In this document: positions 1-64,000 of the stretch, piece after piece
How the letters are laid out: each line of letters opens with the position of its first letter
Numbering within the stretch: position 1 is the stretch's first letter
Source: Bdellovibrio bacteriovorus
Lineage (GTDB): Bacteria > Bdellovibrionota > Bdellovibrionia > Bdellovibrionales > Bdellovibrionaceae
NCBI RefSeq assembly: GCF_001592735.1
Contig: NZ_LUKE01000001.1
Coordinates: 434,001 to 498,000, forward strand
DNA length: 64,000 bases
Direction of reading: 5' to 3'
Program-made: the position numbers and the translations under genes
The notes under the pieces: generated by a model
Database searches by the model: none
Told to the model about the DNA's origin: nothing
What the model saw: the letters and a program-made list of their open reading frames with translations, nothing else

Positions 1-2471
<2,471 letters not shown>

Positions 2472-2483
2472 TTAAATTATTAA

Positions 2484-5400
2484 TTAATGCTGACCTTGTT
2501 CGTCGTTTCCAGACGAAACAGGGGCAGGCGTTACTTCAACTTCCATCATGTCGTCGCCATCAAAATCTTCATCTTGATCGCGTAGAATGTCGGATTCCAT
2601 CAATTCAACATTTAGTGCCAGAGATTGAAGCTCTTTTACTAGAACGTTGAACGATTCAGGAAGACCCGGCTCAAGGATGTTTTCACCCTTCACGATGCTT
2701 TCGTACATACGAGTTCTACCTGCTACGTCATCGGACTTCACAGTTAAGAATTCTTGTAGTGAGTACGCGGCACCATAAGCCTCGATCGCCCAAACTTCCA
2801 TCTCCCCTAGACGCTGACCACCGAACTGTGCTTTACCGCCCAGAGGTTGTTGCGAAACTAGTGAATAAGGTCCGATAGAACGAGCATGGATCTTCTCTTC
2901 AACCAGATGGTGAAGTTTCAACATGTACATGATACCGACCGTAACTGGATTCGTGAACGGCTCGCCTGTACGACCATCGAATAGAACCGATTTACCAGAA
3001 GTTGGAACTTGCGCTTTATCAAGCAAGCCCTTCACGTCTGTTTCACGAGCTCCGTCGAATACTGGCGTACCTACGTGGATACCATTCTTCATTCTAGTCA
3101 CGATTGATTTCAATGAACCATCGTCTGCTTTATCAAGTTTCGCAGAGATGTCTGTGTCATTGAAAATGTCTTTCATGTCTTTACGTGCGTTTTCTGCATT
3201 CCACTTATCAAGGTGAGCACCTAATTGCTTACCAAGATTGTGCGCGGCCCAACCCAAATGCACCTCGAGGATCTGCCCGATGTTCATACGAGAAGGAACG
3301 CCCAGCGGATTTAGAACCATGTCGACAGGAGTTCCGTCAGCAAGGTAAGGCATGTCTTCAGCAGCTAGTACTTTAGAAACGACACCTTTATTTCCGTGGC
3401 GGCCGGCGAATTTGTCACCGACTTGCATTTTACGTTTAATCGCAACGTAAACTTTAACCATTTTAATTACGCCTGGAGGCAACTCATCACCTTTGCGCAA
3501 ACGATCGATTTTTTCATTGAATACCAACTTAACGGCATCCAATTGGTTACGAGCGTTGTCGATGATCTTGTTCACTTGGAACTCAAGATCTTGCTCAAGA
3601 GGGATATAGTTTAACAATTCAAATGGAACTGTTTCGATATCCGACTCAGTGATGATTTGACCTTTGTTAAGCAACTTCTGACTTCCGTCTTCGTTCAAAA
3701 GAACGCCGTTAGTTGTTTTACCAACTAGGATGTCACGAAGCTTAGAGATCGCGTTATTTTTGATAACGTTTTGCTCAACAGCCAAGTCTTTTTCTAATTT
3801 GCGCTTTTTCTCTTCGATAATTAAAGACAAGCGCTCGTCGCGGTCCGCTCCCTCACGAGAGTAAACTTGGGCGTCGATAACTGTTCCGTAAACGCCCGAT
3901 GGCGCACGAAGGGAGGTATCTCGAACGTCCCCCGCTTTTTCACCGAAGATCGCGCGAAGAAGTTTTTCTTCAGGTGACAACTGTGTTTCACCTTTTGGAG
4001 TCACTTTACCTACCAAAATAAACCCTGGACGAACTTCCGCACCGATGCGGATGATACCCGAGCTATCAAGGTCTTTAAGGGCTTCTTCACCGACGTTGGC
4101 GATATCGCGAGTGATCTCTTCTTTACCTAATTTCGTGTCACGCGCTACGCACTCGAACTCTTCGATGTGGATAGATGTGTAAACGTCATCTTTAAGAAGA
4201 CGCTCAGAAATCAAGATCGAGTCCTCGAAGTTGTAACCCTGCCAAGGAGTGAAGGCCACCAGGATGTTTTGTCCCAATGCCAACTCACCTAGCTCTGTAG
4301 AAGGACCATCGGCTACGATGTCACCTTTAGAGATACGGTCACCAACTGTTACGATTGGTTTTTGATTGAAGCATGTATTTTGATTTGTACGTTGGTACTT
4401 CGTTAAGTTGTAGATATCAACGTTCGCACCCAACTCTCCACCTTTGGCAAAACGGCGGATAACGATACGAGATGCATCTACTTCTTCAACGATACCGTCG
4501 TTCTGAGCAACTACGGAAGTACCAGAATCGCGAGCAACTAAACGCTCTACACCTGTACCTACTAGTGGTGCGCGAGAACGCAACAATGGAACCGCTTGAC
4601 GTTGCATGTTCGATCCCATCAAGGCACGGTTGGCGTCATCGTGCTCTAGGAATGGAATCAAAGACGCGGCGATAGAAACTAGCTGAGAAGGAGATACGTC
4701 CATCAAAGCTACTTTATCTTTGTCTACGATTTCGTACTCACCGTCACGGCGAGTGATTGTTGTTGGAGTTTGGATCGCTTTGTTTCCAGCCTCATCGCGA
4801 GCCGCAGGAGCAATGTGATGTCCCGCTTCTTCTAGAGCTGAAAGATAGTTGATGTCTTTAGATACGTTACCTTGCTCAACTTTGCGATACGGAGTCTCAA
4901 TGAAACCGTAGTTGTTGATACGAGCATAAGTCGCCAAAGACGCGATCAAACCGATGTTTGGTCCCTCTGGAGTTTCGATCGGACAAATACGACCGTAATG
5001 CGTCGGATGTACGTCACGTACTTCGAAACCTGCGCGATCACGAGTCAAACCGCCGGGTCCAAGAGCCGAAAGACGACGTTTGTGCGTGATCTCTGACAAT
5101 GGATTCGTTTGGTCCATGAACTGTGACAATTGAGAAGAACCGAAGAATTCTTTAACTACGGCATTGACTGGTTTCGCATTCACTAGATCGTGCGGCATCA
5201 TTGTTTCTACGTCTTGTAGAGACATACGCTCACGAATCGCGCGTTCCATACGAACCAAACCAATACGGTATTGATTTTCTAATAACTCACCCACGGAACG
5301 AACACGGCGATTACCCAAATGATCGATATCGTCGATCACGCCGCGACCGTTTTTAAGATCGATCAAAGTTTTGATCGTGCTTAAGATATCTTTATGAGTC

Positions 5401-6698
5401 AGTGTGCGGTGTGAAGGCGGGCACTCGTCCATAGAGATAGAGAAACGGTGATTGATTTTAATACGACCTACTTCAGAGAGGTCATATGTTTCAGGATCAA
5501 AGAACAGACGACCAAAGAACGTAGTCGCCGCTTCAAGTGTTGGTGGTTCACCTGGGCGAAGACGTTTGTAGATCTCAATCAATGATTCGTCTTTGTTAGA
5601 AACTTTATCTACCAACAATGTGTTGCGCAGGTAAGGTCCCACCGTCAAACCGTCAAAGAAGATCATGAAGAAACGATCGATACCGGCTTCGATAGCGCGG
5701 TTGATGATCGCTGTGTTCAATTCAGCATTCGCGTCCGCGATGATTTCACCTGTGGATTCATCAATCAACGGTTTAGCAAGGACTTTGCCTTCAAGATCTT
5801 TAGGCTCAACTGAAAGTTCAGTGATGTTCAAATCTTTGATTTTTTTAACGATCGCACGAGTGATACGACGACCGGCTTTAACCAGCGCCTCACCTGTTTT
5901 TGGATCTTCGATATCTGTCAATGCACGTTGGCCTGACATTCTTTCGATATCCAATTTACGGTAAAGTTTTCCGTCACGAGCATAAACTTCATCAAGATCG
6001 TAGAAGTACTCAAGCAATTGTTCCGCGTTGTATCCCAATGCTTTCAAAAGAATTGTCACTGGGAATTTACGACGACGGTCAATACGTACGTGGATAAGAT
6101 CTTTTTGATCGAATTCAGCATCCAACCAAGATCCGCGATAAGGAATCACACGTGCAGAGTAGATCAACTTACCAGAAGCATTGTTTTTACCACCATCGTG
6201 GTCAAAGAACACACCCGGAGAACGGTGCAACTGAGATACGACAACGCGCTCAGTACCGTTGATGATGAAAGAACCATTCGCAGTCATAAGTGGGATTTCG
6301 CCCAAATAAACTTCTTGTTCTTTTACGTCACGGATGCTGCGTGCTTCAGTTTCTTCGTCAACGTCAAAGACGATCAAACGAAGAGTTACCTTGATAGGAG
6401 CGGCGAAAGTCATACCACGTTGACGGCATTCGTCGACGTCGTACTTTGCTGGCTCCAAAGTGTAACTTACAAACTCTAAGCTTGCAGTGTTGTTGAAATC
6501 TGTAATTGGGAATACAGATTTGAAAACGCCATTAAGACCCGCCTCACCACGGCGATCTGGATCCATATCTTTTTGAATGAAAGCTTCGTAAGAAGATTTC
6601 TGTAGTTCAATCAGATTTGGGATATCAATGACTTGCTTGTTCTTTGCAAAAGACTTACGAACACGAATGTTCGAAGCGGTAACTGGAGTTCTTTCCAA
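2484..6698 (-). CDS. rpoB: RNA polymerase beta subunit
   Basis: Beta subunit of RNA polymerase, 1404 residues, full length. The rifampicin-pocket region ([16 protein letters not shown], about residues 520-550) looks wild type. The C-terminal part has the RHGNKGV and LGKQLG blocks. The start is TTG at 6698 with an AGGAGAGAG ribosome-binding site. The gene is followed by rpoC. Upstream it is not preceded by rplL as in most bacteria: rplL is 24 kb away at 30667 and unrelated genes lie between. A separate promoter with a perfect TATAAT box is present about 140 bases upstream. Confidence 0.98.
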
Positions 6699-6722
6699 CT
6701 TACTCTCTCCTGATATGATTGC

Positions 6723-6742
6723 ACTTCAACTTGCGCTGAAGT
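6723..6742 (-). other. GNRA-capped stem-loop in the rpoB leader
   Basis: On the minus strand ACTTCAGC and GTTGAAGT form an 8-bp stem (one G-U pair) closed by a GCAA tetraloop, 25 bases before the rpoB start. A near-identical hairpin with a GTAA loop lies between rplA and rplJ (31867-31892). It could be an RNA processing or regulatory site; the role is inferred. Confidence 0.55.
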
Positions 6743-6839
6743 CGGACGTTCGCTTCGGGGGGAACTTTCCAAGGCCCACATTAAATAAAAACTTTGGGTA
6801 AGGTACCTAAAGTACTCCAAGTTCTTGGAAAATCAAGTG

Positions 6840-6868
6840 ATTATAAGGGGTTTGTGATTAGGTAAAAA
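6840..6868 (-). promoter_or_regulatory. Likely rpoBC promoter
   Basis: The minus strand has a perfect -10 hexamer TATAAT (6840-6845) and a weak -35 TTTTTA (6863-6868) with a 17-base spacer. Transcription would start near 6833 and give a leader of about 135 bases. Just downstream at 6816-6829 is a TCCAAG-TT-CTTGGA inverted repeat that could be an operator. Confidence 0.6.
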
Positions 6869-7097
6869 TTTTCGAAGTGAGGTTTTGGGCGCGAAGACAA
6901 AGTCTTATTGCGACTCGGTGCGGCATGGACGTGACCTTGATCCAAATCGGATTGGTTGGTTTTTAGGAAAAATCTGACCAGGAAAACTCACTAAAAAAGA
7001 TATAGAGAGGCCATGGATCAAGACGCAAAAAAATGACTCGATGAGTTGTTTAGCTCTAAAAACATCGCCCCAGCTTTATTTCGGCATTTTAAAGCAC
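6869..7097. other. Non-coding spacer upstream of rpoB promoter
   Basis: Together with the rpoB leader this is a 488-base stretch without a gene. I find no credible ORF, tRNA or repeat here. The only structures are the promoter and leader hairpin on one side and the terminator on the other. Confidence 0.6.
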
Positions 7098-7121
7098 AAA
7101 AGCCCAGAGGTTTGGGCTTTT
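7098..7121 (-). terminator. Intrinsic terminator after the GNAT gene
   Basis: AAAAGCCCA and TGGGCTTTT form a 9-bp stem around a 6-base loop. On the minus strand a TTTTGTGCTTT tract follows. It lies about 65 bases past the GNAT stop and would insulate rpoBC from the accessory genes. Confidence 0.8.
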
Positions 7122-7186
7122 GCTATTCCTGATAACTGATTATTTCTCTGAGCCTTCGCGAACGACTCTTCGTCAACTGACTAGTG

Positions 7187-7663
7187 TTATTGGAGCCTGA
7201 TTTCGAAGATGAAGCTTTCATCATTCTCAGATATCTTCTTGAATCCACATGATTGGTAGAGCTTCTGTGACGCTAAGTTGTCCCTGTAAATTTCTTTTAA
7301 GGTAATCTTTTCCCATTTAGACGCCCGAGCAAGCTGCAGTAGATGAAGAACAACGGCTTTTGCAATTCCCTTGCCTCTGTACCTGGAGTTACCAATCACA
7401 ATTGGCATTGTGTCTTTGGCAAGGGTCACATCCCCAATAGAGATCCACATGGTGTCATAGTATTCGACAATATAAAACTGACCGCGATTACTTAGGTCCT
7501 TGTACATGGCTCGTATCATTTGCTCCGAGCATGGTTCAGTGCGATTAGGAGAAATCGTACCCGATAGCACGATAGGATCAGCATACCATTTCAACGCTGT
7601 TCCAATATCCGCCTCGGTGAAAGATCGAAGTCTTAGGTTTTCGTTAACGTAATTATATTCCAC
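7187..7663 (-). CDS. GNAT-family N-acetyltransferase
   Basis: A 158-residue GNAT acetyltransferase; substrate unknown. The N-terminus NLRLRSFTEADI is typical of the family. The acetyl-CoA pyrophosphate-binding motif A (RYRGKGIA) is at about residues 93-100, and a C-terminal QKLYQSCGFKK block matches motif B. The start is GTG at 7663 with no strong ribosome-binding site. It lies downstream of the toxin/immunity cluster on the same strand, separated by 160 bases with two hairpins, so it is probably a separate unit. The family call is firm, the role is not. Confidence 0.85.
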   Translation of the reverse strand: MEYNYVNENLRLRSFTEADIGTALKWYADPIVLSGTISPNRTEPCSEQMIRAMYKDLSNRGQFYIVEYYDTMWISIGDVTLAKDTMPIVIGNSRYRGKGIAKAVVLHLLQLARASKWEKITLKEIYRDNLASQKLYQSCGFKKISENDESFIFEIRLQ

Positions 7664-7697
7664 GACCTAATGTATTTTTCATTTCTCAATCTGTAAA

Positions 7698-7753
7698 GAA
7701 AGGTAACCCTTTCCGCGCATCGCAACATCAGGTTTACTGCGCTTTCCTGATGT
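7698..7753 (-). terminator. Two hairpins after the putative immunity genes
   Basis: An 8-bp stem ACATCAGG/CCTGATGT with a 13-base loop (7725-7753) is followed on the minus strand by GAAAGG-GTTA-CCTTTC (7698-7713) and a short T run. They may end the toxin/immunity transcript. The T tract is short, so confidence is modest. Confidence 0.4.
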
Positions 7754-7823
7754 CTAATCTGGGTCCTTTCCACCAAATAATTCGTGACCGAGCGAAGACC
7801 TCAACGAATTGAATATTGCGTTC

Positions 7824-8705
7824 TTAATTCTTTCTTAAAAGAGCTAAAACTTTCCTCGCTTGGTTCTCAATTTTTAGCCACTTAGGATGCATCGACAGAA
7901 AACTCCGAAAGGCCAAAGGCCCTAGAGCTTGCATCATCACATTTTCATAAGGGTTATCAAAATTTTTAATCATAAGCTTTAATCTTACGAGCGCCTTCCA
8001 TTGGTTCAGACTAAGCCTTCCTAAACTCTTCTTATAATAACCGCAGATTTCTAAAAATTTTAATGTGGCTTCATCATAGTAGGCAAAAGCAAGAACACGC
8101 TCATGCTTTAAAGATCCACTTGGACCTTCCCTCGAAAAGGCTTCTAAATAATCCAAGAGCGCAGAGGACACATTGATGTACTCTCGTTTAAAACGAGATT
8201 TTTGCAAAATCTTATAAAGTTCCCAATCTTGGTTTTTTTCTTCCATTGCAGCATAAAAAATCATCTCTTCTCTTCGAGATTGATTTTCCCGCATCAATAT
8301 TAAAATCTGCTGGACGTAACTTTCAATTTTTCTCCAAAAAGTTGATTCTAAAATAAAAGATTTCAACTCAGCATCGCTTAAATCCTGACTGAATACCGCT
8401 TTATCTAACTGGCTCACTATTCGAGCAAGACGCAAAATCTCCTTCGCTTCACAGTATGCCAATCGCGATGACGACTTTTTTCTTCCCCGTAAATCACTTC
8501 TGATAATGTCCGCATGGGTATCAAAGTCCATCGAGAAATCTTCATAACCAAAACTACTTAGAATAAAATCACGAGCCCTTTTAGCATCAGGCCCATAGTT
8601 TGCCAGCGCTTCTAAATCTGAGACAAGATTGCCAATAACATTGCCATATTCTCGAAGAACTCGCGCGTCCGTCAAAGCAATGGCTAATTCACTTGCATTG
8701 ATCAT
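7824..8705 (-). CDS. Putative immunity protein (long paralog), unknown family
   Basis: A 293-residue predicted cytoplasmic, largely helical protein without signal peptide or membrane segment. It is a paralog of the preceding 134-residue gene. Both share a GY...D...SDLR block, an EILRL helix, and the ending HPxWLKIENQARKxLxLLRK. This one carries an extra central segment of about 150 residues. The ATG at 8705 has a GGAAGGGG ribosome-binding site and starts 19 bases after the previous stop. Its place behind a polymorphic-toxin lipoprotein is why I call it putative immunity. No family was recognised from sequence alone. Confidence 0.6.
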   Translation of the reverse strand: MINASELAIALTDARVLREYGNVIGNLVSDLEALANYGPDAKRARDFILSSFGYEDFSMDFDTHADIIRSDLRGRKKSSSRLAYCEAKEILRLARIVSQLDKAVFSQDLSDAELKSFILESTFWRKIESYVQQILILMRENQSRREEMIFYAAMEEKNQDWELYKILQKSRFKREYINVSSALLDYLEAFSREGPSGSLKHERVLAFAYYDEATLKFLEICGYYKKSLGRLSLNQWKALVRLKLMIKNFDNPYENVMMQALGPLAFRSFLSMHPKWLKIENQARKVLALLRKN

Positions 8706-8724
8706 TTAGTTACCCCTTCCTGCC

Positions 8725-9129
8725 TCAGGTCTTTCGTAAAAGATCTAAAGTCTTTCTGGCTTGATTTTCGATTTTAAGCCATTGAGGATGCGACATGAGA
8801 TAGGGCTCAACGGAAATATCTTTTTTCCAAAATTGCTCTACATTTAAAATAGCGTCCAGACGGTCGATCATATGATTGAGTCGTAATATTTCATTGAGCT
8901 CAGTACAGCCTACGGTGCATTGCCCTTTACGTAAATCGCTCTTAAGGTATTCGCAGTTCTCATCGTAATCCAAAGTGCACTCAATATACCCGGCAGGACT
9001 AAAAAGATAATCTCTATTTCGTTGGGGAACTTCTTCACTATTGCTTAAGAGTTCTAACAGGGTCAAAACTCTTGGATAAATCATTTTATAGTCGCGCAAA
9101 TACCTTAGATCTCGGGTGGATAAAGCCAT
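8725..9129 (-). CDS. Putative immunity protein (short paralog), unknown family
   Basis: A 134-residue soluble protein. Its stop-free frame begins immediately after the toxin stop codon (TAG directly followed by ATG). A GGAGG ribosome-binding site lies inside the toxin 3' end, so translation is coupled to the toxin. It has the same conserved blocks as the 293-residue neighbour (SDLRKG, EILRL, HPQWLKIENQARK) but lacks the central segment. Tight coupling behind a toxin-like gene is the usual place for an immunity gene. The function is inferred from position only. Confidence 0.65.
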   Translation of the reverse strand: MALSTRDLRYLRDYKMIYPRVLTLLELLSNSEEVPQRNRDYLFSPAGYIECTLDYDENCEYLKSDLRKGQCTVGCTELNEILRLNHMIDRLDAILNVEQFWKKDISVEPYLMSHPQWLKIENQARKTLDLLRKT

Positions 9130-10677
9130 CTATTCTACCTCCGGCTTGATCCAAGGAAATTTAGAGATATCAAAATCTCCAAATGGGATATGAGAATCAT
9201 CCGTATCTTCCACCTCTAACTTAATCCCATTTTTATCGTAATATTTTCCATCTTTACTAACCCTAATGTAGGCATCTCGAGAGTTCCGGTATTCAGAGTT
9301 AGGCTTCCCCGGCATGACCCTTACTCTTATATGGTCGTTGTTGGGATCAAGAAACTCGATTCCCTGAAGTTCTTTTTTACTACCTTTTGAAACCTTCACT
9401 CGCCAGTCATGAGAAATATTGAGTTCCTCAACGTCTCTACTCAGTTTCTCTAAAGTCTTATAGCTCTCCATGTTTTTGATCTGCCGATACTTTTTTTGGA
9501 CATCATCTGCATAGGAGACCGGTCCATGCAGAACTTTATCGGCATAGCGATAGGCTTCGCCACTTCCGGCTAAAACTCCTATGGCTGCCATGAAACGCTC
9601 TTGATCTGTTAAGTATTCGTCCGTAAAAAAGTTTTTTCCGGTTCCGGCTTCATAGAGATCTATAAGATCGTTCAGTCCAGGTACAAATCCAAACCCGGCA
9701 CGAACCATGTCGTCATATAAAAGTTTTTCGAGACCAGCTAGAAGCTCTCGCTCGGAATTCCAACCAAAATAGGCCGCAATGGCTTGAACATTTTGACGGA
9801 AAGGAGCCTGATAATAATCGTACAAACTCAAACTCTGAGGTTGGTCTGTCGTGTTAAAGAAAGACACTTCTTGCCGGTCAAAACCTTCAGACTGCGTCAA
9901 TACATAAAGTGAAGTGCCTTCGACAGACGAAAGTCTTTGCTTAGGTACTGCCCCTTGAGCTTTCGCTGACATGGTCGCCTGCATGAAATCTTGATAGTCG
10001 TAATATCGCCCCTTCACCAAATCAGCGGCTTTAAAAATCTCCCCAGGAACTTTCCCGGTCATCTCATCAAATATCTTATCTTTAAATTCAGATTTTATCT
10101 TTGAAGGAAGCTTCAGAGGCGCATTGACATCTATCCTCTTCAAGATCGACTGCTCAGCTTCAGGATAGTTTTCCCAAAGAGTTTGGTTGTGCAATCCCCA
10201 CACGATCTGCTGGATGTCCGCCTGATCGTATTTACCTTCCGCTGAAAGCTTTAAAATTTCCTTAAGATAAAGAAATTTTCCGTTGTTTTTACGCCATTGA
10301 AAAACTTCGTCGCTCTGAGGTGCAGCCTTTCCACCTTCAAGACAATACGACTTTAGTGGCAGTGTTAATGCAGTTTTAGGAGGAATAGATAGTTGCCCTT
10401 CGAATGGGCGATATTTGAGCTGTTTATAGGCCTGCAGCAATGATCTATGCAAAGCCTCATCTTGGGGACTTAATACTTTCTTTCGCTTGATAATTTCTTT
10501 CAAGCGAGCCATATCTTTTTTTATTTTTACGACGTCGATCTGATAAAGAGTTATTTTCTCTTGAACTTGAGGTTCAATGACTTCTTTAGAAAACGTGGGA
10601 ATATTTTTTGGCACCGTGCCACATTGAGAGAGAAGCAGGCCGCAGACTATCAGTGCCAGTTTTATAAATAATCGCAT
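9130..10677 (-). CDS. Lipoprotein with pre-toxin TG domain and polymorphic-toxin-like C-terminus
   Basis: A 515-residue predicted secreted lipoprotein toxin. I chose ATG 10677 (MRLFIKL) because GAAGGAAG precedes it; an in-frame extension to 10728 lacks one. The signal peptide ends in LLLSQC, with acylated Cys19 (Gln at -1 is unusual). A conserved-looking exported region (YCLEGGKAAP about 111-120, DIQQIVWGLH about 154-163) is followed by a pre-toxin TG domain at about 329-381 (VPGLNDLIDLYEAGTGK, then ERFMAAIG). The last ~85 residues (DPNND, RVMPGKPNS, SHIPFGDFD) resemble a C-terminal module seen in polymorphic toxins; the activity is not assigned. Two putative immunity genes follow. The plan (lipoprotein signal, conserved body, PT-TG, C-terminal toxin, immunity) recalls SitA toxins of Myxococcus. 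Confidence 0.75.
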   Translation of the reverse strand: MRLFIKLALIVCGLLLSQCGTVPKNIPTFSKEVIEPQVQEKITLYQIDVVKIKKDMARLKEIIKRKKVLSPQDEALHRSLLQAYKQLKYRPFEGQLSIPPKTALTLPLKSYCLEGGKAAPQSDEVFQWRKNNGKFLYLKEILKLSAEGKYDQADIQQIVWGLHNQTLWENYPEAEQSILKRIDVNAPLKLPSKIKSEFKDKIFDEMTGKVPGEIFKAADLVKGRYYDYQDFMQATMSAKAQGAVPKQRLSSVEGTSLYVLTQSEGFDRQEVSFFNTTDQPQSLSLYDYYQAPFRQNVQAIAAYFGWNSERELLAGLEKLLYDDMVRAGFGFVPGLNDLIDLYEAGTGKNFFTDEYLTDQERFMAAIGVLAGSGEAYRYADKVLHGPVSYADDVQKKYRQIKNMESYKTLEKLSRDVEELNISHDWRVKVSKGSKKELQGIEFLDPNNDHIRVRVMPGKPNSEYRNSRDAYIRVSKDGKYYDKNGIKLEVEDTDDSHIPFGDFDISKFPWIKPEVE

Positions 10678-10791
10678 AATCTTCCTTCGAAGAATTAAAG
10701 AATATATTTGATTATGTTTACCTATCAAGAACTTATTATTGATCGCCCGGTGATGGCTCCGTCGTGGTCGTTAAGTTCAACTCCCTCACTC

Positions 10792-12501
10792 CTAATGTCC
10801 CGAAGCCCCCTCCGCCCCGATGCCCGTTTCGGATCGCACTGACTGCGCTAAGAATCCGGCTTTATCCTGTTCGGCCCGCGCACTGCGGTCTGTAAGTGAC
10901 ACCAACCAAATCAATACGAAAGCTAAAGGCATCGAAAAAATCGCGGGCGAAGTGTAAGGAAACGGCGCACTTCCCGCAGGATTTCCCAATGTGGCTTCCC
11001 ACACCGAAGGAGATAAAACTGTGAGGACCACGGCCGTAATAAGTCCCGCAAAGCCTCCGCAAAAAGCCCCTCGCGTGGTGCAACCTTTCCAAAGGACCGA
11101 CATAAATAAAACCGGAAAATTCGCCGAAGCAGCCACGGCAAAAGCTAAGGACACCATGAAGGCGATATTTTGTTTTTCAAAAACAATCCCTAAAAGAACC
11201 GCCACAACTCCCAGAGCGATCGTCGTCAACCGTGACACTTTCAGCTCTGAGGCCGAGTTGGCTTTTCCTTTTTTTATGACCGTTGAATAAAGATCATGCG
11301 ACACGGCCGAAGCTCCGGACAAAGTAAGACCCGCAACAACGGCCAAGATCGTCGCAAACGCGACCGCTGAAATAAATCCAAGAAACACATTCCCACCAAC
11401 AGCCGTGGCCAAATGAACAGCCGCCATATTGCCGCCACCTAGCAGTCCGCCTTTAGAATCTAAGAAGTTAGGATTGGACGAAACCAAAACAATCGCCCCG
11501 AAGCCGATAATGAAAGTAAGAATATAGAAATACCCAATCCAGGTCGTCGCCCAGAAAACAGATTTTCTTGCTTCTTTTGCATCTGGAACAGTAAAGAAAC
11601 GCATCAAGATATGCGGCAAACCGGCAGTTCCAAACATCAAGGCCATACCAAAAGAAATTGTGGAAATCGGATCCTTCACAAAATTTCCGGGCGCCATAAT
11701 AGAAACGCCTTTAGAAATCGCTTCTTCACCACTAGATCCCGCGGCTTGAGCCGCCTCTGTTTTAATGCGAATAGCATCGGCAAAGAGCGCCTCTAACGAA
11801 AATCCGTAGTGGTATAAAACCATGAAGGCCATAAAAGATGCACCCGAAAGCAAAAGTCCGGCCTTAATAATTTGCACCCACGTGGTCGCCGTCATTCCGC
11901 CAAAAAGCACATACACCATCATCAAGATGCCCACGATAACAACCGCGATCCAATATTCTAATCCGAAAAGAAGTTTGATCAATTGCCCTGCACCCACCAT
12001 CTGCGCAATCAAATAGAAAGCCACGACGACCAAAGTTCCCGACGCCGCAAAAGTTCTGATAGGAACTTGACTGAATCGATAAGCCGCCACATCGGCGAAA
12101 GTGAATTTGCCTAAGTTGCGTAATTTTTCGGCCATCAAGAAAGTTAAAATCGGCCAACCCACTAAAAACCCGATGGAGTAAATCAACCCATCATAGCCGC
12201 TGGCCATAACTGCGGCAGAAATTCCCAAAAAGGAGGCCGCCGACATAAAGTCGCCCGCGATCGCTAAGCCATTCTGAAATCCCGTGATCCCGCCACCGGC
12301 CGTATAAAAATCGGCCGCCGAACGAGTCTTAGCGGCGGCCCATTTCGTAATCCACAAAGTGGCCACCACGAAAATGGCGAACATAGAAATTGCCGTCCAA
12401 TTTGTCGCTTGCTTTTCAAGCTGCCCAAGGTCACCGCCCGCGGCCTGCGCCGTTTGAGCAGCAAAGATCACAACCAAGGATAATAATTTTGAATTTTTCA
12501 T
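10792..12501 (-). CDS. actP: Cation/acetate symporter, SSS family
   Basis: A 569-residue sodium:solute symporter of the ActP type, taking up acetate or similar short carboxylates across the inner membrane. The N-terminus has a cleavable-looking signal (ending [10 protein letters not shown]) as in ActP. SSS motifs are visible: [46 protein letters not shown]. About 13 membrane segments are apparent. The start codon overlaps the stop of the DUF485 gene (TAATG), the usual yjcH-actP arrangement. The substrate is inferred from the family. Confidence 0.9.
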
Positions 12502-12806
12502 TACTTGATGCTCTCTTTCACTTCACGAGTCCATTTATCAAAGTCCGCGTTTGCCTTACGTACATACACTCCGGTGATCAGAACCGTAAACACAATCACC
12601 CCTATCCCTAGCGGAATCGAAAGAGTCATGACTCCTTCACCAATTCTTTGCGCCATGATTTCGCGATGAAAGGCGACAAGATAAATGTAACCATAAAAGA
12701 CAACCATAAGGATCGCCGTTAAGGTCCAAGCATATCGTGATCTGGTTTTAACTAAGTGTTGGTAGGTCGGATTTTCAGAGATGGCGCGTACAGATTTGTG
12801 GTCCAT
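12501..12806 (-). CDS. yjcH: DUF485 membrane protein (YjcH-like), partner of ActP
   Basis: A 101-residue inner-membrane protein with two hydrophobic segments (about residues 27-47 and 60-83) and the DUF485 opening [16 protein letters not shown]. Members of this family sit directly upstream of actP and are thought to assist it; their exact role is unclear. The gene overlaps actP by one base, so translation is coupled. Confidence 0.88.
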
Positions 12807-12918
12807 GAGGCTCCCTTTAGCAATGTTATGTAGCTGCTAAAATTAAATCACGGCGCCCCCGACTAAACAAACTATATAATAAGAAGTCTTTCCTAAAGTT
12901 AATGTAATCCTAGGCAAA

Positions 12919-13179
12919 CTAGCCCACTAAGATCGAAAGGCCTTTCCGTTCGTGCATCAACCACACGACGACATCAGTAAAAAGACTTTTCGGGAAATTG
13001 ATTTCAAACATCGGTGTTGGATGAGGACCGATGGCTTCGGGAATCAGCTGGCCGACAAAAACTTTTTGATCACGAAACTCTTCGATCGCCCTTTGAAGCA
13101 ATTCTTCGGCCCTTTCTTTTGATGAGAGGTCAAAATAAAAATGCGCATCAAATTCTCGAGGAAATCCTGCCGGCAACAA
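12919..13179 (-). CDS. DOPA 4,5-dioxygenase-like protein, C-terminally short
   Basis: An 86-residue reading frame with the family blocks FDAHFYFD near the start, GPHPTPMFEI in the middle and VVWLMHERKGLSILV at the end. DOPA 4,5-dioxygenase relatives usually run on for about 20-30 residues after this point with an HPxTGD stretch. Here the frame stops at ILVG. The start is a TTG without a visible ribosome-binding site. It may be a short variant or a decaying gene. It has no obvious operon partner. Confidence 0.55.
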   Translation of the reverse strand: MLPAGFPREFDAHFYFDLSSKERAEELLQRAIEEFRDQKVFVGQLIPEAIGPHPTPMFEINFPKSLFTDVVVWLMHERKGLSILVG

Positions 13180-13340
13180 TTTAGAATTTACGATGTAGTT
13201 TTTTTAAGTCACAAATCCCTTTAACGAATTATCTTCCGGAAAACAAGGGTTCGCTCCCCAGGTGAAAAGGAGTTGACCTTGCCTGTTGACACTATTTCCT
13301 TACTTCAGACGCTCCGCTTCCGGACCTCATGGCGGCGCGT

Positions 13341-13374
13341 TTGAGTTTGATTTTAAGTGGGTCTGTATTCAGAC
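13341..13374 (+). promoter_or_regulatory. Likely promoter of the DUF3015 gene
   Basis: TTGAGT (13341-13346), 17 bases, then TGTATT (13364-13369). The -10 lies in a small dyad GTCTG-TATT-CAGAC (13361-13374). The leader to the AUG at 13423 would be about 45 bases. Confidence 0.5.
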
Positions 13375-13422
13375 TTAAAACTACTTAACTCGACAATGAG
13401 GTCGAAAAATAAAGGAGAAAAA

Positions 13423-13872
13423 ATGAAACTTCTAGTTATTGCTCTTGCTATGGTGGGCTTCTCTATGACAGCAAACGCACAAAAAGGTCTTAAAGGCGAT
13501 GGCGTTTACGGAACTGCTGGTTGCGGTCTTGGTTCAATGGTTTTCGGTAAAGAAGAAGGCGCTATGCAAGTTATCGCTGCAACTTTGAACGGTACTGGCG
13601 TTCAAACTTTCGGTATCACTTCTGGTACTTCAAACTGCGGTAAAGGTCTTTTCGCAAAAGCGGAAGTGAACTCTTTCATCCAATCAAATGCCGTAGCTCT
13701 TGAAAGCGACATTGCTCGTGGCCAAGGCGAAACTTTGAGCACATTGAATAACATGTTGGGCTGTGACGCTCAATTCGGTTCAACTCTTCAACAAAACTAC
13801 AAATCAATCTATGCTCCAGGCACAGATTCTTCTGAAAAAATCCAAGTTTTGGCGCAAAGCTGCCAAGGCTAA
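13423..13872 (+). CDS. DUF3015 secreted protein
   Basis: A 149-residue exported protein of unknown function. The ATG at 13423 follows AAAGGAGA, giving a signal peptide MKLLVIALAMVGFSMTANA. The DUF3015 signature AGCGLGS and FGITSGTSNC is present, with conserved cysteines that may form disulfides. Three bases after its stop begins a DUF4105 gene, so the two are translationally coupled. A second DUF3015/DUF4105 pair lies at 22202-24612. The good ribosome-binding site and strong-looking promoter suggest high expression. Confidence 0.85.
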   Translation: MKLLVIALAMVGFSMTANAQKGLKGDGVYGTAGCGLGSMVFGKEEGAMQVIAATLNGTGVQTFGITSGTSNCGKGLFAKAEVNSFIQSNAVALESDIARGQGETLSTLNNMLGCDAQFGSTLQQNYKSIYAPGTDSSEKIQVLAQSCQG

Positions 13873-13874
13873 GA

Positions 13875-15809
13875 GTGTTTCTTAAGCACACTAAAAGCCC
13901 CATGGAAATGGGGCTTTTTTCTTTTCTTACGTTCTTTGTTTTTTGCTCTGTAGCTACGGCTCAAGTTCCGCCCCCGACAGAGTCCCTGATCACTCGCGCT
14001 AAAAATGAAAAATGGGCTGAACATTTACAATGGCATCGCCTTATTCAATATGAAAAAAATCTTTTAGGTGGATATAAAAGCAGTGCTGAACCCGGACCTT
14101 TCTTTTTAAGTCCGCAGGGTCAAAAAAATCCTGAAAGTGAATTGCTAGCGACCTTGGCCGCGTTCAGCGACGAAAAAGTTTTAGTCTCTTCTCAAGATAG
14201 TAAATATAAAGAACCAGCCGCGTGCGTCTTCCCCGCTCGTAAAATCTGGATAGAAAAAATCAGTGGCCACAAGTTTGCTTCGCCAGCATGTGAGCGCTAT
14301 GAACGCTTTATCGAAATTCTGGCGCCAAAATCTTTAACTTATGTTTTTTCTTCTTATTACCTAAACAATCCTGCTTCGGCTTTTGGACATACTTTTTTAC
14401 GCATTAACAAAGCCCCTTCTGCACGAGACGGGGAACGCTATGAGCTGTCCGATTACGGTGTGGGTTATGCCGCGATGAAAGTTTCCGACAACCCCTTGGT
14501 TTATTCTTTTTTAGGTCTCTCGGGCTTGATGCCGGGAACCTTTGATATCAATCCTTATTATTATAAAGTCCGCGAATACAATGACTTTGAGTCCCGCGAT
14601 CTTTGGGAATACGACCTGGATTTCAATCCTGAAGAAGTCCAGATGGTGGTCGCCTATATCTGGGAACTTTTAGGCGCACATTTTAATTATCACTATATGT
14701 CGGAAAATTGCGCCTACCGCATCCTTTCCATTTTTGAAGTGGCGCGCCCCAGCCTTGACCTCACCTCCAAACAAAAAGCCCAAGTCATGCCGGCAGATAC
14801 CGTCGGAACCTTGAATCAAGTCCCAGGACTGATCACCAAAATCCACTATCGTCCTTCGGTGCGCGCTTTATTTGAAACTCGTTACCAGACCTTGAACTCT
14901 GAAGAAAAAAAACGTCTCTATAAATTTTCACGCAGCAATAACTTGGCGGATTTAAAAGACGGCCTTTCTAAAGATGAACAGCGGCACACTTTGGATGCCG
15001 CCATGGATTTTTTAGACTATCGCTATCCCAAAGAAATTTTGATGAAGACGGGAAAGTTTCATTTAAAAAAACAAGTCCTAGCAGAAAGAGCGGAAGTCGG
15101 CGGCATCACACCCACTTTAAAAGTTCCTGAGCCTTGGAGTGAGGCTCCTCACGATGCCCAAGGTTCACGCCGCTGGGGCTTGGGTGGCCGAGAATGGAAC
15201 AATCAAAAATATTATCTATTAGATATGAAACTTGCTTTGCATGATCTTTTAGATCCCAAGATCGGCTATCCGCCGACCGCAGAAATGACGATGGGATCTT
15301 TCAGCGCTTCTTACAACCTAGACAATCACGAAGTGGCTTTGGATCGCGCACTTATTTACGAAGTGGTTTCTTTGTCGCCGGTGAATGACTTTAATGACAG
15401 TCCTTCGTGGCGCTTAAAAGTGTCCGTGGAACGAGGGTATGAAAATAACTGTGCCGGTCTTTGTCGATGGACGGAAATCAGTGGCGGATCAGGTATGACC
15501 AGAACATTTTTTGGTCATCTTGATTTAGCCATTTGGTTGCGAGCCACGGGCATGACCAGTCCTGATTTTGCCATTGAAACCTGGCGCGTGGGTGCCGGAC
15601 CTAGTGTCATGGCCCGTTGGAATCACGGCAAGTTTTCTTTTTTGGCCGAATCTTATTATCGCTATGATTATAAGGGTGTCGATACGGAGTTTCGCCAAAA
15701 TTCTGTCGGCGTGAATTTAAGTCTTAATAAGTCTTTCAGCATTCGTTTGCAAGGCGAAGATGTACAAAACACGCAACGCCTTGATGGTAAGATCTTCTGG
15801 TATTATTAG
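13875..15809 (+). CDS. DUF4105 (Lnb N-terminal periplasmic) domain protein
   Basis: A 644-residue exported protein. I take the GTG at 13875: it has AAGG six bases upstream inside the DUF3015 end, and it supplies a basic n-region (FLKHTK) before the hydrophobic stretch ending in VATAQ. In-frame ATGs at 13902 and 13908 lack this. The conserved pair NNPASAFGHTFL (about 163) and ENCAYR (about 276) carries the His and Cys typical of DUF4105, suggesting a papain-like peptidase or acyltransferase fold. The C-terminal third is beta-rich and ends in aromatics (KIFWYY), as in outer-membrane barrels. A terminator-like hairpin lies in its first codons. It is convergent with the CPA2 antiporter (4-base overlap). 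Confidence 0.8.
   Translation: MFLKHTKSPMEMGLFSFLTFFVFCSVATAQVPPPTESLITRAKNEKWAEHLQWHRLIQYEKNLLGGYKSSAEPGPFFLSPQGQKNPESELLATLAAFSDEKVLVSSQDSKYKEPAACVFPARKIWIEKISGHKFASPACERYERFIEILAPKSLTYVFSSYYLNNPASAFGHTFLRINKAPSARDGERYELSDYGVGYAAMKVSDNPLVYSFLGLSGLMPGTFDINPYYYKVREYNDFESRDLWEYDLDFNPEEVQMVVAYIWELLGAHFNYHYMSENCAYRILSIFEVARPSLDLTSKQKAQVMPADTVGTLNQVPGLITKIHYRPSVRALFETRYQTLNSEEKKRLYKFSRSNNLADLKDGLSKDEQRHTLDAAMDFLDYRYPKEILMKTGKFHLKKQVLAERAEVGGITPTLKVPEPWSEAPHDAQGSRRWGLGGREWNNQKYYLLDMKLALHDLLDPKIGYPPTAEMTMGSFSASYNLDNHEVALDRALIYEVVSLSPVNDFNDSPSWRLKVSVERGYENNCAGLCRWTEISGGSGMTRTFFGHLDLAIWLRATGMTSPDFAIETWRVGAGPSVMARWNHGKFSFLAESYYRYDYKGVDTEFRQNSVGVNLSLNKSFSIRLQGEDVQNTQRLDGKIFWYY
13893..13918 (+). terminator. 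Intrinsic terminator embedded in DUF4105 coding start
   Basis: An 11-bp perfect stem, AAAAGCCCCAT and ATGGGGCTTTT, with a GGAA (GNRA) loop, followed by more T residues. It lies 21 bases past the DUF3015 stop but inside the DUF4105 frame. It probably attenuates transcription between the two genes. Confidence 0.75.
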
Positions 15810-17620
15810 CTTGGACTACTTTGAACCGCACCTTCGGGTTGAATCCGCTTAGGTTTTACTAAAGGTTCAGGTTTCGTGACATTACCCAGAATAACTTCGC
15901 GACCTGCATCTGAATTTCCGGCAGCAAGTTCTAACTCAAATCGATCCGCATCCAAATCGCGAATACGCTGAGCCACATCCGCCGCTTCTTCATCTGAAAC
16001 ACCTAAAGTTTTTAAACAGGCTTCACCAAACACAATGGCCGACTCAAAAGTTTCGCGCACCTGGAAATCAACTCCCTTGGTTACTACTTCACGAGCGTGG
16101 GTACGGTCCCAAGTGCGCACTAAAATTTTCGCTAACGGAAATTCGGATTTCACCAGATCAATAATTTTATTAGCGACTTCTTTATCGTCCACGGCAATGG
16201 CGATAAGCTCGGCCGTGCCCGCCCCCGATGCGCGCAGGACATCCAATCTTGAGCCATCGCCGTAATAAACTTTAAACCCAAATCGACTGACACTTTTTAT
16301 GATATCCACGTCGGAATCGATAATCGTCACATCGGCATTTTTCATCAGCAACAACTGACAAAACACTTGCCCAAATCGTCCAAAACCAATCACTAACACA
16401 TTGCCCGAAAGACCATCGGCCTTTTCCACTCCGTCCAATGATTTTTCTTCGTCTTTTAAAAGACGATACATCAATATCACGGCAAGAGGTGTTAATACCA
16501 TCGACAGCACCACCGTTGCCGTTAACATCGCCTCCTGCTCTGCAGTGATTAAGTTTCCAAAAGCGCCGGCGCTAAAAAGAACAAAGGCAAATTCCCCACC
16601 TTGAGCCATCAGGATCGCACGTTCAATAGACATGCGATGAGGTGAGCCCGTGACTCTCGCAACCGCATAAACGCATGCCGCCTTCACCGCCATCATCGCC
16701 ACGACGGCAGCTAAAACAAAATGTAGGTTTGCATAGACAACGCTTAAGTCTAAAGACATACCGACAGCCATAAAGAACAAACCTAAAAGCAGACCACGGA
16801 AAGGTTCAATATCGGCTTCGATCTGATGACGGAAAGTCGATTCCGCCAAAAAAACCCCGGCCAAAAATGCTCCCATCGCCATGGAAAGTCCGCTCAATTG
16901 CATTGCTAAAGCGGTCCCTAAAACCACGAGCAACGCGGCCGCCGTCATCACCTCTCTTGATTTTGCCAAAGAAAGAATTCGGAAAAAGGGATTCAAGAGC
17001 CAAATTCCCACCACAATTAAACCCACCATGGCCGCAATCGGGAAAACAATTCCCCACACTCCAGAGCTCCCCACCTCTTGTCCGCCGCCGGTACTTTGCG
17101 ACGCCAACGCAACAATCGCTAACAAAGGCACGATCAAAAGATCTTCAAATAAAAGAATCGAAACTATTTTTTCACCTGGTGGATCCGCCAGCTGTTTTCT
17201 TTCGGCCAAGAACTGAAATACAATCGCCGTCGAGGTCATCACAAAACCCGCAGCCCCCAAAAGCGAAAAGGCTAACGAATATCCACTGACTAAACCTAAC
17301 AAGGTCAATGCACCGATACAGGTAAATATCTGCAATGCCCCCAGACCGAAAATATCTTTGCGTAAACTCCACAGATGCTTAGGACGCATTTCCAAACCGA
17401 TAACAAAAAGGAACATGACTACTCCCATTTCCGCGATATGCAGAACAGAGCCAGCGTCACGAAACAGGCGCAAACCAAAAGGTCCGACAATCAATCCCGC
17501 AACCAAATAACCTAAAACAGAGCCCAGACCTATTTTTTTGAACAATGGAACCATCGTGATGGCGGCCACTAGCAAGACGACAATTTTATCAAGACCGTGC
17601 GAACTCAGCTCTGCTGACAT
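15806..17620 (-). CDS. CPA2 monovalent cation:proton antiporter with TrkA-N domain (KefB/KefC type)
   Basis: A 604-residue inner-membrane K+ (or Na+)/H+ antiporter. Residues about 1-390 form the Na+/H+ exchanger membrane domain, with GLGSVLGYLVAGLIVGP near the start and FEDLL in the transport core. From about 405 there is a Rossmann TrkA-N regulatory domain (VIGFGRFGQ, then DSDVDII). I choose ATG 17620 because GGAG lies seven bases upstream; TTG 17635 is less likely. KefB/C proteins are gated by glutathione adducts, but no KefF/KefG partner is adjacent. The ion is inferred. Confidence 0.88.
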   Translation of the reverse strand: MSAELSSHGLDKIVVLLVAAITMVPLFKKIGLGSVLGYLVAGLIVGPFGLRLFRDAGSVLHIAEMGVVMFLFVIGLEMRPKHLWSLRKDIFGLGALQIFTCIGALTLLGLVSGYSLAFSLLGAAGFVMTSTAIVFQFLAERKQLADPPGEKIVSILLFEDLLIVPLLAIVALASQSTGGGQEVGSSGVWGIVFPIAAMVGLIVVGIWLLNPFFRILSLAKSREVMTAAALLVVLGTALAMQLSGLSMAMGAFLAGVFLAESTFRHQIEADIEPFRGLLLGLFFMAVGMSLDLSVVYANLHFVLAAVVAMMAVKAACVYAVARVTGSPHRMSIERAILMAQGGEFAFVLFSAGAFGNLITAEQEAMLTATVVLSMVLTPLAVILMYRLLKDEEKSLDGVEKADGLSGNVLVIGFGRFGQVFCQLLLMKNADVTIIDSDVDIIKSVSRFGFKVYYGDGSRLDVLRASGAGTAELIAIAVDDKEVANKIIDLVKSEFPLAKILVRTWDRTHAREVVTKGVDFQVRETFESAIVFGEACLKTLGVSDEEAADVAQRIRDLDADRFELELAAGNSDAGREVILGNVTKPEPLVKPKRIQPEGAVQSSPS

Positions 17621-17655
17621 GGGAATCTCCAACAATACTCTAAAATTTTAATTCG

Positions 17656-17667
17656 AGTCTTAAGACT
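17656..17667. promoter_or_regulatory. 12-bp perfect palindrome between divergent genes
   Basis: AGTCTTAAGACT sits in the 124-base gap between the antiporter (minus) and the metallopeptidase-like gene (plus). It could be an operator for either. No firm promoter hexamers were aligned with it. Confidence 0.35.
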
Positions 17668-17744
17668 GTCACGTTGGCGATGAGTTCTGTAGTAAAAACT
17701 TTGGTTTTTGTTGCCATTTCACAAGAAAGATTGAAGATAGAGTT

Positions 17745-19223
17745 ATGAAAAAACAGGTTTTCTTTTTACTCATTGGAATGATGTTTTCATTTTCGTCTGC
17801 TTTTGCCGATGTCGCCGTTCAATACAAGGTCAGCCGCACTCACGGGTTGATTAAGTTTGTGATGGCAGTTTCCGGCGAGCCTAATATTTCCGATAACATA
17901 AAACTTTCTTTAGAACGCAGTAAATTTAAAGATTCACCCAAAGTCCTTGAGGCGCTTAAAAAAATCGAATCTATTCAAAACGATCTGCACGCCGGGATTG
18001 AATACGAAAGCGAAAAGTCCTTACAACGTCGTGGCAGCATGGACGTAGTGACCTTTATCAATATTCAAAGTATTTTTGCTTCAAGCATTGATGATCTTAG
18101 CACACGAGTGATGGGGATGATGCCTATGGCGACCCATGCAGTTTATTTTTCGGCCTTAAAAGAAATTGATCCCATCTATGAAGAACTTTATTGGCGCAAA
18201 AGCAGCCAAACGCTTTACGGCATGCAAAGCCATCTTGAAAGTATTGCTCGCAGAGTAAAGCTGTCAGACATGTTTAAAAAAACCGAAAAGTTTTACGAAG
18301 CTTCCTGGCCCGCGGAAACCCCGTTTATTATCGGTCTTTATCCCATCTTGCGCGTAGACAACTATGACCGCAACGCCACGACATCGCAGTCTTTAGGTAA
18401 TATAGAAGAACACGGAGTTATGGTCGGTGGAAAGAGAAAAGACAGCGGAGACTTTGGCGTGGTCTTTCATGAACTATGTCATTCCGTTTACGGCGCCCAA
18501 AGTCCCGAGACTATGGCAAAATGGGAAAATTATTTTAGCGCCAGCAAGTCCCCTTACCGACTTTATACGTCCATCTGGCTTAACGAAACATTAGCCACCG
18601 TCTTGGGAAATGGTTGGGCCTATTTTTTAGAAAATAAAGTTCTTGAAAAGGACAATTGGTATAATCATCCCATCATCGATAAGTTTGCCCAAGCTCTGTA
18701 CCCCAAGACTCTCGAATACCTGGATGCCGGAAAATCTTTAGATCAAGAATTTGCTGAGCACATGATTACAAAGTTCGCTGAACTTTTTCCTGACTCTATT
18801 TATGATTACTCAAATATTTTAAATCGAATTGTGATTGCCAGTGACGGTGAGGTTGCAAATCAGCGCGACTTCATTCGCCTGCTTAGAAAAAACTTTTCGA
18901 TTGCGGGCATCGGCGTTTCTTCACCGCTGACTAATAAGGCCACCATTGCAAGCATCAAAACAAAACCAAACTTTTCCGTTATGTTTATTTTTTCAGGAAA
19001 TAGCCGCGAAAATCTAAAGAAGGCCTTAGCACAGCTGCCGGAACTGGGCACGCAAAGTAAAATGTTTTTAAACATGAAACCTCGACAGATATTTAGTTAT
19101 CAAGATACTACTGCTCGCAGCATCACACTTATCCGCGTTGAAAAACCGCAGGATCTGCGAGATGTCGTCGACCACATGAAGAAAAATAAAATTAATCCGG
19201 TTCATCCTTTGACCAGCTTTTAA
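17745..19223 (+). CDS. Secreted HExxH metallopeptidase-like protein
   Basis: A 492-residue protein with a Sec signal peptide (MKKQVFFLLIGMMF...SSAFA). At about residue 242 there is VVFHELCHSVYG, a zinc-binding HExxH. About 35 residues later WLNETLATVLG supplies a candidate third ligand Glu (NE), as in gluzincins. Apart from these motifs I recognise no named family. It is likely periplasmic or released. A DJ-1-like gene follows after 38 bases on the same strand. Peptidase activity is inferred from the motif. Confidence 0.7.
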   Translation: MKKQVFFLLIGMMFSFSSAFADVAVQYKVSRTHGLIKFVMAVSGEPNISDNIKLSLERSKFKDSPKVLEALKKIESIQNDLHAGIEYESEKSLQRRGSMDVVTFINIQSIFASSIDDLSTRVMGMMPMATHAVYFSALKEIDPIYEELYWRKSSQTLYGMQSHLESIARRVKLSDMFKKTEKFYEASWPAETPFIIGLYPILRVDNYDRNATTSQSLGNIEEHGVMVGGKRKDSGDFGVVFHELCHSVYGAQSPETMAKWENYFSASKSPYRLYTSIWLNETLATVLGNGWAYFLENKVLEKDNWYNHPIIDKFAQALYPKTLEYLDAGKSLDQEFAEHMITKFAELFPDSIYDYSNILNRIVIASDGEVANQRDFIRLLRKNFSIAGIGVSSPLTNKATIASIKTKPNFSVMFIFSGNSRENLKKALAQLPELGTQSKMFLNMKPRQIFSYQDTTARSITLIRVEKPQDLRDVVDHMKKNKINPVHPLTSF

Positions 19224-19261
19224 AACTGCGGCTTAATTTCTTGGAAGATGTGGAGGTCAAA

Positions 19262-19864
19262 ATGGAAAAATCTATCGTCGTCTATTTGCCCGAAGGTTTT
19301 GCTGATTGGGAAGGAGCTTTCCTTTTACCTGAACTTCGCCAGGCCCATAAAAAAGTGATCATCGCCTCCGCCACCGGGGAAAGTGTACGCAGCATAGGAG
19401 GCTTAAGTGTCGTGCCCGAAAGAAGCATTCAGGAAGTTGAACCGGGAAGTATCGAGGCTTTGATTCTGGTGGGCAGTGATTCATGGCCTGATCCCAAGCA
19501 AAATCAAAAAGTCTTGGAGCTTACTGGCAAACTCATTAAAGAAAATGTTTTAGTCGCCGGAATTTGCGCGGCCACGGTCGCCTTAGCACGCATTGGTCTT
19601 TTAGATAATCGACCCCACACCAGCAACAACTTAGACCTGTTGAAACAACTCGTTCCCACTTATAGTGGCGAAAAATTTTATTCAAAAAAATTAGCTGTCG
19701 CTGACGGCAATCTTATTACAGCTTCTGGAGTCGGCGCGATAGAGTTTACTCAAGCAGTGATGAATCACTTAAAGATGTTCACCGCGGATTATCGTAAACA
19801 CTGGTTCGAGCTTTTTAAAAATGCAGTGACCCCTCCGCCAGAGTTTTGGGACCAAGGGTCCTAG
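19262..19864 (+). CDS. DJ-1/PfpI family protein
   Basis: A 200-residue cytoplasmic protein of the class-I glutamine amidotransferase-like DJ-1/PfpI superfamily. The nucleophile-elbow Cys lies in VAGICAATVALARIG (about residue 101). ADWEG near residue 13 supplies the conserved acidic residue. ATG 19262 is chosen because GGAGG precedes it by five bases; an in-frame TTG at 19241 does not fit. Members act as glyoxalases, deglycases, chaperones or peptidases, and the sequence does not decide which. Confidence 0.85.
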   Translation: MEKSIVVYLPEGFADWEGAFLLPELRQAHKKVIIASATGESVRSIGGLSVVPERSIQEVEPGSIEALILVGSDSWPDPKQNQKVLELTGKLIKENVLVAGICAATVALARIGLLDNRPHTSNNLDLLKQLVPTYSGEKFYSKKLAVADGNLITASGVGAIEFTQAVMNHLKMFTADYRKHWFELFKNAVTPPPEFWDQGS

Positions 19865-19964
19865 CTCTGCGCTTATATATAGACAGGAACTTCGTTTCTC
19901 ATTAAATGTGAGGGATGATCAAAATAATTATTAGCCAACTATCTAATTCTATTACATTTTTTCA

Positions 19965-19988
19965 CAAATGCGAGTATACTCACATTTG
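19965..19988. promoter_or_regulatory. 24-bp operator-like dyad
   Basis: CAAATG and CATTTG flank a perfect GAGTATACTC core, with only one mismatched pair (19971/19982). It ends two bases before the -35 box of the next promoter, the classic position of an activator site. Confidence 0.6.
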
Positions 19989-19990
19989 CA

Positions 19991-20019
19991 TTGAAACCCC
20001 AAAAACACTGCGTTATAAC
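19991..20019 (+). promoter_or_regulatory. Sigma-70-like promoter
   Basis: TTGAAA (19991-19996), 17-base spacer, TATAAC (20014-20019). It drives the small exported protein at 20081. The leader contains a CTGGCC-CCGC-GGCCAG hairpin (20052-20067) just before the ribosome-binding site. Confidence 0.7.
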
Positions 20020-20051
20020 CCATTCCATTGAAACGATATTTTAAATAACCT

Positions 20052-20067
20052 CTGGCCCCGCGGCCAG
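20052..20067 (+). other. 5'-UTR stem-loop before small exported protein
   Basis: A six-bp GC-rich stem with a CCGC loop ends four bases before AAAGGA. It probably lies near the 5' end of the mRNA and may stabilise it or gate ribosome entry. Confidence 0.5.
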
Positions 20068-20080
20068 AAAAGGAATGAAA

Positions 20081-20395
20081 ATGAAAAAGCTCATCGTTGC
20101 TATGACCGTATTGGTTGCCGGTGTTTCTGCTCACGCGGCTCGTCCTTCTTGGACTGAAATCTCTCAAGCTAAAACTGCTTACGTAAAAAACCACGCTGGC
20201 ATAAAAGCACGCGTTGCCTACCTCGGTGGAACGGCCTTCACCGCAGTTGAAAATGCAAATAACCGCTATACGATCACGACTAACAACGGCTGCGCTTTCA
20301 ACGCCCGCATTGCCTATAGCGAATTCGGCTTCAACCCGTCTGCAGCGGACAAAGGTTTTGACGGCCTTTCTCTTTCTAAATCAGTGTGCAATTAA
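20081..20395 (+). CDS. Small exported protein of unknown function
   Basis: A 104-residue protein with a clear signal peptide (MKKLIVAMTVLVAGVSAHA). The mature part is about 85 residues with two cysteines (NNGCAFN and SVCN at the C-terminus) that could form one disulfide. ATG 20081 is preferred over the in-frame ATG 20075 because AAGGA lies six bases before it. It has its own promoter, an upstream dyad and a terminator, so it is a monocistronic regulated unit. No family was recognised. Confidence 0.75.
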   Translation: MKKLIVAMTVLVAGVSAHAARPSWTEISQAKTAYVKNHAGIKARVAYLGGTAFTAVENANNRYTITTNNGCAFNARIAYSEFGFNPSAADKGFDGLSLSKSVCN

Positions 20396-20419
20396 TTTAG
20401 ATCAAGCTAAAAGCGACTC

Positions 20420-20453
20420 AAAGCCTCTGGGATCCATACCTAGAGGCTTTTTT
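20420..20453 (+). terminator. Intrinsic terminator
   Basis: AAAGCCTCT and AGAGGCTTT form a 9-bp stem around a 13-base loop, followed by T residues (20448-20453). It lies 25 bases after the stop of the small exported protein. Confidence 0.8.
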
Positions 20454-20488
20454 AGTTTGGATGGATATCGTCTAACTAGTAAACAGCC

Positions 20489-20517
20489 TTGAAAGACCTT
20501 CTTGCTTTCAAAACTTA
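20489..20517 (+). promoter_or_regulatory. Promoter with overlapping dyad
   Basis: TTGAAA (20489-20494), 17 bases, AACTTA (20512-20517). An inverted repeat TTGAAAG/CTTTCAA (20489-20495 and 20505-20511) covers the -35 and spacer, suggesting a repressor site. Confidence 0.45.
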
Positions 20518-20574
20518 ACCTCGAAAGCTCGCGTTCTCGTGGTAAGACTGGGAATCCAAAAAATGGGAGTCTTT

Positions 20575-20922
20575 ATGAAAAGCATTATTGCTTCTGTAGT
20601 ACTGATGATGTCGGTTGCCGCCTCGGCGTCCAGTGGAGATTTGATCTTTGTCGAAGGCCATCAAAAGGGCCAAGTCGCAGATTCCACTTCTTTCGTAGGG
20701 ATTTACAATGTTTGTTATGTTGGAAATCCGTATGCTGTCCAAACAAAAATGCGACGCTGGCTGGTCGAGGATATCGAAAAAAACAATACCTTCATCAAAG
20801 TCGATAAAAAAAATAAACAGATCATTTTTGGTTATGTTGCGACAAAATGTTTAGATGACAGTCTTGATGCGACCCCAGAGGGCTGTCGTCAATGGGTGAA
20901 CATCCCTCCTTGCAAAGGATAA
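20575..20922 (+). CDS. Small exported protein of unknown function
   Basis: A 115-residue protein with signal peptide MKSIIASVVLMMSVAASA. ATG 20575 is preceded by GGGAG at the right distance; the longer frame from 20539 has no such site. The mature part has four cysteines (YNVCYVG, TKCLDD, EGCRQW, PPCKG), so two disulfides are possible. It is three bases from the next gene and probably co-transcribed with it. No family was recognised. Confidence 0.7.
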   Translation: MKSIIASVVLMMSVAASASSGDLIFVEGHQKGQVADSTSFVGIYNVCYVGNPYAVQTKMRRWLVEDIEKNNTFIKVDKKNKQIIFGYVATKCLDDSLDATPEGCRQWVNIPPCKG

Positions 20923-20925
20923 ACT

Positions 20926-22128
20926 ATGTTACGAGCTGCGTGTGTCTTTATCGGATTTTTGGTTTCGCTCACTTGTAGTATTTCTTTGGCGGCGATCGTC
21001 GCGCAGAAATCTGCTAGCAGCTGGCACCCGGCTCGCCCGACTCACGTCATCGTAGCCGCTAAAGGTTTAGCTTTTGCGTCGGTGGGTTATCAGCAGTTTA
21101 AGATCTATGAAGAACTTTATCCTCATGATCAGTTTATTTTTATCACCAACTTGCCAGCGCAAGGACCTTATCGTAACTCCAAGCAAATTGAGCTTCGCAA
21201 GTTAGGCTTTACGATCACTGAAGAAAGCTCTGCCATTCTTGATACCAGAAAATTGATTCAAATCTTAACCTCTACGACTTCAAGTATTCAGACCTTAGAT
21301 ATCATCGGCCATAACGGCGTGAACCTAGGACCCTGGCTTGAAAGTGGCGACTTCCGCATGGACTTTAAAAACACGGCTTTGATGAGTCTGTTACGTCCTT
21401 TATTTGCGCCCCATGCTTGGGCTCGTATTGCGGGTTGTAACTCCGGATGGTATGTGGCTCCGGCTTTAAGTGCCTCTTGGGGAGTTCCCGTTTTTGGCAG
21501 CTTCACTTCCACGGGATTTTATTATTTAAATACCGATGGGAACTATGAGCTTTTTGATTCCATCGAAGGTGGTCAAGCCTCCGACGATGTTCATCCCGGT
21601 AAAATCGATAACAGCTTTGAGGTTCCGCAAAAGTGTTCGGAAGGAACTTGCTTTACGTTAAAACCCGAAGCAGCTCCGTACCACATGCACGTTCATAAAT
21701 CACCCGATGCCGCGTGGTTACCGTTCGTAAAACCAATTTGTGCCGCGACGATCCCTTCTGCTCGCTGTCAGGCAGCGCAAGCCGAAGCCATCATTGCTTC
21801 CATCGCGCCATTTGCGCGCAAAGGAGCTTTGCAAAATCCCGCCGTATTTGAACAAATGGTTTATCACGCTATCTGCGGTTCTTATTCGAAAGTCGCGGGC
21901 CAAAATGATTGTATGAACAAAATGAAAGCGGCTTACGATGCCCAGATTTCTTACTTCCCTTATTCACTTGGAAAACAATTAAAATGTTCAGGCATTCGCG
22001 GCTGTTCATTTCAGTATATCTCAATTGATTTAAGAAAGAACTCTCCGGATGCCACCAACGATACGACGATGTCTTATATTGCCAATGCCTTTATTGGCTA
22101 TTCCTTACTGCAAAGCGGGAACTACTAG
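20926..22128 (+). CDS. Exported protein with caspase/CHAT-like His-Cys motifs
   Basis: A 400-residue exported protein (signal MLRAACVFIGFLVSL...SLAA). DIIGHNG at about residue 124 and IAGCNSGW at about 168 are spaced and shaped like the His and Cys catalytic motifs of clan CD peptidases (H-G after a hydrophobic strand, then C after a second strand). This is my reading of the pattern, not a recognised family. The C-terminal half has several cysteines (CSEGTC, AARC-type, CGSYS, CSGIRGC) that suggest disulfides. AAAGGA precedes the ATG. It forms a pair with the 115-residue exported gene upstream. Confidence 0.6.
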   Translation: MLRAACVFIGFLVSLTCSISLAAIVAQKSASSWHPARPTHVIVAAKGLAFASVGYQQFKIYEELYPHDQFIFITNLPAQGPYRNSKQIELRKLGFTITEESSAILDTRKLIQILTSTTSSIQTLDIIGHNGVNLGPWLESGDFRMDFKNTALMSLLRPLFAPHAWARIAGCNSGWYVAPALSASWGVPVFGSFTSTGFYYLNTDGNYELFDSIEGGQASDDVHPGKIDNSFEVPQKCSEGTCFTLKPEAAPYHMHVHKSPDAAWLPFVKPICAATIPSARCQAAQAEAIIASIAPFARKGALQNPAVFEQMVYHAICGSYSKVAGQNDCMNKMKAAYDAQISYFPYSLGKQLKCSGIRGCSFQYISIDLRKNSPDATNDTTMSYIANAFIGYSLLQSGNY

Positions 22129-22153
22129 TTCTGAAGAGAGTTTTAGAAACAAA

Positions 22154-22180
22154 AAAAGCCACGGGATTCCCGTGGCTTTT
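22154..22180. terminator. Bidirectional terminator
   Basis: AAAAGCCACGGG and CCCGTGGCTTTT form a 12-bp perfect stem with an ATT loop, with A and T tracts on either side. It serves the convergent genes ending at 22128 (plus) and 22202 (minus). Confidence 0.9.
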
Positions 22181-22201
22181 CTTTTTAAGCGAACTTAAAC
22201 A

Positions 22202-22654
22202 TTAGATGCAAAGACCAGAAACATCAGCTTTGATATTGCTGAAAAGTTCTGAAGCGTTTTGCGCTGGAGCCACTACGTTGTTGTAGTTTTGTTGAAGACG
22301 GTTACCAATCATGTCAGCAGAAGCTTTGCAACCCATTGCTGAAGCAAGAGCCGTTACGTACTCACCACGGCCTGCCGCCAACTCAGATTTCAAAGAGTCA
22401 AAGTTAGTAGCAACATAGTCAGAAGCTTCACGGTCGTTAGCGCCAACATCCAATTTATCACAACCCATTGTTCCAGTCGTCATACCGAAAGTGGGAGGAA
22501 CGAAGGCGTTTGTTGTTCCGCGAGTTGTTGTCGCCGTGTAAGTTTTTTTGTCAGTGACTTGCCATCCAAGACCGCAACCATCCAAACGATCGCCTGCGTT
22601 TGCAAATGAAGCCATTACAGTCGCTGCTAAGAATGCCAATACTAGATTTTTCAT
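22202..22654 (-). CDS. DUF3015 secreted protein (second copy)
   Basis: A 150-residue exported protein with signal peptide MKNLVLAFLAATVMASFANA and the DUF3015 blocks DGCGLGW and FGMTTGTMGC, plus RLQQNYNNV near the C-terminus, which matches TLQQNYKSI of the copy at 13423. Conserved cysteines suggest disulfides. The ribosome-binding site is AAGGAG. It lies 62 bases downstream of the second DUF4105 gene, so the pair is in the opposite order to the first pair. Confidence 0.85.
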   Translation of the reverse strand: MKNLVLAFLAATVMASFANAGDRLDGCGLGWQVTDKKTYTATTTRGTTNAFVPPTFGMTTGTMGCDKLDVGANDREASDYVATNFDSLKSELAAGRGEYVTALASAMGCKASADMIGNRLQQNYNNVVAPAQNASELFSNIKADVSGLCI

Positions 22655-22716
22655 GTGATCTCCTTGTTGTGTTAAAACATATCCGCTAATTAGCTTTTAC
22701 TTGCGCTTGCAATCAG

Positions 22717-24612
22717 TCAATTGAAAAACTGAATGAAGCTCAAAGAAGCTTCCCAATAAGAATTGCCGACCCGCGAATCCGGCGTCACCCAAAGATTTAT
22801 GTTTCGCAGTTCTTGATTGCGTCCCAGACTAAAGGACTGGCGAAAAGCGTAAGATGTCGAATTTCGGCAATCATCAAACGCGTTCACGTCGCAAAAATAT
22901 CTGACCTCAAGCTGCGCTTTATATTTATCGACCGGATTGAAAAGAAGACCCATTTCTAAGCCCGGGCTGTAGGCATACCCCTTCATGAGGTGATCAGCTA
23001 AATCAATCTTGGCTAAAATTAATGTGTAAAACCATGCGCGATCTTGCGAGGACGCAAACGTCATCCCGCCCCCCGCTTCACCACTGACAATCGAACATTC
23101 ATCACAGCGGATGTATTCACGATCGGTTTTCATTCCCACCGACATCCGATAGCTGATCGGCGTCCGTAAATCATTGACCGGGGTCAGCGAAGTGGTGGCC
23201 AAGCCCAAAACTTCTTCAATATGAAATTCGCGATTTCGGTCATTGTATTGAAACTCAACCGAAGGAAATTCAATCTGTGAAAAAGGACTGTAACCCAAAT
23301 CATGGTTTAAGAGATCATGATACGAAGAACGCAGACGCAATCGCGTGAAGGTTTCATCTTGCGAGGGTTGATACTGGCGATGTCCACCACCCCATGACCA
23401 ATAATATGAGTCATGGCCCCAATCAGGCCTCGTGGTTCCAGTGAGCTCAGGGAAACGTTTTTCTTCTTCGATCGTCGCCACTCCTAATTGGGCCCGTCGC
23501 TGCAAAACTTGTTGATGGAGATCTTTTAACTGGCCCTCGAAAAGATCTTTATCTTCGCTTTTTAAATAATCTAAATAAAGGACTGCTGAATCTAAAACCG
23601 GGCGAGAAGAAATTTGGTCAACCGAAATCTTCTTACCCGTAAGGCTTTTGAAAATGTTCTTTTCATCTTTTGTCAGCCCCGAATATCTTTGCCACATTTT
23701 TTTGTACAAAGACGGTCGATATTTTACCGACTTTAAAACACCTTCTTGCCTAAGGGCGAATTTGATACTTTCACCGGGAATCATGTAAATCTTGTGATGA
23801 TCTAAATTCCAGTCCGGCTTGATCGCCTCGATAGCTTTTAAAACTTGATAGGAACAGTTTTCATCGAAAAAATAGTAATCAAAATAGGTGTTGGTTTCAA
23901 TTTCCCACAAATGGGCCAACAATCGACGTGTTTCTTCAGGGGTGAAGTTAAATTCATACTCCCAAAGCTCTCGGCTTTCAAAATTCACGTATTCCCGCAC
24001 TTTGACATAATAAGGCTGAACCGACCATTGCCCCGGGTAACCGCCCGTGACCCCAAAATACATAAAGGCGAAAGGGTTTTCGTCATCGGCCACCGCGGCC
24101 GCGAAATTTACGCCGTTATCCAATAAATCGGTATCGCGATCTGATTTTATTTTCAAAAAAGTATGTCCGAACATAGACGCAGGATTATTGGGATAGGCAC
24201 TTGAAAAAACCAAGCTCAACCCCTGAGGGTTATGGAAGCGCCCCATAAAAGATTCAAACACGGGACAAGCCACCGGTTTTAGCTGCAAATGAAATGTCTC
24301 ATTTAAAAATCTTGTGCGTTCCGGAAAAGCACAGCGTGGAGTCAATTTAAATTTCCCCACGATCTTCGTGTTTTCGATAATATCTTTAAAAGACGCTTGC
24401 AGCTCGGCCTTGGGATCCGTGTCCCCGCCTTCGGCAAAGAAAAAACCTTTCCCGTCGAGCTGGCTTTGATAGCCGTTCCATGTTTTTTCGTAATGCAAAA
24501 GACGCAACCATGCCGTGGACTGAGAAACTTTATCGATCTGTGCTTCGTCTGACATGAAGGCCCACGTCTTTTGAAACGACATCACTAAAATTAATAGCAG
24601 AATAAATTTCAA
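22717..24612 (-). CDS. DUF4105 (Lnb N-terminal periplasmic) domain protein (second copy)
   Basis: A 631-residue exported protein homologous to the gene at 13875. I choose TTG 24612 because GGAGG lies six bases upstream, giving signal MKFILLLILVMSF...TWA; an in-frame TTG at 24636 is less likely. NNPASMFGHTFL (about 140) and ENCSYQ (about 250) carry the family His and Cys. The C-terminus is beta-rich and ends in aromatics (SFIQFF), as in outer-membrane barrels. It is divergent from the hydrolase lipoprotein gene with only 43 bases between. The function is not established; a peptidase or transacylase acting at the envelope is plausible. Confidence 0.8.
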   Translation of the reverse strand: MKFILLLILVMSFQKTWAFMSDEAQIDKVSQSTAWLRLLHYEKTWNGYQSQLDGKGFFFAEGGDTDPKAELQASFKDIIENTKIVGKFKLTPRCAFPERTRFLNETFHLQLKPVACPVFESFMGRFHNPQGLSLVFSSAYPNNPASMFGHTFLKIKSDRDTDLLDNGVNFAAAVADDENPFAFMYFGVTGGYPGQWSVQPYYVKVREYVNFESRELWEYEFNFTPEETRRLLAHLWEIETNTYFDYYFFDENCSYQVLKAIEAIKPDWNLDHHKIYMIPGESIKFALRQEGVLKSVKYRPSLYKKMWQRYSGLTKDEKNIFKSLTGKKISVDQISSRPVLDSAVLYLDYLKSEDKDLFEGQLKDLHQQVLQRRAQLGVATIEEEKRFPELTGTTRPDWGHDSYYWSWGGGHRQYQPSQDETFTRLRLRSSYHDLLNHDLGYSPFSQIEFPSVEFQYNDRNREFHIEEVLGLATTSLTPVNDLRTPISYRMSVGMKTDREYIRCDECSIVSGEAGGGMTFASSQDRAWFYTLILAKIDLADHLMKGYAYSPGLEMGLLFNPVDKYKAQLEVRYFCDVNAFDDCRNSTSYAFRQSFSLGRNQELRNINLWVTPDSRVGNSYWEASLSFIQFFN

Positions 24613-24655
24613 AGAAAGCCTCCACAACCTGAACAAACATTGTTAGGTTAATGCC

Positions 24656-25504
24656 ATGAAATCATACTGTCACTGGTCCTTATCGACACTGGGCATAGTA
24701 ATGACACTCACTTTGAGTGGTTGTGGGCATTTATTTTATTATCCTACCCAATACATGTATGTGGATCTAAAAAAAGTAGACCCGAAGCCCGAACAAGTTG
24801 AATTTAAAAATCAAGACGGTAAAAAGCTGATCGGTTGGTACTTTAAAGGTGCTGACAAACCCAAAGCTAAAATTCTTTTCTTTCACGGCAACGCAGAAAA
24901 TATCAGTTCGCACTTTTTAATGCTGCACTGGATTTTAAAACACGGTTACGACTATTTTATTTTTGACTATCCCGGCTATGGCGGCAGCGAAGGTGAACCC
25001 ACTCAAAAATCCACCACCGAGGCAGGCCAAATGGCGCTAGAGTGGCTTTCCAAAAAATCGCCACAAGTTCCATTAGTCGTTTTTGGTCAAAGCTTGGGGG
25101 GCAATATTGCCCTTTATACGGCCGCTCAAAATCAAGGTAAGATCCCCCTGTGCTTAGTCGCGGTGGAAAGCACCTTTAAATCTTATAAAAAAGTAGGTCA
25201 AAGACTTTTAGCGGGACGCTGGTGGACGTGGCCCTTACAGTGGGTGCCTTTGGTGACGGTCGGTGAAAGCTATTCCGCCACAGATCGGATCGATAAGATT
25301 TCCCCAACACCTTTATTAGTCATGCACGGAGACGCGGATCGCGTGGTGCCTCTCAGTAACGGCGAAGATGTCTTTAATGCTGCCAAAGAGCCTAAAGAAT
25401 TTTGGCGCGTTCCTAACGGACTTCATATCCGGGCTTTTTTTGGCAGTGACGGAGCTGACTTCCAAAAAAGATTTTTAGATAAGCTTGCCACTTCTTGCAG
25501 ATAA
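24656..25504 (+). CDS. Alpha/beta hydrolase lipoprotein
   Basis: A 282-residue serine hydrolase anchored as a lipoprotein: the signal ends in LTLSGC, with Cys at residue 23. The BEM46/ABHD13-like features are an oxyanion-hole FFHGNAEN, FDYPGYGGSEG, the nucleophile elbow GQSLGG (Ser about 146), HGDADRVVP (Asp about 225) and NGLHI (His about 257). The substrate is unknown; acyl esters or lipids are likely. It ends at a strong bidirectional terminator. Confidence 0.85.
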   Translation: MKSYCHWSLSTLGIVMTLTLSGCGHLFYYPTQYMYVDLKKVDPKPEQVEFKNQDGKKLIGWYFKGADKPKAKILFFHGNAENISSHFLMLHWILKHGYDYFIFDYPGYGGSEGEPTQKSTTEAGQMALEWLSKKSPQVPLVVFGQSLGGNIALYTAAQNQGKIPLCLVAVESTFKSYKKVGQRLLAGRWWTWPLQWVPLVTVGESYSATDRIDKISPTPLLVMHGDADRVVPLSNGEDVFNAAKEPKEFWRVPNGLHIRAFFGSDGADFQKRFLDKLATSCR

Positions 25505-25537
25505 TTTTGCTGATATTTGAAACTCATACTTAGAAAT

Positions 25538-25566
25538 AAAAAAGGCGTCATTGCGACGCCTTTTTT
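25538..25566. terminator. Bidirectional terminator
   Basis: AAAAAAGGCGTC and GACGCCTTTTTT form a 12-bp stem with an ATTGC loop and long T/A tracts. It separates the convergent hydrolase (plus) and RND pump (minus). Confidence 0.92.
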
Positions 25567-25571
25567 TTTGA

Positions 25572-28500
25572 TTATGCTTCTTCGGCTTCCTCGTGATGAC
25601 GATGACTAAAGCGAGATAACAAACTATACACGCTGGGCACCACATACAGAGTTAAGATCGTTGAAACCAAAACCCCACCGATCACCGCAATCGCCATCGG
25701 TTGACGAGCCTCGGCCCCCGGGCCGAAACTTAAAGCGGCAGGCACCGCGCCAGCAATCGTGGCAATCGAGGTCATCAAGATCGGACGAAGCCGATTCGGG
25801 CAGGCTTCTAGCAAGGCCTCGCGAACCTCTTTACCTTCCTCGTCACGCACTTGATTCGTAAAGTCCACAAGTAAGATCGAATTCTTTTTCACGATACCCA
25901 TCAATAAGATCAAACCGATCATACTGAATAAGTTCAATGACTGATTTCCGATCAAAAGTCCCAAAAATGCACCCGAGAAACTAAACGGTAAGGCCACAAA
26001 GACCGTGAATGGATCGATAAAGCTATTAAACTGCGAAGCCAACACCATGTAAGCAACCACAAATCCAAGCACTAGCGCAATTAAAAGACCCACAAAGCTT
26101 TTTGTGAATTCTTCGGCCGAACCGCTCAGCTTAAATGTGTAACCTTCTTTAAGAACTGATTTCGCAATTTCTTCAGCTTTCGTCAGACTTTGTTGCTGGC
26201 TTAATCCTTCCCCCATATTTCCGAAAATAGAAATCGCACGCTCACGATTTTTTCTTGAAATCGACGACGCCACCGTGTTTTCTTTGATATCTACAACCGA
26301 CGATATTGGTACCAACTCACCGCGATTATTACGCACGGAAAGACCCATGATGCGATCTTTTGGTGATTTGCCATCTTCGATCATCTTGACCCGAATATCA
26401 TAACGGTGACCGCCTTTTTCATAGGAGCCCGCGATCGCCCCGCCCAGTGCCGCGTTTACCACCGCGCCAATAGCCGCCACTTGCACCCCTCGCTCAGAGG
26501 CTTTTTGACGATTCGGAACGATTTGCACTTCGGGGGCCCCCGTTAAAAGATCTGAATTCACATCGGTCATGACTTTCTTAGCTTTGACCTCTTCCATGAT
26601 CTTTTCGGCCATTTTGCCGAGCTCGGCCCACTCTGGTCCCTGAATTGTAAATTCAACCGGGAAACCACTGCCTCCACCCCCGCCAAAACCTTGGGTGGAC
26701 GGATCCTGCACCTGGGGTTTGGCCTCGGGCAGTTTTTCATTTAGGTAAGTACGAACCACTTCGATAAATTGCTGTTGGCTTAATTCTTTTTTTGTTTTTT
26801 CATCCACACCACGTTGACCTTTGGGTTTTAACTCGACAAACAGCATCGCGGAATTCGTTTCACCCCCCGTGAAGCCACCGGCGGCCACAAAATAAGACTG
26901 CACTTCAGAACGGCTTTTTAGGTAGTCTTCCACGACCTTGACTCGCTCATTGGTCAAAGTGATCGCCGTGCCCGGAGGATTGGTCATTTGAATCATCAAC
27001 ATACTTTGATCTTGCGCTGGTTGGAATTCTCCGCGCAGAAGCCCCGCCGACATGAAACTTAAAGCAAAGAACACAACAGATGCGAGTACCACTTTCCAGC
27101 GGTGATTTAAGCTTTTCGTTAAGGTGCGCAAGTAAAACGCACGTAAACGTTTAAAACTTTCTTCAAAGAAACGACCAAAACGACTGGTACGTTCGATGTC
27201 TCCTTTGAACTGTGCGGCACGCATCGGGGTTAATGTTAAAGCTTCCAACAATGAAATCATCACCGCCGCACTTAACGTCACCCCGAACTCAAACAAGAAA
27301 CGTCCGATGATACCTTCCATGAACGCGATCGGTAAGAAGATCGCTACAAGGGAAACGGAGGCTGCCATCGCCGCAAAGGTGATCTCGCGCGCGCCGACCA
27401 GCGCGGCTTGACGACGCTTTAAACCTTTTTCGCGATGACGAATGATATTTTCTAAAACCATGATCGCATCGTCGACGACGATACCGATGGCCAAGCTCAA
27501 CCCTAACAACGTAAAGATATTTAGTGTGAAGTTAGCAAAGTAAAGAATGATAAAACTTCCCAGGACCGATGTCGGAATTGCCAACAAAACGTTAAACGTC
27601 GAAGACCAAGAACCGATGAACATCCAACAAACCAGCGACGTCAATAGAGCCGCTAATACCAGGGTCAGGATCAGTTCATGCACAGACTCTTCAACGAATT
27701 TTGTTCCGTCAAAGTTCACCATGATTTTTGTGCCTTCAGGCAGTGATTTTTGAATTTCGGCAATACGAACTTTCACCGCTTGCGCGACAGAAACCGCATT
27801 CGCCCCCCGCTGCTTGACCACTCCTAAGCCAACGGCCGGATCGCCATTGGTTCTAGCAAATTGCAGCACGTCGACAGTGCCTTCTTCAACTTTGGCCACG
27901 CGATTTAAAGGCACGGGGGCAAAGTTCGGTCCGCCTCCGCGAGAATTAATTAAAAGCTTCGAAAAGCCTTCAACCGTTTTTTCTTCCCCTAAGGTACGCA
28001 AGCTATATTCTTTTTTATCGTACTCAGTCCGGCCGGAAGGAGGTTCTTGATGTTCAGCTTGAATGTTGGCCACCACATCAGAAACCGAGAGTGCATAGCG
28101 CTTAAGATCTTCGTTTTTTACCCACACGCGCAGATTCGGCTCTAAGTATCCGGGCATCCATAAGTTGCCCACGCCCGGAACAGTCGTAATACGATCACGG
28201 ATGTCGTTTTTAACAAAGATCATCAAATCATTCAGCGGCATATTTTCGCTGGTCACAGAAATCCACATGATTGGAAACTCAGAGATCGCAATCTTCATCG
28301 CCGTGATCGGATCGGTTCCGGTCGGCAACATTTCTTGGACCTGCGAAATTTTAGCTTGCACATCCTGGAAAGCCGCATCAATGTCGCGATTTAAATCAAA
28401 CTCTAAAGTGATTTCGGCGACGCCCACGCGAGATTTCGAAGTGATATTTTTAATACCTTGGATACTGATAAGAACGTCTTCTAAAGGATCGACGACGTCG

Positions 28501-28682
28501 GCTTCCATCACCTCGGGGGCCGCCCCTTCATACCGAGCGGTCAACGCGATGATCGGAAATTCAACATCGGGCATTTCACTGACACCCATGCGAGTGAAGC
28601 TGATCGCTCCGAAAACGATAAGCCCGAACATCAACATCCAGGCAAAGACGGGTTTACGAATTGATAAATCAGAAAGTGTCAT
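25572..28682 (-). CDS. RND-family efflux pump inner-membrane transporter (HAE1 type)
   Basis: A 1036-residue proton-driven AcrB-like transporter of the full expected length. The N-terminus LSIRKPVFAWMLM is typical. The proton-relay Asp pair is visible in IGIVVDDAIMVLEN (about residue 405), and a second RND repeat carries GLILLMGIVKKNSILLVDF. Its ATG overlaps the TolC stop (TAATG), so the two are coupled. The usual third partner, a periplasmic adaptor (MFP), is not in this cluster and must be encoded elsewhere if it is used. The substrate is unknown. Confidence 0.93.
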   Translation of the reverse strand: MTLSDLSIRKPVFAWMLMFGLIVFGAISFTRMGVSEMPDVEFPIIALTARYEGAAPEVMEADVVDPLEDVLISIQGIKNITSKSRVGVAEITLEFDLNRDIDAAFQDVQAKISQVQEMLPTGTDPITAMKIAISEFPIMWISVTSENMPLNDLMIFVKNDIRDRITTVPGVGNLWMPGYLEPNLRVWVKNEDLKRYALSVSDVVANIQAEHQEPPSGRTEYDKKEYSLRTLGEEKTVEGFSKLLINSRGGGPNFAPVPLNRVAKVEEGTVDVLQFARTNGDPAVGLGVVKQRGANAVSVAQAVKVRIAEIQKSLPEGTKIMVNFDGTKFVEESVHELILTLVLAALLTSLVCWMFIGSWSSTFNVLLAIPTSVLGSFIILYFANFTLNIFTLLGLSLAIGIVVDDAIMVLENIIRHREKGLKRRQAALVGAREITFAAMAASVSLVAIFLPIAFMEGIIGRFLFEFGVTLSAAVMISLLEALTLTPMRAAQFKGDIERTSRFGRFFEESFKRLRAFYLRTLTKSLNHRWKVVLASVVFFALSFMSAGLLRGEFQPAQDQSMLMIQMTNPPGTAITLTNERVKVVEDYLKSRSEVQSYFVAAGGFTGGETNSAMLFVELKPKGQRGVDEKTKKELSQQQFIEVVRTYLNEKLPEAKPQVQDPSTQGFGGGGGSGFPVEFTIQGPEWAELGKMAEKIMEEVKAKKVMTDVNSDLLTGAPEVQIVPNRQKASERGVQVAAIGAVVNAALGGAIAGSYEKGGHRYDIRVKMIEDGKSPKDRIMGLSVRNNRGELVPISSVVDIKENTVASSISRKNRERAISIFGNMGEGLSQQQSLTKAEEIAKSVLKEGYTFKLSGSAEEFTKSFVGLLIALVLGFVVAYMVLASQFNSFIDPFTVFVALPFSFSGAFLGLLIGNQSLNLFSMIGLILLMGIVKKNSILLVDFTNQVRDEEGKEVREALLEACPNRLRPILMTSIATIAGAVPAALSFGPGAEARQPMAIAVIGGVLVSTILTLYVVPSVYSLLSRFSHRHHEEAEEA

Positions 28683-29941
28683 TATTCCAGTTCCTTAGTC
28701 AAAATAGAAGGGATGTTTGCCGATGCTAAATCAAGACGAATGCGTTCTAATTGCGCCTGATAGCGAGCAGCATCGTAAGCGCGTTTCTGGCCACGGTATT
28801 CGGTTAAACCCACTTGCACATCGGTACTGCGAGCTAAACCACGACGAGAATCACGCAAAAGAAATTTATAATTTTTTTCCGCCAGTTCGGCCGAAAGTTT
28901 TAGATATTTAATTTGATCCGCACGTAAGCGTAAGGACTCATGCAATGATTTGATTTCCGCTTCTGCTTTGCGACGAGCTTCATTTAATGCTAAATCTGCG
29001 CCCGCTCTTTTCGAAGCCGCTTCACGTACTTTCGATTGCGTCGTTCCGCCTTCGTAAAGCGGCAACTTCATTTTCAAAAGCACATCCCACTTAAGATCTT
29101 CGGTAAAACCTTCAGGACGAATCAAATAATAATTGGCCGTAAGATCCAACGTTGGCCAGTGAGCACCCTTCGCAAAAGAAACCTCTTCATTAGAAGCTTC
29201 TGTTTGCTGTTTTTTTACTTTTACATCTGGACGATCTTCAACTTTTGCTAAATAGTCAGAGAGCGGTTGCAAAGTCATCACCACATTTTCTGGCACATCA
29301 TCAAGTTTCGTATCCACGGGCAAACCAGTTAAAAACGCGAAGTTTTCGCGCGCCGTTTTTAATTTTCCCGATTGAATTTGAAATTCTGCATCTAATGCGG
29401 CCGATGTCGATTGCGCTTGGAATGCCTCATTACCACTGGACTCCCCACGGCGTGACCGCGCTTGCAGATCTTTCACCCGGTCTTGATAGATTCCCCGCTG
29501 AGCTTCAATGTTGCGGATGTCTTGCTCTAAAGACAGTACTTCCATGTAGCTATCAGCCACTTTTTGATAAAGCGCCATCACCTCAACCATGAAAGTCTGT
29601 TTTTGAGCAGCGACCAAACTATTCTGACGACGAATCGCCGCGAATTCTCTGAGCCCTCGGAACAAGGGTTGATTTAAAGAAACATTGGCGGTTGTCTGCC
29701 GATCCGGAAAAAACTCTGCCGCGATCGGGTCAGACACCTCCGGCTGAATCAAATAACTACCCTCAAGAGCAATTGTCGGCAAAACCGAGCCGGTAGCTTG
29801 TTTTTTTAATTCTTCCACTTGCACGACTTGTTCTTTGCTTTGACCAACAACTTCATTTTTTTGAAGCGACGATTGAACCGCTTGATCAAGTCCAATGGCG
29901 TGCGCAGATTGAGATAGAAAAAGGGCAATGATAAAAACCAT
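28682..29941 (-). CDS. TolC-family outer-membrane efflux protein
   Basis: A 419-residue outer-membrane channel, partner of the RND pump. ATG 29941 is chosen because GAGG lies six bases upstream, giving signal MVFIIALFLSQSAHA. Repeated alpha-helical coiled-coil segments, PTIALEGSY, VSLNQPLF and WPTLDLTANY mark the duplicated TolC/OEP fold. It is the first gene of a two-gene operon. The DoxX gene upstream lies 68 bases away. Confidence 0.9.
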   Translation of the reverse strand: MVFIIALFLSQSAHAIGLDQAVQSSLQKNEVVGQSKEQVVQVEELKKQATGSVLPTIALEGSYLIQPEVSDPIAAEFFPDRQTTANVSLNQPLFRGLREFAAIRRQNSLVAAQKQTFMVEVMALYQKVADSYMEVLSLEQDIRNIEAQRGIYQDRVKDLQARSRRGESSGNEAFQAQSTSAALDAEFQIQSGKLKTARENFAFLTGLPVDTKLDDVPENVVMTLQPLSDYLAKVEDRPDVKVKKQQTEASNEEVSFAKGAHWPTLDLTANYYLIRPEGFTEDLKWDVLLKMKLPLYEGGTTQSKVREAASKRAGADLALNEARRKAEAEIKSLHESLRLRADQIKYLKLSAELAEKNYKFLLRDSRRGLARSTDVQVGLTEYRGQKRAYDAARYQAQLERIRLDLASANIPSILTKELE

Positions 29942-30009
29942 GGGAGACCTCACTTCCCACAATTAAATCGCACTCCGAATTTTCTTGAAAGATAATTCTG
30001 AAATTAAAT

Positions 30010-30408
30010 TTATTTTTGGAATTTAGCTTTCAAGAAGACCCAGGCATCGGTACACCAAAGGGCCCAGGCCACCAAGACAGGTTGAAAGAAAAGACGAATC
30101 AAGCGAGAAGTATCCGAATTCAACCCAAAGGCATCAATCCGATAAACATACTGATTAATATTCCCGGGAAAAATAGCAATAAAGAACAAAGCCCCCACAA
30201 TACCCACATAAATTTTGTATTTAGTCAGAAACAAGAAACTAAGCCCTAACAAAATCTCAACAATCCCCGAAGCCACAACAACAAAATCCGGATCCAAAGG
30301 CTGCCACACCGGAACTTGAGCCAAAAACTCTGCCCGAGCAAAAGTAAGGTGGCTAACCCCCGCAAAAACCAAAAAGGAACCCATCAACAACCGCAAAAAC
30401 AATTTCAT
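30010..30408 (-). CDS. DoxX-family membrane protein
   Basis: A 132-residue inner-membrane protein with four hydrophobic segments. The DoxX-type features are FAGVSHLTFAR near the start, VVASGIVEILLGLSFLF, and IAIFPGNINQYV. ATG 30408 has GGGGGA upstream. The function of the family is unclear; some members are linked to thiol or oxidative stress. It may form an operon with the efflux genes downstream. Confidence 0.8.
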   Translation of the reverse strand: MKLFLRLLMGSFLVFAGVSHLTFARAEFLAQVPVWQPLDPDFVVVASGIVEILLGLSFLFLTKYKIYVGIVGALFFIAIFPGNINQYVYRIDAFGLNSDTSRLIRLFFQPVLVAWALWCTDAWVFLKAKFQK

Positions 30409-30543
30409 AATTCCCCCGATCAAAAAAATTATGTCACACCAAATTTAAAAGTACAGTTGTTACAAAAGTTAAGAGTTTAACCAATCACAACGGCAAGCCT
30501 CAAAGAGGCGAGCTTTTTTGAAGTCATTTGCTAGCAAAAGGCA

Positions 30544-30568
30544 AAAAAATCCCAGGAGGGGATTTTTT
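30544..30568 (-). terminator. Second terminator downstream of rplL
   Basis: AAAAAATCCC and GGGATTTTTT form a 10-bp stem with an AGGAG loop; on the minus strand it is followed by TTTTTTT. A smaller CAAGCCCC/GGGGTTG hairpin (30573-30590) lies between it and the first terminator. Confidence 0.75.
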
Positions 30569-30615
30569 CGCGCAAGCCCCGAAGGGGTTGAGGGCAGGAG
30601 CCCGAAACAAAAAAA

Positions 30616-30637
30616 AGCCCCGGGTTTCCCCGAGGCT
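30616..30637 (-). terminator. Terminator of the secE-nusG-rpl operon
   Basis: On the minus strand AGCCTCGGG and CCCGGGGCT pair (one G-U) around a GAAA tetraloop, followed by eight T residues. It lies 30 bases after the rplL stop and closes the ribosomal-protein operon before rpoBC. Confidence 0.88.
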
Positions 30638-30666
30638 TCTCAAGTTCTTCACTAGAAGAGCAAAAA

Positions 30667-31035
30667 CTACTTAACAGTAACTTTCGCGCCCGCAGCTTCA
30701 AGAGCTTTTTTGATTTTCTCAGCGTCTTCTTTAGTCGCGCCTTCTTTAACAGCTTTGTTACCAGCTTCAACAAGGGCTTTTGCTTCAGCAAGACCAAGAC
30801 CAGTCAAGCCACGAACTTCTTTAATAACGTTGATTTTGTTGGCGCCAGCGTCAACAAGGATAACGTCAAAAGCAGTTTTTTCTTCAACTGCAGCAGCAGG
30901 GCCTGCGCCAGCAGCAGCTACAGGAGCAGCAGCAGACACGCCCCATTTTTCTTCAAGTTGTTTTACAAGTTCAGCGATTTCAAGAACAGTTTTCGCTGAC
31001 AACGCTTCAATTAATTGATCGTTAGAAAGAGACAT
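30667..31035 (-). CDS. rplL: 50S ribosomal protein L7/L12
   Basis: A 122-residue stalk protein that recruits translation factors to the ribosome. ATG 31035 is chosen with GGAGG upstream ([12 protein letters not shown]). An N-terminal dimerisation domain, an Ala-rich hinge (about residues 36-52) and a C-terminal factor-binding domain ([29 protein letters not shown]) are all present. It is the last gene before stacked terminators; rpoB, its usual next neighbour, is absent here. Confidence 0.97.
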
Positions 31036-31098
31036 TTTAAAATCCTCCAAGGGATATAAATAAATTTATTAATTCAAATCATGTGGCAACAACAAGCA

Positions 31099-31623
31099 CT
31101 ATGCTTGTGGAGCCGCTTCAGTACTAGCACCGCCACCAAGCTTTTCGCCATAAGCTTTCAAGCATCTTGCAAGTGCAGAACCTGAAGCCAAGAACGTAGC
31201 CAATAGTTGCGCGCGAAGTTGATCTTTGCCTGGAAGAGTCGCCAAGAATTTAATCTTGTTGCTATCCAAAGCTTCACCGTCCATTACACCAGTTTTGATT
31301 TGAAGGATTTCAACATCCTTAGCAAAATCAGCCAATGCTTTAGCCGTTGCGTTCACTTCACCGTATGAGAATACGATGGCGTTAGTACCTTTCATTGAAT
31401 TAGCAAATGCTGTATCAATAGCCGGGTGATCTTTGAACGCTCTTTTAGCTAGAGTGTTGCGGACAACTTTCATCTCTGAATCAGCGGCATTCAATTTTTT
31501 GCGCAAGCTTGTCACTTGCTCAACTTTGATACCTTTGAAGTCTACGATGAAAGCTCCTTTAGCCTTACTGAATTTATCAGTAATAACCTTAATCTCTTGC
31601 TCTTTATCTGCGCGAGTGATCAT
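31099..31623 (-). CDS. rplJ: 50S ribosomal protein L10
   Basis: A 174-residue stalk base protein that binds L7/L12 dimers and 23S rRNA, and represses its own operon by binding the upstream leader. ATG 31623 (MITRADKEQ) is preceded by AAAGGAGG; an in-frame start 18 bases further up overlaps this site. [11 protein letters not shown] and the C-terminal helix that binds L12 are recognisable. A long leader with the L10-binding motif lies upstream. Confidence 0.96.
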
Positions 31624-31639
31624 AAATGAGCCTCCTTTC

Positions 31640-31818
31640 ATTAGAATTGTCCCACTTTCGTGGGAGCACTGTGCGATACAGTACGGTTTGGAGTTCGCTC
31701 ACAGGAAGTTCGATGGGTTGATCGAACATTTGCTTACAAAACTTTTTGCCTTATCTCGGTAGGCCTCTCACAGTCGAGAGATTAAATTCGAGGATGAAAA
31801 CCTACTGTCTCTGATCGC
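31640..31818 (-). ncRNA. L10 ribosomal-protein leader of rplJL
   Basis: On the minus strand AGAGACAGTAGG (31801-31814) and CCTACCGAGATAAGGC (31748-31763) match the conserved, mutually pairing elements (GTAGG/CCTAC) of the L10(L12)4 mRNA leader. Further stems follow, including TCCCAC-GAAA-GTGGGA right before the rplJ ribosome-binding site. L10-L12 binding here represses translation of rplJL in other bacteria. Confidence 0.8.
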
Positions 31819-31866
31819 AATTTACTTTTTGCACTCCGACTTCGTCGGAGTATTTACTAAAGTTTT

Positions 31867-31892
31867 AGGACCTCAGCTTACGCTGAAGTCCT
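31867..31892 (-). other. GNRA-capped stem-loop between rplA and rplJ
   Basis: AGGACTTCAGC and GCTGAGGTCCT (one G-U pair) form an 11-bp stem with a GTAA loop, directly after the rplA stop. No T tract follows, so it is not a simple terminator. It resembles the rpoB leader hairpin at 6723-6742. It is a candidate RNase III or attenuation site. Confidence 0.6.
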
Positions 31893-31907
31893 ATTTAAAA
31901 ACAATGA

Positions 31908-32618
31908 TTACGTTGTCGCCGCGCCAGCTGCGATTGCTGCTGCGTTTGGCTCAATTTTCACGCCTGGTCCCATAGTTGAAGCTACAGAGATAGAGCGCAT
32001 GTAGATACCTTTAGAAGATGCTGGTTTCGCTTTCACAAGTGCTGATAACAACACCATGAAGTTGTCGCGAAGTTTCGCATCGCCCATTGATTTCTTACCA
32101 ACGCTAGCGTGAACGATACCTGCTTTATCAACGCGGAAGTCTAGCTTACCTTTTTTCTCAGCAGCTACAGCTTCGCCCACGTTCATAGTGACAGTACCGA
32201 TTTTTGGATTCGGCATCAAACCACGAGGTCCAAGAATTTTAGCAACTTTAGAAACAGTCGCCATCATGTCTGGAGTCGCGATACATTTATCGAAATCCAA
32301 CCAGCCGCCTTGGATCTTAGCAACAAGATCGTCAGCGCCTACGAAGTCTGCACCTGCATTTTTCGCTTCAGCTTCTTTCGGGCCTTTTGCGAAAACGACA
32401 ACTTTAACATCTTTACCAAGACCGTGAGGCAATGAGATCGCGCCACGAACTTGTTGGTCAGATTGTTTAGGGTCGATACCTAAACGAACTGCTACGTCGA
32501 CGGACTCGTCAAATTTTGCTGGAGCAGCTGCTACAGCCAATTTGAAAGCTTCATCAACAGAGTATTTTTTTGAAGAATCAACCTTCTTAGAGGCTGCTTC
32601 GAATTTCTTTCCTGCCAT
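31908..32618 (-). CDS. rplA: 50S ribosomal protein L1
   Basis: A 236-residue protein of the ribosomal L1 stalk, also a translational repressor of the rplK-rplA mRNA in many bacteria. The signature [17 protein letters not shown] and the two-domain layout are present and the length is normal. It is 12 bases downstream of rplK. Confidence 0.97.
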
Positions 32619-32630
32619 TGATTACCACCC

Positions 32631-33053
32631 TTATGCGATGTCGATGCCCATGCTTTTAGCCGTACCAGCAACTTGTGACATTGCAGATTCAACTTTTAAG
32701 CAGTTCAAATCAGGCAATTTCGTTGTCGCAATTGTCTTGATTTGTTCGTTATTGATTTTGCCTACTTTGTCTTTTTGAGGTTGCTTGGAACCAGATTCCA
32801 ATTTCAACGCCTTTTTGATCAAAGAAGACACCGGTGGTGTTTTCGTGATGAAAGTAAACGATCTGTCTTGGTAAACAGTGATGATGATAGGGATAATACT
32901 ATCACCCAATGCTTGCGTACGAGCATTGAACTGCTTACAGAATTCCATGATGTTTACCCCGTGCTGTCCAAGTGCCGGTCCAACGGGAGGAGCTGGATTA
33001 GCTTTCCCTGCCGGTATTTGCAGCTTGATCATTCCTGTAACTTTTTTTGCCAT
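32631..33053 (-). CDS. rplK: 50S ribosomal protein L11
   Basis: A 140-residue protein of the GTPase-associated centre. The N-terminal block [24 protein letters not shown] and the C-terminal rRNA-binding domain (AGTAKSMGI) are present. Its Shine-Dalgarno GGAG is inside a CTCCTGCAGGAG palindrome that can sequester it, fitting L1-type autoregulation. Confidence 0.97.
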
Positions 33054-33059
33054 GACCCA

Positions 33060-33071
33060 CTCCTGCAGGAG
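33060..33071 (-). promoter_or_regulatory. Hairpin covering the rplK Shine-Dalgarno
   Basis: CTCC-TGCA-GGAG on the minus strand places the GGAG of the ribosome-binding site in a short stem six bases before the rplK ATG. A TCTGGA/TCCAGA hairpin (33089-33105) lies just upstream. This is the expected place of an L1 operator. Confidence 0.5.
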
Positions 33072-33109
33072 GTTATTAAATTTTCCACTCTGGACCCATT
33101 CCAGAACAG

Positions 33110-33135
33110 AAACGGAATCCCTAAGGATTCCGTTT
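33110..33135. terminator. Hairpin between nusG and rplK
   Basis: AAACGGAATCC and GGATTCCGTTT form an 11-bp stem with a 4-base loop. The T-rich side is on the plus strand, so on the operon strand it is more likely a processing or attenuation site than a full terminator. A second hairpin, AAAGC.CTAC/GTAG.GCTTT, lies at 33155-33178 right after the nusG stop. Confidence 0.5.
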
Positions 33136-33180
33136 AAATATTTTTTAAATATTTAAAGCTCTACGTATGTAGCGCTTTAA

Positions 33181-33714
33181 TTAGTTTTTTTCAACCTGAA
33201 TATAATCTAATTCTACTGGGGTCGGACGACCAAAGATGCTCACAAGAACCTTCAGCTTCGCTTTGTCCTCGTTAACCTCTTCGACAGAGCCCTGGAAGTT
33301 GCTGAATGGACCGTCAATAACGGTTACATTCTCTCCCACAGCGAATTTGACCTTTGGTTTCGGTTTCTCTGAAACACCTGCCATTTGTTGCGTAACGCGT
33401 AAAACCTCAGCTTCTGGGACTTCAGGAGGGCGAGTTTTAGTTCCACCCACGAAGCCAGTCACTTTGGAAGAATTACGAACCAAATGCCAAGTTTCATCGT
33501 TCAAGAACATTTGAACAAAGATATAACCTGGGAAAAATTTACGTGATTTAGTTTGTTTTTGGCCTTTTACGAGCTCCACGACGCTTTCCGCAGGGATCAA
33601 GATCTCTCCGAAGAACTCTTCCATTTTATTGGATTTGATCTTTTCTTCGATGGCCTTTTTAGCCGTGTTTTCACAGCTAGTTTGAACGTTAACGATGTAC
33701 CACTTTTTATCCAT
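33181..33714 (-). CDS. nusG: Transcription termination/antitermination factor NusG
   Basis: A 177-residue NusG. The N-terminal NGN domain ([20 protein letters not shown], then [10 protein letters not shown]) binds RNA polymerase. The C-terminal KOW domain ([19 protein letters not shown]) contacts Rho or S10. The length is normal. It starts nine bases after secE in the standard secE-nusG order. Confidence 0.97.
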
Positions 33715-33723
33715 CTATCCGTC

Positions 33724-34101
33724 CTACTTCATAAGGTGGTTAATGATAAAACCCGAAACTAAGTCGAATGTGCTGATGATCACGCTTGAAATAAGAACCA
33801 TGATCACACATGCGATAGTCATTGCCGTCACGTCTTTACGAGAAGGCCATACGATTTTGCGAACCTCAGTAACTACTTCTTCACCCCAAGCCAAAACTTT
33901 TGGATTGAACTGAAGAACCGAGAAAACAACAAGTCCCAAAACAATCGGGAATCCGTGTCTTACAGCATCTGAATCCGTCATTCTTGCAACAACACCAAAA
34001 GCGCCGGCAAAAGCTTTGATCAGAAGAGAGGTTGTTAAAGCGACCAAGATAGCTGCTGTAGCAAAGCTGATTGTCAAAATCTTAGAGTTAGCCTTATCCA
34101 T
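33724..34101 (-). CDS. secE: Preprotein translocase subunit SecE
   Basis: A 125-residue inner-membrane subunit of the SecYEG channel. ATG 34101 follows GGGGAATTA; a longer frame to 34164 would run into the tRNA-Trp gene. It has two extra N-terminal membrane segments (about 8-30 and 48-64), then the conserved amphipathic EVRKIVWPSRKDV and the essential C-terminal membrane helix. The three-helix form is like that of gamma-proteobacteria. Confidence 0.95.
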   Translation of the reverse strand: MDKANSKILTISFATAAILVALTTSLLIKAFAGAFGVVARMTDSDAVRHGFPIVLGLVVFSVLQFNPKVLAWGEEVVTEVRKIVWPSRKDVTAMTIACVIMVLISSVIISTFDLVSGFIINHLMK

Positions 34102-34136
34102 TAATTCCCCGTTTATAATGGTTAAAAACTTAAAAT

Positions 34137-34212
34137 TGGCAGGGGCGGAGGGATTCGAACCCACGACCTAACGATTTGGAGTCGTTCGCTCTACCGCTGG
34201 AGCTACACCCCT
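34137..34212 (-). tRNA. trnW: tRNA-Trp (anticodon CCA)
   Basis: A 76-base cloverleaf including an encoded CCA end. Acceptor AGGGGTG/CGCCCCT, D arm GCTC...GAGC, anticodon loop CTCCAAA and TTCGAAT in the T loop. It lies between tuf and secE, as in the tufB operon of E. coli. Confidence 0.96.
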
Positions 34213-34314
34213 GCATCAAAAAACAAATAAATACACATGCCAAGAAACACCGAGGGGGACCCTCTTGTCAAGGAGTCCCCCGGGTGGTTTTAACTTAGCT
34301 TATTAGCGTTATTA

Positions 34315-35505
34315 CTACTCAAGGATCTCAGTAACTACGCCGGCGCCAACTGTACGGCCACCTTCGCGGATCGCGAAACGCAATTCTTTTTCCATTGCGA
34401 TTGGAGCGATCAACTCTACAGAAACCTCAACGCGGTCACCAGGCATAACCATTTCAGTTCCAGCTTTCAAAGTACAAACACCAGTTACGTCTGTTGTACG
34501 GAAGTAGAACTGAGGACGGTAACCATTGAAGAATGGAGTATGACGTCCGCCTTCTTCTTTAGTTAGGATGTAGGCTTCAGCTTTGAATTTTTTGTGTGGT
34601 TTTACTGTTCCTGGTTTAACAAGAACTTGGCCACGCTCAACGTCTTCTTTTTTAGTACCACGAAGAAGAACACCGCAGTTGTCCCCTGCTTGACCTTCGT
34701 CAAGAAGTTTACGGAACATTTCGATACCAGTCACAGTCGTTTTTTGAGTTGGACGGATACCTACGATTTCAACCTCGTCACCAACTTTAACGATACCACG
34801 CTCTACACGGCCAGTAACAACTGTACCACGACCAGAGATAGAGAATACGTCCTCTACTGGCATCAAGAAAGTTTTGTCAGTAGCACGAACCGGTTCTGGA
34901 ATGTAAGTGTCACAAGCATCCATCAATTTCATGATAGATGGACGACCGATTTCAGATTGATCGCCTTCAAGAGCTTTCAAAGCTGAACCTTTAACGATTG
35001 GAATCTCGTCACCAGGGAATTCGTATTTAGAAAGAAGTTCGCGAACTTCAAGCTCAACAAGCTCAAGAAGTTCTTTATCGTCAACCATGTCTACTTTGTT
35101 CATGAAAACAACTAGAGCAGGTACACCGACTTGACGAGCAAGAAGGATGTGTTCACGAGTTTGTGGCATTGGACCGTCAGCTGAAGAAACAACTAGGATC
35201 GCGCCGTCCATTTGAGCAGCACCAGTGATCATGTTTTTTACGTAGTCAGCATGGCCTGGGCAGTCAACGTGAGCGTAGTGACGTTTGTCAGTTTCGTACT
35301 CAACGTGAGTTGTAGAGATGGTGATACCACGCTCACGCTCTTCTGGAGACTTATCGATTTGATCGTAAGACATCGCTTGAGCTTTACCAGCCGCTGCAAG
35401 AGTAGTAGTGATCGCAGCAGTCAAAGTTGTTTTACCATGGTCGACGTGACCGATTGTGCCGATGTTCACATGCGGCTTATTACGGTTAAATTTCTCTTTA
35501 GACAT
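34315..35505 (-). CDS. tuf: Elongation factor Tu
   Basis: A 396-residue GTPase that delivers aminoacyl-tRNA. G1 [10 protein letters not shown]3 DCPGHADYV and G4 NKVD are present, as are the C-terminal barrel domains ending in [15 protein letters not shown]. The ribosome-binding site GCAGGAGGAA is strong. It lies downstream of four tRNA genes and upstream of tRNA-Trp, the standard order. Confidence 0.98.
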
Positions 35506-35578
35506 TATTCCTCCTGCAGAGATTTATTTTTAAGTCTTAAAACCTTACTTATTTTATCTAACTAATACAAGTAACAAG

Positions 35579-35653
35579 TGGAGCCCATGATCGGAGCCGA
35601 ACCGACGACCTCACCCTTACCAAGGGTGTGCTCTACCACTGAGCTACATGGGC
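35579..35653 (-). tRNA. trnT: tRNA-Thr (anticodon GGT)
   Basis: A 75-base cloverleaf with encoded CCA. Acceptor GCCCATG/CATGGGC, anticodon stem CACCC/GGGTG with loop TTGGTAA. It is the fourth tRNA of the tuf operon. Confidence 0.96.
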
Positions 35654-35668
35654 GTAGCTTCTGAAATT

Positions 35669-35745
35669 TGGAGCGGGAGACGGGTCTCGAACCCGCAACC
35701 CTCTGCTTGGAAGGCAGATACTCTAGCCAATTGAGCTACTCCCGC
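35669..35745 (-). tRNA. trnG: tRNA-Gly (anticodon TCC)
   Basis: A 77-base cloverleaf with encoded CCA. Acceptor GCGGGAG/CTCCCGC, anticodon stem TCTGC/GCAGA with loop CTTCCAA. Confidence 0.96.
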
Positions 35746-35798
35746 CCATCAGAACGCCCGTATCTTCAGTAACCCTATTCTCGGCGAAAACATTCAAA

Positions 35799-35884
35799 TG
35801 GTGGGCAGGGAAGGATTCGAACCTTCGTAAGCGCAAGCTAACGGATTTACAGTCCGTCCCCTTTAGCCACTCGGGCACCTACCC
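35799..35884 (-). tRNA. trnY: tRNA-Tyr (anticodon GTA)
   Basis: An 86-base tRNA with a long variable arm and encoded CCA. Anticodon stem ACGGA/TCCGT with loop CTGTAAA. The extended variable arm is typical of bacterial tRNA-Tyr. Confidence 0.96.
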
Positions 35885-35911
35885 ATTGTGAACGTAATCC
35901 TCAGAAAAAAA

Positions 35912-35987
35912 TGGAGCTGGTTATGGGACTCGAACCCGCAACCTGCTGATTACAAATCAGCTGCTCTACCAATTGAGCTAAACCAGC
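35912..35987 (-). tRNA. trnT: tRNA-Thr (anticodon TGT)
   Basis: A 76-base cloverleaf with encoded CCA. Acceptor GCTGGTT/AACCAGC, anticodon stem GCTGA/TCAGC with loop TTTGTAA. It is the first tRNA after the operon promoter. Confidence 0.96.
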
Positions 35988-36007
35988 ATTACTGAGATAA
36001 CCGAGAT

Positions 36008-36036
36008 GTTTTACGGACAAAACGACCGCCCGTCAA
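36008..36036 (-). promoter_or_regulatory. Promoter of the tRNA-tuf-secE-nusG-rpl operon
   Basis: On the minus strand TTGACG (36031-36036), exactly 17 bases, then TAAAAC (36008-36013). It lies about 20 bases upstream of the first tRNA. Confidence 0.75.
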
Positions 36037-36054
36037 AGATATTTATTTGCCGGA

Positions 36055-36954
36055 TTACGATTTTTTTGTGTTCTCACGCGTCGCGTGCTGACTTGCATGC
36101 TGTCGCAACGTCTCGGTCAATGCCATCGCCGTGGCTACCGAAGCGTTGTAACTTGCAGAGGCACTTGCCTGCGGAATGAACACTAACTCATCACACAGAC
36201 GCTCTGTTGTCACACGCATTCCCTTGTCTTCGGAACCGATCGCCCAGACGACTTTTTCGGGAAGTTTCAAATCAAAGATGGATTTTTCTCCGCGGGGGCT
36301 CAGACCGAAAATCCAATACCCTTTTTCTTTAAGTTCTTCCGCATACTTAGCAAAGTTCGTAGTCTCTTCAACAGGGACATGTTCGACCCCGCCGCAAGCC
36401 ACTTTATGCACAATCGGACTTAGACCCACCGCGCGATCCTCAGGAATCAAAACACCGTCAACTCCCGTAAGCCAAGAAGTTCTCACGATTGCACCTAAAT
36501 TGTGCGGATCTTCGATACCGTCCAAAATCAAAACAATGGATGTATCCAGCTCAGCTAGACCTTGCATATCAAACTCGGGCGCACCCTCAGCAAAAGCCGC
36601 AGCTCCCTGGACCGAAGAACCAAACTTTTCTAAAACCTGGGAGGCTTTCACTTCGATTTTCACTCTCGCCGCCAGTGCCAGATCATTGAGTTCACGCAAC
36701 TCTGCAGAGTCTTCCCACCCTTGACGTAACCACATGCCTTTGATTTGTTTCGGACGAACTTTTAAAACTTCCGTGATTGCATGAGTGCCGATGATCACGC
36801 GCCAGTCGCGCGGGATTTGATTTTCATTGCGACTGCCACCATTTTGGAGGGCGCGCTCACCACCACCGCGACGAGGTCCCCCTTGAGAAGGCCCCCGCGA
36901 AGATTTTTGATTTGATTTATTATTGCTTGAAAATCGAGAGTTATTTTTCTTCAT
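36055..36954 (-). CDS. rlmB: SpoU-type 23S rRNA (guanosine-2'-O-)methyltransferase
   Basis: A 299-residue SPOUT methyltransferase using S-adenosylmethionine. Residues 1-45 are a basic, Gly/Arg/Ser/Asn-rich tail. An L30e-like substrate-binding domain (about 50-120) follows. The trefoil-knot domain has LDGIEDPHNLGAIVRTS and AIGSEDKGM. RlmB modifies 23S G2251, but TrmH-type relatives look similar, so specificity is inferred. It overlaps pyrF by 14 bases. Confidence 0.85.
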   Translation of the reverse strand: MKKNNSRFSSNNKSNQKSSRGPSQGGPRRGGGERALQNGGSRNENQIPRDWRVIIGTHAITEVLKVRPKQIKGMWLRQGWEDSAELRELNDLALAARVKIEVKASQVLEKFGSSVQGAAAFAEGAPEFDMQGLAELDTSIVLILDGIEDPHNLGAIVRTSWLTGVDGVLIPEDRAVGLSPIVHKVACGGVEHVPVEETTNFAKYAEELKEKGYWIFGLSPRGEKSIFDLKLPEKVVWAIGSEDKGMRVTTERLCDELVFIPQASASASYNASVATAMALTETLRQHASQHATRENTKKS

Positions 36955-37660
36955 ACACTGCCATCACAAAATCAGTTGCCGTTTCCTTGATGTCTTTTGC
37001 TTCAAGGATCGGACGACCAACCACCAGGGCCGAGGCCCCTTTGCGAAGAGCTTCTTTAGGACCCATAATGCGTTTTTGATCGCCAGAATCCTGCATACTA
37101 AAGCGAATTCCCGGCGTGACAAGGTAAAGATCCTGGTTTTGTAAAAGGTCCAACTCGTGCGGAGAACAAACCACGCTAGACAACCCCGAAGCCTTTACTA
37201 AACCCGCAAGCTCCGTCACATGCTGGGCAATCGGCTGAGGTTTCATATTCCCAGGAAGCGAGTTTTGATCCCAAGAAGTCAGAATCGTGACGGCTAAAAT
37301 TTTAAAGGGTCTTTTTTGGCTAAGTTCTTTTTCTACCTCAGCCATGCGCTTTAAGGCCTCATGCCCGCTTAAGGCATGCACGGTCACAAGCGACGCTCCG
37401 GCATCGAAACTGGCGCGAACGGCGGCCTCCATTGTCGAGGGAATATCGAAGTGTTTATTATCCAAAAAAATGGGCCCGCGTTGGGCGATTTCTTTGACGA
37501 AATCCATCCCATAACGGAGGCACAAACGGGGTCCGAGTTTAAAACCTCCCACGATTTCCGCTAAGCTGTCGGCGATTTTCAAAGCCTGATCTCGCGTGTC
37601 CACATCCAAAGCAAGAATGATGGGATTTCTCATGGGCTCGGCGCGCAGGTTCTTTTTCAT
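36941..37660 (-). CDS. pyrF: Orotidine 5'-phosphate decarboxylase
   Basis: A 239-residue enzyme converting OMP to UMP, the last step of pyrimidine synthesis. The catalytic Asp-Lys-Asp cluster is in LDNKHFDIPST, and VTPGIR and ALVVGRPI form the phosphate-binding end. GAGGACAC precedes the ATG. The overlap with rlmB implies translational coupling. Confidence 0.95.
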   Translation of the reverse strand: MKKNLRAEPMRNPIILALDVDTRDQALKIADSLAEIVGGFKLGPRLCLRYGMDFVKEIAQRGPIFLDNKHFDIPSTMEAAVRASFDAGASLVTVHALSGHEALKRMAEVEKELSQKRPFKILAVTILTSWDQNSLPGNMKPQPIAQHVTELAGLVKASGLSSVVCSPHELDLLQNQDLYLVTPGIRFSMQDSGDQKRIMGPKEALRKGASALVVGRPILEAKDIKETATDFVMAVYEEK

Positions 37661-37718
37661 GTGTCCTCTTGGTTTTTGCCTAGCATCTCACTAGGAGAGC
37701 TAGGCAGGCAAGAAGAGA

Positions 37719-38006
37719 CTATTTAACTTCGTTTTCCTCTGGCAACGCGGGCTGATTAACGTCATTGCGTCTTTCCATCTCTTCACGCTCTTTGGGAGAA
37801 AGAGGTTTGGTTTTTTTATGTTTATGTTTTTTTTCTTTATGATGCGCTGGAGGAGCTTTGGCCACCTCTTTAGAAGGCTGAGTTGTCTCTAAGCCCTTCG
37901 CATTAGGTCCGGTGGGGGCTGGCGGCGTCACCACCGTGTCAGCAGCATAAACGGCAGGAGCCATAAACATCAAAGCGGCTACAGTTAAAATCACAGGCAA
38001 TTTCAT
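37719..38006 (-). CDS. Small exported Lys/His-rich protein
   Basis: A 95-residue protein with a signal peptide (MKLPVILTVAALMFMAPAVYA). The mature part is disordered-looking: Pro-rich, then a His/Lys cluster (HHKEKKHKHKKTK), then an acidic tail. The His/Lys run could bind metal or anionic polymers. An AAAGGAG site precedes the ATG, and an 8-bp hairpin lies directly upstream in the leader. No family was recognised. Confidence 0.7.
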   Translation of the reverse strand: MKLPVILTVAALMFMAPAVYAADTVVTPPAPTGPNAKGLETTQPSKEVAKAPPAHHKEKKHKHKKTKPLSPKEREEMERRNDVNQPALPEENEVK

Positions 38007-38027
38007 GAGTAACTCCTTTCAAAAGTT

Positions 38028-38051
38028 ATTCCCCCAAGATATCGGGGGAAT
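38028..38051 (-). other. Stem-loop before the small exported protein
   Basis: ATTCCCCC and GGGGGAAT pair around an 8-base loop, ending about 9 bases before AAAGGAG. No T run follows, so it could be a leader structure or a weak end of the pur operon. Confidence 0.45.
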
Positions 38052-38118
38052 CTGAAAGAGAGCATCTAAATGCGAGTGAGCTGTCAGCAAACACCGTGTG
38101 GATTGTTTTTATGTAATC

Positions 38119-39120
38119 TTAAACCCACTTTTGCGTTAACGCGACCTGACCGGTTCCTTTTTTGATGGCACCCAGCTTCCAAGCCTTCACGTTTTTGTCT
38201 TTTAAAAAGCTTAAAACACTTTCAGCGTCTTGTTTTTTCACTAAGACCGTCAATCCAATACCCATATTGAAGGTACGGAAAAGTTCCTCTTGCGGAATAT
38301 CTAAACGACTGACGATGGGTTTAAATACCGGCGCAATTTCAGTGGATGGCGGCCAAGAACTCAAATCGTAATCAAAGGCTTCGCTCATGCGTGGGATGTT
38401 ATCAATCCCCCCGCCCGTCATGTGTGCCGCCGCCAAGATGCTTCCTTGAAATTTTTTGCGCAATTGCGTGAATACTTCGACGTAAATTTTTGTCGGCACC
38501 AAAAGTTGCTCCATCAGCTCCTTTTCGTCGTCTTTCACAAGCTTTCTTAAAAGAGAGTACCCGTTAGAATGAAAACCGCTCGAGGCAATACCAATCATCA
38601 CATCACCTTCGGTCATATTCTTTTCACTGAACATGTCTTTAGGATCAAGGTCACCCACACTGAAACCGGCAAGGTCGTATTCTCCGTCTTGGTAAACGCC
38701 CGGCATCTCTGCCGTCTCGCCACCAACCAAAGCCATTCCCGATTGTTTACAACCGTCCACCATGCCGGCGATCAGCTCTTCACTGACGCGCGTGTCGAGT
38801 TTTCCAAAGGCCATGTAATCTAAAAAAAACAAAGGCTTCGCACCTACACACAAAAGATCATTCACACACATCGCGACAAGATCAATCCCGATGCCGTGGT
38901 GTTTGTTCAACTTCTGACCCAGCTTTAACTTTGTTCCCACACCATCGGTGCAAGCGGCGATGTATTTTTCTTCATTCAACTTGTAAACGGAAGCAAATCC
39001 GCCAATACCGTCTAAGACATTTTCATTAAATGTCGTCGGCACAAGATTTTTGATTCGCTCCACAAAGGCATCCGCCTTGTGAACATCGACGCCGGCTTCT
39101 TTGTAGTCAATTTTTGACAT
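38119..39120 (-). CDS. purM: Phosphoribosylformylglycinamidine cyclo-ligase (AIR synthetase)
   Basis: A 333-residue enzyme closing the imidazole ring (FGAM to AIR, ATP-dependent). The family blocks are DGVGTKLKLGQ, AMCVNDLLCVGAKPLFFLDY, LVGGETAEMPG and HMTGGGIDNIPR. It is the last gene of the pur operon, 52 bases after purH. The length is normal. Confidence 0.96.
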   Translation of the reverse strand: MSKIDYKEAGVDVHKADAFVERIKNLVPTTFNENVLDGIGGFASVYKLNEEKYIAACTDGVGTKLKLGQKLNKHHGIGIDLVAMCVNDLLCVGAKPLFFLDYMAFGKLDTRVSEELIAGMVDGCKQSGMALVGGETAEMPGVYQDGEYDLAGFSVGDLDPKDMFSEKNMTEGDVMIGIASSGFHSNGYSLLRKLVKDDEKELMEQLLVPTKIYVEVFTQLRKKFQGSILAAAHMTGGGIDNIPRMSEAFDYDLSSWPPSTEIAPVFKPIVSRLDIPQEELFRTFNMGIGLTVLVKKQDAESVLSFLKDKNVKAWKLGAIKKGTGQVALTQKWV

Positions 39121-39172
39121 TTTTCTCTCCAGTTAAAAAAACCTAGGTAAATACTTTCTTCCTTCTTTAAAA

Positions 39173-40693
39173 CTAATGAAGGAAGTGACGTCGGCCCGTG
39201 AATAGCATCGAAATACCCAGTTTATCTGCTTCCGCAATCACGTCATTATCTTTCACCGAGCCACCGGGCTGAATGATGCACTTGACCCCTAATTTGGCAG
39301 CCACTTGCACAGAATCTGGGAATGGGAAAAAGGCGTCCGACGCCAAGACCACCTCTGAAACATCTTTGATTCCTTTGTCAGTGAGTCTTGAAGTGATCAG
39401 CTTTTCAATACAATCCACGCGATTGGTTTGGCCTGATCCCATCGTCATAAGGTCAAACTCCGGGCCCTCTTGTCGAGCCAAGGCGATGGCGTTGCTTTTT
39501 AGATTTTTCACCGCAAGCATTGCAAAACTTGCTAAGCGTTTTTTATCTTCGCTCACCGGATTTTTAGTGACGACTTTGGTGTTTGAAAGATCAAACGTAT
39601 CAGCCTCTTGCACCAACCAGCCGCCCTCAATCGAGCGGACTTGCCACGCCGGTTCTGATTTCAACTTCACTTCCATGATACGACAGTTCTTTTTTAGCTT
39701 TTCCTTGGCTTTTTCATCAAATGACGGTGCTAAAATCACTTCGACAAATTTGTCAGTGAAAAACGCCGCGACTTCTTCTGTTACGGGGAAATTCAGCGCG
39801 ATGATTCCCCCGAAAGAGCTTTTCTCGTCCCCTTTCCAGGCTTTTTCTAAGGCGCGGATCGGGGTTTCACCGATCGCCAGGCCGCAAGGCGTATTATGTT
39901 TCACAACAACTGCCGTCGGCAGACTTTTAGTCCCTTGCCATTGATGCACATCTTGCAAAGTTTTAAGAGCGAAATCCGCATCCAGGTAGTTATTGTAAGA
40001 CATCTCTTTACCTTGAAGGGATTTGGCGTGTGCCAGGCCTTCTTGGAAAGGATCTTTCATCACAAAGGCTTTTTGGTGCGGGTTTTCACCGTATCTTAAA
40101 GATTCACCCGTGCTTTGAGTTAAGTAAGACGCGATCGCTTGATCATAAAAAGCCGTCATCGTGTAAACTTGCGACGCACATTTTTGGCGGAACTCTAAAC
40201 TCGTCTCACCTTTGTTTTCTTGGAATTCTTTGATAAAAGTGCCGTATTGTTCGGGATTACACAAAACCGTGACAGAACGGAAGTTTTTCGCCCCGGCTCT
40301 TAGCAACGTCGGTCCGCCGATATCAATGTTTTCGATACATTCAGCAAAGCTTGAATTCTTTTTTAAAGTTTCATGGAATGGGTACAAATTCACTACTACC
40401 AAATCAATGGGGCTGATACCCAAATCTTTTGCTTGTTTGATATCGGAAGGGTCTTCGCGGCGATACAAAAGACTTGAAGCGATCTCAAAGCTGATAGTTT
40501 TCATGCGACCTTGAAAGGCCTCACCTTTACCGCTTAACGTTTCAACGGCGGTCACTTTGTAACCGGCTTGTTCTAAAGATTTAGCCGTGCCACCACTGGC
40601 GATCAATTCAACATTTTGTGCGGCTAAAACTTTTGCTAAATCTAATAAACCCGTTTTATCAGATACGCTTAATAAAGCTCTTTTAATAGTCAT
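39173..40693 (-). CDS. purH: Bifunctional AICAR transformylase/IMP cyclohydrolase
   Basis: A 506-residue enzyme for the last two steps to IMP. The N-terminal IMP cyclohydrolase domain (about 1-190) has SVSDKTGL and GRMKT. The C-terminal AICAR transformylase domain has RYGENPHQKA and the catalytic VVKHNTPCG. Its ATG overlaps the purQ stop (ATGA). Confidence 0.96.
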   Translation of the reverse strand: MTIKRALLSVSDKTGLLDLAKVLAAQNVELIASGGTAKSLEQAGYKVTAVETLSGKGEAFQGRMKTISFEIASSLLYRREDPSDIKQAKDLGISPIDLVVVNLYPFHETLKKNSSFAECIENIDIGGPTLLRAGAKNFRSVTVLCNPEQYGTFIKEFQENKGETSLEFRQKCASQVYTMTAFYDQAIASYLTQSTGESLRYGENPHQKAFVMKDPFQEGLAHAKSLQGKEMSYNNYLDADFALKTLQDVHQWQGTKSLPTAVVVKHNTPCGLAIGETPIRALEKAWKGDEKSSFGGIIALNFPVTEEVAAFFTDKFVEVILAPSFDEKAKEKLKKNCRIMEVKLKSEPAWQVRSIEGGWLVQEADTFDLSNTKVVTKNPVSEDKKRLASFAMLAVKNLKSNAIALARQEGPEFDLMTMGSGQTNRVDCIEKLITSRLTDKGIKDVSEVVLASDAFFPFPDSVQVAAKLGVKCIIQPGGSVKDNDVIAEADKLGISMLFTGRRHFLH

Positions 40694-41439
40694 GGCTGAG
40701 TCCTTAAGTAAGTCACTGCATTTTTAAAAAATTCTAAGCCGTAAGCCGTGCCTTCAAATGGCAAGTGCCAATCGTGCAAAGCGGCCTCGGGATGAGGCAT
40801 CAATGCGAACACCAAACCTGAAGGATCACAGACGCCGGCGATTTGCGCTTGCGCGCCATTGACGTCTTCTTTGTATTTCAAAACGGCTTGGTTATTTTGG
40901 ATAAGTCGCTTTAACAAGCTTTCTTCTTTACAGACAAAGCGTCCTTCCCCGTGGCGCATCGGTAAAACAAATTCTTTCGGAAGATTCTTCGTCCAGATAC
41001 ACGGAGATTTTTCATCGCGCTCCACCGTCACCCATTGGTCAATGAAATGACCTTGGCGGTTTTTTACTAAGGCACAAGTGCGATTGAAATCGGCGTCGGG
41101 CAAGAGACCTAGACGAATCATGGTCTGAAAGCCATTGCAGATTCCCAGGACGGGACGAGTTTTTACGAATTCTTGTAATTCGCTTTTTAAGACGTTTTCT
41201 AATTTAAGCGAAAGAATCTGACCGCTGCCCAGGTGATCGCCGAATGAAAATCCTCCCGGAAACACCATGGCTTGATATTCGTGAAGACTTTTAGGATTTT
41301 TTAAAAGCTCATTGACGTGAACCTTTTTCGCGGATCCCCCTGCAAGCTCGATAGCGCGGGCCGTTTCATTTTCACAGTTAATGCCATCACCCCAAAGGAC
41401 TAAGAACTTGGGAGCTGTTTGGTTAGGCTTCGTAGACAT
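40690..41439 (-). CDS. purQ: FGAM synthase glutamine amidotransferase subunit
   Basis: A 249-residue class-I glutaminase giving ammonia to PurL. The nucleophile Cys lies in VLGICNGFQTM and the His-Glu pair in MPHPEAALHD; GGFSFGDHLGSG is the PurQ signature. It overlaps the purL end by 17 bases. PurQ being separate explains the lack of a glutaminase domain in the long PurL. Confidence 0.95.
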   Translation of the reverse strand: MSTKPNQTAPKFLVLWGDGINCENETARAIELAGGSAKKVHVNELLKNPKSLHEYQAMVFPGGFSFGDHLGSGQILSLKLENVLKSELQEFVKTRPVLGICNGFQTMIRLGLLPDADFNRTCALVKNRQGHFIDQWVTVERDEKSPCIWTKNLPKEFVLPMRHGEGRFVCKEESLLKRLIQNNQAVLKYKEDVNGAQAQIAGVCDPSGLVFALMPHPEAALHDWHLPFEGTAYGLEFFKNAVTYLRTQP

Positions 41440-44400
41440 TTAAAACTCCCTTAGACCAGATGTTTTGCAAGTTTGCGGTCGGAACTGTTTGCGTGCTCCC
41501 GCCGAACGACCATTTCATTTGGCCATCTGCCGTTGTTGTTCCGACATGTTTTGCGGCCTTTGCAAAATGCGCTTCAAAATCCTTTTTCTTTTCAGTCGGC
41601 ACGCTGACCACAAAGACCGAGCCCGTTTCAGACCAAAGCTGATTCCACGTGAGGTCGTTCAAATTTAAGTTTGCGCCTAAGGCGTTACCAAAACAAGATT
41701 CCGCCAAGGCCCCCATCAATCCCCCCTCGGAGAGATCGTGGCACGAAGACATAAGTTCTTGGCGATGCGCTTGGAAGATTTTTTTGTAAAGATCGTTGTT
41801 GGCTTTTAAGTTTGGATATTCAGGGGCCTCTTCGTTAACGACAAATTCTTGCGCCAAAGTCGAAGCATAAAGACTGCTCGTCAGCTGACCTAAGATATAT
41901 ATTTCCTCCCCGGCTTTTCGGAAGAATCCAGGGCATGTTTTATTGGCCTCAGGAATTTGACCTATCGCCGTCACTAACAGTGTTGGCGGGACTGAGATTT
42001 TAACCGTTTCGCCGGATTTAGTTTTTCCGATGAAATCATTTTTCATGCTGTCTTTACCGCTGACAAAGGGAGCCCGGAAGCTTTGCGCAGCATCGTAAAG
42101 ACCTTCACACGCGCGCACTAACTGCGCCATTTTGTGATGAGCATCGGGGTTGCTTGATTTTTCAATTGGATCCGGCCAACAGAAATTATCACAAAGTGCT
42201 ACTTTTTCTGGGTTCGCCCCGGTCGCCACCAGATTACGAATCGCCTCATCGACAGATTTTTGCGCCATCAAGTAAGTGTCATAATATGAAAACTGAGGGC
42301 ACAGACCATTGGATACGGCGACGGCGTTGTTTTCTTCCCCTCCGTGGACCGATAAATCAATCACACCGGCATCGTTAGCCCCTTGTTGAGTTTTACCACC
42401 ATAAGGTTTTAAGCGCGTGGCCCCTTGAACTTCGTGATCGTAATATCTCACGATCGGTTCACGGGACGCCACGTTGGGTGAAGCCAAAACTTTTTCTAAT
42501 GCTTTTTGCACACCTTCCGCCGTCGGGGCTGGGGCGGGCGTTTTTGCGGTTTCTCGATAAAACTCTTGGTATTTTTTCGGACCTTCAAAGTGAGCTTTGA
42601 TCTTCATGCGGCTTAAACCCTCATGAAGGAAGTGTAAATTCAAAGTCGCCAGGGGTGTCGCCCCATGCACGACTTCGAAGTTTCCGCTATTGGTAAATTC
42701 CCCAAGGACACTCGCTTCAACACCCATGTCTTGAGCCAATTGCAAAAACGGACTGATGTTATTTGGAGTCACCGCATAGGACATACGTTCTTGCGATTCA
42801 CTGATCAGCATTTCCCAAAATTCTAAGTTAGAATATTTAAGTGGATGCTTGCTTAAATCCATCCGTGCGCCGCCAGAGTATTGCGACATTTCCCCGATCG
42901 AAGAGCTCACACCGCCTGCGCCATTATCCGTGATTGCTTGGATCAAACCGCGATCGCGTGCTTGCAATGTGAAGTCTAATAAACGCTTTTGCGTGATGCT
43001 GTCCCCGATTTGTACGACGTTGGAAGCGACGTGGTCATGCAAGGCCAGCGAACTGAACGTCGCGCCGTGAACCCCGTCTTTACCTAAGCGGCCCCCGGCA
43101 ACGACAATCAAATCACCGGGGTTGATTTCTTTAACTTCCGAATGACGGTTTTGGACTTTTTTAGGCATGATTCCTAAAGAGCCCACGAATATTAACGGCT
43201 TTGCCGCAAACTCACTGGCAAAATAAAAACTGCCATTCACCGTTGGAATACCACTTTGATTTCCGCCCTCTTCCACACCCTGATGAACCCCGCGGAAGAT
43301 CACGCCGGGGTCCTTTAAAAGTTCAGGACGTTTTAGGGACTCTGCGGGAGGAAAAAGTTCTTTTTTAGAAAGACAGAACACATCCATATTGGCGATAGGC
43401 TTAGCACCTAATCCACAACCTAAGATGTCGCGATTAACTCCCAAGATCCCCGTGATGGCCCCACCAAAAGGATCTAGCGCCGAAGGACTGTTATGCGTTT
43501 CTACTTTCACGCAGACATTAATATTTTTATCAAAATCAACGATCCCGGCATTGTCTTTAAAAACAGAAACCAAGTATCCACAGTCCTGCAGATCTTTGGT
43601 CGCTTTTTGAATATAGCTTTTATAAAGACTGGTGACTTTTTTATTCCCAATCGCGGGGTAATCGCCTTGAGATTCTGAATACTCGACTTCGGCGGCAAAG
43701 ATCTTGTGCTTACAGTGCTCACTCCAAGTTTGGGCTAGACACTCTAATTCGACCTCAGTGACTTTGTTAGCCCACCCTTGGGCTTCACGGCTTTTTACGA
43801 CCTCGGGGCTTGAAAAGTGGTTGATGATGGTTTGAATTTCCTCATCACTTAAAGCCAGGCCGCGCTCTGAATTTATTTTTTGCAAGACATCGGTCTTAAG
43901 ATCAAAAAGCAAAAGCTTTCGGTCTGAGATGGCGGGCGAATCCCAGAAATGGCCAAAGTTTTTCCAAAGACTGATGGTGTTTTGTTCAGATCCTCGCGCC
44001 ACATCGACTTTATTTAAAAGCGGATTGGCCAAAGACTGAAATAACACTTTTTCGATTTGTTTTTGATTAAAATCCCCGTGGATTTCAAGTTCCCACCCGC
44101 TGTGAGCTTCAATACCGAACTCTTGCCAAGAAGTATTATGTTGCGGTGAAAAGAGCATCAAAGCTTCGGTGGCTGAACGCGCGATATTGTCCGTCACCCC
44201 AGCTAAGAAACGAACTTCCACGTAGGTGGCGTCGGCGCGGAATTCTGGCAGGCCATGTTTGATTTCTTCGGCCACGGGATCAAAGAAAATACGATCCATT
44301 AAAGTGTCGAGCTTGATTTCTTTGGCAAAGCCTGGTGTTTTTTCTAAGAGCCAATAGACACGGCGAAGTTTTAAATCCGTGATCGGGGCTTCTTTAGCAA

Positions 44401-44464
44401 AAGATTTTTTGAGGCTCTCTTCAGCGCTATGGTCATAAAGACTGCGAACGGAAATTCTTTGCAT
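41423..44464 (-). CDS. purL: FGAM synthase, intermediate-length PurL without glutaminase
   Basis: A 1013-residue synthetase converting FGAR to FGAM. Two AIR-synthetase-like halves are seen, with SEHCKHKIF, KVETHNSPSALDPFGGA and, later, FVSGKDSMKND. About 200 extra N-terminal residues include a PurS-like region, so this is neither the ~740-residue small PurL nor the ~1300-residue large PurL with a glutaminase. It works with the separate PurQ; no purS gene is visible. The start overlaps the purN stop. Confidence 0.94.
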   Translation of the reverse strand: MQRISVRSLYDHSAEESLKKSFAKEAPITDLKLRRVYWLLEKTPGFAKEIKLDTLMDRIFFDPVAEEIKHGLPEFRADATYVEVRFLAGVTDNIARSATEALMLFSPQHNTSWQEFGIEAHSGWELEIHGDFNQKQIEKVLFQSLANPLLNKVDVARGSEQNTISLWKNFGHFWDSPAISDRKLLLFDLKTDVLQKINSERGLALSDEEIQTIINHFSSPEVVKSREAQGWANKVTEVELECLAQTWSEHCKHKIFAAEVEYSESQGDYPAIGNKKVTSLYKSYIQKATKDLQDCGYLVSVFKDNAGIVDFDKNINVCVKVETHNSPSALDPFGGAITGILGVNRDILGCGLGAKPIANMDVFCLSKKELFPPAESLKRPELLKDPGVIFRGVHQGVEEGGNQSGIPTVNGSFYFASEFAAKPLIFVGSLGIMPKKVQNRHSEVKEINPGDLIVVAGGRLGKDGVHGATFSSLALHDHVASNVVQIGDSITQKRLLDFTLQARDRGLIQAITDNGAGGVSSSIGEMSQYSGGARMDLSKHPLKYSNLEFWEMLISESQERMSYAVTPNNISPFLQLAQDMGVEASVLGEFTNSGNFEVVHGATPLATLNLHFLHEGLSRMKIKAHFEGPKKYQEFYRETAKTPAPAPTAEGVQKALEKVLASPNVASREPIVRYYDHEVQGATRLKPYGGKTQQGANDAGVIDLSVHGGEENNAVAVSNGLCPQFSYYDTYLMAQKSVDEAIRNLVATGANPEKVALCDNFCWPDPIEKSSNPDAHHKMAQLVRACEGLYDAAQSFRAPFVSGKDSMKNDFIGKTKSGETVKISVPPTLLVTAIGQIPEANKTCPGFFRKAGEEIYILGQLTSSLYASTLAQEFVVNEEAPEYPNLKANNDLYKKIFQAHRQELMSSCHDLSEGGLMGALAESCFGNALGANLNLNDLTWNQLWSETGSVFVVSVPTEKKKDFEAHFAKAAKHVGTTTADGQMKWSFGGSTQTVPTANLQNIWSKGVLNVYEA

Positions 44465-45078
44465 TAGGGATTCTCCTCAAAATAGACCGTGGACTGCTGG
44501 CCGGTTGAAAGGCTGTCCAAAAAATCAGTATAAATACGATGTTCAAGTTGGTGCATACGTGCACCCAGCTGCTCCAGGGATTCGGCAGCATGGATCGCCA
44601 ATGGTTCTTGGCGAATCACGGCCCCAGTGTCCATGCCTTCATCGACAAAATGGATTGTGATCCCCGTATGGGACACTTTGTCGTTATAAGCGCGCGCGAT
44701 CGAATCAACGCCGGGATACGCGGGTAAGAGCGAGGGATGGATGTTCACGATTTGGCTTTTACCTTGATGCCAGCTTGCAAACTTCGCTAAGAAGTCTGCC
44801 GAAATCAAGCGCATATAGCCCGCCAGCAAGATCCAATCCACTTTGTGCTCTTTTAAGAGTTTTAAAATTTCAGCCTCATGGGTGGCTTTATCTTGTTTTT
44901 TTTCTACTAAATAGGTGCGCACCCCTTCATTTTGAGCCTTCGCTAAAACAGGGGCCGTGGCTTTGTCCGACAAAACAAATGAGATCTCTAACTGCGACAG
45001 CGTCTTAGATTTTTGAATCAAAGCCATGGCGTTTGAACCCGTTCCTGAAGCAAAAATAGCGACCTTCACAGGTTTCAC
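44464..45078 (-). CDS. purN: Phosphoribosylglycinamide formyltransferase
   Basis: A 204-residue folate-dependent GAR transformylase. FASGTGSNA near the start binds the phosphate. The catalytic Asn-His-Asp set is represented by LAGYMRLIS, NIHPSLLPAYPG and THFVDEGMDTG-like HFVDEGMDTGAVI. It overlaps purD by four bases. Confidence 0.95.
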   Translation of the reverse strand: MKPVKVAIFASGTGSNAMALIQKSKTLSQLEISFVLSDKATAPVLAKAQNEGVRTYLVEKKQDKATHEAEILKLLKEHKVDWILLAGYMRLISADFLAKFASWHQGKSQIVNIHPSLLPAYPGVDSIARAYNDKVSHTGITIHFVDEGMDTGAVIRQEPLAIHAAESLEQLGARMHQLEHRIYTDFLDSLSTGQQSTVYFEENP

Positions 45079-46313
45079 AGTCCGATGTCCTCTCTGAAGT
45101 ACATGCCTTCATAAGAGACCTTTTTTAAATCTTCATACGCTTGCTTGCGCGCTTCTTCTTTGGAGGCCGCTAACGCCGTCATTCCTAAAACTCGTCCGCC
45201 GGTATTAACGATCTGCCCGGCTTTTTCGCCAACACCGGCAAAGTAAAGTCGAGACTTTGTTTCTTGGGTCGGGTATGTCACGGGATTTCCCAAAATCATT
45301 TGGCTTTGTGGATATCCTTGGCTCACCGCCACGACGTGAACCGACGTCAATGACGAAAGTTCACACGTTTGATTTTTGAGTTCGTGTTGTACTGCCGCGG
45401 TGATGATTTTTACTAAATCACTTTTTAATCGCGGCATCAGGCTTTGGGTCTCTGGATCACCCATGCGAACATTGTATTCCAAAACGTAAAGCCCTTTCGC
45501 CGTTTTCATCAAACCCGCAAATAAAAAGCCCTGAAAGGGTGTTCCTTGAGATGAGAGATAATTTAAAGTCTTTGCGAAGGTTTCGTGGATGGTTTTATCA
45601 TCTTCAGCAGAAATAAAGTCACAAGGACTGTAAGCCCCCATGCCCCCGGTGTTGGCACTAAAAGGGTCTGGGGTGATTCGTTTGTAATCACAGGCTGTTC
45701 CCAAAACGACAAAGTCCTTGCCATCGCAAAGTGCAAAGGCGGAAAGCTCTTTACCTATAAGACATTCTTCAATTAACAGTGGATATCCGTATTGAGACCC
45801 CAACACGTCCACGGCCTCTTCGGCCTTAGCTAAGCTTTCACAAACCCAGACACCTTTGCCGGCGGCAAGGCCATCGGCTTTCACCACGATCGGGCTAGAA
45901 AAATCATGAGCGTGGATTTCTTTTAAAGCGTCCTCGTTATTTTGGGCCAAACTCCAGTGCGCGGTCAGCACGCCGGATTTTTCTAAGACCTCTTTGCAAA
46001 AGGCTTTCGATGATTCCAGTTTGGCAACATTCGGCGTGGGAGCAAAGACAGGAACGTTTTTAGATTCTAAACGAGATTTTAAATCTGAAAGAATCGCAGC
46101 CTCGGGCCCCACCACGACAAGAGACACCTTGTTTTCAAGACAAAATGCCTCAATATCCGCCGGTGATTCAACAGGGGCGCATTGGATTCCCATTTTTTGC
46201 ATTCCGGGATTCCCTGGGCACACCCAAAGCTCACTCACCTCAGAGGACTCGCGCAGCTTGGCGGCTAGCGCATGTTCACGTCCCCCTTTACCTACTACCA
46301 CAACCTTTTTCAT
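45075..46313 (-). CDS. purD: Phosphoribosylamine-glycine ligase
   Basis: A 412-residue ATP-grasp enzyme making GAR. Visible are GKGGREHALAAKL, VVGPEAAI, VVKADGLAAGKGV and EYNVRMGDPETQ. It lies directly next to purC (no gap). The length is normal. Confidence 0.96.
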   Translation of the reverse strand: MKKVVVVGKGGREHALAAKLRESSEVSELWVCPGNPGMQKMGIQCAPVESPADIEAFCLENKVSLVVVGPEAAILSDLKSRLESKNVPVFAPTPNVAKLESSKAFCKEVLEKSGVLTAHWSLAQNNEDALKEIHAHDFSSPIVVKADGLAAGKGVWVCESLAKAEEAVDVLGSQYGYPLLIEECLIGKELSAFALCDGKDFVVLGTACDYKRITPDPFSANTGGMGAYSPCDFISAEDDKTIHETFAKTLNYLSSQGTPFQGFLFAGLMKTAKGLYVLEYNVRMGDPETQSLMPRLKSDLVKIITAAVQHELKNQTCELSSLTSVHVVAVSQGYPQSQMILGNPVTYPTQETKSRLYFAGVGEKAGQIVNTGGRVLGMTALAASKEEARKQAYEDLKKVSYEGMYFREDIGL

Positions 46314-47345
46314 TTAGTTTCCTAAAATTTCTTGGGCCTTTTCATGCCAACGCTTTAAAGTCATCTCTTCCGCAAATGGCTTTTTACGACCGACAACGCT
46401 CGCGACCTCATTAGCTAAGGCTTGATACAACAACGCACTGACTTCGATTTGTTGCGCAGAGAGTTTTTTGGGAACTTCTTTAAGCTCATCTTTACAGATG
46501 GATTTCCAATCTTGAGTTTTTCTTTCGGCCGCCAACTCTTTAGACTTTTTCACGGCATCGCTCCAAGACGTATTGCCGTAAAGCTGACGCAAAAATTCTT
46601 TAGACAGTGGCAAACCTTCGTAAGTTAAACGCAATTCATCAGGACCAATAGAATCAACCAGTAAAAGCTCACGATCCCCGTCAGCCTTTTTCTTACCGAA
46701 CGCGTATTCAACTTTTCCGTCCCACAGTTTCACGCCGAAAGATTGAAAAAGCTTTTCAAGCTCTACCACGATTTCTTGTGTTTGCGCGCGCAGGGCTTTT
46801 TGTTCGCCTTCAGACACGATGTTCATGTCCGCGATTTCTTTTTTGGTTAAATAGCGATCGGACGTTTCAAGTTTGGTTGAAAATTCGACCAAGGCAGGAT
46901 CAAAGGTCGTTGCACCCGACGGAACTTCTTTAAGACCAAGATCCGCCAAATAGGCCGGATTCTTTTTTAAACGACCTTCAAGAGAGTTTCCTTGTCCCAA
47001 GTGTTTGCGAAAGATCACTTCTAATGGCACTAAAGCCTCTGTCGGGCGATCTTGGTACATCGAATAGTCGTACTGACCTTCAATGAAATGCGGGCGTAAA
47101 ACCTTAACGGCTTTTACTTCAATGGTATTTGGATTTACTGTTCCCACGAAGTGAGAAGGAATGCCTTTTTTTGCCAAGTGTTCAAAAAAAGACGCCGCCA
47201 TGGAAGCCAAGGCCTCGCCCTTGTGAGGGATTTCGTCTGGCATTTCGCCCCAATCAAAAATGGAATAGCGATTGCTGTATTTGAACACCAACTTGTTACC
47301 GTCTTTATAAAGATCTTTAACTGAACCTGTATAGACTAGTTCCAT
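46314..47345 (-). CDS. purC: SAICAR synthetase
   Basis: A 343-residue enzyme joining CAIR and aspartate. ATG 47345 (MELVYTGSVKDLYK) has AGGGA upstream; an in-frame start 33 bases further up is less likely. GSVKDLY, SIFDWGEMPDEIP and LVDSIGPDELRL are the family blocks. It is longer than the ~240-residue E. coli form and closer to the ~300-residue type. It overlaps the purE end by 10 bases. Confidence 0.93.
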   Translation of the reverse strand: MELVYTGSVKDLYKDGNKLVFKYSNRYSIFDWGEMPDEIPHKGEALASMAASFFEHLAKKGIPSHFVGTVNPNTIEVKAVKVLRPHFIEGQYDYSMYQDRPTEALVPLEVIFRKHLGQGNSLEGRLKKNPAYLADLGLKEVPSGATTFDPALVEFSTKLETSDRYLTKKEIADMNIVSEGEQKALRAQTQEIVVELEKLFQSFGVKLWDGKVEYAFGKKKADGDRELLLVDSIGPDELRLTYEGLPLSKEFLRQLYGNTSWSDAVKKSKELAAERKTQDWKSICKDELKEVPKKLSAQQIEVSALLYQALANEVASVVGRKKPFAEEMTLKRWHEKAQEILGN

Positions 47346-48055
47346 GCTGTTTTCCCTGTTTCTACTAGTTTTTTCCACTGAATTACAAAGTTACCGATGT
47401 TGTTAGCACCGACCCACGCACCACCTGCTTTGGCTTTCGTGAAGAAGTCCAAAGCCAATTGAGAATTGGCCAACTGTTCTTTTTCACAAAGGAACAAGTT
47501 TAAGCCAGAAGATTGTGGCAATTCCCAAGGGCTGACGATTTCACCGAAACATTTTGCATCTTTCACGTCGGTCCATTCCACCGCCGCGCCACTTTGAGTT
47601 TGGATGTCTTCAATCGCTTTTTGAATTGGCGAATAAGATTCCAGATTTTTATTCCAGTGAAGATGGATTTTATCACTAGGAATGTTTTTCCAACGGATCA
47701 GCATATCAGCAATTGAATTGGCGTTTTCTTCGGTCACGCAAGCCACCGGAACACCTTTAGGCATTTGCACCACTGAAAGAAAGGCGTCTAATCCCGCGAA
47801 GGCCCCATTTACGGAAATTCCAAAAACGGGTTTTTGAGTCAAAGAGGCTACCACACCTGGAAGATGGGCTGCTAAGCCTGCACCCGCCACGAACACATCA
47901 GCTCCGCAAGTCGTGACGATTTCACGAACACGGTCGGGATTTCTGTGTGCCGAAGCCACTTCCATGGTCACCGGGCCACATTTTTCCAAAGATCGACATA
48001 AGGGACCATAAACTCTTTCATCACTTGCGCTACCAAAAAGCACTTGAATCTTCAT
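47336..48055 (-). CDS. purE: PurE (N5-CAIR mutase or AIR carboxylase) with C-terminal extension
   Basis: A 239-residue protein. Residues about 1-150 are a PurE domain: FGSASDERV, VASAHRNPDRV and GLAAHLPGVVA. Residues about 150-239 form an extra domain ending in GGAWVGANNIGNFVIQW that standard ~160-residue PurE lacks. No purK is visible, so whether this is the PurK-dependent mutase or a direct AIR carboxylase is open. The start overlaps the purF stop by four bases. Confidence 0.88.
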   Translation of the reverse strand: MKIQVLFGSASDERVYGPLCRSLEKCGPVTMEVASAHRNPDRVREIVTTCGADVFVAGAGLAAHLPGVVASLTQKPVFGISVNGAFAGLDAFLSVVQMPKGVPVACVTEENANSIADMLIRWKNIPSDKIHLHWNKNLESYSPIQKAIEDIQTQSGAAVEWTDVKDAKCFGEIVSPWELPQSSGLNLFLCEKEQLANSQLALDFFTKAKAGGAWVGANNIGNFVIQWKKLVETGKTAWN

Positions 48056-49509
48056 AGAGGGACCTCACTTTTTCCGTCTCCACCGGTATTGTGTTTACGG
48101 GTTTTTAAAAAATCTTCTGTTGATACTGGAACTGGATATTCGCCGTCTAGACAAGCACTGCACAGGTCTTGCAACCCGATGCCTTCTTTCAGACGATTTA
48201 AAGGTAAATAGACTAAAGCGTCGACCGTAAGCGCTTTAGCAATCTCATCTTCCGTGCGTTGATACGCCACCAAGGATTCCCCGTCCGGGAAATCAATGCC
48301 ATAAAAACAGGGGTGACGAATTGGCGGACAGGTGCTCGCTAAATAAACTTTTTCGGCCCCGGCGTCTCTTAAAAGTTGAATGATACGTGCGGACGTCGTG
48401 CCGCGCACAATGCTGTCATCGACTAGCAAAATCTTTTTCCCGCGGATTTCACTTTCCACAGGGGAAAGTTTTAAGTTCACCATCATCTTACGCAGCTCTG
48501 GCGAGTTGATAATAAAACTTCTTTGCACGTAACGGTTTTTAATTAAAACTTCACGGTAAGGCTTTTCTAAAACTTCGGCTAAACGACATGCGGCCGCGCG
48601 GGAAGTATCTGGCACAGGTGCCACCACATCAACATCTAAGCCCTTTTTCTGAACCTCTTCGGCTAAGATTTGTCCTAGGTTTAAACGCGTTTCATACACC
48701 GGCCGACCATGCCATTCGGTTTCGGAGCCGGCGAAATAAATCCATTCAAACATGCAAGGCCGGGCTTTTTTCTGACTTAAGTTGAACGAATGAAAATTGA
48801 GATCTTTATCGATAAACGCAAGCTCACCGGGGCCCAAATCTCTCCAAAATTCAAAACCCAGACCAAAAAAGACCTGTTTTTCAGAGGCAAAACAGTAGCT
48901 GTATTTATCGCCATTTTTTTTGCGACCGATCAACATCGGACGAATCCCGTGCGAATCACAAAAAGCAAAAAGACCTTGCTCGGCAAGCATTCCGACGGCG
49001 CTGTAAGCTCCTTGGACTTTCTCTAAAAGTTCTTGAACGGAAGCGGCAAGGTTTTTAGGAAGATCGGGGCTGTCTTTACGGGAAGCTAAGCCCACGGCTG
49101 TCATGTGCATCAAAATTTCTAAGTCATTGCGACTGAAAGTCCAACGCTGCTTGCGATCGCGTAAGTAACTCACAACTTCGTCATAATTGGTGACGTTGCC
49201 GTTATGGATCATGCCCATGCCATAAGGATAACTGAGGAACAATGGCTGCAAGTCTTCCTTATCGACGGTTCCAATGGTTGAATAGCGCGTGTGACCAATC
49301 GCCATGGAGCCTTTAAGGCGCTGTTGCCTTTCAGGCGTGAAGACGTCTTCAACCAATCCCAAATCTTTTTCTAAGTGGAACTGCGATCGTTCAAAGTCAT
49401 AGCTTAAAATTCCTGCGGCATCTTGACCCCGATGCTGAAGCGCAAATAATGCGGGATAAAGCTTTTCACCGGCCTTGGATTCACCAATCAGCCCCACTAC
49501 ACCACACAT
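48052..49509 (-). CDS. purF: Amidophosphoribosyltransferase
   Basis: A 485-residue enzyme, first committed step from PRPP and glutamine. The N-terminus MCGVVGLIGE exposes Cys2 as glutaminase nucleophile, with no propeptide. LQHRGQDAAGI and the PRPP loop LLVDDSIVRGTTS follow. Cysteines in RPCMFEWIYF, RHPCFYGID and LCSACLDGEYP match the iron-sulfur ligands of the B. subtilis type, so a 4Fe-4S cluster is likely. It is the first gene of the pur operon, behind a long leader. Confidence 0.95.
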   Translation of the reverse strand: MCGVVGLIGESKAGEKLYPALFALQHRGQDAAGILSYDFERSQFHLEKDLGLVEDVFTPERQQRLKGSMAIGHTRYSTIGTVDKEDLQPLFLSYPYGMGMIHNGNVTNYDEVVSYLRDRKQRWTFSRNDLEILMHMTAVGLASRKDSPDLPKNLAASVQELLEKVQGAYSAVGMLAEQGLFAFCDSHGIRPMLIGRKKNGDKYSYCFASEKQVFFGLGFEFWRDLGPGELAFIDKDLNFHSFNLSQKKARPCMFEWIYFAGSETEWHGRPVYETRLNLGQILAEEVQKKGLDVDVVAPVPDTSRAAACRLAEVLEKPYREVLIKNRYVQRSFIINSPELRKMMVNLKLSPVESEIRGKKILLVDDSIVRGTTSARIIQLLRDAGAEKVYLASTCPPIRHPCFYGIDFPDGESLVAYQRTEDEIAKALTVDALVYLPLNRLKEGIGLQDLCSACLDGEYPVPVSTEDFLKTRKHNTGGDGKSEVPL

Positions 49510-49533
49510 AAGCGACCCGCCTTTAAAAAAACA

Positions 49534-49556
49534 AACGGCGTCGAAGGGACGCCGTT
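49534..49556 (-). terminator. Attenuator-type terminator right before purF
   Basis: On the minus strand AACGGCGTC and GACGCCGTT form a 9-bp stem with a CCTTC loop, followed by TTGTTTTTTT. It ends 15 bases before the purF AUG and just upstream of its ribosome-binding site, so it must be read through for the pur operon to be made. Confidence 0.85.
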
Positions 49557-49715
49557 ATTTAGAAGATTCAAATTTTTGAAACACTTTGGGTGAGAGGACA
49601 CACGTGGGGTGTCAGACCAGTGGCTGCCTGCCCCCGAGGGCGGCCTAAAGAGCGATTTCTTCTTAGAGAATAAAACCAGAGCCATTGTCTCTCTTTTTCA
49701 ATATGTTTTCGGAAT
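49557..49715 (-). promoter_or_regulatory. Structured purF leader, candidate riboswitch or attenuation element
   Basis: From the predicted transcription start to the terminator the leader is about 160 bases. AGAAGA (49658-49663) can pair with TCTTCT (49561-49566), closing a domain with GCCC-TCGG-GGGC and GACAC/GTGTC stems; it ends four bases before the terminator stem. It does not match the purine or PRPP riboswitch cores I know. A 62-codon frame (49497-49685) crosses it. Confidence 0.5.
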
Positions 49716-49721
49716 GAGTAA

Positions 49722-49750
49722 AACTAACGACGATGACAGAGTTTGGTCAA
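49722..49750 (-). promoter_or_regulatory. Likely pur operon promoter
   Basis: TTGACC (49745-49750), 17 bases, then TTAGTT (49722-49727) on the minus strand. The -35 is good and the -10 weak, fitting a regulated promoter. Confidence 0.5.
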
Positions 49751-49753
49751 GGT

Positions 49754-49772
49754 TCCTGACATAATCCTGACA
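49754..49772. repeat. Direct repeat TCCTGACA upstream of the pur promoter
   Basis: Two exact copies (49754-49761 and 49765-49772), 11 bases apart, one helical turn, ending four bases from the -35 box. It is a candidate regulator site. Confidence 0.5.
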
Positions 49773-49809
49773 ATTCAACACGGGCTGGCACAAGACGCGT
49801 GAAATTCCT

Positions 49810-50649
49810 CTATTTTCTGACCAAAGGAACGGCCATCACGGCCGTCAGAATCCCCAGTAAGACCAAGGCTGAAAAGAGCGGACCGGAAATCAATCCCGCA
49901 TCATAGGCGAAATTGGCAGCTAAGATTTCCATGGCTCCGCGCGCATTAAGAATTGCCGCAAGATTCCAAGAGTCTTTGTGATTCGCGCCCGCCCAACGCG
50001 AAAAGACATAACTTCCAACTGATTTTGTCGCCACCGCCAAAATAAAGACGGTCAAAAAGGATTTTAAGTCAAAAAGCCGCCACAAATCGATCTTCCAGCC
50101 CAACCCCAAAAAAAACAGAGGGGCTAAGATCCAAGTTTGTGCGTGTATCAAAAATGATTTCTGAGTGGGCCATTCAATAATGCGCCCTAATAAAAGACCA
50201 ACAAAAAACGCCAAGACAATCCAATGACTGAGGACCCAGGCCCCAACACTTTCCGCAGGAAGCAACCACACCAGTGCCAGCCACGCACCGATGTCACAAA
50301 GACTGGCCAAAGTGATTGAGCGTCGAGCGAGTGAAGTGGCATAAAGGCCTTTTTCTTTAAGAAGCTGAATCGTAATGGGCAGTGCTGAAATACCCATCGC
50401 CATGGCCATGAAAAAGTTTTGAAAGACAACCCACCCCGTCACTGCCGGAACGACAAAACTTCCAACAAAAGCAAGGAGGTAGAATTTTCGGTCTGGATAC
50501 AGATTTAGAAAACGCATCTCCCAACCGGCCAGAAATAGAAAAATTCCTCCCGCTGCTTGCGAGGCGCCATTAAACCACTCTGGAGATTTGATTGCCAAAA
50601 CCGACGGGCCCAACAACAAACCGAAAATCAGCCATAAAATAAACTTCAC
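49810..50649 (-). CDS. Short Na+/H+ exchanger-family membrane protein
   Basis: A 279-residue integral membrane protein with about 9 hydrophobic segments. GLLLGPSVLA near the start and LNARGAMEILAANFA near the end match the CPA antiporter membrane domain, but the usual length is about 380-400 residues, so it lacks several helices at the N-terminus or core. No TrkA-N domain is present. It overlaps the upstream membrane-protein gene by four bases (ATGA). Transport activity is uncertain. Confidence 0.7.
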   Translation of the reverse strand: MKFILWLIFGLLLGPSVLAIKSPEWFNGASQAAGGIFLFLAGWEMRFLNLYPDRKFYLLAFVGSFVVPAVTGWVVFQNFFMAMAMGISALPITIQLLKEKGLYATSLARRSITLASLCDIGAWLALVWLLPAESVGAWVLSHWIVLAFFVGLLLGRIIEWPTQKSFLIHAQTWILAPLFFLGLGWKIDLWRLFDLKSFLTVFILAVATKSVGSYVFSRWAGANHKDSWNLAAILNARGAMEILAANFAYDAGLISGPLFSALVLLGILTAVMAVPLVRK

Positions 50650-51164
50650 CTGGGATCCTTGTTCTTTTTAGACTTGCGGTAAGCAAAAAAGAAAAGTGAC
50701 ACAAATGAAAATAAAATCGCCAAGGTGACATAGATTTTACCTTCCGTTGAATCCTCATTGGCCGATTTAATTCCGAAATAAAAAACGGCGGTTTTCACCA
50801 CCAAGGTGGCTTGCAGCATCATCCAGATATAAGAAAACAATTCCCAGAAAATCTTTTGTTCTTCGGTCTTAGGTTTTTTTTCTTTTTTGAGAAGTCTTTT
50901 TTCGCCCCAGTAATTTTGATGAAAATCTCGGACCACTTCATTCCAAGCCTTTTGATAATCTTCGCGGGTGGTTCCGTGAACGGCCTTGGCCAACTTTTCC
51001 ATGGCCCTTTGCCGAAAGATATTTTCAGAAGACTCACTCCACGGGCCCCCCGCACTTTTCCAAAGATCTTGAGAGATGCTGCGCTCAAGCTCTTTGAGAA
51101 ACTCACCCCCTTCGGGCGAAGCCGGTGTATGGGATTCAAAAAGGTGGTTGAGACTTTGCGACAT
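50646..51164 (-). CDS. Predicted two-helix membrane protein, unknown function
   Basis: A 172-residue protein with a charged soluble N-terminal part (about 1-105) and two hydrophobic segments (about 109-130 and 143-163), ending in a basic tail. No signal peptide or known family. It is coupled to the short antiporter by a four-base overlap, so it may be an accessory subunit. Confidence 0.6.
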   Translation of the reverse strand: MSQSLNHLFESHTPASPEGGEFLKELERSISQDLWKSAGGPWSESSENIFRQRAMEKLAKAVHGTTREDYQKAWNEVVRDFHQNYWGEKRLLKKEKKPKTEEQKIFWELFSYIWMMLQATLVVKTAVFYFGIKSANEDSTEGKIYVTLAILFSFVSLFFFAYRKSKKNKDPR

Positions 51165-51272
51165 GCTTTTTATTTAGCGGATAACTTCTATCTTGGGAAG
51201 CGCTTTAGCGGTGCAGCTGCCAGCGTCTCACAATGAGATTGAAGAGTTGCCTCGGGCCGAGCTTGGGCCTGG

Positions 51273-51289
51273 TGTCTAGGGCCTAGACA
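51273..51289. promoter_or_regulatory. 17-bp palindrome upstream of the L,D-transpeptidase gene
   Basis: TGTCTAGG-G-CCTAGACA is a perfect 8-bp inverted repeat with one central base. It lies 111 bases before the ldt start in a 235-base intergenic region, suggesting a dimeric regulator site. No clear promoter hexamers were found. Confidence 0.5.
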
Positions 51290-51399
51290 TCTTTGGTGCG
51301 CCAGCCCCCTTTTGTTTATCTTTAGCCCCCCTTCCCACTGGTTTCGTTCCTGCAATATTTCCGTGAGTTAGCAACTTTAAGTTCCCGGAGGATTAAAAA

Positions 51400-53307
51400 A
51401 TGAAGAATTATCTTAAGCCGATCAGCATGACTTTCATGGCCACTGTTCTTTGTGTTTCTACGGCGCAGGCGCAGTTTTTGGATATTTTTAATCCTAAGAA
51501 AGTAAAAGAAAAGATCGGAAACACTTTAAATCCGGGCAGGCAGCAAACTAGACCTACACAAAATAATCAGTACAATCCACCGGCCAATCAACCGGCCCTA
51601 AAACAATATGGCGCTGCTATTCCTGCACCTGCGGTACTTAATCAGGCAGTTGCGCGCCTGATATCCCAAAATCCCAACAGAATTGGCAATACAGCTATCG
51701 ATATCAAAAACGTGAGAGCATTATATGCCCTTCGCGGCAATAAAGCGATCTGGACAAATGAAGAAGGGCTCTCGAACATGGGAAAAGCTCTTCAAGATCT
51801 TCTGACCAACCTCTCGACTCTTCATGGCCTTGAGCCACAATATTACCTAACGAACGATGTTAAAGAACGTTTTGTAGGTGGAGATTGGAACTCAGTCGCT
51901 GAGCTCGATCTTCTTCTGACTCAAGGATACATGCTTTTTGTAAAAGATATGTCTACGGGGCGGATCAATCCTCGCGATCCTAGCCAAGGTCTCCAGGATA
52001 TTGAACTGAAAAAAAATGAAGCTCCATCTTTGGCATATCTCAACTCTATTACAAAAAATGCAAATCCAGATGAATTATTCGCAGGCGTGGCGAACACTGC
52101 TCCTCAGGTGCAAGGATACACACTGCTTGTTGAATCCCTTGCAAAAATTAATGATGGAATCAAGATGGGCGGCTGGTACGGTCTGGATAAAAATATCGTT
52201 CTTAGACCGGGACAAAGTCATCCAAACGTCGTCGGTTTAAGACAGCGCTTAGTTGATTTCGGCTATTTACCATATGATCAAAGAGCCAACATGAGCCAAA
52301 GCTATGACTCCTCAATGGTTGAGGCCATGTCACGCTTTCAACAGTACAACTTTCTGAAGGCTGACGGCGTTGTAGGCCCTGCTGCTTACGGGGCAATTGA
52401 CCAGCCAGTACAAAAAAGAATTTCTCAAATTCGCGCTAACTTGGAAAAATGGCGTCTTTATCCCCGCAAAACACCAGATCGCTTCATCCTTATCGACATG
52501 GGTCGACAGCAGCTTGATGTCATGGATGGTGGCCAATTAATGATGCGTATGAATGTAGTAGTGGGAGCTGAACTGACAGGGACGCCATCGATGCTAGATA
52601 AAGTCACAAGCATAGTTCTTGCGCCCTACTGGACATCTCCAAACAGTATCGTCGTGAAAGAAACAATTCCACAATTTGGAAGCTCCCCAGCAGATAATCT
52701 AGCGGCTTCCAACGTTGAGATTGTATCTGGTAAGAGAATTTTGACGGACAGTGAAATCAATTCTATCAACTGGGGACAATATACGATGCAGAAACCCCCT
52801 CCATATTTGTTCCGTCAAAAAAGAGGCGAGCGTAATGCGTTGGGAATGGTAAAATTCAATCTAACGAATGATCATTCTATTTACTTGCATGACACCAATG
52901 CGAAAAATAAATTCAACGAAATCGTTCGATATTTCAGTCATGGCTGTATCCGCCTTGAAAAACCATTCTTATTGGCGGCCTACCTGAAGGATCCTGAATC
53001 TGTTTCTGGAATTTACGGCAGAACACTTCATGAGCGTCTTGCCAATGTCGAGGCCTCATTAGAATACTCTGCCGGCAGTCTTTTGGCTGACGCTCAAATG
53101 AAGGCCCAGTTTGAACAAGGCTTGGAAGCCAAGGCCGATCCGGTATCTCCAGTGTCCGTTTATATTTTTGGCACAACAACCGTCAACTATCTCGATGGCG
53201 AAATTGGTTTCGGACAAGATATCTACAAGCAAGACGAACGAATTATAAAAGCATTAGACCAAATGGCAAACTCGGATTCAGCTTTAAAAGCTCTTGGAAA
53301 CCAATAA
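51400..53307 (+). CDS. L,D-transpeptidase, YcbB/LdtD type
   Basis: A 635-residue periplasmic enzyme making 3-3 crosslinks in peptidoglycan or attaching proteins to it. CCCGGAGGA precedes the ATG; the signal peptide ends ...CVSTAQA. A scaffold domain (about 75-270) is followed by a peptidoglycan-binding domain (HPNVVGLRQRLVDFGYL... about 270-330) and a YkuD catalytic domain with SHGCIRLE (Cys about 515). This is the domain order of YcbB. It is followed on the same strand by two lipoprotein genes. Confidence 0.9.
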   Translation: MKNYLKPISMTFMATVLCVSTAQAQFLDIFNPKKVKEKIGNTLNPGRQQTRPTQNNQYNPPANQPALKQYGAAIPAPAVLNQAVARLISQNPNRIGNTAIDIKNVRALYALRGNKAIWTNEEGLSNMGKALQDLLTNLSTLHGLEPQYYLTNDVKERFVGGDWNSVAELDLLLTQGYMLFVKDMSTGRINPRDPSQGLQDIELKKNEAPSLAYLNSITKNANPDELFAGVANTAPQVQGYTLLVESLAKINDGIKMGGWYGLDKNIVLRPGQSHPNVVGLRQRLVDFGYLPYDQRANMSQSYDSSMVEAMSRFQQYNFLKADGVVGPAAYGAIDQPVQKRISQIRANLEKWRLYPRKTPDRFILIDMGRQQLDVMDGGQLMMRMNVVVGAELTGTPSMLDKVTSIVLAPYWTSPNSIVVKETIPQFGSSPADNLAASNVEIVSGKRILTDSEINSINWGQYTMQKPPPYLFRQKRGERNALGMVKFNLTNDHSIYLHDTNAKNKFNEIVRYFSHGCIRLEKPFLLAAYLKDPESVSGIYGRTLHERLANVEASLEYSAGSLLADAQMKAQFEQGLEAKADPVSPVSVYIFGTTTVNYLDGEIGFGQDIYKQDERIIKALDQMANSDSALKALGNQ

Positions 53308-53377
53308 GGATCCGATCAAAAATTTTTACTTGAGAAAAAAAATGTTTAAGGATTTAAACGCATTTTTGAGAAAATTG

Positions 53378-55675
53378 ATGAAGATAAAAAATTCATCTCG
53401 CCGTATCAAGAAATTGATGCGGCTGTGCTCACTTACGTTTATCTATGTTTTATCTTTCAGTCAAATCTCGTGCAGTCCTTCGACCGCGAATAACTATCTT
53501 ACAGCACACGGCTCCGACAAAAAACTTCCGGATGATGACGGTTACACCGGCAGTGGCGGCACTGGTGATGGTGGTGGTGGACAAGGAATCAAGTGTTCAG
53601 AAAACACGAAACTGCCCCAGTTTAAATCAAAACTTTATGTCCGCGATATTTTCGAATCCCTTTACGTGTCCAAGCTTAACCTAAAGCCAGGGCCAATAAA
53701 TAAAAGTGACAGTAAAGAAAAAATTCGTAGCGAAGAAATCCGGTTTTTAATCGAAATCCTTCGCTCTTATTTTGGCCACGCCTTACTTAAAATGGAAATT
53801 GGTAATGAACGATTTTGGCAGTCTTTCGTATCAAAAATTTCATTTATTGATGATGGTGCGAAACTAAACCCAAGTCAGGATGCCAACTCCCCCATCGTTC
53901 TGCCATCAGGATGCAAGATCGTGCAAATTGCATTTTGGGATGACTCCGAAGCTGCGGGAGAAAACGGCGTTTTATATATCGATAAATCCTATTGGGAGCA
54001 GCTGGACTCTATAAATAAAGTGGCTTTACTCGCCCATGAGTATTTTTTCAAGGAAGCGCGCCAAGCTGGATTTAAGAATTCCGACTTTGTTCGTGCGAAG
54101 ATCGGAAAGCTATTTTCCTCTGAAGGACTTCCGCCCTTAGTGAAAAATTGGACACCCGCAGCAGAGGAGTCTTCGAAAGATATTCTGCCCTTAGATATAA
54201 ACGGATATAAATATTGCTATGGCTCCGTAGCGGACGACCCATCGTCGGGCATTCAATTATTCCTTTATAATGGCAACCAATTGGCAATTCCTATCATAAA
54301 ATCTAAACGCCTAGGTATAAGCTCTTTACAGCCGGTGAACTTTATCGTTGGACCTCGAGCTACCACCGCTCTGGAGCTAGCGCATGTAGCCGTCCATACC
54401 AAAGGTGGCTCCGAGGAGGACATCAATTTTTGGATGCGTGAAACTGCTATTTCCCGAAATGATGATTTGAAGAGAGGCCTTGAATGGCTTGAGTCCAAAA
54501 TGGAATTTGCTGCTAACGATTCGAAGGCCCTTTGGACCTCTCAACTAGCCACCCCGACCTCTGTAATGCAGATTAGTTTAGAAAATCCTATATTTCGTCG
54601 TAATGATCAAATAGCGACCACGCCCAAAGATGCATCCGCGCAAATATTTGCGATCATCCAAAAACTGCTTTCAACTCCTTACCCTCAATTAATTTCCGGG
54701 GCCGCAGTTGGCGCCATGATTTCAGATCCAGTAAAGGACAAAGTCATTATTTTTACAGAAACTGAGCCGTTAACAGACGAAAAACTGAGAATTTCCACGT
54801 TGAATGCCTTCTCTGTCTTAAACCAAGAAGTTGATAGAAGTATCAAGAACGGGAAATACCCAGAAGCTTTTCCAAAATGGACGGCGGCCCTTGAAAGTTT
54901 ATCAAAAAAAATGGTTCGTCCCTACACCATTAACAATGCCGAAAGGTATATGGCAAAGGTCAGAAGCTTTCCGGAATTACTGTATAAATCAAAGATAGGG
55001 ATTTTGTCTGAAACCGAAAAAGCAAGATTAGTACGCGACTATGAGCAAATCGCTCTCGATCCTCATGCAAAGAAGAACTATTATCTTCAAAATGGGCGTT
55101 TATCGCTTCAAAGCGACAGCCAAAAAGTCACCTTTGATCTCAATTGCGCAGACGCGGGACTTGTCTATAACGACAACAACAAAATGCCAAACCTCTCATC
55201 TGAAGTAAAATCATCCGAAGTCACATTTACCATTGATTCCGCTAAATTTACTGATGATTCCCAAATCCTGAATTTCGAAATCGCTCAGACGCTAAGACGA
55301 ATTTCGGGACGTTCCACGTCGAAGCCCCCCTTCCAACAGGATGGATGGACCATCTATGAACAAATCTCATTGAATGGCACGGGCGCGAAGAGCCTCAAAG
55401 ATTTTCTTTCCAGAACAGATTCGGTAAAGATACTTTCTTGTGAAGATTTCAGTCCCGTATTTGGCGGTAAAAGATTCGAATTACAGCACGAAGATTTGAG
55501 GATAGCGAACTGCCTCGTAATTAATATCACGGAAAACAATAGTTTTTTTATGGTTAAAACCTCAGAGCCTACAGAGGAAGTTTTCGACAACAATGCAAAA
55601 ACAGCCTCCTATTATATTTCTGTGAGGGCGATTATACCGCCGAAAAAACGTAAGCTCGATGATTTTGTTTTTTAA
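53378..55675 (+). CDS. Large lipoprotein with Gly-rich linker, unknown function (paralog 1)
   Basis: About 765 residues. The start is uncertain: I use ATG 53378 (GAGA upstream); 53342, 53417 and a TTG at 53294 overlapping ldt are alternatives. The signal ends in SFSQISC, with the lipid-anchored Cys at about residue 32. A linker follows with LPDDDGYTGSGG and GDGGGGQGI. A later ALLAHEYFFKEAR (about residue 218) has a His-Glu pair but no full zinc motif. The next gene is a paralog of similar length. No family was recognised. Confidence 0.65.
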   Translation: MKIKNSSRRIKKLMRLCSLTFIYVLSFSQISCSPSTANNYLTAHGSDKKLPDDDGYTGSGGTGDGGGGQGIKCSENTKLPQFKSKLYVRDIFESLYVSKLNLKPGPINKSDSKEKIRSEEIRFLIEILRSYFGHALLKMEIGNERFWQSFVSKISFIDDGAKLNPSQDANSPIVLPSGCKIVQIAFWDDSEAAGENGVLYIDKSYWEQLDSINKVALLAHEYFFKEARQAGFKNSDFVRAKIGKLFSSEGLPPLVKNWTPAAEESSKDILPLDINGYKYCYGSVADDPSSGIQLFLYNGNQLAIPIIKSKRLGISSLQPVNFIVGPRATTALELAHVAVHTKGGSEEDINFWMRETAISRNDDLKRGLEWLESKMEFAANDSKALWTSQLATPTSVMQISLENPIFRRNDQIATTPKDASAQIFAIIQKLLSTPYPQLISGAAVGAMISDPVKDKVIIFTETEPLTDEKLRISTLNAFSVLNQEVDRSIKNGKYPEAFPKWTAALESLSKKMVRPYTINNAERYMAKVRSFPELLYKSKIGILSETEKARLVRDYEQIALDPHAKKNYYLQNGRLSLQSDSQKVTFDLNCADAGLVYNDNNKMPNLSSEVKSSEVTFTIDSAKFTDDSQILNFEIAQTLRRISGRSTSKPPFQQDGWTIYEQISLNGTGAKSLKDFLSRTDSVKILSCEDFSPVFGGKRFELQHEDLRIANCLVINITENNSFFMVKTSEPTEEVFDNNAKTASYYISVRAIIPPKKRKLDDFVF

Positions 55676-55751
55676 ATGTGTAACCCCAATTATGGGCAAA
55701 ATGATAGAAGTGGAAATGCCGAAGCACACGCTAGACACCCCTATTCTTACG

Positions 55752-58079
55752 ATGAAGCTCCTCTTCAGAACTTCTTTGCGCGTACTTTTTTTGGGGATAG
55801 TTCTTTTATCAGCTATGGCTTGCACCCCAAGCACAACTAACAACTACCTCACGGCCAACGGCTCCGACAAAAAACTTCCTGATGATGACGGTTACACCGG
55901 CAGTGGTGGCACTGGCGATGGCGGCGGGGGACAAGGGATTCTTTGTTCGGACGCGACTAAAAATCCTCAATACAGATCTAAATTGATGGTGCGTGATATT
56001 TTTGAGGCTTCATTCATTCAAAAGCTGAAACTTCATCCGGGTCCTGCTAAACAGGGCGGCATCCAGGAACTGAGCGATGAAGAGTTGCAGTTTTTGCACT
56101 CAAATCTTAAAAGATATTTTGGGCATGCAATTGGTCAGCTTGAGGTTGGGTCTTATAAATTCTGGCAGAAATTCATTTCGAATATTTCATTCATTGATGA
56201 AGAAGCCAAACTCTTTCCAAGTAAAGACGCCAACTCTCCGATTGCATTGCCCAATGGATGTAAGATTGTGCAGATTGCATTTTGGGAGGACTCTCCGGGC
56301 AACAGTCAGAACGGAACTCTTTACGTAGATAAAAAACTTTGGACCCAGCTGGACTCAATTAACAGACTAGCGTTATTGGTGCATGAATATTTCTTCAAAG
56401 AAGCGCGCCAAGCAGGATTTAAAAATTCGGACTTCGTTCGGGCAAAGGTAGGACAATTTTTTTCTGAGTTTCCTATTAAGCCTTTATTCAAAGAATGGCG
56501 CCCTGCAAAGATTATGGGTGTTGCCCCCGAAGCGCTTCATAGCTATACCCCATCATATAAGTTTTGCAAGGGATCCGTTAAAGACGACCCATCTGCCGAG
56601 CTTCATCTCTATTTTTATAATAATGCTGATGTCACAATACCTCTTTTAAAATCGAAGAATCTGACAATCAGTTCTTTGCAAGGTTTTGACTTTCAAATTT
56701 CACCTCACTCTGAATACCCTTGGCTCAACCATATACTTTCTGCTTTCAATATCATTCACTTAAAATCATATACTCCCTATTACCTTGTGGAAAGAGCCAG
56801 CACTAAGTTTCGGTTCGACCTCCTAAATCACGAGGAATCAAGCCACATGTTGACAGATGAATTGGGACGCCATCTCTGGAATTCAGGCTATGAAAGGAAA
56901 GACCAGACCGTTGGGCAGTGGACTTCCGTTAATATGGAATATGCATCTGCATTACCGAAAATAATATGGTCAACGAAAGGGTTCACAACAAACGCTACAC
57001 TTCAGTTCGATCTTGAAAATCCAGTGAGCAGAATCGTTTCTGAAAAAAAACAGGAATTACCAGACATAAATTCTCAAATCTTTGAACTCTTTGCAGAAGA
57101 CGTGCGACAATTTGTGGAAGACTATCGTTTTGGGAACCAATTCGTTCCTGAAAACTTGGGCGGAGAAAAACTCGATTTTGACAATTTTGCATTGAGTGAA
57201 GGTGAATTTAATAACGGCATCATTTCCATGTACGCCGCGCTTACCTTTGATATTCAAAACTCCGTTCAATCAGGTCGATACCATGACGAATTTCCAAGTT
57301 GGAATAAAGTCTCTGAAGATTTTATTCCCAAGTTATTTCGTGTAAAATTAAAATCTCAAATCCGCGACTTAAAAAGGGATTTGGAAAGTGATTTCCCAAA
57401 ATTGATTTATAAAAATAAGGCGGGAATTTTATCTTCTAAGGAAAGACAGGACCTGGAATCAAGATATCACTCGCTGCAAAATAAAAAAAATGAGGATAAT
57501 GACGAACCACAATTCGAAATAAAAAAAGGAAATTTGGTCGTAAAAAGCAATAATCTTCAGATTGATTTTGAGTTGAACTGTGAAGGTGCGGGTGAAACCT
57601 TTAACCGTTCTCTTCTCAACACAATCAAGGATCATCCGCCATCGACTAAGATGAGTGTAAATTTCAAAATTGATGCAATCCACAACCCGATCCAACCCGG
57701 CCTAGGGAAAGACAGAATCAAACACTATATTGAAAATATAACGGATATTGCCCTATCCCAGAAGAACCAGTTTAATTTTTTGGGAGATCGAATGGCCCTC
57801 AAGGAACATTTGGAGTCATCTCGGGACATCGTTGTAAAATCATGCACAAGCATTGACCCTGACTTTAAACCTCCTGAGAAATTTGTGAACTCAGAATCCA
57901 ATGACATGGCGGAACAGTCAGTGGACGAATCCGAATACTGCATTGTGATTGATTTTCCAATCACTCGTGCGAGATACCTAGTAATTGCTTCGGATGTTGA
58001 CGGCTTTTCGAGCCCCCACGAGATATCCTTCACCCCGTTTATTTTTATTAGGGGCATGGCAAAATCGGACGATCCGTAA
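55752..58079 (+). CDS. Large lipoprotein with Gly-rich linker, unknown function (paralog 2)
   Basis: About 775 residues. ATG 55752 (MKLLFRTSLRVL) is chosen because a signal peptide starts there, though no ribosome-binding site is clear; the frame is open back to 55659, overlapping the previous gene. The signal ends in LLSAMAC with Cys24. The linker LPDDDGYTGSGG, GDGGGGQGI and later LLVHEYFFKEARQAGFKNSD closely match paralog 1, while the last two thirds have diverged more. The pair is a tandem duplication. Confidence 0.65.
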   Translation: MKLLFRTSLRVLFLGIVLLSAMACTPSTTNNYLTANGSDKKLPDDDGYTGSGGTGDGGGGQGILCSDATKNPQYRSKLMVRDIFEASFIQKLKLHPGPAKQGGIQELSDEELQFLHSNLKRYFGHAIGQLEVGSYKFWQKFISNISFIDEEAKLFPSKDANSPIALPNGCKIVQIAFWEDSPGNSQNGTLYVDKKLWTQLDSINRLALLVHEYFFKEARQAGFKNSDFVRAKVGQFFSEFPIKPLFKEWRPAKIMGVAPEALHSYTPSYKFCKGSVKDDPSAELHLYFYNNADVTIPLLKSKNLTISSLQGFDFQISPHSEYPWLNHILSAFNIIHLKSYTPYYLVERASTKFRFDLLNHEESSHMLTDELGRHLWNSGYERKDQTVGQWTSVNMEYASALPKIIWSTKGFTTNATLQFDLENPVSRIVSEKKQELPDINSQIFELFAEDVRQFVEDYRFGNQFVPENLGGEKLDFDNFALSEGEFNNGIISMYAALTFDIQNSVQSGRYHDEFPSWNKVSEDFIPKLFRVKLKSQIRDLKRDLESDFPKLIYKNKAGILSSKERQDLESRYHSLQNKKNEDNDEPQFEIKKGNLVVKSNNLQIDFELNCEGAGETFNRSLLNTIKDHPPSTKMSVNFKIDAIHNPIQPGLGKDRIKHYIENITDIALSQKNQFNFLGDRMALKEHLESSRDIVVKSCTSIDPDFKPPEKFVNSESNDMAEQSVDESEYCIVIDFPITRARYLVIASDVDGFSSPHEISFTPFIFIRGMAKSDDP

Positions 58080-58164
58080 GGCACTTAGTAAACTCTTTAT
58101 CTTAATTTTGGGAAGATCATTAACCTGCTAGAGAATGAACCTGGAAAAATTAATGGAGAAATAC

Positions 58165-59403
58165 ATGACCAAATTCCTATTAATCACGTTGTTAACGTTT
58201 TCAGCAGGGAGTTACGTTATGGCTGAAAATTCCAGCCGCGATTTTTCTTTTTCTGGAAGATGCTTAGGCGGAGATTCCGCTGTTATATCGTTTAGCGGAG
58301 ACGTTCTTCCTCACCATAAAATGTACCAATCAATTATGCCTGCCAAAAGCTTTGCACCACTTTGGAATAAAACCAATGGCTTGATCAAAGAAGCCGACTT
58401 TTCCGTTGCCAATTTAGAAGGGCCCGCCGCGATGGGAATCAACGCATCTGGAACCGATATGGGAGATGTGGGATGGATATATGACGCTCGTTATTATGAA
58501 AACGGACCAAAAGATCCAGATTATGACAAGAAGGTTATCTATTCAGGCACTAATTTTTTATTCAATTTTCATCCCCAGATTTTAAAGGATCTTAAAAACA
58601 CGGGCTATGACCTTCTCACGGTCGCGAACAATCACTCATTGGACCGCAAATCTATTGGGATAGAACGAACTCTAGAGTTTGCTCGGAAAATAGGCTTACC
58701 CACAACCGGCATGAGAATGCGGAACGAAGAACTTGATTCTGATCTTTACAATATCTCTATTATTAATAACCTCCTGGTGGCTTTTATTGGTTGTACGGAG
58801 TCGACGAATGGCAGAATGGAAGATGAAGTTACACCTAGATCGAAAGTAAGACATTACCAAGTTCTCAGATGCATGGGCAAATCCAAGCGCATTTCTGATA
58901 TGATCACTCAAGTCGCACCTTCCGTTGACGCCGTCGTAGTTTTACCCCACTGGGGGGATGAAAACGAGGAAGAAGAACATCCTAGGCAACGTGCGTATGC
59001 GCAAGAATGGATCAAGGCGGGAGCTCTTGCTGTTATAGGTTCTCACCCTCATGTTCTTCAACCTTGGGAGAAATTTATAGTAAGAGATAAAAATGAGAAT
59101 CCCATCCGCGAAGGGGTGATCATGTACTCTTTAGGTAATTTTGTAGCGGGGCAGGGTAAACCTGACGGGAAGCGTTCTTCAGAAGCCAAGAAAACTGGTG
59201 TGGTCGCCTATTTAGGACTCACGAAAAATGGATCAAAAACAGAAATCTCTGCGGTAGGCTACACGCCCACTTATCGCACGGGCACCCAAATTGCTCCGCT
59301 AGAAAAAATGAATTCAATGATTTCCCAAATCGTGATTCCAAAGTTCGGAACAAAAAACCTGGTTCGTCCTGGAGAACCACTTGGAAAAATTTTTTGCAGA
59401 TGA
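58165..59403 (+). CDS. CapA-family exported metallophosphatase-like protein
   Basis: A 412-residue exported protein. ATG 58165 has GGAG six bases upstream, giving signal MTKFLLITLLTFSAGSYVMA. CapA (PGA_cap) blocks are visible: ISFSGDVLPH, ANLEGP, LTVANNHSLDR, VVLPHWGDE and IGSHPHVLQP, which carry the metal ligands of a calcineurin-like fold. Family members take part in poly-gamma-glutamate capsule anchoring or act as phosphoesterases. Here no other capsule genes are near. It may belong with the lipoprotein and L,D-transpeptidase genes upstream. Confidence 0.85.
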   Translation: MTKFLLITLLTFSAGSYVMAENSSRDFSFSGRCLGGDSAVISFSGDVLPHHKMYQSIMPAKSFAPLWNKTNGLIKEADFSVANLEGPAAMGINASGTDMGDVGWIYDARYYENGPKDPDYDKKVIYSGTNFLFNFHPQILKDLKNTGYDLLTVANNHSLDRKSIGIERTLEFARKIGLPTTGMRMRNEELDSDLYNISIINNLLVAFIGCTESTNGRMEDEVTPRSKVRHYQVLRCMGKSKRISDMITQVAPSVDAVVVLPHWGDENEEEEHPRQRAYAQEWIKAGALAVIGSHPHVLQPWEKFIVRDKNENPIREGVIMYSLGNFVAGQGKPDGKRSSEAKKTGVVAYLGLTKNGSKTEISAVGYTPTYRTGTQIAPLEKMNSMISQIVIPKFGTKNLVRPGEPLGKIFCR

Positions 59404-59406
59404 TGC

Positions 59407-59673
59407 TCACACGGCCTTTTTTAGAAGTGTTTCGTTAATAATTGTCTGGTACCCCACTCCTCGCTTTTTGGCTTCTCTTTTAGCCCATGCGAGGACTTGA
59501 GGGTGGAGCTTAATTGAAATAGGAACGAACTTTTCATTTTCGGATTTTGCGGGACGACCTCTATGGGGCCGCTTCTTGCCTGTCCTTTCTTCGATGGCCT
59601 TGCGGCCCATTTCAACTTCTTCGGCTGAAATTCTGCGCGCTTTACTAAAAGGAAAGCTTTTTGAAGTCTTCAT
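59407..59673 (-). CDS. brnA: BrnA-family antitoxin
   Basis: An 88-residue DNA-binding antitoxin. ATG 59673 follows GGAG. The C-terminal ribbon-helix-helix region (KFVPISIKLHPQVLAWAKREAK, here in part) is typical of BrnA, with a basic linker (KKRPHRGRPAK) before it. It overlaps brnT by 29 bases, so antitoxin translation depends on toxin translation. It probably binds the dyad over the brnT start. Confidence 0.85.
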   Translation of the reverse strand: MKTSKSFPFSKARRISAEEVEMGRKAIEERTGKKRPHRGRPAKSENEKFVPISIKLHPQVLAWAKREAKKRGVGYQTIINETLLKKAV

Positions 59674-59962
59674 ATATTCTCCGTTCCCGCCGGCTGGCCG
59701 CCCGCGCACTTATAATCCGATAGACCTTACCATGAAGTCGTTTTGTGAATACAACCACCAAAACGCCATTATCTGAAAGACCGACAATCCATTCGCGAAC
59801 TTCCGTTACCGTCGAATGCTTTTCATCCGTCGTGATCCAAGCCCAGGGGTCGTCAAATACCGTCATCGCCAATTCAAAAGACACACCGTGTTTTTTTAAG
59901 TTCTTTTCAGACTTCAAATTGTCCCATTCGAAACTAAATGACTTATTTTTAGTATATACCAT
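59645..59962 (-). CDS. brnT: BrnT-family ribonuclease toxin
   Basis: A 105-residue RelE-fold toxin that cleaves RNA. BrnT blocks are FEWDNLKSEKNLKKHGVSFE, VFDDPWAW and IISARAASRRERRIYE, with the expected basic active-site residues. ATG 59962 is used; a GTG nine bases upstream is possible. It is the first gene of a type II toxin-antitoxin pair with BrnA. Confidence 0.9.
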   Translation of the reverse strand: MVYTKNKSFSFEWDNLKSEKNLKKHGVSFELAMTVFDDPWAWITTDEKHSTVTEVREWIVGLSDNGVLVVVFTKRLHGKVYRIISARAASRRERRIYEDFKKLSF

Positions 59963-59998
59963 AATTAGCACGCTTTCAACAAAAGCTAAGCAATTATG
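59960..59998. promoter_or_regulatory. Operator-like dyad over the brnT start, with -10 box
   Basis: CATAATTAGC (59960-59969) faces GCTAAGCAATTATG (59985-59998), an inverted repeat with a few extra bases in one arm. On the minus strand the outer CATAAT is a plausible -10 and the inner arm contains the brnT ATG, fitting autorepression by BrnA. Confidence 0.45.
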
Positions 59999-60056
59999 AT
60001 TCCTAGGTTATTTTGATTTTAAATGGATTTAAAGCCTTACCGATCCGGGCAACGGA

Positions 60057-60377
60057 TTAATCGACTGAAAGATCATCGCGCTTCAAAACCAACGGGTGCT
60101 TGGCTTTATCCATTCGCACCCGGGCTCTGCCAATCAGGTAGGAGCTGATTGGAATTCCCATGCATAAAATCGCTGCCGCCGCCGCAAGCATGAGCGACGA
60201 TTCAAGATCTTGAAAATGGCTGATCGCGGCCAAGCAGAAAAATACCACTCCCGCCGTTGATGCCTTCGTGACTGCCGCCATGCGGGTTAAGGTGTCTGGG
60301 AATTTTAAAGACCCAACCGCTGCAAGCAAAGTCAAAATCACGCCGATTAAAAATAAAATCAGGGTTAGCGGATTCAT
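60057..60377 (-). CDS. mnhG: Multisubunit Na+/H+ antiporter subunit G
   Basis: A 106-residue inner-membrane protein with three hydrophobic segments and the MnhG/PhaG block LAAVGSLKFPDTLTRMAAVTKA (seen in part) near residue 20. Its start overlaps the mnhF stop by four bases. It is the last gene of the Mrp-type operon. Confidence 0.9.
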   Translation of the reverse strand: MNPLTLILFLIGVILTLLAAVGSLKFPDTLTRMAAVTKASTAGVVFFCLAAISHFQDLESSLMLAAAAAILCMGIPISSYLIGRARVRMDKAKHPLVLKRDDLSVD

Positions 60378-60631
60378 TCGTCAGACTCCGTTCTTTGCTC
60401 TAAGTAATAGGCTAAAGCGGCCGTTCCGACAAAAGAAAGAATTGCCAAAACTAAAACCAGACTGACAATTTCTTTTCGATCAAAATAAATCGCGTAAAGA
60501 ACCGTTCCCCCAATCATCACGCTGGTAAGAAGATCAAATACCAAGACTCGGTCCCCGAAGGTGGGGCCAAGATAAAACCTGATTCCTGCTAGCAAGGTCA
60601 CTATAATTAAAAGAGCACATCCAATGATCAT
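60374..60631 (-). CDS. mnhF: Multisubunit Na+/H+ antiporter subunit F
   Basis: An 85-residue membrane protein with three helices. GPTFGDRVLVFDLLTS is the MnhF/PhaF signature. ATG 60631 has AAAGGAGG upstream. Confidence 0.9.
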   Translation of the reverse strand: MIIGCALLIIVTLLAGIRFYLGPTFGDRVLVFDLLTSVMIGGTVLYAIYFDRKEIVSLVLVLAILSFVGTAALAYYLEQRTESDE

Positions 60632-60641
60632 CACTCCTCCT

Positions 60642-60968
60642 TTACCCAAAGACCTTGGTTAAACGATCTTCAAATCTTTCGCGAATGCTGCTCATGGATT
60701 TTTCGGGATCACGCGTGTGCAGAAAATGCACATACAAGGTGCTGTTGTCTTGAGATAAGCCCAACACCAATGATCCCGGAGTTAAAGAGATTATCAAAGC
60801 CAAAAGCCACAGGCCGGTGTCACTGCTCACTCGCAAAGGATACTTGACGATGACGGAATTCATTTGGCTATTGGGTTTAAAAATCCAAAGTATCACATCC
60901 GTGATCGCCACCATAAATTCCCACATAAATAAAAATACCAACTGCAGGCATAAAACTATTTTTTTCAT
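60642..60968 (-). CDS. mnhE: Multisubunit Na+/H+ antiporter subunit E
   Basis: A 108-residue membrane protein; two N-terminal helices and the PhaE/MnhE blocks ISLTPGSLVLGLS and LYVHFLH. It is short against the ~160 residues common in the family. It overlaps mnhD by four bases. Confidence 0.87.
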   Translation of the reverse strand: MKKIVLCLQLVFLFMWEFMVAITDVILWIFKPNSQMNSVIVKYPLRVSSDTGLWLLALIISLTPGSLVLGLSQDNSTLYVHFLHTRDPEKSMSSIRERFEDRLTKVFG

Positions 60969-62419
60969 TTTTGCCCCCGATCTTGAACTTGGACCACCAT
61001 CTGTTTTGAATACTCTAAAATGGCATTCGCATTAAGACCGACTAAGACCGTCCAAAGGTTTAAAATCACCAAGGGGACATACAACCACTTGCGACGTCGA
61101 TTAAAATCCGGGGAGACTGCGGGCAAGCCTGAAGGCTTAAAGAAAGCTCCCAGCCAGATTTTTAACATCGACATCAACGTAAAAAGGCTGACCCCAAGAC
61201 AAAGGAGCAATCCCAGATAGTCTTCACGCTTTAGAACCGCCTGTACGGTAAAGACCTTTGCCCAAAAACCGGAAAGAGGCGGGATGCCGATCAGTGATAA
61301 AGCGGAAAAAAGAAACAGCACGCCCAATAAAGTTTCGCTTTGCCACAGTCCGCCTAAACGCGAAACTTGCAGCCCCTGCCCACGCTGCTCAATGTAAGCC
61401 GCGGTAAAAAATAAATTAGTCTTTACCACCATATGATGGATCAAATAAAAAATCGCCGCCGCAATTCCCAGCTCAGTTCCCAAAGAAAGTCCCAAAGCGA
61501 TGTATCCCACTTGCGAAATAATATGAAAAGATAAAATGCCTTTGATATTGTCTTGAGAAAGAGCTCCTAAAACTCCTAACACCATCGAAAAAAGAGCCAT
61601 GAAGTAAATAGCCCACTGCATTTCGGCAGAGCCTAGATCCCCGAACGGAACCAGCACCCGAAGCAAACCGTAAATTCCGACCTTGGTAAGCAAACCTGAA
61701 AAAACGGCGATCACCGCGGTGCTGCCTTCGGGATAAGAAGCCGGCAACCAAAAATAAAAAGGAAACACACCGGCTTTAATTAGAAAAGCCAATGCCAATG
61801 AGGCAAGTCCCAGTTGAAAGGTCAACGAACGTTCGCCCGCATAGAGCGCATGAAGCTGTGTTAAATCTAAACTTCCCCCCGCACTATAAACCAAAGCGAT
61901 ACCTATCAAAAAAATAAAAGAAGACAGAATACTTAAAACTGCATACTTAAATGCACCGCCAAAAGAGTTCTTTTTCTTCAGCACCGTCAGCAAGAAAAAT
62001 GACGACACCAATAAAACTTCAAACCAAACATACAAATTAAAAAGATCACCCGTAGAAAATGCACCCAAGACACCTAATATTAAAAAATGATAGAGTGGAT
62101 GATAACCACGCAATTCCGTTTTAGGCGATAAGGTCGCTAAGGACGCAATCACCCCACACAGTCCTAAGAGCGAACTGATCATTAAAAGAACGGCGCCCAA
62201 TAAATCAATATGAAAAAATATACCGAATGGTTTTTCCCAATTTCCAAATTGCAAGCGCAAAGGGCCTGACTGAATAACCATGAAAAGAACATTCACACTG
62301 CACAAAAATCCGATAAAAGCGCCCGTCAAAGAAATGCCACGCACCCAGCGCAAACTTCTTCCCGCAAAAAGGCAGCATAAAGCCGTCAAAAAACTAGCTA
62401 AGACAGGTGTAAATATCAT
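60965..62419 (-). CDS. mnhD: Multisubunit Na+/H+ antiporter subunit D
   Basis: A 484-residue proton-translocating subunit related to complex I NuoM/NuoN, with about 14 membrane helices. NLYVWFEVLLVSSFF, LIKAGVFPFYFWLP and HHMVVKTNLF carry the conserved Glu, Lys and His of the proton channel. The length is normal. It overlaps mnhC by four bases. Confidence 0.93.
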   Translation of the reverse strand: MIFTPVLASFLTALCCLFAGRSLRWVRGISLTGAFIGFLCSVNVLFMVIQSGPLRLQFGNWEKPFGIFFHIDLLGAVLLMISSLLGLCGVIASLATLSPKTELRGYHPLYHFLILGVLGAFSTGDLFNLYVWFEVLLVSSFFLLTVLKKKNSFGGAFKYAVLSILSSFIFLIGIALVYSAGGSLDLTQLHALYAGERSLTFQLGLASLALAFLIKAGVFPFYFWLPASYPEGSTAVIAVFSGLLTKVGIYGLLRVLVPFGDLGSAEMQWAIYFMALFSMVLGVLGALSQDNIKGILSFHIISQVGYIALGLSLGTELGIAAAIFYLIHHMVVKTNLFFTAAYIEQRGQGLQVSRLGGLWQSETLLGVLFLFSALSLIGIPPLSGFWAKVFTVQAVLKREDYLGLLLCLGVSLFTLMSMLKIWLGAFFKPSGLPAVSPDFNRRRKWLYVPLVILNLWTVLVGLNANAILEYSKQMVVQVQDRGQK

Positions 62420-62709
62420 GGCACCTCCTTAAGCTGATCGACGTCTTCCACTGATTCTTTCTTTCGCGCGAAGTAAGCAAAGACCAATAACAAGGTTTGT
62501 AGTCCCAAACCAATTACGATGGCGGTCAAAATCAAAGCCTGTGGGAATATATCTGCCGCCTCTCCACTAGATTGTAAAAGCAAAATATTGACGGCATGGC
62601 CCAACATCGAAATTCCCATGATAGTTTTAAGCCATTCTCGAGAAAGCAGTAGCCACACCCCCACTGAAAAAATCAAAGCCGCCATAAAGGTTACGAAATC
62701 AATGCTCAT
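62416..62709 (-). CDS. mnhC: Multisubunit Na+/H+ antiporter subunit C
   Basis: A 97-residue membrane protein of the NuoK/MnhC type with three helices; GISMLGHAVNILLL and PQALILTAIVIGLG are typical. It overlaps the A/B gene by four bases. Confidence 0.92.
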   Translation of the reverse strand: MSIDFVTFMAALIFSVGVWLLLSREWLKTIMGISMLGHAVNILLLQSSGEAADIFPQALILTAIVIGLGLQTLLLVFAYFARKKESVEDVDQLKEVP

Positions 62710-64000
62710 AACCGTCGTCCCTTTAATGAAAAACTCAGTTGGCTCACAACGCCAACGACCGTGACAAACACACCAATATCAAAAATGAGCGGGGTGCCTA
62801 AACCACCCTCGCCCCACCACTGAGCCGTGAAATAAGGATTTGAATAAGCCAAAGGATAAAGACCAGCCAGAAGGGCCAAGAAAATCCCGGCACCAATCCA
62901 ATAAATGGGCTTGATCACTAAAATCCTCTCTGCCGACTTTGCACCATGAATTAAAGCGTAAAAGGCCAGCGCGATGGCAAAGATCAACCCACCGACAAAC
63001 CCTCCACCAGGTTGATTATGCCCACGATAAAGCACGTACAAAGAAACCAACACGAATAACGGTAAAAATATCGCCATCGCCTTTTTTATAATAATAGATT
63101 CCCGCAAACGCATCGGAACTTTTTTTTGATTCAAAAATAAAAAATACGCGCCCAACGCAACAATTCCTAAAACAGTGATTTCGCCCATCGTATCTAGCGC
63201 ACGAAAATCGACTAAAATGACATTGACCACATTTTCGCCACGACCCACGGTGGGCGCTTTTTCCATAAAAAACGGCGTGATCTGCGAAGGCACTTTTCCA
63301 TTATGGATCAAAGAACCGATACCAAGGACTGCAAAAAAAGAAATGACGGAAACCAATCCTCGACCCCACTGATAACCTCGGGACAGAACGAGCGGTTGTT
63401 GCCGTAAAAGATCAAGGACCAAAATGAATACCAATAAAGCCACGGTCTCTACTGCGATTTGAGTCATCGCCAAATCCGTGGCGGCGGCGTTAAGAAAAAT
63501 CAGTCCCACCGCGTATCCCACGATTCCTAAACCCATCACTTGGGTGAAATTTGAAGAGCTTTTCACTAATGGCACTAATCCGCAAAAGATCATCAGCATA
63601 GGGAAAATTTCAATCCAAGATCCGGTCCATCTCCAGGAATCGATCTGCAATTGAAATAGAAAATAGAAACTCACCGCAAAAACAGGCAGCAAAAGCCACA
63701 GCATGTAAACGCTTAAACGACCGTTCTGCAGCGACGACGTCAAACGACTGGCAAACTTATAAACCAGATCTATCCGATTTTTAACCGAGCGATCAAATCG
63801 CAGCCACATTTCAACGCGGGTCAGATGTCGAGCCACGGCCCAAGACAATAAAACACCCAATGCCGCCGATATAATACTAAGACCGATGCCTGCGTTAAAT
63901 CCGGTCCACATCTGCAACTTCAGATCCATCTCTTGCAAAAGAATCGAAGAAACCACCGGAATCAAAACATATTCGTTCAAAGGGCCTAAAAAGAAACTGA
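62706..64000 (-). CDS. mnhA: Multisubunit Na+/H+ antiporter fused subunits A-B, C-terminal part (gene runs off the window)
   Basis: The visible 431 codons are the end of a longer gene: the frame is still open at base 64000, and NEYVLIPVVSS belongs inside an MnhA sequence. The MnhA C-terminal part (DLKLQMWTGFNAG, LAMTQIAVETVALLVFIL, LDTMGEITVLGIVALG) continues into an MnhB domain (ESIIIKKAMAIFLPLFVL, YRGHNQPGGGFVGGL) in one frame. So subunits A and B are fused. The operon order is A/B-C-D-E-F-G. Confidence 0.88.
   Translation of the reverse strand, partial: SFFLGPLNEYVLIPVVSSILLQEMDLKLQMWTGFNAGIGLSIISAALGVLLSWAVARHLTRVEMWLRFDRSVKNRIDLVYKFASRLTSSLQNGRLSVYMLWLLLPVFAVSFYFLFQLQIDSWRWTGSWIEIFPMLMIFCGLVPLVKSSSNFTQVMGLGIVGYAVGLIFLNAAATDLAMTQIAVETVALLVFILVLDLLRQQPLVLSRGYQWGRGLVSVISFFAVLGIGSLIHNGKVPSQITPFFMEKAPTVGRGENVVNVILVDFRALDTMGEITVLGIVALGAYFLFLNQKKVPMRLRESIIIKKAMAIFLPLFVLVSLYVLYRGHNQPGGGFVGGLIFAIALAFYALIHGAKSAERILVIKPIYWIGAGIFLALLAGLYPLAYSNPYFTAQWWGEGGLGTPLIFDIGVFVTVVGVVSQLSFSLKGRRL

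What the first reader, a model, noticed from the sequence alone, without database searches (positions are those of the whole stretch)
49510..49772. Structured purF leader with terminator: candidate purine riboswitch of new type
Seen: a promoter with two TCCTGACA repeats at -35 minus 4, a ~160-base folded leader closed by AGAAGA/TCTTCT, then a strong terminator 15 bases before purF of a nine-gene operon. Known: purine operons are often attenuated by purine or PRPP riboswitches. It lacks those conserved cores. Inference: a leader RNA sensing a purine-pathway metabolite, or a protein- or translation-controlled attenuator.
Basis: partly seen in the sequence, partly recalled or inferred. Interest (0 to 1): 0.6.

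Follow-up and report, generated by a model that had tools for sequence, protein, structure and literature searches.

The report
Translated attenuator before Bdellovibrio purine operon
The stretch before the purine-making genes of this predatory bacterium is not a folded riboswitch but most likely a tiny translated gene that runs straight through a transcription stop signal, so that a ribosome can switch the stop signal off, and its promoter carries the same DNA box as the phosphate-starvation regulator genes.

Summary
The promoter, its two direct repeats, the strong terminator just before purF and the nine-gene pur operon are real. The riboswitch reading is not supported: the leader folds no better than shuffled sequence, the AGAAGA/TCTTCT helix exists only in this genome, and among relatives only the terminator hairpin is conserved.

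What is conserved is a coding sequence. In 19 of 20 Bdellovibrio-genus purF leaders an ATG ORF (45-82 codons; here 62, window 49685-49497, minus strand) runs through the terminator and stops within -9 to +22 bases of the purF start. Substitutions concentrate at third codon positions (30/26/61; p = 8e-5), and dN/dS is about 0.2-0.6 in informative pairs. No antiterminator partner was found. This is the anatomy of the E. coli pyrBI attenuator, but on a purine operon; an A-rich stretch precedes the hairpin.

The 11-base repeats (TGTYAGGATTnTGTYAGG) match the site upstream of phoU-phoB-phoR in 23 genomes and resemble a PHO box, which implies PhoB control. In B. bacteriovorus, PurF is reported to fall to 0.06-fold inside prey.

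Best reading: a ribosome-coupled attenuator under a PHO-box promoter. The signal, and the sign of PhoB control, are untested.

The parts
49755..49772 (-). PHO-box-like operator, two 11-base direct repeats TGTCAGGATTA/TGTCAGG
   Evidence: 20/20 genus purF promoters at fixed spacing; same motif before phoU-phoB-phoR
49745..49750 (-). -35 element TTGACC
   Evidence: sequence, conserved in position
49721..49726 (-). -10 element TAGTTT, 18-base spacer; start site expected near 49714
   Evidence: sequence and alignment; start site not mapped
49688..49698 (-). purine-rich Shine-Dalgarno-like tract AAAAAGAGAGA
   Evidence: GAGAG-type tract before the leader ATG in most relatives
49497..49685 (-). leader ORF, 62 codons, crosses the terminator and ends 13 bases into purF in another frame
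49556..49595 (-). A-rich, G-poor stretch before the terminator
   Evidence: 38% A here, 38-60% in relatives
49524..49556 (-). intrinsic terminator hairpin and U-rich tail
48052..49509 (-). purF
38119..49509 (-). purF-E-C-D-N-L-Q-H-M operon
   Evidence: Pfam for purE, purC and purM; other names by reading the translations

Best explanation
The purF leader is a transcription attenuator controlled by coupled translation. Shown by sequence: transcription from the promoter gives a short 5' UTR, then a conserved leader ORF, and meets an intrinsic terminator about 44 codons in; the ORF continues through the hairpin to the purF start. Inferred from the pyrBI precedent: if a ribosome follows closely it covers the hairpin sequence, the terminator cannot form and purF to purM is transcribed; if polymerase outruns the ribosome, transcription stops before purF. 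Further inference: polymerase slowing on the A-rich stretch when ATP is low would let the ribosome catch up, giving feedback by purine supply. Initiation is probably also controlled by PhoB (phosphate supply) at the PHO-box-like repeats; whether PhoB activates or represses is unknown.
For: An ATG ORF of 45 or more codons crosses the terminator in 19/20 leaders, against 3-24% per leader in shuffled controls. Third-position excess 30/26/61, p = 8e-5, in six non-overlapping species pairs. dN/dS is about 0.2-0.6 in pairs with enough change. The ORF stops at -9 to +22 of purF in all 19. The terminator is kept, with compensatory changes. No upstream segment pairs with either terminator arm better than codon-shuffled controls in 15 leaders tested. 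The peptide has no Pfam family and no predicted fold (pLDDT 51, pTM 0.15), as expected of a leader peptide. In pyrBI the terminator lies inside a 135-bp leader gene and a following ribosome prevents it (PMC4824070; PMC10135430). PurF (Bd3009) falls to 0.06-fold in prey (PMC12546842), so the gene is strongly regulated. PHO-box match.
Against: No transcript or reporter data; the start site is unmapped. One leader (G024) keeps promoter and terminator without an ATG ORF. The A-rich stretch is only modestly enriched in this genome (38% A; 16% of pur coding stretches reach that), and terminators often have A-runs before the stem anyway. Purine shortage would also slow translation (GTP), unlike UTP shortage at pyrBI. 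Amino acids such as P-x-C and N-L are kept, which a purely mechanical ORF would not require.
Confidence: 0.66

Rival explanations
1. The leader peptide itself is the sensor: a ribosome stalls at a particular codon or nascent-peptide motif (for example the conserved P-x-C or the diproline) and the stall, not polymerase pausing, decides termination.
For: Amino-acid motifs are conserved beyond what crossing the hairpin needs; 13/19 peptides have a diproline, and a proline stall before the pyrL terminator raises termination in E. coli without EF-P (PMC5021804).
Against: No run of one kind of codon; no antiterminator for a stalled ribosome to release; the diproline is missing in six species.
Confidence: 0.15
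2. The ORF is an ordinary small gene, the first of the operon, and the hairpin is an unregulated partial terminator or a brake on excess transcription; real control lies at the promoter (PHO box).
For: Purifying selection on the ORF; fixed promoter architecture with a PHO-box-like operator.
Against: Length varies from 45 to 82 codons, the C-terminus is free to vary, and no fold or family is found; a perfect terminator is kept inside the coding frame in all species.
Confidence: 0.13
3. A metabolite-binding riboswitch of a new type, as first proposed.
For: Terminator before a purine operon; a small GC-rich stem is partly conserved.
Confidence: 0.04

Closest known systems
E. coli pyrBI (pyrL) attenuator
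   Same: Intrinsic terminator inside a leader peptide gene directly before the first enzyme gene; no antiterminator needed; nucleotide-synthesis operon; similar distance from ORF start to terminator.
   Different: Purine rather than pyrimidine operon; leader unrelated in sequence; the tract before the hairpin is A-rich, not U-rich; promoter carries a PHO-box-like operator; NTP dependence untested.
Purine, PRPP and other Rfam riboswitches
   Same: Leader with a terminator before a purine operon.
   Different: No Rfam match; no aptamer core, no conserved fold, and the leader is coding.
PHO box of PhoB/PhoP (E. coli CTGTCAT, two 11-nt units)
   Same: Two head-to-tail 11-base units with a TGTCA/TGTTA core; same motif before phoU-phoB-phoR and before a second pstS.
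   Different: Placed before a purine operon, just upstream of a recognisable -35; binding not tested.
Leader-peptide attenuators of amino-acid operons (trp, his)
   Same: Short ORF and a terminator before the operon.
   Different: No run of control codons and no competing antiterminator; the ORF crosses the terminator.

Membership tests
pyrBI-type ribosome-coupled attenuator | Leader ORF extends through an intrinsic terminator before the first gene | tested here: met
   19/20 leaders; hairpins
pyrBI-type ribosome-coupled attenuator | The ORF is translated | tested here: inconclusive
   Coding selection is clear (third-position excess p = 8e-5; dN/dS mostly below 0.6), but this is evolutionary evidence, not ribosome data
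pyrBI-type ribosome-coupled attenuator | No antiterminator structure required | tested here: met
   No notable pairing with either terminator arm in 15 leaders
pyrBI-type ribosome-coupled attenuator | NTP-specific pausing of RNA polymerase upstream of the hairpin | tested here: inconclusive
   A-rich, G-poor stretch in 20/20; composition only
pyrBI-type ribosome-coupled attenuator | Read-through depends on translation and nucleotide supply | not testable with these tools
   Needs reporters
Riboswitch (known purine/PRPP types or new) | Conserved aptamer fold or match to a known family | tested here: not met
Riboswitch (known purine/PRPP types or new) | Ligand binding | not testable with these tools
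   Needs in-line probing
PHO box (PhoB operator) | Two 11-base direct repeat units | tested here: met
   definition from PMC4415409
PHO box (PhoB operator) | Shared with pho genes of the same organisms | tested here: met
   phoU-phoB-phoR promoters in 23 genomes (G000 locus); second pstS in several genomes, opposite orientation
PHO box (PhoB operator) | Bound by PhoB and responsive to phosphate | not testable with these tools
   Needs gel shift, ChIP or a phoB mutant
Amino-acid leader-peptide attenuator | Run of control codons and a competing antiterminator | tested here: not met
   ORF sequences; duplex test

The most novel reading that the evidence does not exclude
A purine counterpart of pyrBI: purine-nucleotide-sensitive polymerase slowing on the A-rich tract couples the ribosome to the terminator, while PhoB at the promoter adds phosphate status, so that the predator makes its own purines only outside prey. 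A purine operon in the PhoB regulon and a purine-type pyrBI attenuator would both be new as far as my limited searches of the open-access literature show.
Probability: 0.28. Interest if true: 0.72.

Novelty: new variant of a known kind. Interest (0 to 1): 0.52.

Why it matters
Ribosome-occluded terminators are best known from the pyrimidine operons of enteric bacteria; a conserved one on a purine operon in a distant lineage would show that the principle was reached for another nucleotide pathway. It also links purine synthesis to the phosphate regulator in a predator whose PurF is reported to be almost switched off inside prey (PMC12546842), which gives that switch a concrete, testable DNA and RNA target.

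Tried and rejected
Rfam at gathering and relaxed thresholds: nothing. Global fold of the leader: not better than shuffles. Antiterminator search by duplex energies against codon-shuffled leaders: none convincing (G015 failed to yield a leader in that script and carries no information). Search for the leader peptide elsewhere in 141 genomes of the order: only weak short hits near E 0.005, treated as chance. Pfam on the peptide: no meaningful hit. Matrix from phoU promoters scanned over the window: the purF site ranks second of about 128,000 positions; the first, at 30262 (-), is inside a coding ORF and taken as chance. Other near matches to the repeats in this genome are mostly unexplained single sites. 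A gap-length comparison of ORF against 5' UTR failed in the script and was not used. The multiple-of-three distance from ATG to hairpin is true by construction and is not counted as evidence. Two reviews on attenuation are not in the library.

Full report
Observation. On the minus strand, 49772-49755 holds TGTCAGGATTATGTCAGG, followed by TTGACC (-35), 18 bases and TAGTTT (-10). A nine-pair hairpin with a U-rich tail lies at 49556-49524, 14 bases before purF. The operon reads purF-E-C-D-N-L-Q-H-M (Pfam for E, C and M). The leader occurs once in the genome.

Relatives. The genus has 24 held genomes; contigs that could be matched by length and position to named records are Bdellovibrio sp. or Bdellovibrionaceae. 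Twenty genus purF leaders could be read. The consensus fold of ten keeps only the terminator, with compensatory changes, and a three-pair stub. Terminator hairpins are seen in all 20 (16 folded, the rest by sequence). The purF upstream regions of other genera in the family that I read lack this leader, and the peptide profile does not find it there.

The leader is coding. In 19 of 20 leaders an ATG ORF of 45-82 codons passes through the hairpin and ends at -9 to +22 relative to the purF ATG. The frame was chosen because it crosses the hairpin, so I tested chance: dinucleotide-shuffled leaders give such an ORF in 3-24% of cases per leader. The species are not independent, but several lineages are well diverged. 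Separately, substitutions before the terminator in six non-overlapping species pairs fall 30/26/61 on codon positions 1/2/3 (p = 8e-5), and dN/dS is about 0.2-0.6 in pairs with enough change; a few very close pairs are near or above 1 with about ten changes or fewer. Amino-acid motifs are kept: N-terminal xQRLF, PPSGGS, LRVS, P-x-C, NL and, at the hairpin, NGVxxTPFLFF. A profile of the peptide finds it only in purF leaders of this genus; it has no Pfam family and no predicted fold. The exception, G024, keeps box and terminator but has only a TTG ORF in another frame.

Mechanism. No leader segment pairs with either terminator arm better than codon-shuffled controls, so a switch between terminator and antiterminator has no visible partner. 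A ribosome translating the ORF would itself cover the hairpin. That is how pyrBI works: its terminator is within the 135-bp leader gene (PMC4824070), and low UTP slows polymerase so that the ribosome prevents the hairpin (PMC10135430). Here the 40 bases before the stem are A-rich (38-60%) and mostly G-poor in all 20, against 28% A in pur coding sequence; this suggests, but does not show, ATP-sensitive slowing. Thirteen of 19 peptides carry a diproline, and a proline stall before the pyrL terminator is known to raise termination in E. coli without EF-P (PMC5021804). Steps shown: promoter elements, ORF under coding selection, terminator inside the ORF, lack of an antiterminator. Steps inferred: ribosome occlusion, the signal, the direction of feedback.

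Promoter. The repeats are present in 20/20 purF promoters at fixed spacing to -35 and -10. A genome search with the purF motif also returned a site before phoU. In this genome that site heads phoU, a response regulator with receiver and winged-helix domains, and a histidine kinase, near polyphosphate kinase and Ppx-like genes; the names phoB and phoR rest on position and domains. All 23 phoU promoters read carry this repeat in the same orientation, with small variations. A matrix built from phoU promoters alone ranks the purF site second in the window. A second pstS in several genomes has the repeats in the opposite orientation, so orientation does not settle activation or repression. PHO boxes are defined as two 11-nt direct repeats (PMC4415409); that review does not mention purines.

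Physiology. In B. bacteriovorus HD100 the amidophosphoribosyltransferase Bd3009 drops to 0.06-fold at 2 h in prey (PMC12546842). G003, whose contig length I recall as that of HD100 (from memory), has a single PurF and the full leader. The drop fits both layers of control but does not separate them.

Verdict. A real regulatory leader, not a riboswitch: most likely a translation-coupled attenuator of pyrBI type under a PHO-box-like promoter, conserved across the genus.

Noticed in passing
G009, G018, G022, G025 (genus relatives): No PurF match in four genus genomes (88-99% complete), suggesting loss of de novo purine synthesis among some of these predators.
   Followed up: no
L170 and L173 (G005:C5:33730, G007:C17:27126): An exact copy of the purF repeat motif, in the orientation seen at the second pstS, upstream of an uncharacterised lipoprotein-like gene in two species.
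   Followed up: partly
L203 (G014) and the second pstS of G012, G015, G017, G022, G025: A second pstS with up to three 11-base repeats (YTRACA-N5) in its promoter; the main pstS has a different conserved promoter pattern.
   Followed up: partly
L041 (G024): purF leader with PHO-like box and terminator but no ATG leader ORF; a possible lineage that lost or rebuilt the attenuator.
   Followed up: no
window 30262 (-): Best match in the window to the phoU-derived matrix (TGTTGAGATTTTGTTAGG) lies inside a coding ORF; probably chance.
   Followed up: yes
L042, L043, L044 (G015, G017, G012): A second hairpin (GTGGCATCA...TGATGCCAC-like) lies between terminator and purF, around the end of the leader ORF.
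   Followed up: no
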